From contig OX422192.1 in the NCBI GenBank assembly GCA_949130485.1, positions 4,100,085 to 4,164,084 on the forward strand: a stretch of DNA of 64,000 bases. Direction: 5' to 3'. Below the pieces are notes generated by a model, which ran no database searches, was not told the origin of the DNA, and saw only the letters and a list, made by a program, of their open reading frames with translations. Within the stretch, counting starts at the first letter, position 1, and the number at the start of each line of letters is the position of its first letter. The stretch comes from Agelas oroides (taxonomy: Eukaryota > Porifera > Demospongiae > Agelasida > Agelasidae). Made by a program: the position numbers and the translations under genes. Below, piece by piece: positions 1 to 64,000 of the stretch.

Positions 1-2499
1 TTTTCTACCGCATGCGAGAGTGGCACATACCACTAGCGGACATAAACTAAGTAAAAACCTTTATACTTCAAAATATATCAACTTAATCCGGAAAGGTGAG
101 TGATGGAGGAAGCGAATTATTCATGGTTGTTCAACAGCAAACTCAATTTTTACATTGTACATCTACACTGTAGGAAACATGAAATATGACTTATAGGCCT
201 TGCTTGGTGAATGTACATTAGCAACTCTAGTAACATTACAGAGGTACATACTGTGGCATTATGCTTCGAGATCTCAAAACACTGATGGCCCCTTCGATTC
301 CTAGAGAGCCACTGCAATGTGCTCACCTCTCATACGTCACACATGATGGTTAATCTCTGATTAATCACTCGTGATTACAGTTTAATAACTATGCATTACA
401 TATCTAATAATTGGTGATACAACAATTGAATACTGCACATATAAATCTGAATATGCAGGTTAGAAAAAGAGCTAAATTCAATGGAATCCTAGCAAGGAAC
501 AAAGAGATTCTGCAATATTTCTCTGTAGCTACTTATACACACATGCAACAGGGACAAAAACTTGGGAAATATTTACTTACATTTGAATCTGCAGAACCCA
601 CAATTTCCCTATCAGCTAGCATAGGGTCATAGAGAAATGCTTTTTACTGGTAAATATAAAATTGATAGCAAAAGTACAATACCATCCCATAAAATTTGCA
701 CATCTCAAAATAGTGCATTATATTGCTCAATGTACTGTATCTCAATTGCTTACAATACTGTCATGTGTTTACTTGTAGACAGCAACTGCTGAGTATCATT
801 TATGTTGTCATGTAGAACTTGTTCATAGTCCTAGTAACATGTGGCCATGCATTTGGGATTCAGTTAGCATCACACAGAGGTGATAAATGTAAAAGCAATC
901 AGCCATGAGCTATATATACAGTGCATTAGCGTACAAAATGCACTGTTCTTAGGTTCACAAATAGCATAGGCACCTCTGCTATGGAACGCATATTTAGTTT
1001 TGCTTAATTATTAGGCATGTGTTTACTTGTATTATAGGCAGCTGATGTTTGCATTTTGTGCAACTCTCAATTATTGTGTTGTCATGTAGAACTTGCTTTA
1101 CTGATAATATGGCCATACATTTGATTAGCTAGTCAGTGCTGTTGACTGTGAAACTCCACCATGATGCCAGCAAATGATCACACATATAAGTCTGAGTGAC
1201 TGATGACCTTAAATGCTCCATCCACTCAAAATCGGTAAAAAAATTGCAGACACCTGCGCTCAAACCCAGCAGTGTACATTCTGGAACACAAACAAACCTA
1301 CAGAATCTATTGTTTTGGTCTCTAATTGTGTTTTAGCGATGTAACTGTACTGTGTCCTAGCTAATTGGCCTGCCAGGCACATGATAGTATACCGTTATTA
1401 AGGGAGAGAGCAGTTGCGATACCTAGACATATAGATTAGTATAACAGATTTTTTTGTAAGTACCATAAGGCTGCAATTTGTTGATTTTTAGTTTCTCATC
1501 AGGTGCTTCCCCTGCACACAATGCAGGCAGGAGGGTATTACCATTGTTCATCCAACAGATATTTCTCACAAGAGAAGTTGACAATCGTGATGGCAAGATG
1601 ATTGTCGCTCATTGTCTGCTATTACCTTTTACTAAATTTTGGTAAGGTATGTGTTCACTGTACACAAAAAAAAAAGCATTGTGTATAGCCTTAATCCTGA
1701 CCCAAAGCACCCCCTCCCTTGAAGTTTTGATGACCTGTATACGCAGCTTCATATATATAATGAATATTCGAGAAAGATCCTAAAATTATGAGTTAATTGC
1801 GTCCATCAGGTTAGTTGTACTCAGCTACAGGTTAGCTGTAAAAAGTATGTTAGCCTCCTTTCCATGCTCCTCTCTCTTGTTGCATACTAGTATGCAGATG
1901 GGAAGAACCTGGGGTGTGACTAAATGCTGTCTCTTACGTATTTTACTGAATAGAGACCATAGTTTGGACTCTGCTGATTCTGTCTGCCGAGAGTTTAATT
2001 TGAAAAAAAAGGTAGCGTAGTTTCACATAGCCAAACTTTCCAGTGAGAATCTGGCTGTGTGAGTAGGGGCAGCATGCCTCCAGACTTCCCCTACCTCCTA
2101 TCCACCCACCTTCCATTCACCCCTATTGTCCGACATCACCGGATTAGTTCCTCCACACACAGGGTTTACCCCCTGCAAAAGGGCCAGAGAAAATCAGGTG
2201 CCTTCTGCACATCATAAATTATGACCAAAACTGCAAAAGAGTGTATAATAAGTTATGTGCACCGTTAATGACCTACCAGTTCGTACCTGCTCATACTCAT
2301 AATTGGCTGCAAATAGCTAACTAGATACGAGGTCTTTTACCTGTTGTGGAGCCTACAGTCTGCCTGCAGTGCCGCGAGTGTTTTCCACAATTTGCTAGCG
2401 GATACCGTGGGACGTGAACGCGGATTAACGGACTTGTGGTGACGTAATGTTTATTTGGGAGTCCCGCCCACATATTTCTGGTTAATACCACTTGCGAGA
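1..2499. other. No gene recognised
   Basis: AT-rich non-coding DNA. A loose direct repeat links 760-860 and 1015-1130 (CATGTGTTTACTTGTA... TTGTCATGTAGAACTTG). Short frames such as 411-632 have no recognisable content. Confidence 0.5.
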
Positions 2500-5012
2500 T
2501 ACAGGGAGACCCAGAGGAGGTCCGACACGCTTACGGACGTGCACGGAACTCCGTATCACGTATGGTAAGTGAACATTGAAAGATCAACGTGGCGACCGCT
2601 CTCGAAGTCCGTTTTTGCACCTGTCCTGTCGCGCGAACTAGAGCCTGTAGGAGCACCATACTCGGTTCGTGGATAGTTGAGACGGGACCCTACTGCTCCT
2701 GTGTGTCTGTGGCGCTGGGGTGTCAAAACTTCGCAGCAAGAGCGAGCTAAACCCGGAGCGTGATTAACATGACCTGGAGGACAGTACTTTGAGCAGTTGT
2801 AGCTCCATAACGCAACGGGCTATGAAGCTCGGACTTGCGTTGGATGAAAGTAGAAACACGGCTGATTCCAGTGATGTGCATTTGTGGGGGTGACACCCCC
2901 ATTGGTTTTGGAGCTACAGAGCTTTGAAAGTTGACAAGATTTGGGAAATGTAAAAATAGGCTCCAATTTAGGAGCTCATATCTTCCGGTCAGATTATGCT
3001 ATCGTGACAGAACTTACACCAAAATGAAGCCCTTTCCATGTACGTTGTGATGATCTTCACATTGTTGGTGACACCCCATGCAGATTTGGAGTAATCCAGC
3101 TTTGTAGTTGACTATAATTGTGAAAGACGTAAATCTGGGTAAAATTCAATCACCTGTATCTCCTCAACAAAGAAGGCAGTGGTGATGGGACTCACACCAA
3201 AACGATGCACATTCTATATACTTTCCAATGATATCCATATTACTGGTGACATCCCATACAAATTTGGAGCTATACACCTTTGAAGTCAAGTATGTTTGTG
3301 CAATATCAAAATATGGGTAAAATATAGGAGCCCATATCTTCCGGTCAGATTATGCTGTTGTGACAGAACTTGCACCAAAATGGAGCCCTGTCCATGTACT
3401 TTGTGATGATCTCCACATTGTTGGTGACACCCCATACAGATTTGGAGTAATCCAGCTTTGAAGTTGACTATAATTATGAAAGACGGTAAAGTTCAATCAC
3501 CCGTATCTCCTCAACGAAGAAGACAGTGGTGATGGGACTCCCACCAGAAGCACATTCTGTATACTTTCTGATGATATTCAGATTTTCTGTGACATATCAT
3601 AGAAATTTGAAGCCATCTTGCTCAGAAGTCATGTGAAATTTTGCTGATAAAAATAAACATCTCTGAGGACAGTGATGGGACATACACCAAAGATGCACAT
3701 TCTATGTACTTTCTGGTGATACCTACCCATAGTGGTTTATTTTTGGAGCTTTGATTTTGAAAGTATTATCTACTCAAATATAGCCAACAATGTGAAAGTG
3801 ATAATATAATTATACTTTCTGATATCGATGATTCCACTTTCATTGCGACACTCTATTAATAGCCTCTCATTCTCATGCCTTCTCCACATCAAACGTTAGT
3901 CATTTCCAGTGTGCAAACAAATGGAGAAGGCCTGAGGTAATATGCTGGAGGCAGGGAAGGCATACAAATGAGGTCATTTCATTAGAGCATGGTTTGATTG
4001 CAGTAAGTTTACACATATGCATTCTGGTGAATACCACATAGAAATTTGTCAATAGGTTAAGTCTCATGCATCATGGATGCACTGTCCTCCAAGATATAGG
4101 TAGTTCAAAGTTTCACAAACATAGTTGACTTCTTAACCATTTGGATGAGTCCCATCACTTCTGTCTCTTTTTCAGAAGATATACGCTGTCAGGTGGTTAA
4201 ATTTTACCCATATTCAGATATTGCACTAACATGGTTGACCTCAAAGCTCTAAACCTTCATGGGATGTCACCAACAATATGGATATCATCAGAAAGTATAT
4301 AGAATGTGCATCGTTTTGGTGTGAGTCCCATCACCATTGCCTTCTTTGTTGAGGAGATACGGGTGATTGAATTTTACCCAGATTTACGTCTTTCACAATT
4401 ATAGTCAACTACAAAGCTGGATTACTCCAAATCTGCATGGGGTGTCACCAACAATGTGAAGATCATCACAAAGTACATGGAAAGGGCTTCATTTTGGTGT
4501 AAGTTCTGTCACGATAGCATAATCTGACCGGAAGATATGAGCTCCTAAATTGCATGGAGCCTATTTTTACATTTCCCAAATCTTGTCAACTTTCAAAGCT
4601 CTGTAGCTCCAAAACCAATGGGGGTGTCACCCCCACAAATGCACATCACTGGAATCAGCCGTGTTTCTACTTTCATCCAACGCAAGTCCGAGCTTCATAG
4701 CCCGTTGCGTTATGGAGCTACAACTGCTCAAAGTACTGTCCTCCAGGTCATGTTAATCACGCTCCGGGTTTAGCTCGCTCTTGCTGCGAAGTTTTGACAC
4801 CCCAGCGCCACAGACACACAGGAGCAGTAGGGTCCCGTCTCAACTATCCACGAACCGAGTATGGTGCTCCTACAGGCTCTAGTTCGCGCGACAGGACAGG
4901 TACAAAAAACGGACTTCGAGAGCGGTCGCCACGTTGATCTTCCAATGTTCACTTCGTGATACGGAGTTCCGTGCACGTCCGTAAGCGTGTCGGACCTCCT
5001 CTAAGGGAGACC
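2500..5012. repeat. 2.5-kb palindrome with 178-bp tandem repeats in its arms
   Basis: The left arm (about 2500-3300) is the reverse complement of the right arm (about 4200-5012), with symmetry centre near 3757. For example GCGTGTCGGA at 4985 mirrors TCCGACACGC at 2521. The inner half of each arm is a tandem repeat: GGTGACA(C/T)CCCAT starts at 2889, 3067, 3245 and 3423, a 178-bp period, with alternate monomers more alike (358-bp higher-order unit). The outer part is unique and GC-richer. Probably a foldback element or an inverted duplication; the arms could pair into a very long hairpin. Confidence 0.85.
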
Positions 5013-5159
5013 CATCCAAATTTTCGAAGGTGAGTTGGATTACTGTGCGAGGGCTGACTAACAAGCCAGGCTTTTCACAGAACAGAGAGACCAGCTCACA
5101 GACAGCAGAGGCTAGTTGGAGGCCAGCTGGAGGCCGCACTTAACCTGTCAGTCCCCCAT

Positions 5160-5700
5160 ACTTGATAGTAGCTGCCCCGTGAGGAGATGACAAATGGCTG
5201 TATGACAAGCTATTCGGCAAACACCCTCTCTCAGTAGTCGTCTCATATAGGACTGGTGTATAAAGCTACACCATAGTCAGTGGGAGGATTGCAATGTGTG
5301 GGGGTTGAGCCACAGATAATATATGACCTTCGGATATATACATAGGTTATGTATTAGGCCAGGCAAACCAGATTTATTGTTTCGCATCAGTGCCCACTTC
5401 GTCTGAGACCTGCTGCCTCAACTGTTATTATCGCATTACAAGCAATGACACGCCCATTTTTAATGGCCGTAGCACCATGGATTTGTCAGGAGTATATAGC
5501 ATATGCTAGTAATGAATTATGAATAATGATTGCCCCCACGCACGCAAATTGAGTAAGTGGCTGCCCAGGAGATGACAAATGGCTATATGACAAACTGTTC
5601 AGCAAACACCCTCTCTCAGAAGTTGTCTCATGTAGGACTGGTGTATAAAGCTACGTGCATAGTCTGTGGGAGGATTGCAATGTGTGGGGGTTGAACCTAG
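5160..5700. repeat. Direct duplication, two ~145-bp copies
   Basis: 5166-5310 and 5558-5697 share GGAGATGACAAATGGCT through GGATTGCAATGTGTGGGGGTTGA, ~390 bp apart. The intervening stretch (CAGGCAAACCAGATTTATTGTTTCGCATCAG in part, and the CACGCACGCAAATTGAG stretch) also occurs in the hAT MITE at 49044-49423, so this is part of a dispersed family. Confidence 0.65.
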
Positions 5701-6102
5701 GGTTGTGTATACAGCTTGGGTATGAGGCTAATTATGTGTGCAATGGATCAAATTCCTTACCGGGTCTTGTCCACGATATTAGCACTACTAGCTAGCAACA
5801 CTGGCAGGTGACAACACCTGACCGTGGCACATACACAACAGCACTCAAGAAAGAACGATGGAAAAAGCAGAGTGCATGGACTAGCTAGGGAGTGATATCC
5901 AATGGTCAGAAGTGCTCATCATGAGGAGTGGTAGCTAACAAATTGGCAGCTGACATGCAATGATGCCTTATCATGGCACATATAGTCTTCTAGTAGTTTC
6001 ATCCTTCATTTCCTGTAAGGCTTTTATACATGCACAAAATATGGTAGCACTAGTTATAATTGTTACTGTTTTTGATTGAATGTACTGACCACCATCTTTT
6101 AG

Positions 6103-6391
6103 GTTTCCTTGGACTGGTAACCTGGATCCGATTACCATGGGTCACGACCTGGAGACACGGCAATACAGAATCAGTATGATGTGTGCTCTTCGGAGGGTCT
6201 CTGTTTACTCTCGGTCATGCATTGTACAATGGGAGCTGCTTCAGCTTGCGCTGGCCACTCTGGGAACTGCCCTAGCTCTCTACTACCTCGTGGTGTGTCT
6301 CTCCCTGCTGATGGTACAGGAGATCCTACTGTCTATGTTAGTGCTGGTGATGGTGTGCACCTGCCTGAGTGTGATACTAAGACCGTGGAAG
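6103..6391 (+). CDS. NLR exon 1: 5' UTR end plus first hydrophobic leader
   Basis: A pyrimidine-rich acceptor ends at 6102, the start codon at 6137 lies in a strong Kozak context (ATTACCATGG), and a GTAGGT donor follows 6391. The 85 coding codons end in phase 0, which matches the phase-0 start of the next exon at 6540. The start (MG.D.ET) and the W(E/D)..LQL.L.TLG stretch resemble the next exon, so the two look like duplicates. About residues 33-80 are strongly hydrophobic and could form one or two membrane segments or a signal anchor. The 2A motif is absent from this copy, although a shifted frame around 6346-6372 (AGDGVHLPE) may be its remnant. It may be a used alternative first exon or a decayed duplicate; sequence alone does not settle which. 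Confidence 0.5.
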
Positions 6392-9300
6392 GTAGGTGTT
6401 GGCTTGATGTGTAATACCATCATCAATAAAGTTTTGTGCCCTGGGAGTGATTCAAACTGTTTCCTCTCCACATCATGTACAATCAACAGATAATTATAAT
6501 GGACATGTTCATGAGCAGTAGTCTTACCTTCCTCTGCAGGATACCTTGTCACAAAGATCCCATGTGACATGTACCTTCCCCTCCCCCACCATGGGTACTG
6601 ACCAGGAGACGACTAGGAACAAACTCTGTACTGGAGAGTGGGACCACCTCCAGCTTGGGCTGACCACTCTGGGGAGAGTCTACCTGCCAGTGTACATCTT
6701 CTTGCTGCTACTACAGGCCGGGGATGTGGAAAGAAACCCTGGCCCTACACCTGGTAAATGATTGTAAATTTTGAAGCCTATATGCAGGATAATGAGGATA
6801 TCTACATGTAGTATGCAGGATTTCTAAGCTATAACACTACACACCTTTACTGTTGTGTGACTGCATCATTTTGTAGAAACTAACCTCCTGACTCAGTACA
6901 TTCCCCATTATGTGTCAACTATTATAGTCTGTTGAAGTCCTCATACTTGAAGCTTGTATAACTGTACACACTTTACTATGCTTCAATATAGTGTAGCTTT
7001 CAAGGAGGCTAGAGTGAGGAATTTCCCAAACTTTGCTATTCTGGAGGTCAGCGACTCTAGTACCATAGTGTCCCGCAAATACGCCGCCCCCCCCTTTTGC
7101 AACCTTAGCCTTAGTACAAAGCACAGGGGGGGCTTATACGCGGGAAGCAACATTTTCTCTCGTGATTACGCCCTCCCTCGATCGAAAAATGTTTAGCGGT
7201 TCTGTGGATGCTGGCTTCGTTCTTGCACTGCCATTCCACCACGGAGACCTTGAACCGTGTCCATCGTTGCTGCGAGCGGTCCGCGTTTGTGGTAAACACT
7301 TTAACAGTAGACAGCCGAGTGGCTTAAATAAACTTAATATTTCGACTTCGGGATGAGTCTTCTTCAGTACTGTCACTCAGGATCACTGTCATAGTTTTCA
7401 CAGGTTTGTCCTTTCAGCAGACTGTACTTCTGACACCACTCGCAAACACGCTTGCGATCGATCGAGAAATGTTTAACGGTTCTGTGGATGCTGGCTTCAT
7501 TCTTGTGCTGCCATTCCACCATGGAGGCCTTGAACCTGACTGTGTAAGAGTTTTGACGAGGGATAAAAATACCCCTGCAAGACTTTGCGCTAAAAATGCA
7601 GGGGTGGCTTATGCGTGAGGGGGGGCGTATTTGCAGGACACTACGGTATATATATCAACGTGGCTACCTTTTTAACGTACAGCACGTCTTTGATATTGTC
7701 AGATCACTAGCTGTATGTCATAAGCATGCTAATCATTGCTCTGAAGAGCCATGTCATCCATTGACCGATTGACAACAGACTGCATTTGTCAAACATACAA
7801 TTAATTTTCATTGATAATTTACAGGTACGCTGTTTCCTTGTTGCTGTGACATAACACTTTTGTTTAGAGAGTTCATTTTATTTCTGGAAGACCTAAAGGC
7901 ATGTTATAATGTATGTCACAGCCTATTTGTACCATCTCATTGAGTACAACATACACTAGTTGCCAAATGCCTTAGCATGAGGCACATATAATCGTGCAGC
8001 TGTGGTGGGGGTGCGAGTGAGGTCTCAGCCTAAGGTTGTACTTGTATGTTTGTATATATGCATATCGGGTTTACAGTCAAAGTATACGACTTTTGTGTTA
8101 TTTTGTGTATCCCACTACCACATGCATGCACTCTTTGCGACAAACTCCATTTACAAGACAATTACCTTTCTGTATGGCAGAGAAGTACATAAGACAACAG
8201 GAGACTTGTACACTAACAGCTACGTGATACACTTCTCGATGGTATGTGATAAACTTCCCTAACCAGTCTAGCTTGTGATACACCAAGGGGTGGTCACTCC
8301 CTTTAGCACCATATTAACAGAAGCGACTGGGGTTACAATGTGGTCATGAAGTCACTGGAGATTTTTTGGTGTGGTCACAGGGTCACGAGGGCTTTGTCAT
8401 GACTGTTGTAAGGGTCACTGAGCAATGCAGAGTGAAATTCTTACACTATGTGAAATTTAGGCAACACAAATTTTGACCCCAGTCGCAGCTGTTAATATTG
8501 TACTAATGGGAGTGACCACTCCTTGTACACTTCTCGTACCCATGTCTAGTAGCTGGAGGCTTGCATAACCAGACTCAACCCAAGGTCTGGCCACATAAGA
8601 CGAGGCAGGCATAAAAAAGCATCACTGTAGAGAGACTCCTCAATGAAGGCGAGCTTGCTGTTTCCTCAATCTCCCTCCATTTGCTAGACCATGTCTATTC
8701 CCACTGTCCTATACTATCACAGAAGGCCAACTAAGTTGTTTCCACATCTGTGTGAGGCATGATGCACCTTCATATACCTAGTACTTTGCTAAAGTTGACA
8801 CACTGCTAAAGTAACTGAGAGTAGCTGCTTTGTATAGTGGCTGGAATCACAGTTTTATGCAGTGGTGGTGGAAGGCACTTCAGAGTGGGAGGGTTGAATG
8901 GTACCTGCATGCATAAACATTCAGTAGCTAGGGAGATCTGGGAGCATGTCTCGTCTTCCCTTCCCCCTCTTCCTACTCCTCTGGGAAATGTTTTGAAATT
9001 AGATGGCCTGAGATCACTTCTTAGGCACTTTTGGACCACAATTGCCGCTATAGGGTCTTTCCTTCATAGTTCCTGATAAGTAGGACTCTGGTTTATATGT
9101 AGCTACATGGATAAATGCATGGTGAGATGATTAGCTAGTCTGTTTTATGGACATGAAATAATATAGACACGCAAGCCTGTATGCTTAACTTCAACCTTCT
9201 CTAAAGATCTAAATAGAGACTGAAGCCTCTATGCTTAACTTCAACTTTAAGAATCAGACAGTTCAATGTGTGACACCACACACCTGCCCAACTGGAGGTG

Positions 9301-12300
9301 CTATCCCCCTCATCTCTGGAAAGTTGAGGAGGTGGGATCAAGCCTCCTCTGCCCCACCTCCTCTCCCTGTCCACCACCTATGTTATATTCTGAACTAAGT
9401 ACCAATTTTAATCTATCAAAGTGAAACAAGCTGATTTCAACAAGGAGATTGAGAGGCCTTTTCAGAGGAATCATGTAATTTTGTGCTAAGACTGTTGTGT
9501 TAATGCCACAATAAGGGAGAGGTTTTGTCTTCTGTATTTATCCTAGATAACAGCCTGTCATCTATTTGTGCACTAAATGACACAAAGATACTTGATACAG
9601 AAAGGAGAGTAGGTTTTGGTCACCATGTGTCAGGACCTGGTTGGCTATTTCTTGTTGTATACATTGTGGTCAGCGTAGATTTCCCCACAGAAGAAAAGCC
9701 TGGCAAAAGAGAAGGATTTTCTGATTGGTACTGTAGGCAAGCAATCCAGCAAAATCCATTAAATTACTTTACTAGAAACATAATTATGTCTAAATACAGT
9801 CATTCAAATTTACAAAATGATATGGTGTGAATAGTACTTAACTCTTTAACCACCGTAGGCTATTCACTTGATGTCTCTTTTAGGCTATGGATACCTTCTG
9901 TGGTCCGTATTTCCACTTCTGCTTGGAGCTAGTGCTGGAAACTTGAGCCAAAGCTCCTTTGACACATTCTCTGTGGGTGCATGACCCTAACCACAACCAC
10001 TCATTAGCGAGCTTTCGATGGTCAGGGCTTTCTGACCAGCCTGACTAAAAACTGCCTACAGATCTGGAAATGGTGCCCTACAAGGGGAGAGGAGTGGTTT
10101 CTGTGCCCATTTGCTCTAACAAGATGAGAAATGGTCCAGCCAGTGCCGACCAAGGCTGTTCTACAGCCAGTCAAGGCAGCTGCCATGTGCACGGCATGTC
10201 TTGAATATGCACACCCATTCCACCTTTTTTGCTACAGCAAAACCCATCTTCGAAACGGATTGCACCAACTGATAAATAGTCAGACGACGTCAAATGCATT
10301 ATCAGTTGTTAAAGGGTAAACCTCTTTTGGATGTGAAATATTCTTCCACTATTGAACTGCTAGTGCAAATCTTGTGTGTTTCTTTTGTTGTTCTCCACAT
10401 GCAGTACCAATGGCAGACCTTGCAAAGCTAACACACCTTCCAGTGACTGCCAAGTGGCAGAGTCTCGGTCTCAAACTGGGTGTGCCTCCTGACCAACTGG
10501 ACACCATTCAAAGCAACTGTGCTCATTATCCTGACCACACCAATCAATGTCTGACCAATATGTTTGAGTGGTGGTTGAGAAACAGTTGTCAGTCCACCTA
10601 TGAAAGTCTTGCCACGGCACTTAATGCTATAGGCAGGAGGGATCTTGCATTGAAAGTTTGTCAAGAAAACAGTAAGTGAGTATATGTATTTGGGATACCG
10701 TAGAAACTTGGTTAGTAGGTGTATACAGCTATTAAGAGTTATGCATAACTTTAAATAAATAAGTGCATGCTTTCTTCCTGTTGTTATACATATTACTTAT
10801 TTGGCACATCTGCTTGTTGCATGTAACAATAAAATGTGAGTGCATGCAGCACAAAGTCAAAGTTGTCACCGAGTTGATGAAGGTGCCCCACTCGCTAGCA
10901 CCCTGCCCTCCCAAGCTAGCCTTGATGCTAAATCTTGCACAGTAGCTAACTCCCTTCACAAGACACACAGCGAAATCGTCATTATCATTTCTCAGGGCCC
11001 TCCTCACATTACAAAACCTCACCAATGGTTACGGGACCATACTCTCCTGTGTATAGAGTTACCTCAGCTCTTGTGTGTATACACAGCACTTTGTTGAGCT
11101 CAGGTACCTGCAATATGGTAAATAAACAACTAATACGTGCACACTGTATACAACAAGTACAAGCACCTGTTAACCAGTACCTGCAGTTCGTAAAAAGGTA
11201 GTGCTGATCTGCAAGTGTAGCCATACTTGTTCAGTGGCGGAATTAAATTTGGCGGCTAAGTTGCCAATCACCAAACTGTCAAATTACATTTTCTGTCAAT
11301 TTGTGCTATACGGTATTCTAGTTCCTAACTTTGCAAACATGATGCACCCAGCCTGCAGATACTTATATGCTGAAGATCTCTTGGACATTCTTCTCACACA
11401 GTATATGTTCAATAGATACAGTACTCTCCTCTGTTATTAATAGTTATGAACTTCAGACATTCCCTTTTATATATGTACCTCTTTAGATCTCAGCATGATA
11501 CCTGAAACAGCTCCTTCAGCAAGCAACAGTGACCTTCCTGTTAATAGGTATGCAGAGTACCTCAAATCGAAGTACACTTGTAAAACACTACTTGAGGATG
11601 AAAAAAGGCAGTATGCATCCAAAACAGGAACAAAGTACATAAACCTGGCTGTTGTTAGAAAAGACAATATAGACAAATCAGAAATGGACAAATTTACTGA
11701 GGCCACCATACATGGCAATGTTGATGATATACTGAAGAAGAAACAATCACTGGAACTTAGTGAGGTGGGTCGACTGGAAGACGGCTCCCTGGCCAGGTGT
11801 GTCCTAGTGCAGGGAGCTCCTGGGGTTGGAAAGACCACGATGGCATGGGAGCTGTGCAGACAGTGGGGAGGAGGGAAACTGCTCCAAGAATACTCCCTAC
11901 TAGTTCTACTGAAGCTAAGAGACAGTTGTGTGCAAAAGGCTACAGCTGTCACTGATCTGTTCTTTAATTCTGATCGCTACCTCCAGTCAGAGACAGCCAG
12001 AGAGGTCAGCCAGAGTCATGGGAATAGAACTGCATTCCTGTTAGAAGGTTATGATGAGCTTCCAGAAGAGATGCAAGAGAACTCCATATTTGCTCAAGTT
12101 ATCGATGGAGAGATCCTTCCAAAGGCTAGTGTCATTATCACAAGCCGTCCTTCAGCAAGTGATGTCCTATTTAAGCACTGCTGTCAGCAAAGCTACCAAC
12201 ATGTAGAAGTGCTAGGGTTCACAGACAAACAAACAAACAGCTATGTGAAGCAGAGTTTCGGTGATGAACAGTACCAGCATCAGTTTGAATCATATCTTGC

Positions 12301-15300
12301 CTGCTACCCACACATTCGTACATTAATGTTCATCCCGTTGAATTGTTCGATTGTCATTGATGTGTATCGATCCAGCAAGGCAAGGGACAGCATTGTTCCC
12401 AGGACCCAGACAGAACTGTACACTGTTCTCACCAGGATCCTACTCAGCAGGTATCTAACAGCCCATAAAGTACATGGAAAGGAGAGGAGGTGGAACTTAC
12501 ACAGTCTAGCAGATGTTCCTTCAGACGTTGAACGAAACCTCCTGAAACTTTGTGAACTGGCGTATCAAGGCATTGCCCGGCAGCAATTGATCTTTCACAC
12601 CATTCCTTCTGCTCTCGAGACAATGGGACTCATGGACATGGAATATGATGTATTGGAATCAGTTTCATACAACTTTCTTCATTTGACCATACAGGAATTT
12701 CTTGCTGCCTACTATGTATCAAAGCTACCATCATCCCAGCAAGCTGGAATAATTGATGAATATATAGGGAAAAAACATTTTGTTATCGTCTTACGTTTTT
12801 ATGCTGGATTAACGAAGTTTAATATTCAACTTAGTTCTGATAGTTCCTTTTCTTCCCGCCTTTTTAAGTTCCTTAAGGAGCTAGTGACGAGAACACCAGC
12901 AAAGTGTCTTCAAACATACTATAGCCAAAGTAGCAGTAAACTAGAGAGCTTGCGGTGGATGTTTGAAGCCCAAGATAAGCAGCTCCTGAGACATGCACTT
13001 GGCACTGGAACGCAAGACCTTGATCTTTCTCAGCAGATACTAGCTCCATTTGACTGCTATGTTCTAGGCCATTGCATTGCTTACAGTAACTGCCAGTGGA
13101 AACTTGATCTTAGATTCTGCAAGCTTGGAGAAGAGGGCATGAGGATGCTGGCCAGAGGGAGTGGTGACTGTCTCCACAATGTTCAGGAGATCGACCTCAG
13201 TGCGAATGATATGAAGAATGGAGTTACACACCTGGGTAATTGACATGTGTTATCTATTTGTGTTGTAGTTATGGAATTGCGCTACGTACAGGTGGGATAG
13301 TCCCTTTCGTTCAAAGCAAGATTTTTTGCCTTGAAACTCCACAAATATTCTGAATGGTATTAGAGATTGGCTGCAGAAACATGAAGGTTCATTTTTAGGT
13401 TACCATAAGCCAAGGATTTTTGTTGTTGTAGTTATTTACGTGCTGAACTTCACAGTAGACTTGCATCAGATGTGAACAATGCCTTGGGGTGGAAAATGAA
13501 AACTATGTGTATCATACACATGAAACAGCACTGAGACAGAGTAGACACACTTGACAGACTGCTATGATTTAGGAACTCCAGTGTGGATAATTTTGCAGCC
13601 TATAAGAATTCCTCTTTTATCATTTACGTAATTTAGGCTATCCCGTGTTATGCACTTTGGAGAATTCCTTTGAAACTTTGTGTCACTAAAGGTACCATCC
13701 AATCTCCATGGTAAACTGTACAGGTGCAGTTTTATGTGGTCATCTACTACAGTAGCCTGACTAAAACAAGGTTTTATTAGTAACAGTGGAATATTGTGTT
13801 GAATGAACATTCTGTATCCCTAATTTTCATGTGTGAAGCTCCTTGATTATACTCTGTGCACAGTGGTGTTTTTATATCATGTCAAGCAATGGACAATATG
13901 AGAAGGGTGACTAACCACTACATCTTTTCAGCCCTGAAAACATCTCACTAGTTATTCTGCTTGCTCAGAACCCGAGAGCCTAAAGCTTTAGGACCAAAAC
14001 TGAAGTTGTACCATGTAGCTATGGTAAAGCTGTTTATTTACTGTGTCAGATAATCATGATTTCTAGAGTGTGATTGCACTTGAGAGCACAGACCAACATG
14101 ACTGGGGAGCCCATATCTTGCTGGGGTGTTAATTATATTAGCCAAATCATTGTCACCTTGTTAGGTTTGAATTTACAGATCACTTCTTGCTCTGTTGGTT
14201 TAATATCCGAGTATCTTCCACTTGTTTGTTAGCCTCATCCCCAGGCTCTTCATGTAGATGGAAGAGCCTGGTAACATTGGGGGTGTTTACTTCCACTACG
14301 TCATGATTCATGTGATTTACAGTGATCACACCCACTTTTGGACAATTTTCATGTGATTTTTGCGAGGCCATGTGCACAAGTTTTCAAAACGTTTGGGGAG
14401 AAAGACAGAGAAAAGCAGCACAAAACATTAGAACACATTAGGTAAATCGTTTATAAGACTGAGACATTCATGACTTGCTAACCACACAATCACAGCATGA
14501 AGTCTATAAAGTAGGTAAAGTTACGATCTTACTTTAATATGTAGATAAATGTCTAGCCTTACTAGCGGTCTTGGGCATCCTTTTCTTTGAGCTGCCGGAA
14601 GCTTACGGTTTGAACCCCCTGTGTTAGCTACCAGGCTCTTTCCTCCCATGTGAGGAAGAGGAAATGCGCCAGGGAATGAAGCTGCTTCTTTGTTTAGAGG
14701 AGATCACTATATCAAAGGAGATAGTCCTAATTTACTACAAGCGAAGTTCTGTAGAATATTCACTGATGTATATTGGAGATGATTATTAGGAGACAGGTTG
14801 ATGGCCTTATATTTGATGTATCCACAAACAGTACCACCTAGTCATTCTGTCAGCCATGCTTGGCATTTTTACCTCAATGTTTAGCTTCAGGTGGTCAGTC
14901 TAAAGTACAGCCCTGGCCTGGGAAAACAATGCCTGATTACATGTTGTATTTAGCAATTTGTGACAGGTGATTATGTACGAAAGAGGATTGTCCTAACGTC
15001 ACTGTGTTACATGTCCTAAATTTGTTCTGTAGAGCCTGCACTGATAATAAACTGATAATAAAGAGGCTGCCCATGGCCTAATGCATTCACAAACTGTACT
15101 AATCAGTCTTTCCTGTCAGAAAAGTAAATGTGATGTGATTTCTTCAGCATTGAGTTTGACCCAAGTGTTCTGACTTGGCACAAGAGTGCCTAATTAGACG
15201 TCAGAGTTTTTAGCTGGATTTCTGTTCCTAACTAATATCCCTCCACCGTTGTATAATGCCATGCCACCTGCCATTGGGCTGCTCCAGAGTTGGTTTCTGT

Positions 15301-18300
15301 CTGCATGCATGAAATAGAAAGACAAAATAGCTGAAGAGACAAATATCTGCTACTATGACACACTGGTCATGCCCACTATTGTGTAGTTGGTGTAGTTAGT
15401 CATGCATATTTTCAAACCACACTATTATCCTGCAAGTATACTGCTTGAGTCGGAGAGGCTAAAATAAGTCATTCTATAGGCCCCTGCTGTTGCTTACCAC
15501 CTGTAAGAAATATGCTCATGAGGTAAATGTGAACAAATTGCTAGTAGCTTGCTTGTAGTGAAATGGGAATGTGATCATCAGTGTTTGGTTCACACTAGGC
15601 TTGTCTCAATTAGTATAGGTGACCCTTACTGATTACACACTAGCCTAGTGATGATGTGGTATTTGTAATTACACACTCTGTGTGTGTCCTGTTTAACCAT
15701 TGTGTGTGATGATGAATGAAATTTCATTAATATTCTGAGTCAGGTGACTGATGTGGCTTCCCTGAAGATTAGTAGTACCCACTATAGCAGTGTTTGAATT
15801 AGAACAACTGTCACTGTAGAAGATGAGTGTCAGAAATGTGTGTTCCACTGGTGTCTTTGTTTTGCACATTTATATTATGAGATTACATTGCCAGAATTAA
15901 TTAGCTTGGATATAGCACTTGACACAATGACACTATTACAGATGGTAATAGACGAGTCCAGTGTTGAGATTTTAGTGAGTGCATTAGGAGGAACATTGAT
16001 CACTGTGTGTGCATGTTACAACCTTCCTTGTTGTTGGGACATGTCCTCATTGTGTCAGGTGACTTTACTGTCACTTCCATAATGACTGTTGTGTTGTGTC
16101 CTGCTACAGCATCTGTCCTGAGGGGGAACACTGTCCTCACTGTGCTGAGTCTGAGGAGCTGTCATGTTGATGCTGAGGGAACGTCTCACCTGGTGCAGGC
16201 ACTGTGTGACATCACCACACTGAGGGTACTGGACTTCAGTGGGAACACTGTTGACTCACCGGGTGCTAGACACCTTGGTACGTTGAGTGGTGGGGTCTGG
16301 GGTTATGGGCTCACTTGTAACATCAGACTGTGTCAGTGTGCTACATCCGGGAGATGTCTATTGTCCAAAATGTGTCCACAATATCTTGGTATCAGTAGGT
16401 GAACTAGTTGAGTGTCAAACCCATTGTGTTGGCTAGGCAAACAGATGCAGACTCAGAAATACCATACCTGCCTACCATACATGTCACCATGGATACAGAA
16501 ACTCAAGTCTCTAAAATGACATTAAAACTGGACTAGATCATGGCCAAGGTAGTAGTTTCATGATTAACATGGTATTCTTTATTGGATATACAATCTAGAC
16601 GAGGAGTATAAACACAGACATACTCCGCTAGATAATTTACGTACCTGTAGTGTTGCAGAGGGCTCTAGCTGAGTATAGTGCAGTTTTACGTGGTCTTCTA
16701 CTACATTATAGTCTGACTATAAACAAGGTTCTATTAGTAACAATGGAATATTGTGTTGAATGAACATTGTGTATGGGAAGGGTGACTGTTCACTGATTAT
16801 TCTGCTTGTTCAGAACCCGAGAACCTAAAGCTTTAGGGCCAGAACTGAAGTTGTACCATGTAGCTATGGTAAAGCTGTTTATTTACTGTGTCAGATAATC
16901 ATGATTTCTAGAGTGCGATTGCACTTGAGAGCACAGACCAGCATGTCTGGGGAGCCCATATCTTGCTGGGTCATTAATTATAATAGCCAAATCGTTGTCA
17001 CCTTGTTAGGTTGTGAATTTACTGATCACTGCTTGCTACTCTGTTGGTTTAATATCCGAGTATCTTCCACTTGTTAGCCTCATCCCCAGGCTCTTTCATG
17101 TAGATGGAAGATCCTGGTAACATTGGGGGTGTTTACTTCCACTACATCATGATTCATGTGATTTACAGTGATCACACCCACTTTTTCACAATTTTCATGT
17201 GGTTTTTGCGAGGCCATGTGCACAAGTTTTCAAAACGTTTGGGGAGAAAGACAGAGAAAAGCAGCACAAAATGGTAGAACACATTAGGTAAATCGTTTAT
17301 AAGACTGAGACATTCATGACTTGCTAACCACACAATCACAGCATGAAGTCTATAAAGTAGGTAAAGTTACGATCTTACTTTATATGTAGATAAATGTCTA
17401 GCCTTACTAGCGGTCTTGGGCATCCTTTTCTTTGAGCTGCCGGAAGCTTACGGTTTGAACCCCCAGTGTTAGCTACCAGGCTCTTTCCTCCCATGTGAGG
17501 AAGAGGAAATGCGCCAGGGAATGAAGCTGCTTCTTTGTTTAGAGGAGATCACTATATCAAAGGAGATACTCCTAATTTCACCATGCGAGAAGTTCTGTAG
17601 AACATACACTGATGTATATTGGAGAAGATTATTAGGATTAAGAGCCCCAATGTTACCTGTGGCTCTTAATCCTAATAATCATCTCCATGTGTTATGTAAT
17701 GCCATGTGTAAAGTGTTAAGTGCAAGAATAACAGCAATAGCAATGTAATAAAGGCATGTATGTGTACTAGTAACAGCAATAGTAATCACATCTACAAAAC
17801 AATGTGGTCTCCTAGTTTGGGAGAAGAACTGGAGACTCAAAGAGAACTCAACAATCAAAAAGAACTCGACAGTGATCACGATCGTGTGTTGTCGCCGTAA
17901 TTAAAGTGGAACAGATGTTGGGGCACATGCCTGTGGAGATTTCAAGAATTTTGTCGTACTTTCTTGAGCATAAGACTACTATAAAATCACGGATAAACTA
18001 AAGTGTTTGGAGAAAGGTCTTGAAGTACGGTGTACGTATGTGTTTACCGGAAAGCCATCTCATGTTCAAAAATAGCCTCGTAAACAGGCTCCTTTTTTCG
18101 CAGGAGAGGAGTCTGAGTATGAGGCTATTCAGATAGAGTTGTTTCTGAGGAATTACTTAATTGTCTGATATACATTGAAAGTAGCCTCATACCCAGGCTC
18201 CTCCCTTGCTTGGGTACGAGGCTACATTCAAAGATTAATATCAATTTTTGGGGAGGTGGTTCTAATGGGTGAGCGTATTTTGGCATGCTATGCAACAACT

Positions 18301-20234
18301 TAACTTTGCCCCAATAAGGGGGGTGGCCGTATTTTTGTAGGTGGGCATATTTTTGAGAGATTACCTGAGAGCTATACCCACTCTCAATTACACAGTTGGC
18401 AGATATGACTGCCATTGTGATACACAAGACTATGCCTGCCCAATGTGCCGATAACCCAAATTATACATACTTGTTTATAATTGTAGAAGTTTCCAGTTAC
18501 AAGAGTGTGAGGTGTTGAGTCCTCTGTACCTCAATGATACTTTCAAAGTGTGTCCTAGATGACATTCTGGTAGTCCATTGTCCCATTCATTAGTTGCATG
18601 CTCTGAAATGCTAGTCAGAGTCTTTGCAACATATTCTGCACATTTATGACTTATTGTAATGAGTTTCTTGGATCAAGAAATAGCTCTGATATAATTAGAA
18701 TATGCAGGTTTTATAGTGTTGGGAGAAAGAAATACAGGTGTACAGTTTAGCTGTGAGCGGGCAAGTACTGAAAGGAATGTACAAGCTGTGCAAAATGACC
18801 AAATTAGTGTAATTACTTTGACAAGTCCTCTAAATATGTCCACTGTTCATGACACTATCGTTAATGAGATTACATTGCCAGAATTCTTGGATGTGACAGT
18901 GAGAGTATTACAGTAGACGGGTTCAGTGTTGAGATTTCAGTGAGTGCATTAGGAGGAACATTGATCACTGTGTGTGCATGTTCATTGTTACAACCTTCTT
19001 GTTGGAACATGTCCTCATTGTGTCAGGTGACTTTACTGTCACTTCCATAATGACTGTTGTGTTGTGTCCTGCTACAGCATCTGCCCTGAGAGGGAACACT
19101 GTCCTCACTGTGCTGAGACTGGTGAACTGTGGTATTGATGCTGAGGGAACATCTCACCTGGTGCAGGCACTGTATGGCATCACCACACTGGGGGTACTGA
19201 ACTTGAGTGGGAACACTGTTGACTCACGGGGTGCTAGACACCTTGGTAAGTTGAGTGGTGGGGTCTGGGGTTATGGGCTCACTTGTAACATCAGACTGTG
19301 TCAGTGTGCTACATCCAACAGGGAGGTGTCCATTGTCCAAAATGTGTCCAAAATATCTTGGTATCAGTAGGTGAACTGGTTGAGTATCAAACCCATTGTG
19401 TTAGCTGGGCAGACCCACAAATGCAGACTGAGAAATGCCATACCTACTTACAAGGCTTTGTACATGTCACCATCTATACAGAAACTTAAGTTTCTAAAAT
19501 TACACTCTAACTAGATTAGATCATGGCTGAGGTGTTCTGTGGATGCTCCTCTGGTTCACTGGCTCTTGCAGACCACAAAACCAGAGGACTGCATGCAGAC
19601 CCATTACTCATCATCTATTGTCTCATTCTGAGGGTCACCCACCATTGCATTGTGCACACGTGAGTGTATGTTTGCTTGCTTGCTTGGACCGACCACTTAC
19701 TGTAAATTTTAAATGAGTGCATTCAAATATTTCATGAAGATCGATATCATGCATAAAGCATGTGAAGGCCAGTGGAGGGCTACAGTCAGAATGCAGCGTT
19801 GGGGACCCGGAGCAAAGATGACTGAAGTTGAAGCACACATTGCACTGGTTTGTGCTTCTACCAACAACGGCAGGCCGCTCACAGGTGGTACAAATGTATA
19901 TGGACGGTGGTTGAGTGGGTCGCTTCAGGTAGCCGGCGGGTCATGCATAAGCAGCATAAATGCAAGAAATTTAGCTCATGATTTCGGTGTAAAGCTTACT
20001 CCATGCTTGTGTAGCCACGTTAGCTGCCCTGATACTTATATTTATCTCTGGTGAGGACTTAGCTACTTATATGCGTTTATTAAATTTGGCTTAACAGTCA
20101 ACAGTGACAAATCTTGCTTGTGCCACGACCATAGTAAATCAGCAGTTTGCTGCTTGCTCAGGCTCACCCCATGATGATGAATCATCTCACTAGTTAACCC
20201 TCGGCGCGCATGCGCCGTAGGGTTACAGTAGTCG

Positions 20235-20270
<36 letters not shown>

Positions 20271-20844
20271 AAGAGTCTTCCTGTTAAGGAGATTGGCAGG
20301 GAACGTGTCCATTGCACCATGAGTCAGTGAAAGTGAGATACTTAATTTTGGTTACTTATTCCTTTTGGGGGGTCTTGTATGTGTGTGATATTGCTGAATA
20401 ATGTAATGTAAAGCTCGTTACTATATGGGAGTATCACAGCAGTAACTACATATTCGACTGTTCCGCCATTTCCAGTTCACAAGTTTTCTTTTTGCTGGTC
20501 GTCAGGGGAGTTCCCAGTCTGATCTTTGCACAAACACAGGTTTCGGCTCCTTTAAACTCCCGACCTGTGGATGGCTACAGAAAGGGCGGAGCCACTCCCA
20601 TATATACATGCAGTCCAGCTAAGTCTGGTAGTTGGGACATGCTGCATGTGGGCTTGGAACATGTAGGCTCACTACATGCGATCTTACACATGCTTTGAGT
20701 CATTGGCCTTATGGCTATAGACTGTCACAGCTATTTGACCTTTAACTTGAATCTCTGAGAATCAAATGAGTACTTGAACTATTGTTTTTGTTTGCAGACC
20801 AGCAAAATGAAAGTAGTAGCAATGCCAGAAGTATACTTCTATGA
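6137..20844 (+). CDS. NLR immune receptor: hydrophobic leader(s)-2A-Death-NACHT-LRR, seven coding exons
   Basis: Proposed coding exons are 6137-6391, 6540-6753, 10405-10671, 11487-13235, 16110-16277, 19078-19245 and 20798-20844, 2868 nt in all, which gives 955 residues. Every junction has GT donor and AG acceptor, and the frame stays open throughout: the first junction is phase 0 and the other five are phase 1. Domain order is two hydrophobic leader exons, a 2A motif (GDVERNPGP), a Death domain, a NACHT ATPase with Walker A GAPGVGKT, and 28-residue leucine-rich repeats. By family, NLRs are intracellular sensors whose LRRs receive a signal, whose NACHT oligomerises with ATP, and whose Death domain recruits adaptors or caspases. 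If 2A works, ribosome skipping releases a leader of up to 153 residues and an 802-residue receptor starting with proline. The acceptor before 6137 suggests an unseen 5' UTR exon. Exon structure is inferred from sequence alone; the domains are clear, the first and last exons less certain. Confidence 0.85.
6540..6753 (+). CDS. NLR exon 2: second leader ending in a 2A ribosome-skipping peptide
   Basis: The acceptor CTTCCTCTGCAG ends at 6539 and the donor is G|GTAAAT after 6753 (phase 1). It reads in frame with exon 1 and also has its own start at 6591 in an excellent Kozak context (CCCACCATGG). From that start it encodes 54 residues: a short polar head, the LQLGLTTLG stretch, then the hydrophobic run VYLPVYIFLLLL directly before AGDVERNPGP. 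The motif at 6720-6746 fits the 2A consensus D(V/I)ExNPG|P, where the ribosome fails to join Gly and Pro and then continues. In sea urchin NLRs such leaders are reported to act both as 2A and, when skipping fails, as signal sequence, giving dual targeting. The hydrophobic run immediately upstream fits that model. An upstream exon could splice straight here, so alternative leaders are possible. Confidence 0.8.
7063..7646. mobile_element. TA-flanked MITE with CCRTAGTGTCC ends
   Basis: Termini CCATAGTGTCCCGCAAATAC at 7063 and, inverted, CCGTAGTGTCCTGCAAATAC ending at 7646, each followed by GCC and flanked by TA (7061, 7647). TA duplications are typical of Tc1/mariner-type insertion. The interior has two ~100-bp related blocks (AAATGTTTARCGGTTCTGTG at ~7188 and ~7467). 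No transposase. Confidence 0.8.
8284..8525. mobile_element. 242-bp MITE with ~50-bp TIRs and 5-bp target duplication
   Basis: CAAGGGGTGGTCACTCCC at 8284 mirrors CAAGGAGTGGTCACTCCC read inward from 8525, and similarity continues to GCGACTGGGGT, about 50 bp. TACAC flanks both sides (8279-8283, 8526-8530). A 5-bp duplication is unusual among common MITEs; superfamily not assigned. Confidence 0.75.
10405..10671 (+). CDS. NLR exon 3: Death domain
   Basis: This exon is 267 nt, phase 1 at both ends, with acceptor TTCTCCACATGCAG and donor A|GTAAGT. It encodes about 88 residues starting near PMADLAKLTHLPV. Death-fold hallmarks are visible: KWQSLGLKLGV in helices 1-2, then LDTIQ, then CL.NMFEWWLR, then the ESLATALNAIGRRDLA ending typical of the last two helices. 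Death domains form homotypic assemblies with adaptor or caspase Death domains in apoptosis and innate immunity. It directly follows the 2A exon and precedes the NACHT exon, the order expected for Death-NACHT-LRR receptors. Being symmetrical in phase, it can be gained or lost without breaking the frame. Further exons in the 3.6-kb intron before it cannot be excluded, but none was recognised. Confidence 0.85.
11487..13235 (+). CDS. NLR exon 4: NACHT ATPase, helical domains and first leucine-rich repeats
   Basis: A single 1749-nt exon, acceptor CCTCTTTAG and donor G|GTAATT, phase 1 at both ends. Counting from the methionine at 11495, residues ~17-55 hold the pre-NACHT segment RYAEYLKSKY...KYINLAVV. 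Walker A GAPGVGKTT is at 107-115, Walker B FLLEGYDELP at 181-190, and the sensor-like IITSRPSA at about 214-221, followed by winged-helix-type sequence through VEVLGFTD. The segment around SYNFLHLTIQEFLAAYYVS is the conserved HD2-like block of NLRs. The exon ends in LRR-like WKLDLRFCKLGEEGMRML and VQEIDLSANDM. NACHT domains are STAND ATPases that switch from an ADP-bound closed form to ATP-bound oligomers. All key nucleotide-binding residues are present and no stop or frameshift is seen, so it looks functional. Confidence 0.93.
13236..16109 (+). other. NLR intron 4
   Basis: Non-coding. From about 13726 it forms the first unit of the tandem duplication. Contains a truncated TAGCCTCATCCCCAGG-type repeat at about 14231. 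No exon recognised. Confidence 0.6.
13726..16545 (+). repeat. Tandem duplication, unit 1 (contains LRR exon 5)
   Basis: Matches 16680-19530 over most of its length, including intron blocks such as CACAAGTTTTCAAAACGTTTGG, the LRR exon and the 3' intron text CAAACAGATGCAGACTC. Offset ~2953 at the left and 2968 at the exons. Confidence 0.85.
16110..16277 (+). CDS. NLR exon 5: two leucine-rich repeats
   Basis: Exactly 168 nt (56 codons, two 28-residue repeats), phase 1 at both ends, with acceptor GTCCTGCTACAG and donor G|GTACGT. The repeats carry the LRR core LTVLSLRSC.VD and LRVLDFSGNTVD, with the G(T/A)(S/R)HL helix signature of ribonuclease-inhibitor-like LRRs. In NLRs this region forms the ligand-sensing or autoinhibitory horseshoe. 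It splices in frame to the paralogous exon at 19078, giving a continuous ARHLASALRGNTVLTVL. It sits in the first unit of a ~2.95 kb tandem duplication. Confidence 0.85.
17631..17677. repeat. Short perfect hairpin inserted in duplication unit 2
   Basis: ATTAGGATTAAGAGCC pairs with GGCTCTTAATCCTAAT around a short spacer. Unit 1 at ~14785 lacks it, so it arose after the duplication. Confidence 0.7.
18182..18224. mobile_element. TAGCCTC-family mini-MITE (43 bp)
   Basis: TAGCCTCATACCCAGGC ... TTGGGTACGAGGCTA is an almost complete palindrome, flanked by CATTGAAAG (18173-18181) and CATTCAAAG (18225-18233), a 9-bp target duplication with one mismatch. Confidence 0.75.
19078..19245 (+). CDS. NLR exon 6: two leucine-rich repeats, duplicate of exon 5
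   Basis: Also 168 nt and phase 1/1, with the same acceptor context as exon 5 and donor G|GTAAGT. It differs from exon 5 mainly at solvent-facing LRR positions, for example LRLVNCGID against LSLRSCHVD and LNLSGN against LDFSGN. The scaffold residues and the DAEGTSHLVQAL block are kept. This is the pattern expected from exon duplication followed by change of the binding surface. It is in the second unit of the tandem duplication, 2968 nt from exon 5. The next proposed exon is 20798. Confidence 0.85.
19246..20797 (+). other. NLR last intron
   Basis: Non-coding. Contains at 20195-20270 a hairpin TTAACCCTCG(G)CGCGCATGCG... followed by a GT microsatellite, and at 20486-20620 a fragment of the 25750/53037 repeat family. 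Its first ~400 bp recur inverted at 32478-32660. Confidence 0.6.
20195..20270. repeat. Hairpin plus (GT)n, dispersed family
   Basis: TTAACCCTCGGCGCGCATGC followed by GGGTTACAGTAGT and (GT)n at 20238-20268. A second copy is at 54030-54110. A GC hairpin beside TTAA could be a Helitron-like 3' end, but this is speculative. Confidence 0.5.
20798..20844 (+). CDS. NLR exon 7: short C-terminal exon with stop
   Basis: A good acceptor (TTGTTTTTGTTTGCAG) is followed by 47 nt that join exon 6 in phase 1 and read DQQNESSSNARSILL, then a stop at 20842. This gives a short polar tail after the last LRR. No AATAAA signal is visible in the next few hundred bases, so the 3' UTR end is unplaced. The exon is an inference from splice signal and phase. 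Other LRR exons or another terminal exon further downstream are possible, but none was recognised before the transposon-rich region. Confidence 0.45.
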
Positions 20845-21061
20845 CTTATCTCTTAGGAAGGCAATGGATGCTGCTAGATTCTTCTCTTTAGTTGATCTCT
20901 CTTCTTTCTCTTCTACATGTGATTGACCTTTTCTCATGATGTCATAGGTAGGCTATGATATGATTGTCAATTGGTTGGGTGGGATCACTAATTGTTATCT
21001 ACAGGTTGTGTGACTTATCTAATTTTGGTTAATGTTATGTGGACTCAGAGAGAGAGAGATA

Positions 21062-21145
<84 letters not shown>

Positions 21146-22038
21146 TACCACGCTAGCAGCTATATACCTCATTTATACGTCTCAAGTGAGGTGTCATAGG
21201 GTTGTTTATGGCGTTTTCAAGATTTTAGTCGTGTGGCTTTCGCTGAAAACGCTTCGTTCAAAAGTTCTGGCGTGATTTTCTGACCGCCACTGCATTCTTG
21301 GCTTCTTGATGATGATGACGAGCTCTCGATGGACAAGAGAGACTGACTAGTGTGTAGGGATAGCGACAGCTCCTATAACACGACTGACTCGTCACTGATC
21401 TTACTAAAATAGCCACTACCCTCGAAAGCTTCTTGGCTTTCATCAGTGTATCTGCTTACCTGGCACTATGTGTAGACCACACCTTTCCACTTAGATCACC
21501 CAGCAGGGAAGCCGGAAGGGGCGGTGCTAGATCGTGATCGTTCGTGAATTTTGAGAAGGGTCGTCAAAGCAAAGCTTTTTCTTCAACATAGGGAGCAAGC
21601 GGTTTCCAGATTTCACATAAGGCTGGAGTACTAGCTTCAAATAACTTGGAAAAGGGCTTAGTCCTTCGGAGCTGTACGTAACAAATGAGAAAATCGGCAC
21701 CGTTTCAAATTGCTGGTAAGCTACGATATACACCTACAGATAATGGCTTCAAACAGGTACAAATTGCTTACCTAGCGGTGATCAGCAATTTAGATGAACT
21801 AGTCCAGCCTTGTTACATGCTACTTATGCAAATCAGGCCGCTGGCAAGGCCTAGGGCTTGCTAAGCAACTTTGACCTCACACAGATAATTTTAATTTCCG
21901 CATTAATAAATGGTGACGTGTATATAATTTCCGCGTGCAAAGTGTTAATTGTCACATTAATTTTCTCACACTATCCATTAATTTTATTCCAGCATAAATT
22001 TTCCAGCTGTACATATATATATAATCCTCACACCGTGC
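20845..22038. other. No gene recognised
   Basis: Beyond the microsatellite, 21473-21625 shares a ~150-bp dispersed repeat with 62755-62910 (CACACCTTTCCACTTAGATCAC ... in part, AAAGCAAAGCTTTTTCTT). A CTGATGA-like stretch near 21420 on the minus strand lacks a proper GAAA core. Confidence 0.5.
21062..21146. repeat. Compound microsatellite (GT)n(CTGT)n
   Basis: About 55 bp of GT repeats run directly into CTGT tetranucleotides. Confidence 0.95.
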
Positions 22039-22040
22039 TA

Positions 22041-22613
22041 CCGTAAAATCGGATATTAAGCACAGGTGCCTATTTTCGAAATTAGCAGCCTATTTTCGAG
22101 GGGTGCTTATTTTCATGGGATGCTAATAAACACATGTAATTTTATGGTAGCATGCAGTTGTGTGGGAACGGATTAGCTGTGTATATTTTACATAGGCCTA
22201 TGTTCTTTTTCTGCTAATTTTTGTCCAATGTTTATAGCTTTTGTACAAACAGAGATACAGTCAGCAATCAATCATTGCCAACCCCCGCCCACCAACGTAA
22301 AGCACTTGGAACCAACGAATCTGTGACAGGTTTTTGCTAATTCCCGGATTTGTTTTACCAAGAAGCCTTACCTAAAATTTTGGTTTATCCCATGTCAATA
22401 GCTTGCTTACAATCACACTGGCAAAAAGTTGCCGCTACGCTCGAAAAAGCTGAATCAGCAAATTCACTTCTGTTTGCATAGTAACAAGTGCCTTTTCATG
22501 TGGGGTGCCTATTTTTGTATGGGTGCTTATAAACGCGATGTGGTTGTTGTAATCAAAACGGGTGCCTATGTTCATGGGGTGCTTATTTTGTGTGTTTTAT
22601 CCCGATTTTACAG
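22041..22613. mobile_element. TA-flanked MITE with CCGTAAAATCGG ends (573 bp)
   Basis: CCGTAAAATCGGATATTAAG at the left and its near-inverse (CCGATTTTACAG) at the right, with TA at 22039-22040 and 22614-22615. The interior repeats GGGTGC(C/T)TATTTT phrases on both strands. No transposase. Confidence 0.75.
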
Positions 22614-22914
22614 TATACACCTTGGAACGTCATACTTGCATAGCTATGCTTGCCATGTCAGGATAATAACATTACATAAGAGCATAATGACAGGGTTATT
22701 GCCAGTTTTAGTACAAAATTCTTAAAAGTTAAACATTTTTATGACATAATTATCACTCAGTGACCCAAAACACACATCAAACGCCGAGGGTTTTGCACTA
22801 TATGTGCTTCATTAGCTAGGCAAACAGATGCAGACTCAGAATTGCCATACCCACAACAAGGCTTTGTACATGTCACCATCAATACAGAAACTCAAGTCTC
22901 TATAATTACATTCA

Positions 22915-23154
22915 TTGGGGCGAGCCTGAGCGAGTCCCACACTAGCGAGTCGAACGGTGAATTTTTCATACATATATATATATATACGTCGTACGTCGTT
23001 CCGTAAATGTAAGTTGACTCTTTTAACCCGAAACATTGCGCACGCCGAGTTCAAGTGCGGACGGAATATCGAAAAGAACACTTGGTCTAGTCTAGAGCCC
23101 TACTTCTGAGTTTTGATCCACCCTCAGTGTTTTAGGCTACAAGTTTTGTTGAAC
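22915..23154 (+). mobile_element. Helitron-like 5' end region (copy 1)
   Basis: Begins with ATTGGGGCGAGCCTGAGCGA, an end motif seen at five or more other places, then a short AT repeat and the leader CGTCGTACGTCGTTCCGTAA shared with 28680. Leads into the ORF fragment at 23155. Confidence 0.5.
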
Positions 23155-23421
23155 ATGGATACCCAGAGCACTTCTAGAAGAGCTCTCAAGCCAGTGCAGG
23201 AACAAGAAGTCTCCGAAGATCGGAGACGGCCCAGAAACAAGACAGAGCTCGACGTGCTGCAGAGACAGCGGAACAAAGGAGCGAGAAAGCTAAGGGAGAG
23301 AGGTCGTGCTAGGCACGCTGCTCAAAAGCCATTCACACAGGGCCAAATGCATCCAAAGCTTCGTCTGATGAGGCTGTCAATAATCACTGGACTGGACTAC
23401 TGGAATGGACTAATGGACTGA
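23155..23421 (+). pseudogene. Helitron-like N-terminal ORF fragment
   Basis: The frame MDTQSTSRRALKPVQEQE... corresponds to the copy at 28922. A second frame in the same DNA reads RARRAAETAEQRSEKA, the family's charged repeat, so this copy is also frameshifted. The upstream DNA from 22985 (CGTCGTACGTCGTTCCGTAA...) is nearly the same as that upstream of the 28922 copy, marking a shared 5' leader. Similarity ends near 23350. Short and certainly not functional on its own. Confidence 0.45.
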
Positions 23422-23775
23422 CCTTTTTTGCACTAAAAATCATTTTTATGCCTTCTAAATGAGATTCATTTACCTGCATCCTGTTTTAGATTGTACCAAC
23501 TGGCTGCACTGTCTCATTTAGAATGATGTAATTACTGCTATAGGTTATCTCCCCTGAAATGTTAAAAGAGGAGGCAACCTGTGCCCAACTTGCATGAAGG
23601 TTCTAGCATATAATAGGACACAGTTCAGCTCTGGTTCTAGATTGCACTTGCAGTGATACAGCTGCAGTGTGTCCAATACCTGCTTACATATTCATCACTC
23701 AATGCACTGGACTGGACTACTGGAATGGACTAATGGACTGACCTTTTTTGCACTAAAAATCATTTTTATGGCCTC
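23384..23775. repeat. Direct repeat, two ~69-bp copies
   Basis: CACTGGACTGGACTACTGGA ... CACTAAAAATCATTTTTATG occurs at 23384-23452 and 23704-23772, 320 bp apart. Confidence 0.85.
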
Positions 23776-24094
23776 TAAGAAGATTTGTCTGCCTTGCCAC
23801 TCCTACATTATATAAACTTTCCAACATGACCGCTTGCCAGCCTTGCCTCCAGCTCTTGCTGTCTTCTTTTTTTTTGACCATACCGTAGACTCCGGTTAAT
23901 AAGCGTATGCGCTTATAAGTGTAAGTGGTAAGCAAATATGCGCCTAATAGAGGATATGCGCCAAATAAGGATGTAATTATAAAGCCACGCCCAACGTGTA
24001 TTTCACGTGGTACGTACGCAACGTGGACGTGGACAGCGATCGATCTATCGGTGCTGTATAAAGTGAACATGTCTACAGCTACCAGTTGTTCGAG

Positions 24095-24400
24095 ATGGCA
24101 AGTACTGACGTGGAATTCGAAGACTCCTTCCTTCTCAAAGAGAGTGTGATTCGCGGTCATCATGTATTCAAAGATGTATGTACTCCACGGGTAGAAGAAA
24201 TTCTTCGTATTGGCAAAGAAGCAGGAAATACTCATGACCGACGTGCGGTGGCTGTCCTTAAAGCTGACAGAACTATAGTGGGACACGCTCTGGATGCCAT
24301 ACTGATAGCTCACAATCTACGCTCAATCTTTCGCTGTCACCGTCTTTTTCGCACTGTCGTGTTTCTATTTAATGCCCCTTTATTAAGCGCATGCGCTTAA
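24095..24400 (+). CDS. HIRAN-like domain ORF carried inside a TIR element
   Basis: The ORF starts with ATG at 24095 and encodes 101 residues. The segment ESVIRGHHVFKDVCTPRVEE, then GNTHDRRAVAVLK, then IVGHAL resembles the HIRAN-like module (G.HVYK..W.P ... N.HDR.AVAV.K ... VGHVP) common in invertebrate transposon-associated proteins. After about residue 70 the resemblance stops and the frame runs into element sequence, ending at the border of the nested 712-bp element. It lies inside the TA-flanked element at 23883-25211. It is most likely a captured, 3'-truncated fragment rather than a working gene. The family assignment is from memory of the motif. Confidence 0.4.
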   Translation: MASTDVEFEDSFLLKESVIRGHHVFKDVCTPRVEEILRIGKEAGNTHDRRAVAVLKADRTIVGHALDAILIAHNLRSIFRCHRLFRTVVFLFNAPLLSACA

Positions 24401-24401
24401 T

Positions 24402-25113
24402 TAGTCTCGTGACCAGCCGGAAACAACCTACGGAAAATCCGTCTGGTAACGGGATCCACTTTGTTCACCGCGCTTCATGCCCGATGACGTCATACTGACG
24501 TGTGACATCGACAATGCATGCAGGCCATGCGCCAGGAGAGCACAACAAATGATGTCCACCACATTTACAAAGAAGAAAAAAAAAAAGAAGGAAAGGATTC
24601 CATTCCCTGGCCCTAGCCCTAACCCTAACCCTAACTGTAACACTAAGCCCTAACCATTCGGCTACGAAGCACTGCTGATGAATCCCTGCACTGCACCGCC
24701 GCCTAATGTGTACCGCGCTAATGCACCTACCAATATTATTACCATTACAGTTAGCGCTACAGGGCAGACGACAGACGTCAGCATGACGTCATCGGGCATG
24801 AAGCGAGGTGAACAAAGTAAATACCGTCTGGTAACATTGCGTGCCTTTCTGGGGCTTTTGCACACGTCAGCAGGGTTTGAACACGGCCGGCGCTGACCAT
24901 GTATGGACGTTCTCACCACTACATGGCTTCAATTATCACCAATTAGCATCCGCACAAGTGCTAGGACGCCATTGGGCCGCCCCAGTAATTGGAAATGCTA
25001 CAATTTGATTGGTACGTTCAAATAACTCCGTCGTAAGTAGAAAAGCCCCAGAATCGAGCCCAACGTTACCAGACGGATTTTCCGTAGGTTGTTTCCGGCT
25101 GGTCACGAGACTA
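24402..25113. mobile_element. Nested 712-bp TIR element with 9-bp target duplication
   Basis: Starts TAGTCTCGTGACCAGCCGG and ends in its inverse; the arms match for about 50 bp to GTCTGGTAACG. GCGCTTAAT flanks both sides (24393-24401, 25114-25122), a perfect 9-bp target duplication. A second inverted pair lies inside (TTCATGCCCGATGACGTCAT at 24475 and near 24782). Length of duplication suggests a Mutator-like element. It also holds CCCTAA repeats and a stretch that recurs at 51958 (CTACATGGCTTCAATTATCA). Confidence 0.85.
24604..24655. repeat. Interstitial telomere-like CCCTAA repeats
   Basis: CCCTAGCCCTAACCCTAACC followed by decayed units, matching the animal TTAGGG telomere repeat on the other strand. 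Lies inside the nested element. Confidence 0.8.
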
Positions 25114-25572
25114 GCGCTTAATATATAATGCCTTGTACCAGGAAGGAGGCATGCGCCTAATAAATAATATACGCCTAATAGCGAGGTGCGCTTAACAACC
25201 GGAGTTTACGGTATGTAGATAGGCAACAGTCAATTTCTACATGCAGTAACTGTAATGTGAGACATTAGAGTCTTTACTTGGTCACTTGAGACAGTAGCTT
25301 CACTGGATTGATAAATGCAGGTCAGCTCCTGTTTGAGAAGATTGATCATCCACAGTTTGTAGGTACCATAGTCAAGTTTGCTTCACAGTAGTCTATATTG
25401 TCAGCTCATTTCCTGAGCACAATTACTGGAGTTGTGGTATGGAAGTTTCACAAGCTCTTCTCTAGCTGTTGCTGTGTGTCGAGTGGGGGAGCACCAACAC
25501 CGCTGGCACATCGATGTTCAAAATTTCACACATACATAAAGTGTGAAGTTAAAACATAGAGGGAGATGGGGA

Positions 25573-25702
25573 TGGGGCATTTATGGCTTAAATGGATGGG
25601 GCATTTATGGCTTAAATGGGTGGGGCATTTATGACTTAAATGGGTGTGGCATTTATGGCTTAAATGGGTGGGGGCATTTATGGCTCAAATGGATGGGGCG
25701 GT
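25573..25702. repeat. 24-bp minisatellite, about five copies
   Basis: Unit GGCATTTATGGCTTAAATGG plus GTGG. Because 24 is a multiple of three, an open frame reads WGIYGLNG repeats; this is a by-product. Confidence 0.9.
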
Positions 25703-25749
25703 TAGTTACTGTTTTTGGGAGAGATGCTCAAAAAAAATAAATAAAAAAT

Positions 25750-26300
25750 ACTGGTCTTCAGGGGAGTACCCTTTCCGGTCCTCGCATGACCACGGGTTTC
25801 GGTCCCTTTGAACTCCCGACCCGTGGCCTACTACAGAAAGGGCGGGACCACTCCCCGCCTAAGGCTTGCTTTGAGTGAGGAGCCCAGCTCTCGGTTGGCA
25901 TTCACACGGCTAAGAATATTCTAATTACTAAGCAAATTGGGGGTGGGGCTAAATGGGTGGAGTTATCATAACACTAGCTAGGGGGATGGGCGAACCAACG
26001 TACCGTCTCTCCGCTGACTCGCTGTCGTTCTGTGCGTCTGGGAGGCTTGTTCGGCGGTAGGCGTTTCTGTACTGAAGACTCTTTCGTTGGACACTCGGGT
26101 CTGTGCTGTGGCGACTTTTTCGCGGTGAGTACTATACTAGTTTGTGTGTGAGACGCGGTCGGGGGGCTTTAAATGGGAGCGTGCTTCTCTTAGTAACGGC
26201 ATACTTACCCTAGTAACGGCATCTTTACGCTAGTTATAGCGTGTGCTTTACTATAGTAACGGTACGACTAGGGTTATAGTCGGTACTGTAAGGCTGAGCT
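25750..26300 (+). repeat. Dispersed repeat with leader and splice-donor-like end (copy A)
   Basis: CTGGTCTTCAGGGGAGTACC ... ACTACAGAAAGGGCGGGACC, then a GC-richer leader ending in GCTGTGGCGACTTTTTCGCG|GTGAGTA in part. Copy B is at 53037-53480 and a partial copy at 20486-20620. Looks like a promoter/5' exon of an unidentified transposon. Confidence 0.55.
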
Positions 26301-26338
26301 ATGGCTAGGGTTGGGCTGGGGGCTGTTCGGTGTTATCT

Positions 26339-26590
26339 TTGAGGCTCACTCATATTGGCATTACGAGTGTGAGGCTCTCTCACACTTGACTAACCACTGT
26401 GAGGCTCTCTCACAGTTGCGCTATAGGTGTGAGGCTCACTAGAATTAACATTACGAGTGTGAGGCTCTCTCACACTTGATTTATCACTGTGAGGCTCACT
26501 CACAGTTACGCTACGGGTGTGAAGCTCATTCACACTTGAGTTACTACTGTGAGGCTCACTCACTGTTATGTTACGAGTGTGGAGATGGAT
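26339..26590. repeat. 30-bp minisatellite of small hairpins, eight copies
   Basis: GTGAGGCTC(A/T)CTCAC recurs exactly every 30 bp (26369, 26399, 26429, 26459, 26489, 26519, 26549). Each unit is a short inverted repeat followed by a variable 15-bp spacer; alternate units are more alike (60-bp higher order). Confidence 0.9.
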
Positions 26591-27059
26591 AAAGACCTCT
26601 CGCAATTAAATACACTGTGGTAGTTAAGTGGAGATCCCCTGCGGACGGGGTTGCGGGCCTGGGTGGGTTGACTGTACAAGCACTTTGCCTGAGCGGATAC
26701 TCTCACTATCCACCACCTCAGTCTCCGGCTCAATTATCTCTTCACCAAGGGGGTATCCTATGGTTAACTTTGGAAATGGGAATGGGGCTGGGGTTTGTAA
26801 AGATGTATTCGACTAAGCTGTGGAAGGCTTGCTTGTGACCTAGTTACAACAGTAAGCCCAGATACTAAAACCTCTCTGTGTGCATGCTGTAGGTTTCTCT
26901 ACGGGCTGGGTCAGGGGCTGTGTTAGGATAAGGGCTTTATACTTTATATACATGTATCTATGTGGAGATGGATGAAGACGGGGTCTTTTTGACTACAGCT
27001 CTCCTTCCTCTCGCAATTCATATTTGATCGAGTCACGTAGGCCTCCGTGATTCGAATTC

Positions 27060-27437
27060 TCACAAGCTGATCGCTCTGTACACTGAGCACTCCCCGCTGG
27101 TGGCAGAGTCACGAAGCACGCCGTCAGTAATCAGTCTCGGTCTTGCTAGTAGTGCCTCCCTTTCCTCGCCATTTTCAAATCCCTGTTGTGTTGATTCCCA
27201 CTGTTCAGCCTTTCTAGTCTTGTCTCTTGAGCAAGCAGTAATACATAATATGCAATGCGGAAATATTGCATCGCGCACAAATAGGGCAGAATGCATATAC
27301 GGAATGCGCACGTACCACATATATATATATATATATAAATAAATAAATATATAGACAATTTTCCGTTTTCACCACAAGTGTGGGGCTCGCTGCGCTCGCC
27401 CCAACTAGGTGGATGTAGAACATTGTGGGGCGAGTGT
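27060..27437 (-). mobile_element. Helitron-like 5' region (copy 2)
   Basis: Read on the minus strand it starts with CACACTCGCCCCACAATG, then GGGGCGAGCGCAGCGAGCCC, an AT tract, GCATTCTGCCCTATTTGTGC, and a coding relic (TQQGFENGEE). The copy at 35772-36345 has the same order. Confidence 0.55.
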
Positions 27438-27439
27438 GA

Positions 27440-28009
27440 GAGAGCAATACACAGCTTTAACTTATATATCAAAGGCTGAATCAGTGAAGTGTCAGATCAC
27501 AGCACACAGGTGGCGTGGCATGTAGCTGAACAAAGCTGGTCACTCTACTCTTTACAAAAGTGCTTAACAGCTTAGAGATGGTTGCAGAGACTAGCTTGTC
27601 ATGGGGTGGCAGTAGTTTTGCTTGTCATCAAACATGGCGAACAGGGCTCAACCAAAAGGGAGCCAAGACAGACATAGAACACTGTTCTTGGGTAGCAAGT
27701 GCAGTCCAGGTATATACAGTGTTACAAAAAGGTGATATTACTCTGCATAAATCATCTAAAGCCGTAGGGTAATATTATAGAGAGTAATATTACCTTGGAA
27801 ATCAGCAGTCACATACAGCAATGGCTTTGGAAGTGGGTTGTGACTGCATGTGGCTCAGCCTGCTGTAGATAACAAGATCACACCACCATGGTATGCTAAG
27901 GCTGTGTGAAGCAAAAGGATAGGCACCATGCATGTTGTGAAAACTTGGTATGGTGGTGTGGTCTTACAGACATGCATGCACATCAGCACAATCTCACTGA
28001 TTTCCTCTG
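27440..28009. other. No gene recognised
   Basis: Non-coding between two minus-strand Helitron-like fragments. A small inverted repeat (GTAATATTA...GTAATATTAC) lies at about 27769-27795. Confidence 0.5.
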
Positions 28010-28501
28010 TTACACGAGGCTCACTTGCTCGAGACGGGCCACTCGCTGATATGGAGTCTCATAAGTCAGTCTCCTCTGTTGCGCAAGGCTCATTTGCTCG
28101 AGACGGGCCTCTCTCTGATCCGGAGTCTCATGGGTCAGTCTCATCTGTTGTGCAATGCTCATTTGCTCGAGACGGGCCTCTCTCTGATCCGGAGTCTCAT
28201 GGGTCAGTCTCATCTGTTGCGCAAAGCTCATTTGCTGGAGACGACTTGTTCTCTGGTCTGGAGTCTCTGACGCTAATCGCCCTCTCCTGTAATCCAAAAC
28301 TCTCTCCCGCTGGGCAGCAGACCGCGAAGCACGATGGGCTCTATCCCTTACTCTCCGTCTCGCTAACCGTGCCTCCCTTTGTTGAGCGCTTTCAGCAGCG
28401 CGACGATCCCTGTCGCGTTGATTTCTACGCCTTAGCCTTTCTCTCTTCTTTCTTCGGACTCCATAAGTGAGTCGTACATACAACTTCTTTCTGGCTTTCA
28501 A
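28010..28501 (-). pseudogene. Helitron-like protein, N-terminal arginine/glutamate repeat region (fragment)
   Basis: A 163-residue open frame on the minus strand has a basic start (RRKKRERLRRRNQRDRDRR), then RRAAES.QQREARLARRRVRDRA, then three to four 23-residue repeats of the form ETPDQREARLEQMS(F/I/L)AQQ. This highly charged repeat precedes the replicase/helicase region in large Helitron-like proteins of sponges, cnidarians and arthropods. The rest of the protein is absent: nothing similar continues below 28010. The 69-bp repeat unit is visible in the DNA at 28025-28260. Its 5' flank (28505-28680) matches the 5' flanks of the fragments at 27060-27437 and 35772-36345. Probably a 3'-truncated or non-autonomous copy. 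Confidence 0.55.
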
Positions 28502-28504
28502 ACG

Positions 28505-28690
28505 TAGCTAGCTTAGCTGTATCTTAGCTGTATCTTGGAAATATTGCATCATGCACAAATAGGGCAGAATGCATATACGGAATACACACGTACCATAAAT
28601 AAATAAATAGACAAATTTTCGTTCGTTTTATCCACAAGTAGTACAGTGTGGGGCTCGCTGCGCTCGCCCCAATTATCCGTCGTACGTCGT
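28505..28690 (-). mobile_element. Helitron-like 5' region (copy 3), head-to-head with copy 4
   Basis: Same elements as 27240-27400: GGCAGAATGCATATACGGAA, an AAATAAAT tract, then GGGGCTCGCTGCGCTCGCCC. It abuts the plus-strand leader starting about 28680 with no spacer. Confidence 0.55.
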
Positions 28691-28921
28691 TCCGTAAATG
28701 CAAGTTGACACTCTTTTAACCCGAAACATTGCGCACGCCGAGTACAGGTGCGGACAGAATATCGAAAAGAACACGTGGTCAAAGCAGATTGTGCGAATAC
28801 TCTATAGACTGCACAAGTTTAGGGTCCAACTTCAGAGCTCTAACCCAGAGTTCTCCAGCGTTGGTTTTTTTCAGAGCTCTAACCCAGAGTTCTTCTGCGT
28901 TTTAGACGCAAGTCTCTTGAA
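28675..28921 (+). mobile_element. Helitron-like 5' leader (copy 4)
   Basis: CGTCGTACGTCGTTCCGTAA ... TTTTAACCCGAAACATTGCG as at 22985, with an inserted ~37-bp direct repeat of TCAGAGCTCTAACCCAGAGT. Leads to the frameshifted ORF at 28922. Confidence 0.5.
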
Positions 28922-29197
28922 CATGGATACTCAGAGCAGTTCTACAAGAGGTCTCAAATCAGCGCAGGAGCAAGAAGATCGGCGATGGCGCAGAAACGAG
29001 AGAGAGCTCGACGTGCTGCAGAGACAGTGGAACAAAGGAGTGAAGGGTTGAGAAAGCGGAGGGTGAGGGATCGTGCAAGGCACACTACTCAAACTGCAAG
29101 GAAAAAACAAGCTACTTCACAGCGGAAAAGTGCCCGTGACCGCGAAGAATGGCAGCTGAGACCCCTGAGGAGAGAGAAGGGAGGTTACAGCGGATGA
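28922..29197 (+). pseudogene. Helitron-like N-terminal ORF, frameshifted fragment
   Basis: The start at 28922 reads MDTQSSSTRGLKSAQEQED and is near-identical to the frame at 23155 (MDTQSTSRRALKPVQEQE). The family frame then continues one phase off from 28985 as QKRERARRAAETVEQRSEG, RKRRVRDRARH and SARDRE, so a frameshift separates the halves. The coding relic ends around 29197. It is head-to-head with the minus-strand fragment at 28010-28501; the two 5' regions meet near 28675. Confidence 0.5.
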
Positions 29198-29199
29198 GA

Positions 29200-31062
29200 G
29201 GTAGACTGGCAGCTGAAACCCATATTTCTTCTTATGCAGTTCATGAAGTACATGTATTTCATTCATATCTGTCCTTTCCATATCAAAGAGAGACTGGATT
29301 CATTGATACTGAAAGAACACCATAGAGCTCCTGATATGAGTAAACTCTTGCTTCCATCCCACACTGGTTTATTGTTTTTGGATATGGATGTTGCCATCTC
29401 TATACGTATCCTATCAAAACTTAAGTTTTTGTACAAAGCATACCAGTTCCAAAGTACATAACTAACTTTAGCCTCGTTCCAAAGCTTAAGCCTGGGAATG
29501 AAGCTAAACACTTAGTATAGACCTTTCGTACGTGTGCAGAGGCCGTGTCACAAGATGCACATGCGCATAATCTGATTCCCAGGTGCAAGGTGGGGCTGCT
29601 ACTAATTACAGCACGGTTTCGGGCTGCTTTCCATACAACACAGTTTTCTAGAGAGGAACTGCTGACGAACGTACCCAACACCTGATGAAAGGTTTCAGAC
29701 TGAACAGTGCACAACAATACTTACAGAGTTGTGATTTAATGTGTGTACCTACTATTACCCAACTGGTATGCTACCATTCGCTCAGCCTCGCCCCAAGATG
29801 CCATGCATCTACACTAGTATTATTTACTGTAAGCAACAGTAGGCACTCATGAATAATGATGTTTTTGCTGAGAGAGCGAGAAATAATCTTTTCTGTGGAT
29901 TTATTTTCTTGCTCTCTCGGCAAAAACATCATTATTGATGAATGTAAACAATATCACAGTCACTGTGTGTATAAAAATGGGCCATGATTATGTTGTACTT
30001 ACAGGAAACAATAACATTAATCACAAACTACTGCATTCCTAGCCAAAATGTTCCAGCTCAAAGTCAGTAGTCAGTATTACACAACTCCAATCAGCTCTAC
30101 ACACATATCTAGCCTAGTTGCCAGGCTTCTCACCAGTGTTCGCATAGTACCTTGCTGTATGAAAAGTAGAAGAGTGGGGAAGGGGCCTACATGCATGTCA
30201 CACCAATGCTTAGAGTAGTGCCTGCTCATTGTAGAGAGTGGGGAGGTAGTTTGCCAAGGATGTACGATATGCACAATCAAATGTGAGTATACCATTGTGT
30301 ACACGTTGGTCCAGTATAAACTACTGAATTGGTTACAGGTAGTTACTTACAGGTACAGAGGGGCCAAACACGTTCAAGAGGTAGCATTATATTGGTTGCA
30401 GTACTGTGTTTGTGATCCGGACTATGAGGCTAGCACTGGGACCTTAATAGGGTTTCATATCTGGGACATGCAACTACCATCTGATTCAATGGTGATCTGT
30501 AGCCTTCTGATTGCTATTGGGGCAACTATCATTTGACTCAATGAGACTGTTCCCTACAGACAAGAGACTTGAATGGCATGCAGACGACTGCAAGTATGGA
30601 GAACCTTGATAATCACAACACCATGCACTCAGTGCAACTATCTAGAGGAGCTAGTCTAATGCTGAGTTCAACATTCCCAATCTACCTGGTAGTGGTTGGT
30701 AAAACGACTTCATCAGAGGAATTAGTGCATGTCACCCAAAACAAATTTGTTTCCATTTGAGAACACACAATCATTTACATGTACACATCAAAACATTGTG
30801 TATTGTCTACAACACAATGGCAGTGACAAGTACGTATGACAACAGTGATTAGCCTGTGTTTTTATCATGTTTGGGCCACATTGCTTGTCCAGTGAGTGGC
30901 AATTGTGTACATACACAACACATACATCTTGACATCTGAAAATTCAGTGACTACCTAGAGGTGGACACCTCCACATTCCAATTCCAGACTTGTGACCTCA
31001 CATACAACTACCTCTATGTGAGAGCTATACTTTAAAGAAATCAAGTGCAGCACATGTATTAC
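29200..31062. other. No gene recognised; two small palindromic elements
   Basis: Contains the 38-bp TAGCCTC-family palindrome at 29469-29506 and the hairpin at 29848-29943. The rest has only short unrecognised frames. CTCGCCCCAAGATG at 29788 is the Helitron-type end motif inverted. Confidence 0.5.
29848..29943. repeat. 96-bp hairpin element
   Basis: AATAATGATGTTTTTGC(T/C)GAGAGAGC pairs with its inverse across a ~20-nt loop; arms about 38 bp with few mismatches. Confidence 0.85.
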
Positions 31063-31670
31063 AAGACTTAAAAAACATTAAAAATGTAAAAAGATGTAGG
31101 GATGGCATGCCAAAAAGTAGGCAAACAAGGTAGAGATGATGCATGAAAGCAAAGGTCTACATATTGGCAAAGCCCCATCCCTACATCTTTTTCACACTAC
31201 AGTAACTGTTAGACAGTGCATGGGTAGTCTTTACTAGCAGTTCATGGCTGTAGCCTCATTCTCAGGCCATGCACTTTCTAGCTCCTTCCACATGGCCTGG
31301 GAACGAGGCTAATATTGTAGGTGGCTACCAAGGTTAGTAGTTTTATTGCCAACATACTACTTGTAGTGACAGTGGTACCCTTGTTATATGCCTCTGGTAT
31401 AACCTAGACAGTGAGCTCGAGTGGGCTGCAGAATGGTCATAGTAATCAGTGTGTAAAACTCAAGCACTCATGCACAGCGTTAATAACTGCATGGATGGGT
31501 GCAGATTCAGCTCTCGAGCACGCTGTCTAACTGCAGTGTGAAAAAGATGTAGGGATGGGGCTTTGCCAATATGTAGACCTTTGCTTTCGTGCATCATCTC
31601 TACCTTGTTTGCCTACTTTTTGGCATGCCATCCCTACATATTTTTACATTTTTAATGTTTATTAAGTCTT
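31063..31670. mobile_element. Foldback element (GATGTAGGGATGG family), copy 1
   Basis: Arms 31063-31217 and 31517-31670 are inverted copies (AAAAAGATGTAGGGATGG, then GGCATGCCAAAAAGTAGGC). Each arm itself ends in CCATCCCTACATCTTTTT, so it folds on itself as well. The interior has a plain ~300 bp. Confidence 0.85.
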
Positions 31671-32002
31671 GTTTCTGTACTTTTTTTGATGTTAATCTCA
31701 GTTACAGTTAGACCTAAGCCTGAGAAGAATATTTCAAGTGTAACCACAACACCAGAACTTGAAGCGGCGTTGACAGTTTAGTAGTGATTCCAGTGTGACA
31801 TCTGCCCTCCAAGGAGAAAAGTGTAATAATTATGTGCAATATAGCCAGCTAGAACCTGATGAAGGGCCAACCACTCTCCGTACCAAACTTTGTGAAAACA
31901 ACGCTGAGTGGTTGGGAAGCTGAGCGCTGTGGTTTCGTGCTAAAATCAAGGTGAGTACTTGAGCCGTTTTCGAGTTATCATAATTTACAAAGTGGTCGGA
32001 AC

Positions 32003-32003
32003 A

Positions 32004-32047
<44 letters not shown>

Positions 32048-32048
32048 A
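32003..32048. repeat. (GAAA)n microsatellite
   Basis: About eleven GAAA units. Confidence 0.95.
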
Positions 32049-32049
32049 G

Positions 32050-33440
32050 AATAAGAAAAATGGCACTTTTGCTAGCGCACACTTTTGTGTTTAGCTGTCT
32101 TCCGCGTGGCTTTTGGCCACTTGTATGAGTCTTGCTGATCACAAAGGCACTCAAAGAGGAAGCCTGGGCGCTTAAATAAGCTTTTAGCGTGTTTGTGAAG
32201 TTATACGGCTTTTGCTTAAGTATTGCATATATTGCGCGTCGGCGCCATCCCTACATAGAGAGTCTACCGACTCTCTGATACCAAGTGCAAAACTAGGATA
32301 CAGATTATTAATCCTGACACTAATGTGCAAGACCACCCCCCAGGGAGGGATATAAAACTATTATATATCCTACCTATGCAACATCACTGCGGAAAAGATA
32401 TATGCATGAGCAAAATTCTTATGTGTTGCCTATGTAACAGTATATGTATAAGCCTTCATCTGCTGCTCACATACACAAGTTGGTGGGTGACCCTCTGAGA
32501 CAATAGATGATGACTAATGACGTGGTCCTCTGGTTTTGTGGTCTGCAAGAGCCAATGAACCAGAGGAGCATCCACAGAACACCTTGGCCATGATCTAATC
32601 TAGTTAGAATGTAATTATAGAAACTTGAGTTTCTGTATTCATGGTGACATGTCACTGCATTACATTATAAACCATCCAGTGGAACATTTTTGTATTTACA
32701 CTCCTCGTATAGGTGCTACAAGCAATGAAGAATACCATGCTACTGCAATCAATCACGAAACTACTACCTTGGCCATGATCTAATTTAGTTACTAGTGTAG
32801 ATGCAAGGCATCTTGGGGCGAGCCCGAGCGAGCGGTACAATACCACATGGATGCCATATAGGTAATAGTATAGTCAGTGCACACACTCCATTTCTTTTCC
32901 AGTGTATAACAAATCTTGCAAAGAACCAGCGTCTGCAAGGAAGACTACTTGAAGACTAGTACAAAGAATGTGTCCTGAGACGAATGCATGAATGAATACT
33001 AAGCCAGAGATGAAACAACAGCATTGCACAACAACGCTTTCAGAGTTGTGGTGTAATGTTGAAAAGCTGATCAGTCAGTGTGCGAACACGAGAGCAGGCA
33101 ACAAATGTCAGTCCACAGGCGAACTCAACGTTGATCACCACATTGTCTAGGGTAAGCCTTGTGGGTAGTGACAGCCCATGCTAGCTTTAGTGGCAGTTGC
33201 AATCGTGAACACTGGGCACTTGATGCAGACCGCGGATGGGGACAATAGGGACTGTTCCGTCAGGAGAAGTGTGAGGCCTGGGTAGGAATCAAACCGTAGC
33301 ATAACAGAAACTGGCAGGTTGGGTAGTGCTTGACCACTTTTGTAGCAAATGGCTCCCCTCCTGCTCACCCTCCCCCACCTCTCCCTCACTACTCACCCTC
33401 CCCCCTCACTCTCACTTCCCCACCTCCCCTCACTACTCAT
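32050..33440. other. No gene; inverted copy of NLR intron repeat at 32478-32785
   Basis: 32478-32660 is the inverse of 19450-19645, and 32690-32785 is the inverse of 16520-16620, so a repeat found beside the LRR exons has been copied here. The GGGGCGAGCCCGAGCGAGCG end motif is at 32815. The rest is plain. Confidence 0.6.
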
Positions 33441-33623
33441 GCAAGCTGAAGTCATTTTGTAATCTAGTTAGTTGCTGGTCATATAACCCACCTAGATATG
33501 AAGTATACTTGATGGTTAAAACACTAGCTGGTGTTTGCCAGCTAGTGTTTTAACCATCAAATACTTCATATGACTTAGAACACTAGCCACTGATATTCAA
33601 TTGTCAACTTTCACATTTCAAAT

Positions 33624-33980
33624 TTGCTTGTTATAGTCATTTACATGCATATAGTACACATACAATGTTTACTGCGAGTTGATGGTAGCACTTTGGCTGG
33701 TGTCTTCTTAACATCCTCCTTTTGTGTTGTGCCTGAGTCTTCATATTCCTCCAACGAAGCAAGTGGCAGCCTATTGGTAGCTTGGTATACTCAAACTCTA
33801 GTAGCACCGAGTCAACAGTGCATGGCTTCATTCCAAAACTTCTGCACTAGAGGTGGCCACAGAACTGGCGGTTGTTCAGCTCCACAGACCCCTATGCGTT
33901 TGTTTCAAACCGATTTTGACTATAGCTACTCACCATCAAAGAGTTCTGTAATGGGGTCTTACGACTCAATACTCTGGTGA
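33624..33980 (+). CDS. Unrecognised ORF kept open in two copies
   Basis: An open frame of 118 codons (MLVIVIYMHIVHIQ...) with an inverted second copy at 60550-60903. Between copies there is one in-frame 3-nt deletion and about five amino-acid changes, with no stops. I recognise no domain. The whole surrounding 1.7 kb is duplicated at similar identity and other frames here are also open in both copies, so coding is not shown. Possibly part of an unrecognised mobile element. Confidence 0.15.
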   Translation: MLVIVIYMHIVHIQCLLRVDGSTLAGVFLTSSFCVVPESSYSSNEASGSLLVAWYTQTLVAPSQQCMASFQNFCTRGGHRTGGCSAPQTPMRLFQTDFDYSYSPSKSSVMGSYDSILW

Positions 33981-34309
33981 CAGTCTATGGAGAGTTTTTC
34001 GGTGAACCCATTAGTAGTCCACGTGAAATGAGCACGGGATTTATAAGCTTGCATGCAAAACCTTATCAAACTCATGTGCTTTTCACTTGGTTTTTATGAG
34101 GCTTTGCTTGGACTGTACTTCTAAACCCCCCAGATGAAGAAGTTTGATGTTTGGATTGACAATTTCACTTCAAACCGTTTGAATTTATGACAATTCTTAG
34201 CTCTTTCTACTATCATAATGTACACACCATGCATCTTCCCCTTGGCCTACCCTCCCATGTCACTTCTCTCTTACCATTCCTAAAAAGCAATACAAAAAAA
34301 AAGAGCAGG

Positions 34310-35134
34310 AACAAGTCACAAAAAAGTTTTCTGAATGAAAACAAGTGCATGTAGGGATGGAACCCTCAAAAACCAACCAAACTAGATGGGAATGACACCA
34401 CAACAATTTCACACCATCCCTACATCTTGTGCCATTTTGCCAACTATGCACACCAAAAACCTCTCTAGCCTATTCACACCCACTAAATGAATACTAGCTG
34501 TACTTAGCGCTGCTCACTCCACAGCCTTTTACATAAAGACAATCCATATCTGTCATGTTCAGCAGCAATAAAAATTTCACAACATAACTTACTCCAACAG
34601 ACCCAGCTCATGCACTCGACAGTTTCTGCATTCAAAACTAGTCTCACAAGCCAGACCCTTTCCGTTCCACAGTGCAGATCGCTTTCAGTATCGGCACACA
34701 GAGGAAGGAACTAAGAATCGTCATAAATGCTTTGAAGTGAAATTGTAAATCCAAACATCAAACTTCTTCCCTCTGTGTGCCACATACTGAAAGCGATCGG
34801 CGCTGCGCAGAAAGGTCTGGCTTGAAAGACTAATTCAAGACAGACCATACCTGCCATTCTCAGCATAGCAACTACATCACAGCCACCCACAACACAACTC
34901 ACCCCCCATGCACATCAACATGCACTCCACACCCAGCACTACCCATCCCACTGCCTTCCACAACCCTCCTATGAACACAACTAACAAACACAAAGCATAG
35001 TTGGCAAAATGGCACAAGATGTGGTGATGGTGTGAAATTGTTGTGGTGTCATTCCCATCTAGTTTGGTTGGTTTTTGAGGGTTCCATCCCTACATGCACT
35101 TGTTTTCATTCAGAAAACTTTTTTGTGACTTGTT
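34310..35134. mobile_element. Foldback element (GATGTAGGGATGG family), copy 2
   Basis: Arms 34310-34450 and 34993-35134 begin AACAAGTCACAAAAAAGTTT and include GTGCATGTAGGGATGGAACC and CCATCCCTACATCTTGTGCC. The interior holds the 194-bp element at 34639-34832. Confidence 0.85.
34639..34832. mobile_element. TAGTCTC-family MITE with 9-bp target duplication
   Basis: TAGTCTCACAAGCCAGACCC at the left; the right end is its imperfect inverse (GGTCTGGCTTGAAAGACTA). ATTCAAAAC (34630-34638) and ATTCAAGAC (34833-34841) flank it. The inverted duplicate carries it at about 59727-59886. Confidence 0.75.
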
Positions 35135-35309
35135 AGTATTACTGTTCCCATGGCTCCGTTGACCAGTCCAACTCCAGTCCAAAGGTTGGAAGTGAGCATG
35201 ACCCGAGCACCATGTGCTATGCAAATAACTGGGTCCAGTCCAGCCGCATCATCAGACAGCTGTCTATAATCATATACATCAAAAAAGACCTGGCTTCATA
35301 CTCCATAGC

Positions 35310-36680
35310 TGAGAGAATCCTGATTCCACAGCTCTATGGGCTCAGTATATATAAACATGCACTTGAGGAGACAGTGCCGAAATGTGGAGTCACAGGAAAC
35401 CAATGGAATATACTTGTTCGTACTAAGCTGTTGAACCCTCACCCTTGACTTGCAACTCTTCAGGCCAATTGCTTGGAGACTAAATTTGTTGCCTACAGCT
35501 GTAGCTACTACCCCACTGTAACGACACAGAGTGTGTGCAATGAACCCAACCACATAGCTACCCAGATGAGCACATGGCTATACCCAAGCTATATTGCTCC
35601 ATGAACACCGGCATACATTTGATACCCTAGCCTCACCCCTGGGCATTTCCCGCCTCTACTGTTACAGGCTACAGCTGGAGGTGAAGACATGGGAACGAGC
35701 CTATTGTTATGTGAGACTTAGTGTATGCAAGTGGGTAAATGTAGTGCTATGAAACTCTAATGCATCATGTAACTCATTCACGCTCGCCCCACAATGCACT
35801 ATATAATTGGGGCGAGTGCAGCGAGCCCCACACTTGTGGTGAAATCGGAAAATTGTCTATCTATATATATATGTATATATGGTACGTATTCCGTATATAC
35901 GTTCTGCCCTATTTGTGCGCGATGCAATATTTCCACATTGCTTGTAGCTAGCCACTCTTGCTCAAGAGACAAGACTACTGCGCTTTGCAGGTAGATTGTC
36001 AGCAGTTACAAGAGTAAAGTAAACTTGTGGTTTACCAGGTCGATCAATGGCTTCAGAGGCTACAACACATTTTATACAGATACACGCTGTCTGTTTCCTT
36101 CTGACAACCTACCTGCAAAGCGCAGTAGCAAGACAGAAAGGCTGAACAGCCAGGGGCCTGAACCAACGCAACAGGGACTTGAAAACGGTGAGGAAAAGGG
36201 AGGCACAATTAGCGAGACGGTGACTGATTGTTTAATGGCATGCGTGACTCTGCATGCCCGCACCAACGGGGAGTCGGCCATCGATAAGTGTACAGAGCGA
36301 TTAGCTTGTGAGAGCCAAAGAGGCCCGTGTGACTCGATCAAATAGCCCTAGCTTGTTGAGCAACATGCAGCTAGAGAAGACCTTCTGAAACTCCATACCA
36401 CAAGTCCAGTAACTGTGTTCAGGAAAAGGGCTGACAATGTAGACTACAGCAAAGAGTCCTGACCCCACAGCTGTATGTGCTCAGCAAATATCGATACTTG
36501 AGAAGACAGTGCCAAGATGCAAATTAGTTGGAGTCACAGAAAAATATACTTGTTCACACTAAGATGTTGAACCAACCAGCCAACCCAATATGAGCACATA
36601 TACCCCAGCTACATTGCTCAATGAACACTGGCATACATTTGATACCCTAGCCTCTTCACCAGGCATTTTTCGCCTCCAGT
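35310..36680. repeat. Direct duplication flanking a Helitron-like fragment
   Basis: 35310-35665 and 36445-36680 share CACAGCTCTATGGGCTCAGT-like text through GGCATACATTTGATACCCTA. A Helitron-like 5' region (35772-36345) lies between. 25370-25480 is an inverted copy of the stretch at 36365-36440. Confidence 0.7.
35772..36345 (+). mobile_element. Helitron-like 5' region with ORF relic (copy 5)
   Basis: TCACGCTCGCCCCACAATGC, then TTGGGGCGAGTGCAGCGAGC, AT tract, CTGCCCTATTTGTGCGCGAT. A relic frame reads TERLNSQGPEPTQQGLENGE and parallels the one in copy 2. A 5' TC start would fit Helitrons but is not proved. Confidence 0.55.
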
Positions 36681-39500
36681 TAAGTCAGACAATATATGCA
36701 TGCAGCAAGAGAGTGGCTGTAAATGTGGATCAGCGTTGCACTGGTAGTGATTCCGGAAGTTCAGTATTCGTACGTAATTTCCGCTGGCAAAATTTAAACT
36801 ACGGAAATGGGATCGTGCATGTTTGCATTTTCACCTCGGCGCTTCTCACGGCAGCTACATACCCCGACAAAGTATATATTTCTCGAATCCTCTTTGATCG
36901 GAGAATCGAGTGGTTGGTCTTTAGTTCACTTTACTGTAACTTTCAAGTGCTTCTTTGTGAAAACCGGAGAAAACTTCCGTGTACCAGCTGATCGGTGAGA
37001 TGCACAACTTCGAAAGTGACATAATCACATTCCTTGCACCAAGAAACCCCTTCTACCACTCCTGCTGAAACTAAATATTTCACAGTACATGCAGGAGCGG
37101 TAATACAGTGTATGTGAACTGTAATGCTTGCAAATCCAATCATACAGTAATTAGTGAGAATAATGTTCTGTTCTTACACAATCAAGCTTTCAGAAAATTA
37201 AGGCATGCAATGTGAATACATCCAGTCAAAAGCAACAACTTTACATACTCAGGTACATTAAGGAATGGGTGCATGTTTTACATACATGAAATTTGCACTG
37301 CTTTATTCGTACAGGTATTTGAAGGTGAAAGTGGAGGTGCAACAACTTGAACTTGGTATCATTGGAAAGCTCATGAAGTAGTGTAAACAATAAACATAAT
37401 TATGACGTCACTAATTGAAGGCGTTACTTCCTGTTTACATGGCAAGCGCTGTCATGACATTTATAATTTAATTCTTCATATGCTGTACACTGAAAACACT
37501 GATATGAATGTCTATCACTTGTTTCCTACTCTGTTCTTTAGTGTAAATGGTTTAGTCTTGGAAAGGAACTGACTAATGCTCGGTATTTTATAGCGGGTTT
37601 TGTGCTACCGTTACTATAAATCAAGCTAATTTTGGCCACAAAGTAACAATTATCTTCACTATAACTCGTTTCAAAATTTCCAAGAGAAATCCTACCTGAG
37701 GTGAGTGGTACGGTTGTGACTGAGTAGGTCACTCTAGTTAAGGACGTGCAGGTTGTATAGCATAACAGTCGCTTTCCTCTGCTTGGTTGGTAGACAGTTA
37801 CCTGTGCCACTTGGTACATAGTTGAGTCACTGCCACACCCCTCCATACACAAAATACACATGCAAGCTTTCACTTACCACAAGCTGAAAATCCACACCGC
37901 GTTACAGTCTGGCCTTCGAGCCTACTTCTTCACGTCACTGTTAAGACGATTATGCATCAGCGTCTGCGTAATAATGTAATCACATTCATATACAGTATTT
38001 TCAGTAAGTAGTCGCTTTTCGTAGACCGTCCTTATTGTACCTGAGTAGGTGCAGGATGACCATCACCTGTGAGGAAGGATAAACACACAACGTAATGTGA
38101 ATAGCTACCCATTTTCATTCCTATACAAATATTAACGGCTTCCAACACAGATTTCTAGTGCCATTTTCAGCTTCAACGAAGAGGAGGTAAAACATGTTGT
38201 GGACCACATCATTCGTTATTGCTAAGCAGGAATAGCCTTGTGGTGTGCTTTGTAAAAAGCCGGATTGTGCCCTTTTGTGACCACCTCAATCGCAAAAGGC
38301 AACTTGCACAGGGTTCGACTCTTCTGAGTTAGAGTATTCCCGTCTTGTATATACATAATGATAGGAGTAAATAGCAGAACAACACAGTACTGTCTACTAT
38401 GACTCACAGAAATGACAGACACTAGGCCAGAGGCTGCATGAAATCCCATCATAATCAGATCATTCAATCCCTCTCAAACATGCACACATTCCTAATTCCC
38501 AGGCTGTCTTGGTATACACAATGTCATGTTCAATTTTCAGCAGTCAAATTTAGTGGTTTGCAAGCGCTGTGTTACTGCTTTCGGCTTGTGCTTGTGTGTT
38601 TAGCCTCATATTCAGGTTTTATTGCAACACCATTTGCCGTACCACGAAGGTTAGCAGGTGCTACAGACGGCAAACGCTAGGGTGAGAAAGCCTGGTTACG
38701 AGGCTAATAACTTTCGAGTGCCTAACAATTTCCTTAAAAAATGCAGACCTGCCATCATCGAAGGGACATTAGTTCAGACTTCAAAACCATCCAGAGTACC
38801 TCACACTAATATGCAAGTACAAAAGAGACCTCGTACACGCACAAAATAAACGTGCACCTGAGCCTTCTTCTCTCCAGCTACAAAACCCTGAGAATGAGGT
38901 TCATTTATGGTACCCTGTCATACAGTTGCAGGTTAGTGTAGGTATTTTGGATTCATTGAATTATGCCATCCAAATAGTTAGTGTAGGTATTGTGGATTCA
39001 TTGAATTATGCCATCCAAATAGACCTGGGGGGAGACAGGCAACTATACTTCATTGTTGCCTACCCTACCCCAGGTACATTGGTGAAAACAGTTTGCAATA
39101 ACATACCCATACTCCGTTGCTGATCACTGCTGTTGCTTCAGACTGATTTATACATTCTCAGGCTCTCATATCTTCAGATTTCTGCATGTTGTTCCTCAAG
39201 GCCATAGAGCTCTGTACACGATGTGAGATAGACCACTCCATGCGCAACAGTTTGGTGAAAGTTTCATCTTCGTACGCCTAACCGTTCCCGAGATAAGTGC
39301 AAAGTTTGTATTTCCGTGCACGCACGTGATGATTACCGAATGTACCATTTTCTCTATTTAAAAGTAACCCAAAATTTTGTACCGACCACTTTGCAATAGA
39401 GGGCGTGCATGTGACGTCACCCGGTAGGCAAGTTCTGCATATTTCCGCATACTACCGTATACCCGCCGCCATTTTGAAAGGCAATGAATAGGAATAATAT
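36681..39500. other. No gene recognised
   Basis: Contains a TAGCCTCATATTCAGG ... CCTGGTTACGAGGCTA pair at 38601-38706 and a 45-bp tandem pair at 38932-39021 (GTTAGTGTAGGTATT...). Frames at 36590-36991 and 37538-37873 have no recognisable domains. Confidence 0.5.
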
Positions 39501-40183
39501 AACAAGTCACAAAAAAGTTTGCCAAACGCAAACAAGCACATGTAGGGATGAAATCCTCAAAAACCAACCAAACAAGACGGGAACGACACCACAATACTTT
39601 TACACCATCCCTACATCTTGTGCCATTTTGCCAAAACTGTGTGTTTGTATTTGTTTTTTAGTTGTGTGTAGAAGAGGGTTGTCTTGTAGATGGAAGGGTG
39701 TGGCGTGGGTGTGTTGTGCATAGTGAGTATGTTGTGTTGTTGGTGGTTGCTACTGAGTGTAGCAGGTATGGTCCAAGTTGTGTGTAGAAGGTGTGGAGTG
39801 AGTGAGGAGTGGTGAGTGTGTGTGGTATGTTGGAATGTGCATTATGTTGTTAAGTTTTATGCCTGTTTAGCATGATAGATATGGGTTGTCTTGTATACAG
39901 GTGGCTGTGAAGTGAGTAGTGGTAATTTTGTAATGCTTTGTGAAGGATGGGTTATTTTGTAAGATAGTTGAATGGAGTGAAGTACTATGTTTGTTTGTGG
40001 TTGGTGTGGGCTAATAATTACAAATGTAGAGGGTTTTGTGTTGTGTACAGGTGGCAAAATGGCACAAGATGTAGGGATGGTGTAAAAGTATTGTGGTGTC
40101 GTTCCCGTCTTGTTTGGTTGGTTTTTGAGGATTTCATCCCTACATGTGCTTGTTTGCGTTTGGCAAACTTTTTTGTGACTTGT
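39501..40183. mobile_element. Foldback element (GATGTAGGGATGG family), copy 3
   Basis: Arms 39501-39640 and 40045-40183 start AACAAGTCACAAAAAAGTTT and carry CACATGTAGGGATGAAATCC and CCATCCCTACATCTTGTGCC. The interior is GT-rich and unlike that of copies 2 and 4. Confidence 0.85.
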
Positions 40184-40375
40184 TTCTGTTGTTTTTTTGT
40201 TGTTGTTGTGTAACCACACCCCAAGTGAAATGACTTGTTATGTAGTTTATTGTTGATGTTGATGGATTTCTGGAGGATGTTAGCTGTTTGCACTTATCCA
40301 CTTGACAATGGAATCATGGGTGTAACTGTTGTCTAATTGGGTATGTGCATGTGTGTGTGAGTGGTTGTTCTAAGG

Positions 40376-40620
40376 CACTGTGGTCTCGGGGTCCTCCCAA
40401 TAACGGGTATGGGAGGACGCCCTCTTGGTCTCGGGGTCCTCCCAATAACGGGTATGGGAGGACGCCCTCTTGGTCTCGGAGTCCTCCCAATAACGGGTAT
40501 GGGAAGATGCCCTTTTCTTTTCAGGGTTCTTGCAATAACTAGTAAGAGAGTACGCCCGGGAAGATGCCCTTTGTTTTTCCGGGTTCTTCCAGTACTTGTT
40601 ACGGGACGCTTGCCTTTTGC
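40376..40620. repeat. 45-bp minisatellite
   Basis: GGTCTCGGGGTCCTCCCAAT AACGGGTATGGGAGGACGCC repeats three times with two decayed copies after. The 45-bp length keeps all frames open, which explains the repeated peptide read from it. Confidence 0.9.
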
Positions 40621-40837
40621 TTTCTTTGTTTCGCAGATAGTTCTGCTTATCCCGCGCCCGGTTTCATGTGGACGTTACGCATACTGCGTTCCTTGTCAAA
40701 TCCAGCACAAGTACGTCAACTGCTGTATGAAAGTAGCAACATATGCAATCGTTTGGGAATCAATCGATCGTCAAGTTCTCTACGGAAGTAGAATAACCGC
40801 AGCTGCATGCCAACTTCACGTGCTGTAGCTGTTGAAC

Positions 40838-41054
40838 TTCTGTTGACGTAATCGCTATGAATATTCTATTCTAACAAAATGGCGTATAGCAGCAAGCATA
40901 AGCGTGGGGTTACCTGAGAATCGCCGATTAATTCAACTTCTTTCTTTGAGAACGATGAGTGGTGGGTACAATACCCAGTAATTTATGCTGATCTTTCGCG
41001 TTTGAATCGTTGCAATAGCTTCAGCCGTTGTCGTGCTATCGTGGTGAGCAAAAG

Positions 41055-41085
<31 letters not shown>

Positions 41086-41340
41086 CAGAAGATAGACGAT
41101 TTGCCTTTTTTAGCGACTTGATGTCAGGTATACTTAGCGATGCTTTCCAGCAAATTTAACGATCCTGTTGCCCATGGAAGCACTCGATGATGTCTGATAT
41201 GGCTCATGGAGGCCGTTGACTTATCTAACGCGGACATTTCGAGCGTGTCATTTGTGCACTTTGAATGTGGCCGCCATTTTTTTTCGGGGTCATCCCTACA
41301 TATGGCGTACTACCGTACGCCATGATAATGTATGGCGATG
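40838..41340. repeat. Dispersed direct duplicate (copy 1)
   Basis: Matches 61400-61950: AACAAAATGGCGTAT, CGCGTTTGAAT.GTTG, a purine microsatellite, GTCAGAAGATAGACGATTTG, then TCATCCCTACATATGGCGTA and its inverse TACGCCATG. Here the microsatellite is (GAA)n at 41047-41083. Confidence 0.8.
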
Positions 41341-41636
41341 CCTATTCTACGAGCTCGTTTCGAGGTACGGAGCATGCATTTAGCTTCAACTTTATAGTAT
41401 GCAGAGAGCTAGTCATGACAGTTAACATACCTGTACATGAAAGGGATGCTACTTGTAGGATCGTTGCTAGCGCTGGGAGTTCGACGCGCGCTAGTACTTA
41501 AGTCCCATTAAAAACCGGCAATGTTGCCCATCAAGATGGCGGCGTAGCAACGGTTGCTATATATGATGTGATGACGTGTATGAACAATCAACGAACCACA
41601 TCTCCCTTATAAAAACAGGCCTAGATGTTATGCAAA

Positions 41637-41699
41637 GTCACCCACTGCGCAGGACGCGTTTCGGCCAATACCAGGCCTCATCAGCTGCGCTGGGGTGAC
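41637..41699 (-). ncRNA. Hammerhead ribozyme (minimal, short stem III) of a Penelope-like element
   Basis: Read on the minus strand, the conserved cores CUGAUGA and GAAA are separated by GGCC-UGGUAUU-GGCC, a 4-bp stem II with a 7-nt loop. Stem I is formed by GUCACCC pairing with GGGUGAC and GCGCAG pairing with CUGCGC. After GAAA comes CGCGUC, leaving only a tiny stem III and a GUC cleavage site. This minimal form is the one described for Penelope-like elements, where dimer RNAs are thought to cleave best. It lies ~380 bp downstream of the reverse-transcriptase fragment on the same strand. All core nucleotides appear intact. Confidence 0.75.
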
Positions 41700-42080
41700 C
41701 GGGAGATGGGGACTGCCATATCATGCACAGAATGCAGTCAGGTGGCTGGCCTTATTCAAAAGTCGGTAGAGACTCCGATCCTCGAAAGCACCGTCTCTTC
41801 GTGCAGCTGTTCTTCGTGCAGCTGTCTTTCGTTCGAAGACCTTACGTAGCGATCGTAATCATTGATCGTCACGTGTTATCGATATCGGTGCGTGCGCGCG
41901 CGCGCATACAGAGGCGCTGGAGGTACCGGCAGTATTAATGGCTAGTAAGGCACAATGCAAACAGTGTGAGGCAAACAGTGCGTGTTTAGGCTGTGTGTGT
42001 GTAAATGTGCTAGGCCAATTTAACTGCATGTTCAGGCTGTGTAGGTAGGGCCGGGGCAATGCATTCAGTAATAATGTTTT

Positions 42081-42530
42081 TCAGGCACCTCCCATACTTC
42101 TGTAAAGTCCTGGGGTAGCGATGCACAAAGGTCTTGTATAGGTGCTACAGAGTTTTTGGTATACGTATCCCTGTCTAAGCAATCTGGTTGTGAGTAGTTT
42201 AGATCTGTAAGCAAAATCTTGGTAATTACAACATATCCTCAAATATCGAACTAACTGTGAAATTACTACTCCGTATGCAGGTTTTGAGGGTATGTTGCTA
42301 TCCATGTGTGGAAAATTGACTATTGAAAAGCTGAAGGTATCCCTCTTATCATACAAGTCTGTGCAATACTTACCGTTCAGGACCTTAATGTTAAGATCCA
42401 GGTAGGAACAGCTGTCATGGCTCTCTGTAGTTTTCTTAAGCTCTAATTCTGGGGGGTAAATTTGGCCTATGCATGCTTGAAAATCAGGGTTGTTAAGTGT
42501 AAGCAAGTCATCAATATATATGCACGCCCT
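42081..42530 (-). pseudogene. Reverse transcriptase C-terminal fragment, Penelope-like
   Basis: On the minus strand the frame opens at about 42530 with IYIDDLLTLNNP, which holds the catalytic Y-x-D-D motif of reverse transcriptase, then runs about 140 codons to 42081. Recognisable blocks are YLDLNIKVLNGK, TDLYDKRDTFSFSIVNFPH, YGVVISQLVRYLRIC and SKLLTTRLLRQGY. These match the palm-end and thumb region of a family of animal retroelements, probably Penelope-like (from memory). An in-frame stop lies just upstream of the IYIDD, so the 5' part is lost, and the C-terminus decays before any nuclease domain can be seen. The hammerhead ribozyme at 41637-41699 lies downstream on the same strand, as expected for Penelope-like elements. 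Confidence 0.6.
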
Positions 42531-42539
42531 CTATAATGA

Positions 42540-44350
42540 TGCACATCTCGGCTTCTACTGCACCGATTCGCGTGAAACAAAAACCGTTGTACTCAAAATT
42601 GAATGCTGAATCCGATACGTATTACTACAATAGTCTATGTAAAAGTTTGGAAAACCCTCCGGAATCACTTCAAGATAGGTATAAGAATCCAAAGTAGAAG
42701 TACCAACATGGGTCTCGGACCTTGGTACTTCTTCTTTTGCCAAGGCACATTTGACAATTAGTGTATATTGAATTTCGGACAACTACAGTGTGCCTACCCA
42801 TGGGTGTGGCTCAGGCCCAAGACATTTGCTCACTGAGAGCATTGTAGGTTGTGGTATTCTTGTTGTAAACAGACAACAGCATTCTTATACCTATCTTGAA
42901 GGTGGTCATGATCGGTCCATGAGTGGTCTAGTTCATTTGCTGCACAGTTCAGCTTCACCATCATAGGCATCAGCCCATAGAAACCAACCCCGGTCCTCAG
43001 AAATCGTGACAAATGCTTTCACCACCTCCGCTCTCGTGAAATGCCAAGAGATACTCGTGCATGTTTACATTCTGCCCTTTTGAATCGTTCTTGGGACAGA
43101 ATCTCAGGTAATCAGTTGTCAATTGAAATGCATATTTACATTATGTCAGTATACACAGAGCTCTGCTCTAGCTTAGATCGCCCCTAATGTTAACCTTGTC
43201 TAATGAAGACATTAAACTGCATTTAATTTTGACACTTTGTTGGATAGAAATTCCTGGAGTCTATGTCTGGGGATATTGTTATAATACATCAGGTACAAAC
43301 TGGTTGAGGTAAAACCAAACTTGCTGTTGTTTGCACGCACATAGGAGTAGGATGTGTGAATATCTCATGAGTTATGTGCCTAAATATGTACTGTATTGGT
43401 GAGGATGGTGCATGTCAGCTGGCAGACCAGGGCTCTCGGTGTCAACTACGTACACACAGGGAGTTTTGGGACAGTCCACTTGGAGAAAGAAGAGCCAAGG
43501 CACTGGTGGAGACACAACACCATCGTAACTCAACCACATACTAGAGTACAAGAACAGTAGCAGAATTAGCACCAGAGTTTACGTACTGTTTATTATATTT
43601 ACTAACTCAAACATCTAATATACATACTACCTATACAATGTATCATAATTATGTATAGCTACACTAAACAGTAATATTTTGTGTACTAATATTCCTGCAA
43701 TATAATATATATGCAGAGCTACTCTCTTCCCTCATACAAAACATGATAATAACTGCATGCATGATAATTAAAATAATTATGACAGTGTATTGCAGAAATC
43801 CATATTACAGCGCTGTATAAAGGAAAGTGTTCAAAACTGGTTGAGGTTAATAGAGTGCTGTAGTGTCAGTAGCTGTGAGTAGTGCGTAACGCCTCCTTGT
43901 GAGAAAGCAAGCTTGTGTCTAGAAGCAGCAGAAAGGCCACAGTGACCAAGACTGTATTTGTTGAGTAGGCCCAGGTCTCGCGGCTGTATGCCTAGCCTAG
44001 TTGGTGACTGTGTCCAGGTGCTTCGAGCGCTGGGCTGGGCTTTAACTAGAATACGCAATATATGCTTGGTACTACGCTCCAGTAGCCGAAGGAGCTGAAG
44101 AATGGTTGTGTGTGGAACAGAGCCGTGCGTTGTTTACCGACATATAAGGGGGAGAGGTGAGGCTAGCAATGCATGCTTCCACTCGTGAATGAGCCCCTCC
44201 CATAGACAAGCTGTAAATTTTTACATTTTGATGCAGTCAAAGTTGTCCATTCCAAGAGTAGTGACAAACATGAGCCTTGCCTGCCCTTGAGAGTTGCTCT
44301 GAACAAAAGCTGGCCTATATATAGCTTGATCTGAGACAAGTTGGTGGTTA
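42540..44350. other. No gene recognised
   Basis: Upstream of the reverse-transcriptase fragment on the minus strand; no further reverse-transcriptase blocks were recognised. 43570-43800 is very AT-rich. Confidence 0.5.
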
Positions 44351-44351
44351 G

Positions 44352-44446
44352 TAGCCTCGTTCCCAGGCCTCCCCCGTTTTGTGTTCTTCGGTTTGCGTTC
44401 AGTATAATACACGGAAGCGGAAGAGCGCGCGCTGGGAACGAGGCTA
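44352..44446. mobile_element. TAGCCTC-family MITE (95 bp), perfect 9-bp target duplication
   Basis: TAGCCTCGTTCCCAGG ... CTGGGAACGAGGCTA, flanked on both sides by GGTGGTTAG (44343-44351 and 44447-44455). Confidence 0.9.
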
Positions 44447-44455
44447 GGTGGTTAG

Positions 44456-46468
44456 GACCCTACCTACAGTGAGCATGTAGATGCGGCCACCGAGTGGCAA
44501 TTTTGGGTTCATGAATATATTAAGGTGGGGATTCCACTCATGAATAATTAAGATCAGGTGACCATAATGGCGCAATTGAAATCCATTGGCTTGTTTACAC
44601 TTTCCCGTGGCGGCAACCGGAATCAACAAGGGGGCTTGTCCCTTTGATGTGGCCTGCGGCCCTTTGTAGTGGTCTGATGGCACTTTCATGTGGCTGGGCG
44701 GAACTTTGAAGAAATCCTCCAACACTTACAAAAAAAAAACACTGAAAAGATTTTCTAGCTCTTTGAATGTGATGGTTGGCTATTTGTGTGTGCAAAGCTT
44801 GCCAGAGTGGGCTTGAATGTTTGTGAGTGTGGTGGAAAGGCAGAGAGCCATCCTGGAAGACGGGTGTCATCACACAGTTGTCTGAGCTTTCTGAAACTGG
44901 GCTCAGTTTTGGCTGGTTTGAGTGGGGGTGTGTCGAATTTTTCTTGAAAGCCAGCATAGCCAAAATGACTGTTTTTGAGGTCAAATGTGTGTTTTGGCCT
45001 GTAGACTGGAATCGAAGTGGTCCCAGGACAAATCCATACGTAAAGTTTTTACTTGTTTTGTGTGTGTGTTGATGATGTGGTCAGACTGTGGATGGAGGCT
45101 TGGAGAGGGTGCAAATTTTTTTTTTAGCTGAGGGACTTGGCCTTATCAGGTAGAGAAAGCAGTTTGGTACAAACTTTTTGTAAATACTGTGTACACTTAC
45201 ACATTACTCATCCGTCCGTCCACATGACTTGGAGATTTGTGATTCAAGGTTGTCCTACCAATAAGCTACTAGCTACAACCATTTTTAATAGGCAAAGCGA
45301 GATTGTCCTAAAGCAAACCCTAACCCTGAAACTAGGTTTGTTTTCATTAACCTCCGCCGAGCGACCTCCGTGCCACCTTGAGTATTTTGCACGTCCGCAC
45401 CATCCCAACATACAGTAGAGGGTCTACTGACTCTCTGATAATACACTGGCCAGAATATTTGCATGTGGTGCACTTACTGCAGGAATGAAACTTTGGTACA
45501 CCAACAAGCTTCCCTTCATCATGTACACCACCCTCACCCCTTACAGTGGTGCAGAAGGGATTTTCATGCTTATGTGACATCACACATTCAATATACCGAC
45601 GTATAAAATCATTGCTGCAGCTAGGTATTAAGAGCATGTAGGTAAGTGCAAGATCAGGTTCATTGCTGTTCCTGTGGATCCTGCATGTCCTTTATGTGCA
45701 GGTGGATGACTTCCTCAACTCTCCGTCTGGCCCAATCTTGCTTTTCATCCAGTAGCTACTGTGGCTGCTTCCCACGAAGCTTTGTCAGTAGGCATAATTT
45801 TATCTGTTTAGTACAGATCACTGCTATTTAGCTAAGAGGGTTTACGTCACATTAGGCTTCTTGACCCACAAGGGAGGAGTCAGACATCATTTTATCAATG
45901 GTAAAAGCAAGGCATGCCTTTAGTCTGAATCCAATTAAGAACTCAGTAGCTACTAAGTCCCCAGACTGAAATCATTTCAATTTTTCAGTATGAGATCATT
46001 TCTGTTTATGCATATCATTATATAGGGTTATCATGTTGGTTTTTGTATAGTTCGTAGTGTGCACATACGGCTGAAGGCCTTCAAGGCCGAAATGTCCTGT
46101 CTATATAACAGTTCTGATGCTATGTACGTCAAATGCTCCATTAACTCTATATACAAAATTATGAACACAGTTTACATAGAAAGTACGTAACTACAGAACC
46201 TGTAACCAATACAGGAATATAAATACACCACAAAAACTGGAAGTACAACAATAATTCTATACTTCTAATTATATGAGTGGGTGAGTTGTGCGAGACAGTG
46301 GTGGTTGATGTAGTCGACAACAAAACAAAATCTGTTAGATGGCTGTAATGTAAAAAGACAAGGGATTTATGGTACACATGCAGATGTACAACATGCAAAA
46401 CTCATTTTGTGTGAAAAAATTTGATAAAAGATGAATGACCAGTGCAAGTGAGCAGCAGACTGGCTAAC
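44456..46468. other. No gene recognised
   Basis: Several unrecognised frames on both strands around 44440-45640, none with a known motif. Holds the degenerate hammerhead-like motif at 46061. Confidence 0.5.
46061..46100 (+). ncRNA. Degenerate hammerhead-like motif
   Basis: The plus strand reads CTGAAGGCCTTCAAGGCC then GAAATGTC. The stem II (GGCC-loop-GGCC), the GAAA and the following GUC match the ribozyme at 41637-41699, but the first core lacks two bases of CUGAUGA. It is probably an inactivated relic of another Penelope-like terminal repeat. No coding remnant was recognised beside it. Confidence 0.35.
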
Positions 46469-46797
46469 TTATGAGACTAGCCTTGCCAGACATTTGACAT
46501 TCTCAATGTCACCAGCAAGGTCAGAAAGTTCTATGTCACGTAAGACCTTCACAAGGGTTGCCCATGTAACTGGCTGCTTGCCTCTTCCAGTCAGCCATTC
46601 TTGGAGGATTTCTGTGTTGATTTGTTCAGCATCGTAGTGGTGTTTGTGGGCAATGATTTTGACCCTTGATCCATTTCTGTCATCTAGGAGAAAAGTTCCA
46701 AACTTTACATACTTGGTTGCTATTTCCACAGCAATGTTGACTACTCTTTTGTCACTACACGTGAACTTCAGTAGTTCTGTTAGGGTGAGTTTGGTAC
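46469..46797 (-). CDS. Death-domain exon, probable 3' terminal exon of another gene or gene fragment
   Basis: On the minus strand an acceptor (ACACACATGCAG) precedes 46797, and 109 codons then run open to a stop at 46469-46471, entering in phase 1. The protein begins TKLTLTELLKFTCSDKR and has a Death-fold pattern: ATKYVKFGTFLLDD, then AHKHHYDAEQINTEILQEWL, then PVTWATLVKVLRDIELSDLA. It resembles a recurrent Death-domain family I associate with sponge and cnidarian proteins (from memory, not searched). No NACHT or leader exon was recognised upstream on the minus strand. The decayed hAT element at 46918-48829 begins 120 bp upstream of the acceptor and would sit in the preceding intron. It may be the last exon of a Death-domain gene extending to higher coordinates, or a relic. 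The open frame across 109 codons argues against long decay. Confidence 0.6.
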
Positions 46798-46917
46798 CTG
46801 CATGTGTGTTAGTCAGGGACAGCAAACATTGCAGTAGCTCCTTCTATGACCAGTTGGAGGGTAATTAAAATGTGAACAATGTTAATGCATGCTATGGCAA
46901 CAAGAATGTATAATAAC

Positions 46918-48829
46918 CAGGGTTCTATCTATTGGAGGAGATGCTTTCCCCTCACCCCCCACCCCCAAATGTTTGCCAATTGCAGTTAAAAAAAAATTAA
47001 TAAATAAATAAAACTAAATCCTGTGTATCTAATGCAAAGCACTGTCATTCATAACTGACTTCCAGTATTAGGTCACACAGTCTGCTGGCATTAGATACAG
47101 TGTACACTACTAGGTAGCTACCATGTAGCTAGTTTGTGTGCTCTCAAGATCTAGCTATAACATTGCCAGTATGGACAGATTTGTTATCAGAAAACGGTCT
47201 CAGCCAACTAAAATAGTCCATGCTGATGATCACAACTCATCTGACTCTGACTTCTAACTACAACCACCAGAAAAAGTTGCACCAACATCCAAAGGAACCA
47301 AGATGCAAGCCTACAAGACCAACCTAACCTACAGTGAAGCATGGAAGAAGAAATACCCCTGGATGGACTATGATTCAAGCCTAAAATCTCTCCGATTTTG
47401 TGAAATCCAGAGACATTAGGTTTGAGAACATGCTTGGCTTTGATGGTACTAACACCATGTCAGGGCACAGATCTGGTGTTTAGACATGCCTTAGATTGCA
47501 TGCACCAAGTGCTATTTATGTACATTGCCGCTGCCATCAGTTGCAACTGGCTGCTGTAAATGCTGCAGAAGAACACATAGAAGTGAAGTGAGTTTTGGGC
47601 ACAATCAGAAAGGCACTTCACTATTCTCCTGAAAAAGCGGCAAAACTTGCTGAGATACAGGCTGAGCTTCAGCTTCCTGAAATTAAGATGCAGAAGCCAG
47701 GTGATACCCGCTGGCTAGCCCATGAAAGGGCTGTGCGGCTGTGCAACGAAGCCTGCCAGCATTGGTAAGCACATTCGAAGAAATCTATGATGAGAAAGGT
47801 GATGCAGAAGCACATGGGATCGCAACTCTATTGACTAAATACAACACTGTGGCATGTATCTACATGCTGTCAGTCTGCAGGGCAAGGACATTGACCTTGC
47901 CAGTGTGGCTGGAATGGTTGAGAGCACTACCAAAACACTGATGGAGCTAAAGGAAAATGTAAACAGCAGCACATGGTTCAAAGACCATTCTTTGGTGTTC
48001 ACTGATGCTAAACAACTTAGAGCAAAAAATGTTGTCGTCACAGATTAGGAGAAGGCTGTGTTTCTTCATAAGGGTGTATCTACAGAGTGTAATTGACCAT
48101 ATCAATGGGCAGATGGAGACCACCGATCTCATCTCTTTGATGTCTGTTTTTGACCCATGCCATCTTCTTGATAAGGAAGAACAAGTGTCTAACTATGGTA
48201 TGGAGAAGATGAGAACACTCATTAACTTTTACAGCATTGCGCAAAGGCTCCAATTTGATGTCGCAACCTGACATTGATACTAAGGAAATGGAGTCAGAGT
48301 GCATTTCCAAATCTGGCTAAACTAGCTTTGATTTTGAAAGTGATACCAGTGACAACAGCCACTGTTGAGCGTTCCTTCAGCAGTATGAAGCTAATAAAAA
48401 CTAGGCTTCGTAGCAGGATGGGTGAAGAGACACTTGAACATACCATGCGCATCTGCATTGAAGGCCCTGACCACCTGTCCATTGATACCCTGGAGACAGT
48501 GTCAGATCATTACAAAGGAGCAAAGAACTGCAGATGACCTTTGTAAATGTTGTTGAGCTTGTCAGTGATACAGATTGTGTTCCCACTTCTCATAAGTTGA
48601 TGTATTCAGATTAATGCAGTAAAACGTTTTCAGAGGTGTATATGTAGTATTTACAACAATCATAAATACTAACATAAAATATTTCTGGGAAAAATGAAAA
48701 TACAGTTCCAGAAATTTTATTTTGTCTCTTAAGATTGCATCAGAATCAAACTTGTCTTTAACTTTCTTTGGGGGCATGCCCCCAGACAGCTTCCCCCCCT
48801 CCAAACTCAAAATCCAAGATAGAACCCTG
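46918..48829 (+). mobile_element. hAT superfamily DNA transposon, decayed autonomous copy
   Basis: Terminal inverted repeats CAGGGTTCTATCT occur at 46918 and, inverted, at the end at 48829. CAGGG ends and a coding relic of hAT type lie between. Flanking 8-mers (ATAATAAC and ATAACATA) are only partly alike, so the target duplication has decayed or the outer bases have shifted. Length about 1.9 kb. C-rich DNA follows both termini (CCCCTCACCCCCC near 46950, CCCCCAGACAGC near 48780). Confidence 0.7.
47171..48537 (+). pseudogene. hAT transposase pseudogene
   Basis: Starts MDRFVIRKRSQPTK at 47171 and meets a stop at 47255, yet the same frame goes on with SEAWKKKYPWMDY, the N-terminal block of ZNF862/C17orf113-like hAT proteins. 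Further pieces in shifting frames are IYVHCRCHQLQLAAVNAA, then KPGDTRWLAHERAVRLC, then DIDLASVAGMVESTTKTL. The C-terminal dimerisation region VIPVTTATVERSFSSMKLIK...LRSRMGEETLEHTM is well preserved at 48320-48470. These carry the DDE-type catalytic core and dimerisation domain in the intact family. Several stops and frameshifts rule out function. Coding strand matches the element's orientation. Confidence 0.75.
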
Positions 48830-49043
48830 ATAACATACAAGTATAAATACATGCCAACTGTTGTACTCACAGTACTGAGAGGAAGGATTCTGTATAATCC
48901 ATCCCACCTCCCCCCCTTCCTGGGTCACAGCTGGTTGAAGTGCGACTGCATGCAGAGAAGGTATTTAATTGATGCAGTATGAAACTATATACATGTACAA
49001 AAAGTCAAAACTACACCCCAAAATGCACACAGAGACTACAATG

Positions 49044-49423
49044 CAGTGGTGTAGCCAGAGTTCAGCAATTACCTGGGCACGTGGTGGGCGTAAGCCCACC
49101 ACACTCTAGGGGGGTCTGGGGGCATGCCCCCCCAGAAAACTTTTTGAAATTTTAGGTGCTCTGAGGTGCATTCTGGGGCCTTCTGAGACAGCGCGTGTAT
49201 AGCATGAATAATGACCGCCCGCCCACACGCACGCAAATCGAGCAAGTGGCTGATGCGAAACAGCAAATCTAGTTTGCCTGGCCTAAGCGGCATTGGCAGC
49301 TTTATTCTACATGACATAATTCTATATATACAGCAACGCTGTTGCGGTTCAGGTAAGTTGACTTCGCATGATTTACCAGGGCACTCAGAAATTCACCAGG
49401 GCCTGGGTGCAGCTACGCCACTG
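49044..49423. mobile_element. hAT MITE (380 bp), perfect 8-bp target duplication
   Basis: CAGTGGTGTAGC at the left and CAGTGGCGTAGC inverted at the right; CTACAATG flanks both (49036-49043, 49424-49431). Shares GGGGGCATGCCCCC with the hAT copy at 46918-48829 and other blocks with 5340-5570. Confidence 0.9.
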
Positions 49424-49431
49424 CTACAATG

Positions 49432-50904
49432 ACCTAGCTACAGTTAACCTGAATCGATTGTGCAAGATATTAGCTCACTTAGCACTTAAAAGTTACCCTA
49501 GGTAGGAGACTGTAGGATAAACTGTTAGGTTTGGAGTTGTGTAACACTGTTGAGGGCTTTTGTCATCTAGCACCACTTTTCCATGGTTGAACAGGAGTTT
49601 TATTCACACGGTACAATGGAACTTCCAAATAGCCAACAAGTTGGGTACAGGTCTCTTGTCCTTGGGTTGTTCCTATCTCAGAGATTGTCCCTAAATTTTA
49701 TTGTTGTACCAAAATACAACACTTTGAATATTGTTTTTGTTATAAACCATCACAATTTAATTTCAAATTAATAGTATTCTTATCATCACTAAGCTACTGC
49801 AGCAAATGGAAATCTCTGAGCATGCATGTTCTGTTTGGCAGAGGCTATCTATATAATGCAGTGGTGTTTAAGTAGTAGGTCTTCTTGTTGTAGGTTATAG
49901 ACTGGAGAATTCACAGTGTAGCTACCATTTCTATATGGACTCAAAGTTTACATTGACACGGTGCAAAAATTGACAGTGCTACTGAACTGCAATAGTTAGT
50001 AATGAACAATTAAGGTGGATGTATAGGATATTATGGGGGTAATTTATAAGCCTGAGCGAGTGCCTACATATGGCTTTTCTTGTATAGACCCAGCTTGAGA
50101 CAGCCTTGAAAATGTTAGCACATATTCTCAGTGTCACTCCATGTGGTTACTTCATAAAATTATATGTTTAGATCTTAAATACCAGCAAACATTAGTGGTT
50201 TAGCCATCATATTCACACAGTTAATTGCTGAGTCAGCAATTGTATCTTAGCATAGGTGGGCTCTTATACTACAGTATAGCCTCATACCCAGGTGCAGGGC
50301 CTGGGTACAATGCTAACCACAGTACTTCTCAACCTTGTGCAAGAACTTGAGTGAAAAGACAGGGGTAGCTAGGCCCTGTTATGTATACTCTACAGTATAA
50401 GCTAATGGAATGCATGACATCATTGAAATCCCTTCCAGAGTCACTGAGGGTTGTGTATAGACGGTGAAGGGAAGCTTGTTGGTGAAAGTTCTATTCCTGC
50501 ATGGGTGCACTGTGGCATTAACAAATAATTATGTATTCAAATTGGATTTCCATCACTTCTGGCAGGTACATTCATCCTTACTTTGCATCTTTGGGTGAAC
50601 AATAAAGGGTTATCTCTGGATCCAAATGCCATATAGTGGTAAATTTTCATGAGCATAAATTTTTGTGAATCCCCCCCACAAACATGCTAGGTAAAACATT
50701 CCAGCAATTTTTAATTTTGCAACAGGCTCACGACTTAAGATCACACCCCTAACAATTTTACTTGGTGTACCACACAGAATGTGGAACTTCTCAGTGTGCT
50801 GTGACTTTAGTGATGGTAGGCTACCACACACTTACCAAAACATGTGGGCCGCTGTTGTTGGGGAAGAACTTTCATGCCCAAGAGTGCAAACTAACCAGTA
50901 GTAA
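49432..50904. other. No gene; one mini-MITE
   Basis: Plain sequence apart from the 39-bp TAGCCTC-family palindrome at 50277-50315. Confidence 0.5.
50277..50315. mobile_element. TAGCCTC-family mini-MITE (39 bp)
   Basis: TAGCCTCATACCCAGG ... CCTGGGTACAATGCTA, flanked by ACTACAGTA (50268-50276) and ACCACAGTA (50316-50324), one mismatch in nine. Confidence 0.75.
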
Positions 50905-51530
50905 AGGGAGACTGTAAACACTGGACCTGGGACCCAAGAACCCAAGGACCCGAGGACAGGGGACCCAAGGACTGTGGACCCGAGGACCTAGCTGTGTTGC
51001 ACTTAGTTTTTATGACAGAAATACAACCACAAGTAACTTGTGTCAATGTTCTAAGCTCAAACTTACAGCTGTGTCGTTGTGAGTCATACAAAAGACACTC
51101 TTCACACCATTTGTGCTATTTCACATTATCCGCTAGCTTCCGTTATCCTTTCTTCACTCTGTAAAACCCAAGAATAGTCTCCTTTATTGCATGCAGGATT
51201 ACTGAGCATGACTAGCTATAAGCAGAGATCCTGTGGTCAAAGGTCACATGCATGATAGTCTTTGAGACTCTCTCGCTTTGTGTGTGCAAGTCTGGCTTTG
51301 CAAAACTGACAGTAGACTACACTGAGGATGAAAGAAGTCAGAGGATAGTTTGCAATAGCGTTGTCTGCTATAAATAACACCTTCAGTGAGCATAGCAACG
51401 ACGTACAAGACATGGCCGTGAGTTTGAGATTGCCTGTATAGTTGTACTGTAACTGCTGCAGTGCTACACAGCCCTCAAGACTCTGGGTCCTCGGATCCTT
51501 GGGTCCCGGGTCCAGTGTTTATAGTCTCCC
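50905..51530. mobile_element. hAT-like MITE with 8-bp target duplication
   Basis: GGGAGACTGTAAACACTGGA at 50906 mirrors GGGAGACTATAAACACTGGA read inward from 51530. AGTAGTAA flanks both (50897-50904 with one spare base, 51531-51538). Near the left end a GGACCCAAGGA-type short tandem repeat extends the arms. Confidence 0.8.
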
Positions 51531-53036
51531 AGTAGTAACCTGGTCCTGACTGTAACCCTGGTTTATCCTTAGTGAGCACCTTTCATCCCACCTTAATTGA
51601 TAGGTGGAGTCACAGCAATGATCATTCTGTTGCTGATTGCATCTCAGTTTCTTGTTCTTGAAAAACTATGGGTTGAAAATTAGAGACTCTAGGCCTAAGT
51701 ACATTCATAGGTTGAATAGCATCCACATCACAGGTGGGCAGATACTACATGCTTAATTGTCCACTTTACGTTTCTGGCACCCACCCCCAACTTTCGCTTC
51801 ATTCTATAGTCCCTAAAACTCAATGTATATGCTATGTGTATTGAGTGTACTATGCCTACTGTAATGAGCATGCTACAGTGCATGCTTAGGTCTAATCAAC
51901 ACTATAGTTGTATATATGTAGATGTTAGCTGGCTTTGTTTGTCTATCATCTCACTTCTACATGGCTTCAATTATCACCAATATTAGCATCTACACAGGCA
52001 GGCATTTAAGTAGCATCACTCTACATGCAAAGGTTATGCTTTATGGTAAGAGCTAGATTGTGCACCTGGAACCTGATTTTCCCTACCCCCCCTCCGTGCT
52101 CTTGCTGCTTACTCACCACCTGGAAAGTGTGTGCAGGCTGTCCACCTGCATTCAATTCTTTGTATTCGGGATGCGGTTACCACCTGCATTCAAGTCACCA
52201 TTTTCTTTCCACTTGGGGTGCAGTTAGGAAAAAATTACAGTGCCAAGTGAGAAAAAAAAAAGTTTTTTAGTCGTGTGACCTCAGGCATGCTGATGGTATA
52301 CCGAAGCTGAAGCAAATAAAAGAGCACAAAGATTGTACATGATCAGGTTTCAATTTTTTGCTGTTCTTGTGTCAAAACAAAGGTACAGTCACTTCAACTT
52401 CATGCACCATTCCGACTGCAAAGCTGTCATGTCTCATTCCCAGACTTCATTTTGGCATCCAGAATGCCTGCATGCGCGCATGAGGGTAGTTATCACATGC
52501 TTTTGCGGACGCTAAGCCTGCATGGGAATGAGGCTAACTACTGTGGGTTGTAGCTATAGGATGTTCATAGTCTGCATGTCAAAATTTCTATGAAGTTACC
52601 ACCAATGAAAGCTTTGTAGTTCAAAGGTGGTCTACAAGCACTCTCCATTCACACTTTCCAATCATACTTTCCTGTAGGTTTACAAGACGCAGAGCCTTCT
52701 CCCAAATAATGAGTGAACGATTAGTTAATCAAGTATTGGGAATGTAAATGTGGCTTGGAAAATTCAAGTATTGGCCCCATTTAAAGTCACATCTAACCAA
52801 GATGGAGCAGCTAATTTGATTTACACAGCTAGTACCTAGTGGACTTAACCAGCATTTGTTTATAGAGACCGATACAGTCAGTAGCTATATATATCTCCTA
52901 CAGAAGACACTGTGATCAGAACATTTTGTTAGACAGGATGTAATTGCTACATAAAGGTGATTAACACTATTCTTATGCACTGAATGAGATGCACTAGTTC
53001 TTACTTGGCACTGCAGTTAATCCTATAGAAGAATAA
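51531..53036. other. No gene recognised
   Basis: 51958-52005 is a fragment shared with the 24402-25113 element. A TCTCATTCCCAG ... TGGGAATGAGGCTA pair spans 52432-52537. Otherwise plain. Confidence 0.5.
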
Positions 53037-53480
53037 TCACTGGTCTTTCCAGGTAATACCCTTTCCGGTCATCGCATGACTACGGGTTTTGGTACCTTTT
53101 ACTCTGACCCATAGTCTACTACAGAAAGGGCAGGACCATTCCCTGCCTAAACAGCTCACTTTGAGAAGTCCAGCTCTTAGGATTGTTATATATTACAACT
53201 ACAAAAATTAAGTTAACAAGTGGGTTATCATGATTTTAAATAACTAGCTGGTGGGCAAACAATGTGTGGAAATCTTGAAGTCAGCTCATCTTGGTGGGGC
53301 ATTCGAGAGGGTTGCTGTTTGGCAGTTACTATTGGTGCAGATAGTTCCTGTGCCGAAGGTTCTTTTGCTGGACGTTCTGGTCTGCGCTGTGGTGACTTTG
53401 TTAAGGTGAGTATGAAAATTTATTCAAAGACAAGCTTTAAAAGGGAGCTTGCTTGTCTTGGTAAAAGTTAGCCTCATACC
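53037..53480 (+). repeat. Dispersed repeat with leader and splice-donor-like end (copy B)
   Basis: Same order as 25750-26300: CCTTTCCGGTCATCGCATGA, CTACTACAGAAAGGGC, then GGTCTGCGCTGTGGTGACTT followed by GGTGAGTA. Similarity in both leader and donor supports a conserved 5' exon. Confidence 0.55.
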
Positions 53481-53567
53481 CAGGCCGTTCATAGGAGAAA
53501 CGGCCTGGTAACGTACCTGGGTTCCAACTGTATAGATGCTTTCACGAATTATACATTAGAGAATTTT

Positions 53568-53850
53568 CAAATTATATTCAAAGTGATAACCGGAAGTTCT
53601 GGTCACGCCCCTTGGTTGGAAAGCAAGTGTGTGGCACTGTATGGGCGACAGAAAAATCTGTTGTAAAAATCATGGAGTTGGTTGCTGCCTTGGGAAGTTC
53701 TCTCCACTAGGTATAAGCACCTTTTCTAGGACTCATACTTTCCAAGGCTGCCAGACCAGCATCAAACAACCATCTCCATAGGATGCAGAACTGTTCTTTC
53801 CCACCAGGAGGCATGACCGGAACTTCTGGTTATCGCTTTGAATATCATTT
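53568..53850. mobile_element. TIR element, ~280 bp
   Basis: ATTCAAAGTGATAACCGGAA then GTTCTGGTCACGCC is mirrored by GGCATGACCGGAACTTCTGG then TTATCGCTTTGAAT. Arms about 35 bp. Target duplication unclear. Confidence 0.65.
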
Positions 53851-54029
53851 GCATCTTATCAAAATTATCGCACGTAGAATTTGTGAAAGTATCTACATAT
53901 GGATGAGATTACAGCCCGTATATACAAGCCATGAATATTGGATAATGCATGTGATATTTGATCATAGTCATGTGGCTGTTCGAAATGTGCAAGCGCATTG
54001 TTGTTGCCAGCAGGACTCATTACAGGCTT

Positions 54030-54110
54030 ATTAACCCTCGGCGCGCATGCGCATCGAGGGTTACAGTAGTAGTCCTGTGTGTCTGTGTGTGTGTCTGTGT
54101 GTCCGTTTTC
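54030..54110. repeat. Hairpin plus GT-rich tract, second copy
   Basis: TTAACCCTCGGCGCGCATGC ... CGAGGGTTACAGTAGT then an imperfect GTGTCTGTGT tract; same family as 20195-20270. Confidence 0.5.
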
Positions 54111-54153
54111 TCTATTCTGCCTTCTCGTGCTTTTAGGTGTCTAACAAGAGGTA

Positions 54154-54586
54154 TCAGTAGACATGCGCACATTATGCCGGCATAATTTAAAGCACAATAG
54201 GCAGCTATTAGCATAAGCACAATTTCGAGCATAATAGGTAAGCGCAACGCGCGCTTACATAATTTTTTAACCTTTGAACCGAATGCCACGTGTAAAGTAA
54301 CTGTAGTATACGTATATACCGCTCATGCTAGGTACTACTAGCACGAGGATCGCAACGTCTGACTCTTGCAACAGCTCATATCAGAGCTCGGGTAGTATGC
54401 CCAAGGAGACGGAGTCCACATCTCATTGCTGGACCGACTCAAGGCCCCTACGCGATCAGAACTGTCACGTAAACGCTGTGTACACATTGGGCATAATGGG
54501 GAACATAACTGAGCATAATTGATAAAATTGTCAGGAATAAAGGAATAGCATAATAGGGTAGCAATGAAGCATAATGTGCGGGAGCC
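54154..54586. mobile_element. TIR element with possible 9-bp target duplication
   Basis: GCGCACATTATGC at the left and GCATAATGTGCG at the right, with several GCATAAT motifs inside. GGTATCAGT occurs just outside both ends (54151 and 54590 region). End positions are approximate. Confidence 0.5.
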
Positions 54587-54740
54587 TAGGTATCAGTGGC
54601 TACAGCGCGGAAAATGCAGTAAAATTAAAAGCAGTTTTCTCTAAAACTGCTTAGTTCAAAAGTTAGAAGCATTATAAACTTACCACTACTAAGTCAGCCA
54701 TTTTCTTCAGGTGCAATGTTTCCGTATACCTTTCCGTGAA

Positions 54741-57420
54741 TCTCGTTATGTACAGACTTGCTCATGAGAAAAAAATTACGGGTTTACCCCCAAATTTCGA
54801 TTTTAACCCTCTCTTTATGAGATTTAACTTCACACCGAATTTCTGCATACAAGCATGCTGCATTCAGAGAGTATGCAGCACATCAAGGGAGAGAGAACAA
54901 GTAAGCATGGTATCAGTATAATATTAAAACTAGTCAGTATTGAATATCAGAAAAGGGATGCATTTCTGGCAGCTGTGTAGCTAGGGGGAAACAGACTGAC
55001 ATTTCAGAGCAACCCTCACAGCCTATTAATCAAGGTGATCAGTATGGACGCCTAAGTTTTGTGTTCTCATGGGCAGCAAATGAGTTTGAATTGTGTTTTC
55101 GATTTCTATCCATGATCCTTAACTGATCAACACTCTTGTGTTTGGTGCATAATTAGCAAACCTGCTGTGCATTGCTGCAGTGTGCATTTGTGCACTACAT
55201 TGCTGTACACTGCAATCTAACTATGCACCAAGGGACAAACATTGTTGAAATTTTCGACACTGTGTTGAAATCAGGCTTAAAAATGAAGCTATTTTATGTC
55301 TGTTCAATGTGTTCATGTTCCTATGCTATCTGTAAATTTGATGAAGTCCTTTATATTTGTGTAATCCATGCATGTGACAAATTTCTAGCAGCAGAAATTA
55401 TGAAATTGTGAATGCTTTAGAGCTTCAAATTGAACCCTCACCATGCATGCACATGTGCATACCTTCTGCAATGTCTTAATTGCCGAGCGCATTAGCGCGA
55501 GGCTCTGAATGAGGGATCTATTCTCGCAATGTACGTGCGTACGTACGTGTCGGTCACGCTTAGGAATGTCAATTTGAGGTCAACGCTTGGAATGTCAATT
55601 TGCGCTCATGCCCAGGCAGGATATCGGATACGTGCATTACACGACGAAGTTGGGATGACGTTTCTTGCCGACGGACGACGGGAAGGACAGCGCGACTGGC
55701 CCTTCGCAACGTACGTATTTGCGGAGCGAAGTGCACAAACGAGTGCTGAACGCAGCCGACGGCTGCCGACTCTGAGAAAAAAAAAAGCAAAGAAGTCAGC
55801 CCACCGTAGAAAGCCAAGAGAGCGACAGAAGAACAAGAAAGAGTTCAAAAGTAGAAAGCACGTATTGGAGATTGTTCACAAGCCAGGTATTTAGGCTCAC
55901 TCTTCACGTTACCGTTGTTTTGTACTGTTCTTTGAACTCCCACTAGACGAGCAACGCCTGACACCTGCGCCGCGCGCCCCATCCGCGCATGGCGCTTGGA
56001 GCGGCGCGAGGCATCATGCGCATGCGTAGTCCTAGTATACTTACCTGGTTCAATTGCACCATTAATTCTGTGTTCTTGTTTTACATATCAAGTAAAATTC
56101 TCATTTCTATATGTACTGTTGCACTTGCATATGAAACCAGTCTCATACTGCAAGCTCAGGGTGCGAGGCCTGAGAGCCTTGGTAGGAGACTATGATACAC
56201 TTCCCTAATTTATTTCCAGTGTAAAGACTACATGTACAAATGTACTGCTGTTTGCTTGACCATGAAACAAACAAGCTGTGCATATGAATATAATTATGTT
56301 GTAAACTTTACAGGCTAAATGGGAAAATAATATATTTTTTTGGTTTGTATTTTGCAAGGTCAACGCACACAGCAGTGAATACAGACATCCTCAGAGACTA
56401 CATATAAGTTCTCTCCTAGCACCCCTTTCAGAGCACCAGAGGACTGGACACACTGCGCACAGATGAACATTCCCCTAGCATCCCTCTCTTTGAGCACCGC
56501 ATAATCAAAGAGAGGCTGGGTACACATCAAATATATTTACTTCAAGTGTTAGGCATCCCATCTGTTTGACTGATATTCACTTGTTCAATTGATGTCATAG
56601 ACTTAGTATATGCATGTACTTGACAAAAAATTCAACTTGATGAAGTAAGTATACGTATGTTTAGCATACAAGTATGCTCAGTAATGATGTTCGATAAATG
56701 CATGATTGTATATTTCAGCAACCACTTTGCCTTACCTGCCCAGAGCTCAGCTTGTAGTGTGTGGCTACACAACTCAATGACAGATAAACTAACCCCTATA
56801 TATATATAGCACTCCCTCAAACTATCTTCCTGACTTTGAGGTAGAGTTCAACTTGCTTCTTTGGATTCTTCATATGTTCTATCATCGAACATGGCAGCTA
56901 GCATGCAGACGTGCAAAACGTCTGCAAACGTCTGCATGTGCACATGCTGCCATGCAGAGTCAACTCTTATTTTGTCTGCACTCCATCATGTTCATAAACA
57001 ATATTATACTTGGACAAATGCACACCACAGCATTGCACAGCAGGTTTGCTAATTATATGCACCAAACACAAGAGTGTTGATCAGTCAAGGATCATGGATA
57101 GAAATAATTCAAGCTTTTTTGCTGCCCATGAGAACACAAAACTTAGGCCTCCGTACTGATCATCAATTAATAGTAGCTACACAGCTGCCAGAAATGCATC
57201 CCTTCTCTGATATTCAATACTGACTAGTTTTAATACTATACTGATACCATGCTTACTTGTTCTCTTCTCCCTTGATGTGTTGCATACTCGCTGAATGCAG
57301 CATGCTTGTATGCAGAAATTCGGTGTGAAGTTAAATCTCATAAAGAGAGGGTTAAAATCTAAATTTGAGGGTAAACCCGTAATTTTTTTCTCATGAGCAA
57401 GTCTGTACATATAACGAGAT
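54741..57420. mobile_element. 2.7-kb element with ~400-bp inverted arms and CpG-rich core
   Basis: 54741-55185 is mirrored by about 57008-57420 (GTACAGACTTGCTCATGAGA, CTCTCTTTATGAGATTTAAC, GCATACAAGCATGCTGCATT). AATCTCGTTAT borders both arms. The core has the CpG-rich block at 55490-55900 and AT-rich flanks. No recognised transposase. Confidence 0.8.
55529..55894 (+). CDS. Uncertain ORF in CpG-rich core of an inverted-repeat structure
   Basis: A 121-codon frame whose last third is very basic (RKKKAKKSAHRRKPRERQKN). It lies in an unusually CpG-rich block (about 55490-55900) between the arms at 54741 and 57420. No domain is recognised and no splice or promoter evidence was found. It could be a fragment of a transposon protein or chance. 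Confidence 0.15.
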   Translation: MYVRTYVSVTLRNVNLRSTLGMSICAHAQAGYRIRALHDEVGMTFLADGRREGQRDWPFATYVFAERSAQTSAERSRRLPTLRKKKAKKSAHRRKPRERQKNKKEFKSRKHVLEIVHKPGI

Positions 57421-57422
57421 TC

Positions 57423-57930
57423 TAGCCTCATTCCCAGGCCCTAGCCCAGCTTCCCGTCGCTTGCAGTACGGTTAAGCGGGAGAGGGCCTGGTACATTTTC
57501 TCACGTGAGTGACGTCACGGACCGGGCAAATTATGCGAACGTGGGTGTCATGTAAACCACAAACAACTTCGCCCACAGCACTCGCTCGCTGCTGTCATGC
57601 CAAACCTATCCATGGTGCTTGCAAAAGGCACACAGTACAGGTAAGTCTCCACAGCCTTTTTAGTTAAAAGTACCGCCATAGTCCTACATAACAGTACTCT
57701 TGCGTGGCGAGACCTTTCACACGCAAAAGTATTCTGCCGGTAAAAAGTGCGTGGGCATGCTACATGCCTAATAACATTCTAGTCGTGCTCGCCCACGTTC
57801 AATTAAAGTCTTTCCATATATCGTCTTTCTACCCGTGACGTCACTCACGTGAGAAAATGTACCAGGCCCTCTCCCTCTTAACCATACTGCAAGCGATGGG
57901 AAGCTGGGCTAGGGCCTGGGAACGAGGCTA
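57423..57930. mobile_element. TAGCCTC-family element (508 bp), perfect 9-bp target duplication
   Basis: Arms of about 95 bp start TAGCCTCATTCCCAGGCCCT and end GGGCCTGGGAACGAGGCTA. ACGAGATTC flanks both (57414-57422, 57931-57939). It inserted at the right edge of the 54741-57420 element, so it is younger. Outer arms end in ACGTGAGTGACGTCAC. Confidence 0.9.
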
Positions 57931-58046
57931 ACGAGATTCCCTTTCCGTAATACGTACGTAACAGTAAATGTGTGATGACGTGAGTTGGAGCACGCGGTAT
58001 TGTGGTTTTTCCGTTGAACTTAGACGTTTGTGACTGTCTTTTACGC

Positions 58047-58135
58047 GAGGTTCAGAAGGTATGCCCACAGTGTAATACCGTAGATTAGGTCTATGCGTCT
58101 GAGAAAGGTATGCCCACAGTGTAATACCATAGTGC
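58047..58135. repeat. Direct repeat, ~28 bp twice
   Basis: AAGGTATGCCCACAGTGTAA TACC(G/A)TAG occurs twice just upstream of the ORF at 58166. Confidence 0.8.
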
Positions 58136-58165
58136 ACGCGAAGAGGTCAGTTTGTGACTATTGCC

Positions 58166-58487
58166 ATGCCGGCATCAAAGAAAAGGAAAGCACGGTGTAC
58201 TGCTGTTGGGGAGCCTGAGAACGCAATGAAACGTAGAAAAGCCTTACTATCTGAGGAAGTTATTAGTGACGAAAGAGAGAGACAATGTCTGCAAAGTGAG
58301 TAAGAGAGCTTCTGAAACACGTGAGCAGGCTTTGCACCGGCAAGAACAGAACCGAACACATCTAGCTTGCGCCGAGGGTTCTGCACTTCAGTGCTGTTCA
58401 TATTGGATGGTTGCTGTCTTGTCATCTGTAGACACATCGCTTTCAGTAGACTCACTTTCGCTCACTGATGTCGATACACGCGACTGA
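58166..58487 (+). pseudogene. Helitron-like N-terminal ORF, second family, frameshifted
   Basis: The start at 58166 gives MPASKKRKARCTAVGEPE...RRKALLSEEVISDERERQ, with a stop at 58301. One frame over, from about 58305, the text becomes RASETREQALHRQEQNRTH, a repeat type I know from the N-terminus of Helitron-like and related transposon proteins. A frameshift near 58270-58300 separates them; a GTGAGT donor at 58295 leaves open that the first part is a spliced exon. Downstream, 58525-58550 carries a variant of the GGGGYGAGCCTGAGYGAG end motif shared by other elements here. Confidence 0.4.
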
Positions 58488-58632
58488 CAGTAAGTACTAA
58501 CTAGTACTAGAGAATGCAACACATTGTGGGGTGAGCCTGAGTGAGCGATTGAAGTCTGTTGTACGCTTTCTTCAACTGTTGAAGACAGTGCTCTTTCTTT
58601 GAGTTTGCAAAGAACACGGCCATTTTCACAGC

Positions 58633-58880
58633 CACTACACTCTACCATGGCTCTACTTAGCTCTACTGGACTCTACCACACTCTACCATGGCTCTACTTA
58701 GCTCTACTGGACTCTACTACACCCTACCATGTCTCTACTTAGCACTACTGGACTCTATACTACACTCTATCATGGGTCTACTTCGCTCTAGTGCACTCCA
58801 CTACACTCTACCATGGCTCTACGTAGCTCTGCTGGACTTTATTGCGATGTACCATAGCTCTACTTGTCTCTACTTCGTCT
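58633..58880. repeat. ~43-bp minisatellite, five to six copies
   Basis: Unit CTCTACCATGGCTCTACTTA GCTCTACTGGA(CTCTACTACA), with divergence increasing to the right. Confidence 0.85.
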
Positions 58881-58929
58881 TGCCAACCTCTGCTCTCTTT
58901 GCTTGGGTGTTTCTTCAGCTCTAGCTCTT

Positions 58930-59429
58930 GATCTACATTCTCTTTCTTGTGTTGTTTCTTCTTGATCCATCGTTTTGATTTAGTAAGTACAAACTAGTAT
59001 CATACTGCTACTCTCGAACAGGTCCTTGCTTGTAAAGAAACCGTTTTGTCTGCAGGTACTGTAGACGTTGCACACAAGTCAGCGGAAGGAGTTCGAACAA
59101 AACTGTCATTCCAAGCGCTAGCGGTATATTCGTTATACTGTGATTCATTTATGACGCAATTAAAATGCTACAACTCAAGGGCAGCGGAAGTCAACAGTTT
59201 GAACCCTGGTAAGTTACTAGGCCGTTATTAATGAACAGCCTGGGTGCAAGGCTAGGTAAAAGTGTGCCTTTCCTAGTAACAGTGTGCTTACACTAGTTTT
59301 TGTGGCATAATGACTGTGAATGTGTTACCAGTTAGCACCTAGGTAGCGCTTGTCATTGTTATGTAGCACCTATGTAGTCACACCTGTATTCTAGCACCTG
59401 CATGTCCTTAGCAACTGAGTGTGTATAAA
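58930..59429. other. No gene recognised
   Basis: Plain, with a partial match to the CTAGTAACRG phrases seen at 26190-26270. Confidence 0.4.
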
Positions 59430-60226
59430 AACAAGTCACAAAAAAGTTTTCTGAATGAAAACAAGTGCATGTAGGGATGGAACCCTCAAAAACCAACCAA
59501 ACTAGATGGGAATGACACCACAACAATTTCACACCATCACCACATCTTGTGCCATTTTGCCAACTATGCTTTGTGTTTGTTAGTTGTGTTCATAGGAGGG
59601 TTGTGGAAGGCAGTGGGATGGGTAGTGCTGGGTGTGGAGTGCATGTTGATGTGCATGGGGGGTGAGTTATGTTGTGGGTGGCTGCGATGTAGTTGCTATG
59701 CTGAGAATGGGAGGTATGGTCTGTCTTGAATTAGTCTTGCAAGCCAGACTCTTTCTGCGCAGCACCAATCACTTTCAGTATGCGGCACACAGAGGGAAGA
59801 AGTTTGATGTTTGGATTTACAATACCGCGTGCCGATACTGAAAGCGATCTGCACTGTGGAACGGAAAGGGTCTGGCTTGTGAGACTAGTTTGAATGCAGA
59901 AACTGTCGAGCGCATGCATGAGCTGGGTCTGTATGGTATGCTGGAGTAAGTTATGTTGTGAAATTTTATTGCTGCTGAACATGGCAGATATGGATTGTCT
60001 TTATGTAAAAGGCTGTGGAGTGAGCAGCGCTGAGTACAGCTAGTATTCATTTAGTGGGTGTGAATAGGCTAGAGAATTTTTGGTGTGCATAGTTGGCAAA
60101 ATGGCACAAGATGTAGGGATGGTGTGAAATTGTTGTGGTGTCATTCCCATCTAGTTTGGTTGGTTTCTGAGGGTTCCATCCCTACATGCACTTGTTTTCA
60201 TTCAGAAAACTTTTTTGTGACTTGTT
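59430..60226. mobile_element. Foldback element (GATGTAGGGATGG family), copy 4
   Basis: Arms 59430-59570 and 60090-60226, same termini as copy 2 and part of the inverted duplication. Confidence 0.85.
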
Positions 60227-60549
60227 CCCGGTGTTTTTTTTTTGTATTGCTTTTTAGGAATGGTAAGAGAGAAGTGACATGGGAGGGTAGGCCAAGGGGA
60301 AGATGCATGGTGTGTACAGTATGATAGTAGAAAGAGCTAAGAATTGTCATAAATTCAACGGTCAAACAAGTGAAATTGTCAATCCAAACATCAAACTTCT
60401 TCATCTGGGGGGTTTAGAAGTCCAAGCAAGGCCTCATAAAAACCAAGTGCAAAGCACATGAGTTTAATAAGGCTTTGCATGCAAGCTTATAAATCCCATG
60501 CTCATTTAACGTGGACTAATGGGTTCACCGAAAAACTCTCCATAGACTG

Positions 60550-60903
60550 TCACCAGAGTATTGAGTCGTAAGACCCCATTACAGAACTGTTTGATGGTGA
60601 GTAGCTATAGTCTAAATCAGTTTGAAACCAACGCATAGGGGTCTGTGGAGCTGAACAACCGCCAGTTCTTTGGCCACCTCTAGTGCAGAAGTTTTGGAAT
60701 GAAGCCATGCACTGTTGACTCGGTGCTACTAGAGTTTGAGTATACCAAGCTACCAATAGGCTGCCACTTGCTTCGTTGGAGGAATATGAAGACTCAGGCA
60801 CAACACAAAAGGAGGATGTTAAGACACCAGCCAAAGTGCTACCATCAACTTGCAGTAAACATTGTATGTGTACTATATGCATGTAGATGACTATAACAAG
60901 CAA
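60550..60903 (-). CDS. Unrecognised ORF, inverted duplicate of 33624-33980
   Basis: 117 codons, nearly identical to the plus-strand copy at 33624-33980 apart from one lost codon and a few substitutions. No known domain. See that entry for why coding is doubtful. Confidence 0.15.
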   Translation of the reverse strand: MLVIVIYMHIVHIQCLLQVDGSTLAGVLTSSFCVVPESSYSSNEASGSLLVAWYTQTLVAPSQQCMASFQNFCTRGGQRTGGCSAPQTPMRWFQTDLDYSYSPSNSSVMGSYDSILW

Positions 60904-61329
60904 ATTTGAAATGTGAAAGTTGACAATAAAAAATTGAATATCAGTGGCTAGTGTTCTAAGTCATATGAAGTACTTGATGGTTAAAACACTAGCTGGCAAC
61001 TTAACACTAGCTGGCAAATTTAGAACACTAGCTGGCAAATACCAGCTAGTGTTTTAACTATCAAGTATACTTCGTATCTAGGTGGGTTATATGACCAGCA
61101 ACTAACTAGATTACATGCAAAATGACTTCAGCTATGGTCTAAATGGAAGTAGAAACTGCTGCACTTGCAAACTAGCTACATGTCCTCAGCGTGGGAGTCC
61201 TCACATACACTTTCATTTACATTATCTAGCAATACATACCTTATAATACTTCTCCTGGAAACATGCACATCCCCTTGATGTTTTGCATTATACCACCTGA
61301 CTTCGGCTGTTGCCGTCTTCATCTTGTTA

Positions 61330-61367
61330 TAGCCTCGTACCAAGAACGGCCGGGGTACGAGGGGCTA
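61330..61367. mobile_element. TAGCCTC-family mini-palindrome
   Basis: TAGCCTCGTACCAAGAACGG ... GGTACGAGGGGCTA; target duplication not clear. Confidence 0.5.
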
Positions 61368-61399
61368 GGTAAGTTATAGATCTAAACACGTGCTCCACT

Positions 61400-61950
<551 letters not shown>

Positions 61951-62202
61951 TATACTTGTCAGAAAGCGGCTTCAGAAATAGTCACAAATTGCAACATTGG
62001 CAAATGCTACAGTTTTGGCATCTGCTTTTTCACAGTAACAGTAAGCCTAAGGCATGGCTGGTATATTGTTCGAAGGAATAGGCTCGTTATGGTGGAGAGG
62101 TATTGTAGTGAGTGTGCCTCACTATTCATTGTACATACTTAAGTTTAGCTCCTTTGATGGTGAAGCTTGTTTCAATAAAGCCTTACCGCACTATTCTAAT
62201 AC

Positions 62203-62573
62203 CGTATAGCGGGAAATTTTCGCTGGTGCAAATTTTCGCGGAAAAGCGTCCTGACTCTTCAGAAGAAATTTTCGCGGAACGCGAAACGCTCTGACCACAC
62301 CCCTACCAGTTGATGCGACATCTTCGGACCGTCTCTTACGGTTTCATTGGTATTTTGTACAGTAGCAGGCTGATTCTTCTTTACAGCAACCATTTAGAGG
62401 GCAGACAGACTGTAGAGAACCATCTCGTTCACATGGGTACTCGACGTACGCACGTAATGACGTCATCAATTTCCATCTTAGTTCATTTTTTCGCAGTTTT
62501 TATTTTCGCGGAAGCAGGTCTGTCCGCGAAAATCGCGAAAATTTGCACCCAGCGAAAATTTCCCGCTATACGG
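62203..62573. mobile_element. TA-flanked MITE with CCGTATAGCGGG ends (371 bp)
   Basis: CCGTATAGCGGGAAATTTTC at the left is mirrored exactly at the right, continuing through GCTGG and GTGCAAATTTTCGCG. TA flanks at 62201 and 62574. Confidence 0.85.
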
Positions 62574-62631
62574 TACTACGCTTAAAAAATAATTCGGTTG
62601 TGACCATAGGTTAACCTTTGAACTGCAATTG

Positions 62632-62690
62632 TCGCAAATTTGCGACCCACACAGGCATGCGCTAAGTGCAGCTGTCGCATTTATGCGACA
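62632..62690. repeat. Two short TGTCGCA palindromes
   Basis: GTCGCAAATTTGCGAC is a perfect 16-bp palindrome and TGTCGCATTTATGCGACA follows ~35 bp later. Confidence 0.8.
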
Positions 62691-62699
62691 AAGTAGCCA

Positions 62700-63328
62700 A
62701 CTTGCGCTTACTGCAGGAAGCTAGACTTTGGGGTAAACCCTGACTGTTTAAGTCTAGGCCACACTTTTCCACTTACATCACTATTCAGGAAAGCCAGGAA
62801 GGGGTGGTACTAGTTTGTTAGTGATCGTGGATTTTGACAAGGGCTGCTAAACACAAAGCTTTCACTCGAACAGAGGAAGCAAACGGCCTCCAGTTCACTT
62901 AAATTAGATCTTACATTGCATAATCATCACAATACGTGGAAACACGAAGGTGTGCTTTAGTAGCTAGGTAAGTGTACAGCTAGTATTTCCTAGAATTGTC
63001 TGCAGACCTCCTTAAATTTCTGCAAACATGAAGGCAGTACCAAGTGTAGCTAGATAGTTGTATAGCTGGTTTTTCCTTGAATTGTGTACATATTTCATAG
63101 AACTGATGAAGGCAGTACCAAGTGTCCCTTTGCTAGGTAGGAGTATAGCTGGTTTTTCCTGGAATTGTGTAAAGACAAACTATGACAGTACACCTGTTTA
63201 GAGACTTGTAAAAAGACCACAAAGGCTGGCTTCAGTCACTATCTTATACTAAATTGAATTAGCATAATTAGGACTCTGGCTTACAAAGAATTAGATTCAT
63301 GATAAATTTTTGGAATTAAATTTCTTAG
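62700..63328. other. No gene; decayed tandem repeat
   Basis: 62755-62910 is the dispersed repeat shared with 21473-21625. From 62940 to 63175 three ~85-bp units carry GAAGGCAGTACCAAGTGT and TATAGCTGGTTTTTCCT. Confidence 0.6.
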
Positions 63329-63723
63329 CAGAGGCGGAGACAGCTACCAAGAAGTGGGGGGCTCATGTTCTAAATGTTACGCTGTGGGGGTGTGCAAGCA
63401 TGCCCGTACCCCCAATTACGGTAAAGTTTACTCTAATTAATGCTACCTGAGTAAAAGGGTAAGGCCCAAGGTTGCGCATAATTAGACCACATGAGAGCAA
63501 ACTATACGCTTAGTCTCGTGGGGTCTGGGTGAGACTACTATACGCTGTCATGGGAGAGCCGCAGACCAAACTAGTGGCAGTGTAGCACAGTGTAGCCCTA
63601 ATCCTGGAAACGAGATGATATTGTATTTCTCTGTACAACTAGTAGAAAAATTTGGAGGGTTGAGCCCCCCCCCAATCTGAAAAGTGGGAGGGCCTTAGCC
63701 CCCCCCCTATATCTCCGCCCCTG
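63329..63723. mobile_element. hAT-type MITE, probable
   Basis: CAGAGGCGGAGA at the left and CAGGGGCGGAGA inverted at the right, both next to G/C-runs. Flanking TTTCTTAG and TTTAGGTA are only partly alike. Confidence 0.55.
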
Positions 63724-64000
63724 TTTAGGTAGGATTTGATCATTCGTAGTATTAGAATAATGACAGTATGGCTCAGCTTTGCAAGTTCCAGGCAACCCAA
63801 TGGTGCTCCAAGACCTTATAGCATAGTCCTCACCAAAATTCATTGTAGTCTAGTTTTGGCAGAAGTTGCTTTGCTAGTGGTTGGTTCAAACTTGTATCAA
63901 TTGCTGTACCCTTAATCTTTGAGCATAGCTATACAGTAATCTTTGAGTGTAGCCAGTGCTAGGCCATTTTTGTGACAGTCATTTATTCTAAGAGACTCCC

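Follow-up and report, generated by a model that had tools for sequence, protein, structure and literature searches.

Why should a gene with the layout of an NLR carry a 2A ribosome-skipping (StopGo) core upstream of its Death domain, and what would such a gene produce? We examined this for a 64,000-nucleotide stretch of the Agelas oroides genome (C10:4100085-4164084; hereafter the window), with searches extended to the genome as a whole (259 Mb, 141 contigs).

A predicted two-exon leader ending in a 2A core

A first-pass annotation of the window had pointed to GDVERNPGP right after a hydrophobic run, and the motif is indeed present at 6720-6746 on the forward strand, in frame within an open reading frame and immediately preceded by the hydrophobic run VYLPVYIFLLLLQAG. 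Its DVERNPGP is the sole match to D(V/I)ExNPGP when the window is translated in all six frames, and it conforms to the broader StopGo core pattern (D/G/C/N)(V/I)ExNPGP. A chance motif can be ruled out: residue frequencies predict 3.5e-5 D(V/I)ExNPGP matches per window and the reversed-pattern control gives none genome-wide, for either the Val-type or the Ile-type core. The pattern was also absent from 100 sequences simulated with an order-2 Markov model. The hexapeptide ahead of the core, LLLQAG, resembles the LLLLSG-like class of StopGo contexts, and the predicted skip falls between Gly 6741-6743 and Pro 6744-6746. Without splicing, the frame of this exon continues as TPGK and then stops; instead of the retroelement frame that follows the 2A in non-LTR retrotransposons, a donor comes next and then a Death-domain exon.

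Table 1 Features of the window gene and the evidence for each.
Feature	Position	Strand	Evidence or remark
Leader exon 1, ATG at 6137, phase 0 donor	6137..6391	+	open and conserved in five C10 copies
Leader exon 2 with the 2A, phase 1 donor CTG|GTAAAT	6540..6753	+	acceptor and donor conserved in five copies
LLLLQAG, Leu-rich context ahead of the 2A core	6702..6722	+	resembles published LLLLSG-like StopGo class
2A/StopGo core DVERNPGP	6723..6746	+	canonical motif
Death-domain exon, first recognised domain past the 2A exon	10405..10671	+	PF00531, E 2.8e-9
NACHT exon, NACHT ~11795-12265, HD2-like after	11487..13235	+	PF05729, E 7.8e-22
Open frame with LRR stretch, candidate part of same transcript	15968..16402	+	LRR_6, E 6.6e-7
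Open frame with second LRR stretch, candidate part of same transcript	18933..19370	+	LRR_6, E 1.4e-4, under curated cut-off

The predicted junction 6391|6540 is in phase 0 and would join the first exon in frame, giving a leader of 153 residues over two exons, counted through the Gly of the skip site. The first exon adds two further hydrophobic segments, so that the leader has three hydrophobic stretches in total; hydropathy places the exon 1 stretch at about residues 34-85, and 19-residue windows scoring above 1.6 begin at residues 34-67 and, further on, at 124-125. The hydrophobicity adjoining the core is weak evidence for membrane insertion, since it is partly a property of this class of 2A. 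Four tandem copies on C10 (L002-L005) accompany the window gene, the five being 88-89% identical over the motif exon. Exon 1, the acceptor and the 2A exon are kept in their alignment while the short intron between varies in length, and the leader translates without a stop in all five. The ATG at 6591 is AAG in L004 and L005, thus translation in these two copies must start further upstream.

Downstream, the annotated phase match also held: the donor after 6753 is in phase 1 and so is the acceptor before 10405, with G|TA CCA ATG GCA GAC reading across the predicted join. The next predicted junction, 10671|11487, is likewise in phase 1. As had been proposed, the first domain after the 2A is a Death domain and the next a NACHT domain, and Death, NACHT and LRR follow in NLR order on one strand; an NLRC4_HD2 match in the NACHT exon (E 3.3e-5) lies under its cut-off. 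With the predicted joins, the product measures 675 residues from the Pro of the skip site to the end of the NACHT exon; if the two LRR frames (near 16.1 and 19.1 kb) belong to it, the length could come close to the 802 residues given in the first-pass annotation.

The 3.6 kb intron between leader and Death domain is long, and the Death exon has an ATG of its own (10410) in a good ACCAATGG context, both in the window and in the related locus L062. The Death exon could therefore be translated from a transcript begun within this intron, the leader belonging to a minor or separate transcript. We consider this improbable. The acceptor, donor and frame of the Death exon are kept in both L061 and L062, yet L061 has no such ATG and thus needs a start further upstream. 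A hidden extra exon in the intron also appears unlikely from L061 and L062, in both of which the leader and Death exons are kept: the L062 intron is mostly alignable to that of the window as well, but the L061 intron has one further shared stretch only, of 79 aligned columns (about 8773-8849 in the window).

Coupling of 2A cores to Death domains across the genome

The genome contains 283 canonical D(V/I)ExNPGP cores, 179 of the Val type and 104 of the Ile type. For positional comparisons we used 229 listed 2A places (200 by pattern and 29 by alignment to the window motif exon) and at least 477 distinct Death-like places among the matches listed for four Death queries. On the same strand, 139 of the 229 2A places are followed by a Death-like place within 6 kb, and in the reverse view a listed 2A precedes 144 of the 477 Death-like places by no more than 6 kb, proportions that do not estimate the share of all Death domains having a leader. 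Controls at the same distance gave one 2A place with a Death-like place upstream on the same strand and none on the opposite strand, and one Death-like place with a 2A downstream and none with a 2A on the other strand. At 10 kb, the counts of 229 were 148 downstream, 10 upstream and none in either opposite-strand arrangement. The pattern-listed places alone gave 119 of 200 at 6 kb, and contigs C1-C3, for which the motif listing is complete, gave 101 of 167 downstream against 1, 0 and 0. Since 2A loci supplied three of the four Death queries, the list of Death-like places is tilted towards 2A-linked types, and the contrast of strand and direction is the sole part of the coupling free of this bias. 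This directional coupling at 139 of 229 places also argues against initiation at the Death exon's own ATG.

No listed Death-like place occurs within 10 kb of 81 of the 229 places, a number to be read together with L068 (C11:1362746) and L076 (C3:15626547), which are among the 81 and nevertheless show a Death domain on reading. With at least these two of the 81 carrying a Death domain, the Death-coupled count is a lower bound. At L074, one of six further loci from a random draw, inspection by eye of 5 kb showed no clear Death frame.

Coupling to NACHT domains is weaker than coupling to Death domains. Among 105 scored NACHT places, drawn from 314 candidates, eight are preceded on the same strand by a listed 2A no more than 6 kb away, and none has one in the other three arrangements; within 20 kb, the 2A lies upstream of 17 and downstream of three. 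For most of the scored NACHT places, then, no such leader is seen.

At five loci (L031, L076, L077, L078 and L081) a single frame without interruption spans the leader, core and Death domain, the last two being just a few residues apart, and no splicing is needed there to join them, which further weakens the case for separate starts. Their Pfam Death matches have E values of 1.5e-4, 5e-4 (under the curated cut-off, as is the first), 2.9e-5, 3.6e-3 (also under it) and 4.1e-7, respectively; L031 aligns with Death members above the cut-off, and by eye L077 and L078 resemble L031. L053, L079 and L080 are likewise single frames, but there the core and the Death domain stand about 38-60 residues apart, and the spacer could be an unspliced intron.

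What comes after the Death domain differs between loci. A NACHT domain (E 2.5e-22) is found downstream in L076, and L068 and L069 carry NACHT places at C11:1367975 and C2:938204; an LRR frame follows in L065, ankyrin repeats in L063 and, by eye, ankyrin-like repeats in L064, L070 and L071. As the bodies are either NACHT/LRR or ankyrin repeats, the leader associates with the Death domain and not with the NLR body.

Retention of the core in diverged leaders

We also searched for two leader families using only the stretch upstream of the core. In the first family, 61 of 63 leaders are followed by a listed 2A place; pattern matches only give a canonical core in at least 58 of the 63, four more cores are known solely from alignments running through the core, and one leader, C1:3098137, has no listed core on a fully listed contig. 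In the second, a listed 2A follows 67 of 79 leaders, and C5:5480741 and C10:850974 bring this to at least 69; the remaining 10 of 79 without a listed core comprise eight on fully and two on incompletely listed contigs. Of the 63 and 79 leaders, 61 and 71, respectively, are followed by a Death-like place within 10 kb. First-family members other than the query share 47-71% leader identity, and by simple arithmetic seven fixed core positions drifting at that rate would stay intact in roughly 0.5-9% of cases. The presence of the 2A in these leaders is therefore more than a search artefact.

The context of the core is retained as well. In all 54 scored leaders the hexapeptide contains a hydrophobic residue and ends in (A/S/C)G, for example LLLMSG, LLLLSG and LLVIAG; these 54 came from 60 distinct loci after five flagged as retroelement-like and one too short were left out, and still include the retroelement-like L056. 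Upstream open frames at the other full-length fetched loci are mostly 120-165 residues long, measured as frame length and not from a start codon. In the five tandem copies, four codon columns of LLLLQAGDVERNPGP vary synonymously and none in amino acid, compared to 16 synonymous and 31 amino-acid-varying columns elsewhere in the leader (Fisher p 0.019). With all pairs added up, exon 1 has a pN/pS of 0.44 and the part of exon 2 ahead of the core 0.61, against 0 from LLLLQAG to the core end, values for which the pairs are non-independent and the codon ranges shifted by one codon.

These results bear on the idea that the 2A exon is a functionless relic, picked up by chance, of a non-LTR retrotransposon with its own 2A. 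The same genome does hold retroelement-like 2A copies (L026 and L057-L060 by rule, L056 by eye) with the same core and a Leu-rich lead, like the 2A retrotransposons named in PMC4981915. However, in the six copies read a zinc-finger-like CxxC stretch follows the core and no Death domain, and all six fall among the 81 places with no listed Death within 10 kb. Constraint on the core, its retention in diverged leaders and coupling to Death domains are unexpected of relics, and we regard this origin as very improbable.

Proposed products of the leader genes

From the observed sequence, frame, conservation and genome-wide coupling we infer splicing in the window gene, skipping, its efficiency and the locations of the products. 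Our favored reading, which we hold to be probable though far from certain, is that one mRNA yields two proteins split by a working StopGo element, a membrane leader and a free Death-NACHT-LRR receptor. Ribosomes would translate the hydrophobic leader, which is probably membrane-inserted, skip the Gly-Pro bond at the core, and continue into a leaderless receptor beginning with Pro; a minority of ribosomes failing to skip would produce a receptor still tethered to the leader. Well over a hundred further places have this leader-2A-Death module at their head, and the bodies that were read there are of the NACHT/LRR or ankyrin-repeat kind. The free receptor proposed in the first-pass annotation thus gains support from the canonical core, its Leu-rich context, core constraint and the genome-wide Death coupling, whereas a second, membrane- or secretion-directed form arising from frequent failed skipping goes beyond these observations.

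How often skipping would succeed can be judged from assayed elements. In a study of viral StopGo motifs (PMC12846837), a Leu-rich class ending in (A/S/C)G before Asp comprises motifs 2 and 6, and the wild-type examples of motifs 1, 3, 4 and 6 that were assayed supported StopGo in vitro at about 92.7% to almost 100%, motif 6 being Leu-rich. The sponge elements share the D(V/I)ExNPGP core and the Leu-rich hexapeptide ending in (A/S/C)G with these, but belong to a cellular multigene family and sit near the N-terminus. Because the window hexapeptide resembles the Leu-rich class whose assayed motif supported StopGo, we expect mostly separate products for the window gene, a hydrophobic leader and a Pro-starting receptor.

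N-terminal 2A sequences on NLRs are already known from sea urchin, and this precedent for dual targeting is as the first-pass annotation described it. According to Roulston et al. 2016 (PMC4981915), SpNLR2A proteins are of the Death-NACHT-LRR type and begin with a hydrophobic lead and a 2A, the 26-residue signal-like leader yields about equal amounts of both forms (SpNLR2A6), and the sea urchin genome also contains 2A retrotransposons. If the predicted splice join is made, the window gene likewise encodes an NLR with a 2A near its N-terminus, and its leader has hydrophobic segments; partial skipping could then give a leader-bearing form, exocytic or membrane-bound, and a cytosolic form in comparable amounts, with both of them mattering. 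We think this unlikely, though to be taken seriously. The 26-residue leader is itself the signal sequence in SpNLR2A, whereas here it is 153 residues in two exons with three hydrophobic stretches; in the sponge the leader goes with the Death domain, ankyrin-repeat proteins included; and the assayed viral motifs are nearly fully active. Since this leader is a long polypeptide with three hydrophobic stretches in place of a short signal peptide, two separate products per mRNA are at least as likely as dual targeting.

A more tentative extension, which we put forward as possible but doubtful, is that the leader is a partner protein and more than a targeting label. Well over a hundred genes would then each encode two proteins, a cytosolic Death sensor of the NLR or ankyrin type being co-translated 1:1 with its own small membrane protein. 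Such an arrangement would be an immune module resembling an operon, and its membrane part could hold or guard the sensor or report to it. The system makes it possible to test directly whether cellular StopGo is used for dual targeting or for making two partners together. If skipping works at these loci, StopGo would be a routine step in making an immune repertoire.

As far as our searches go, the long multi-segment leader, the coupling to Death domains in both NLR and ankyrin proteins and the scale within one genome are new; we found no report of 2A on sponge NLRs in the open-access literature, where apparent matches proved false. Sponge NLRD proteins, for example of Dysidea avara, have the same Death-NACHT-LRR order, and transmembrane domains are reported in sponge NLR architectures; the part of that source available to us (PMC12909245) makes no mention of a ribosome-skipping leader. 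Gene predictors would call leader-2A proteins membrane-bound or overlook the leader, and transmembrane NLRs may therefore deserve re-inspection: it is our guess that some of those reported, the sponge ones in PMC12909245 included, may be 2A-leader proteins.

The two leader exons and their relatives

The two leader exons of the window (6137-6753) resemble each other, with MGHDLET...QLALATLG in one matched by MGTDQET...QLGLTTLG in the other, and judging from this likeness they look like diverged copies of one another, the 2A being present only in the second. A stretch of exon 2 (6639-6675) also aligns with positions 255-291 of another genomic locus, L061 (86% over 37 nt), which lie upstream within the L061 leader. 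Elsewhere in the same genome, a full-length leader of the second family, found by the stretch upstream of the core only (C1:4240379-4240747), had no canonical core behind it among the cores listed, making it a candidate for a natural non-skipping or variant-core copy.

Sequences following 2A cores and Death domains in other loci

In loci L026 and L056-L060 the 2A core is followed by a zinc-finger-like CxxC stretch, and these loci are apparently non-LTR retroelements with the same skipping motif. By eye, a common stretch with words like FGCGCGKCTFFSFIERGCP follows Death in L063, L064, L066, L070 and L071, and the genes sharing it are of the ankyrin type and of the cluster on contig C3.

Repeats and additional frames in the window

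Repeats and reading frames of the window
Feature	Position	Strand	Details
MITE-like element	7061-7648		2A-Death intron; inverted repeats 30 nt, 90% complementary, 528 nt apart
Inverted repeat	8284-8525		2A-Death intron; arms 59 nt, 85% complementary
STPR-repeat frame	28013-28507	minus	PF21107, E 5.1e-36
Highly similar frame pair	33594-33980; 60550-60960	plus; minus	opposite orientation, about 27 kb apart
YIDD frame	42081-42530	minus	contains YIDD word
Weak Death-domain match	46472-46843	minus	E 0.0016, below cut-off

The MITE-like element contains a direct repeat. On sequence similarity, the frame pair is a dispersed repeat; its plus-strand member had no Pfam match, and neither did the frame containing YIDD, a word that occurs in reverse transcriptases. 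Arg-rich frames at 23110, also without a Pfam match, and at 28883 are similar in look to the STPR frame. The weak Death-domain match is perhaps another Death gene.
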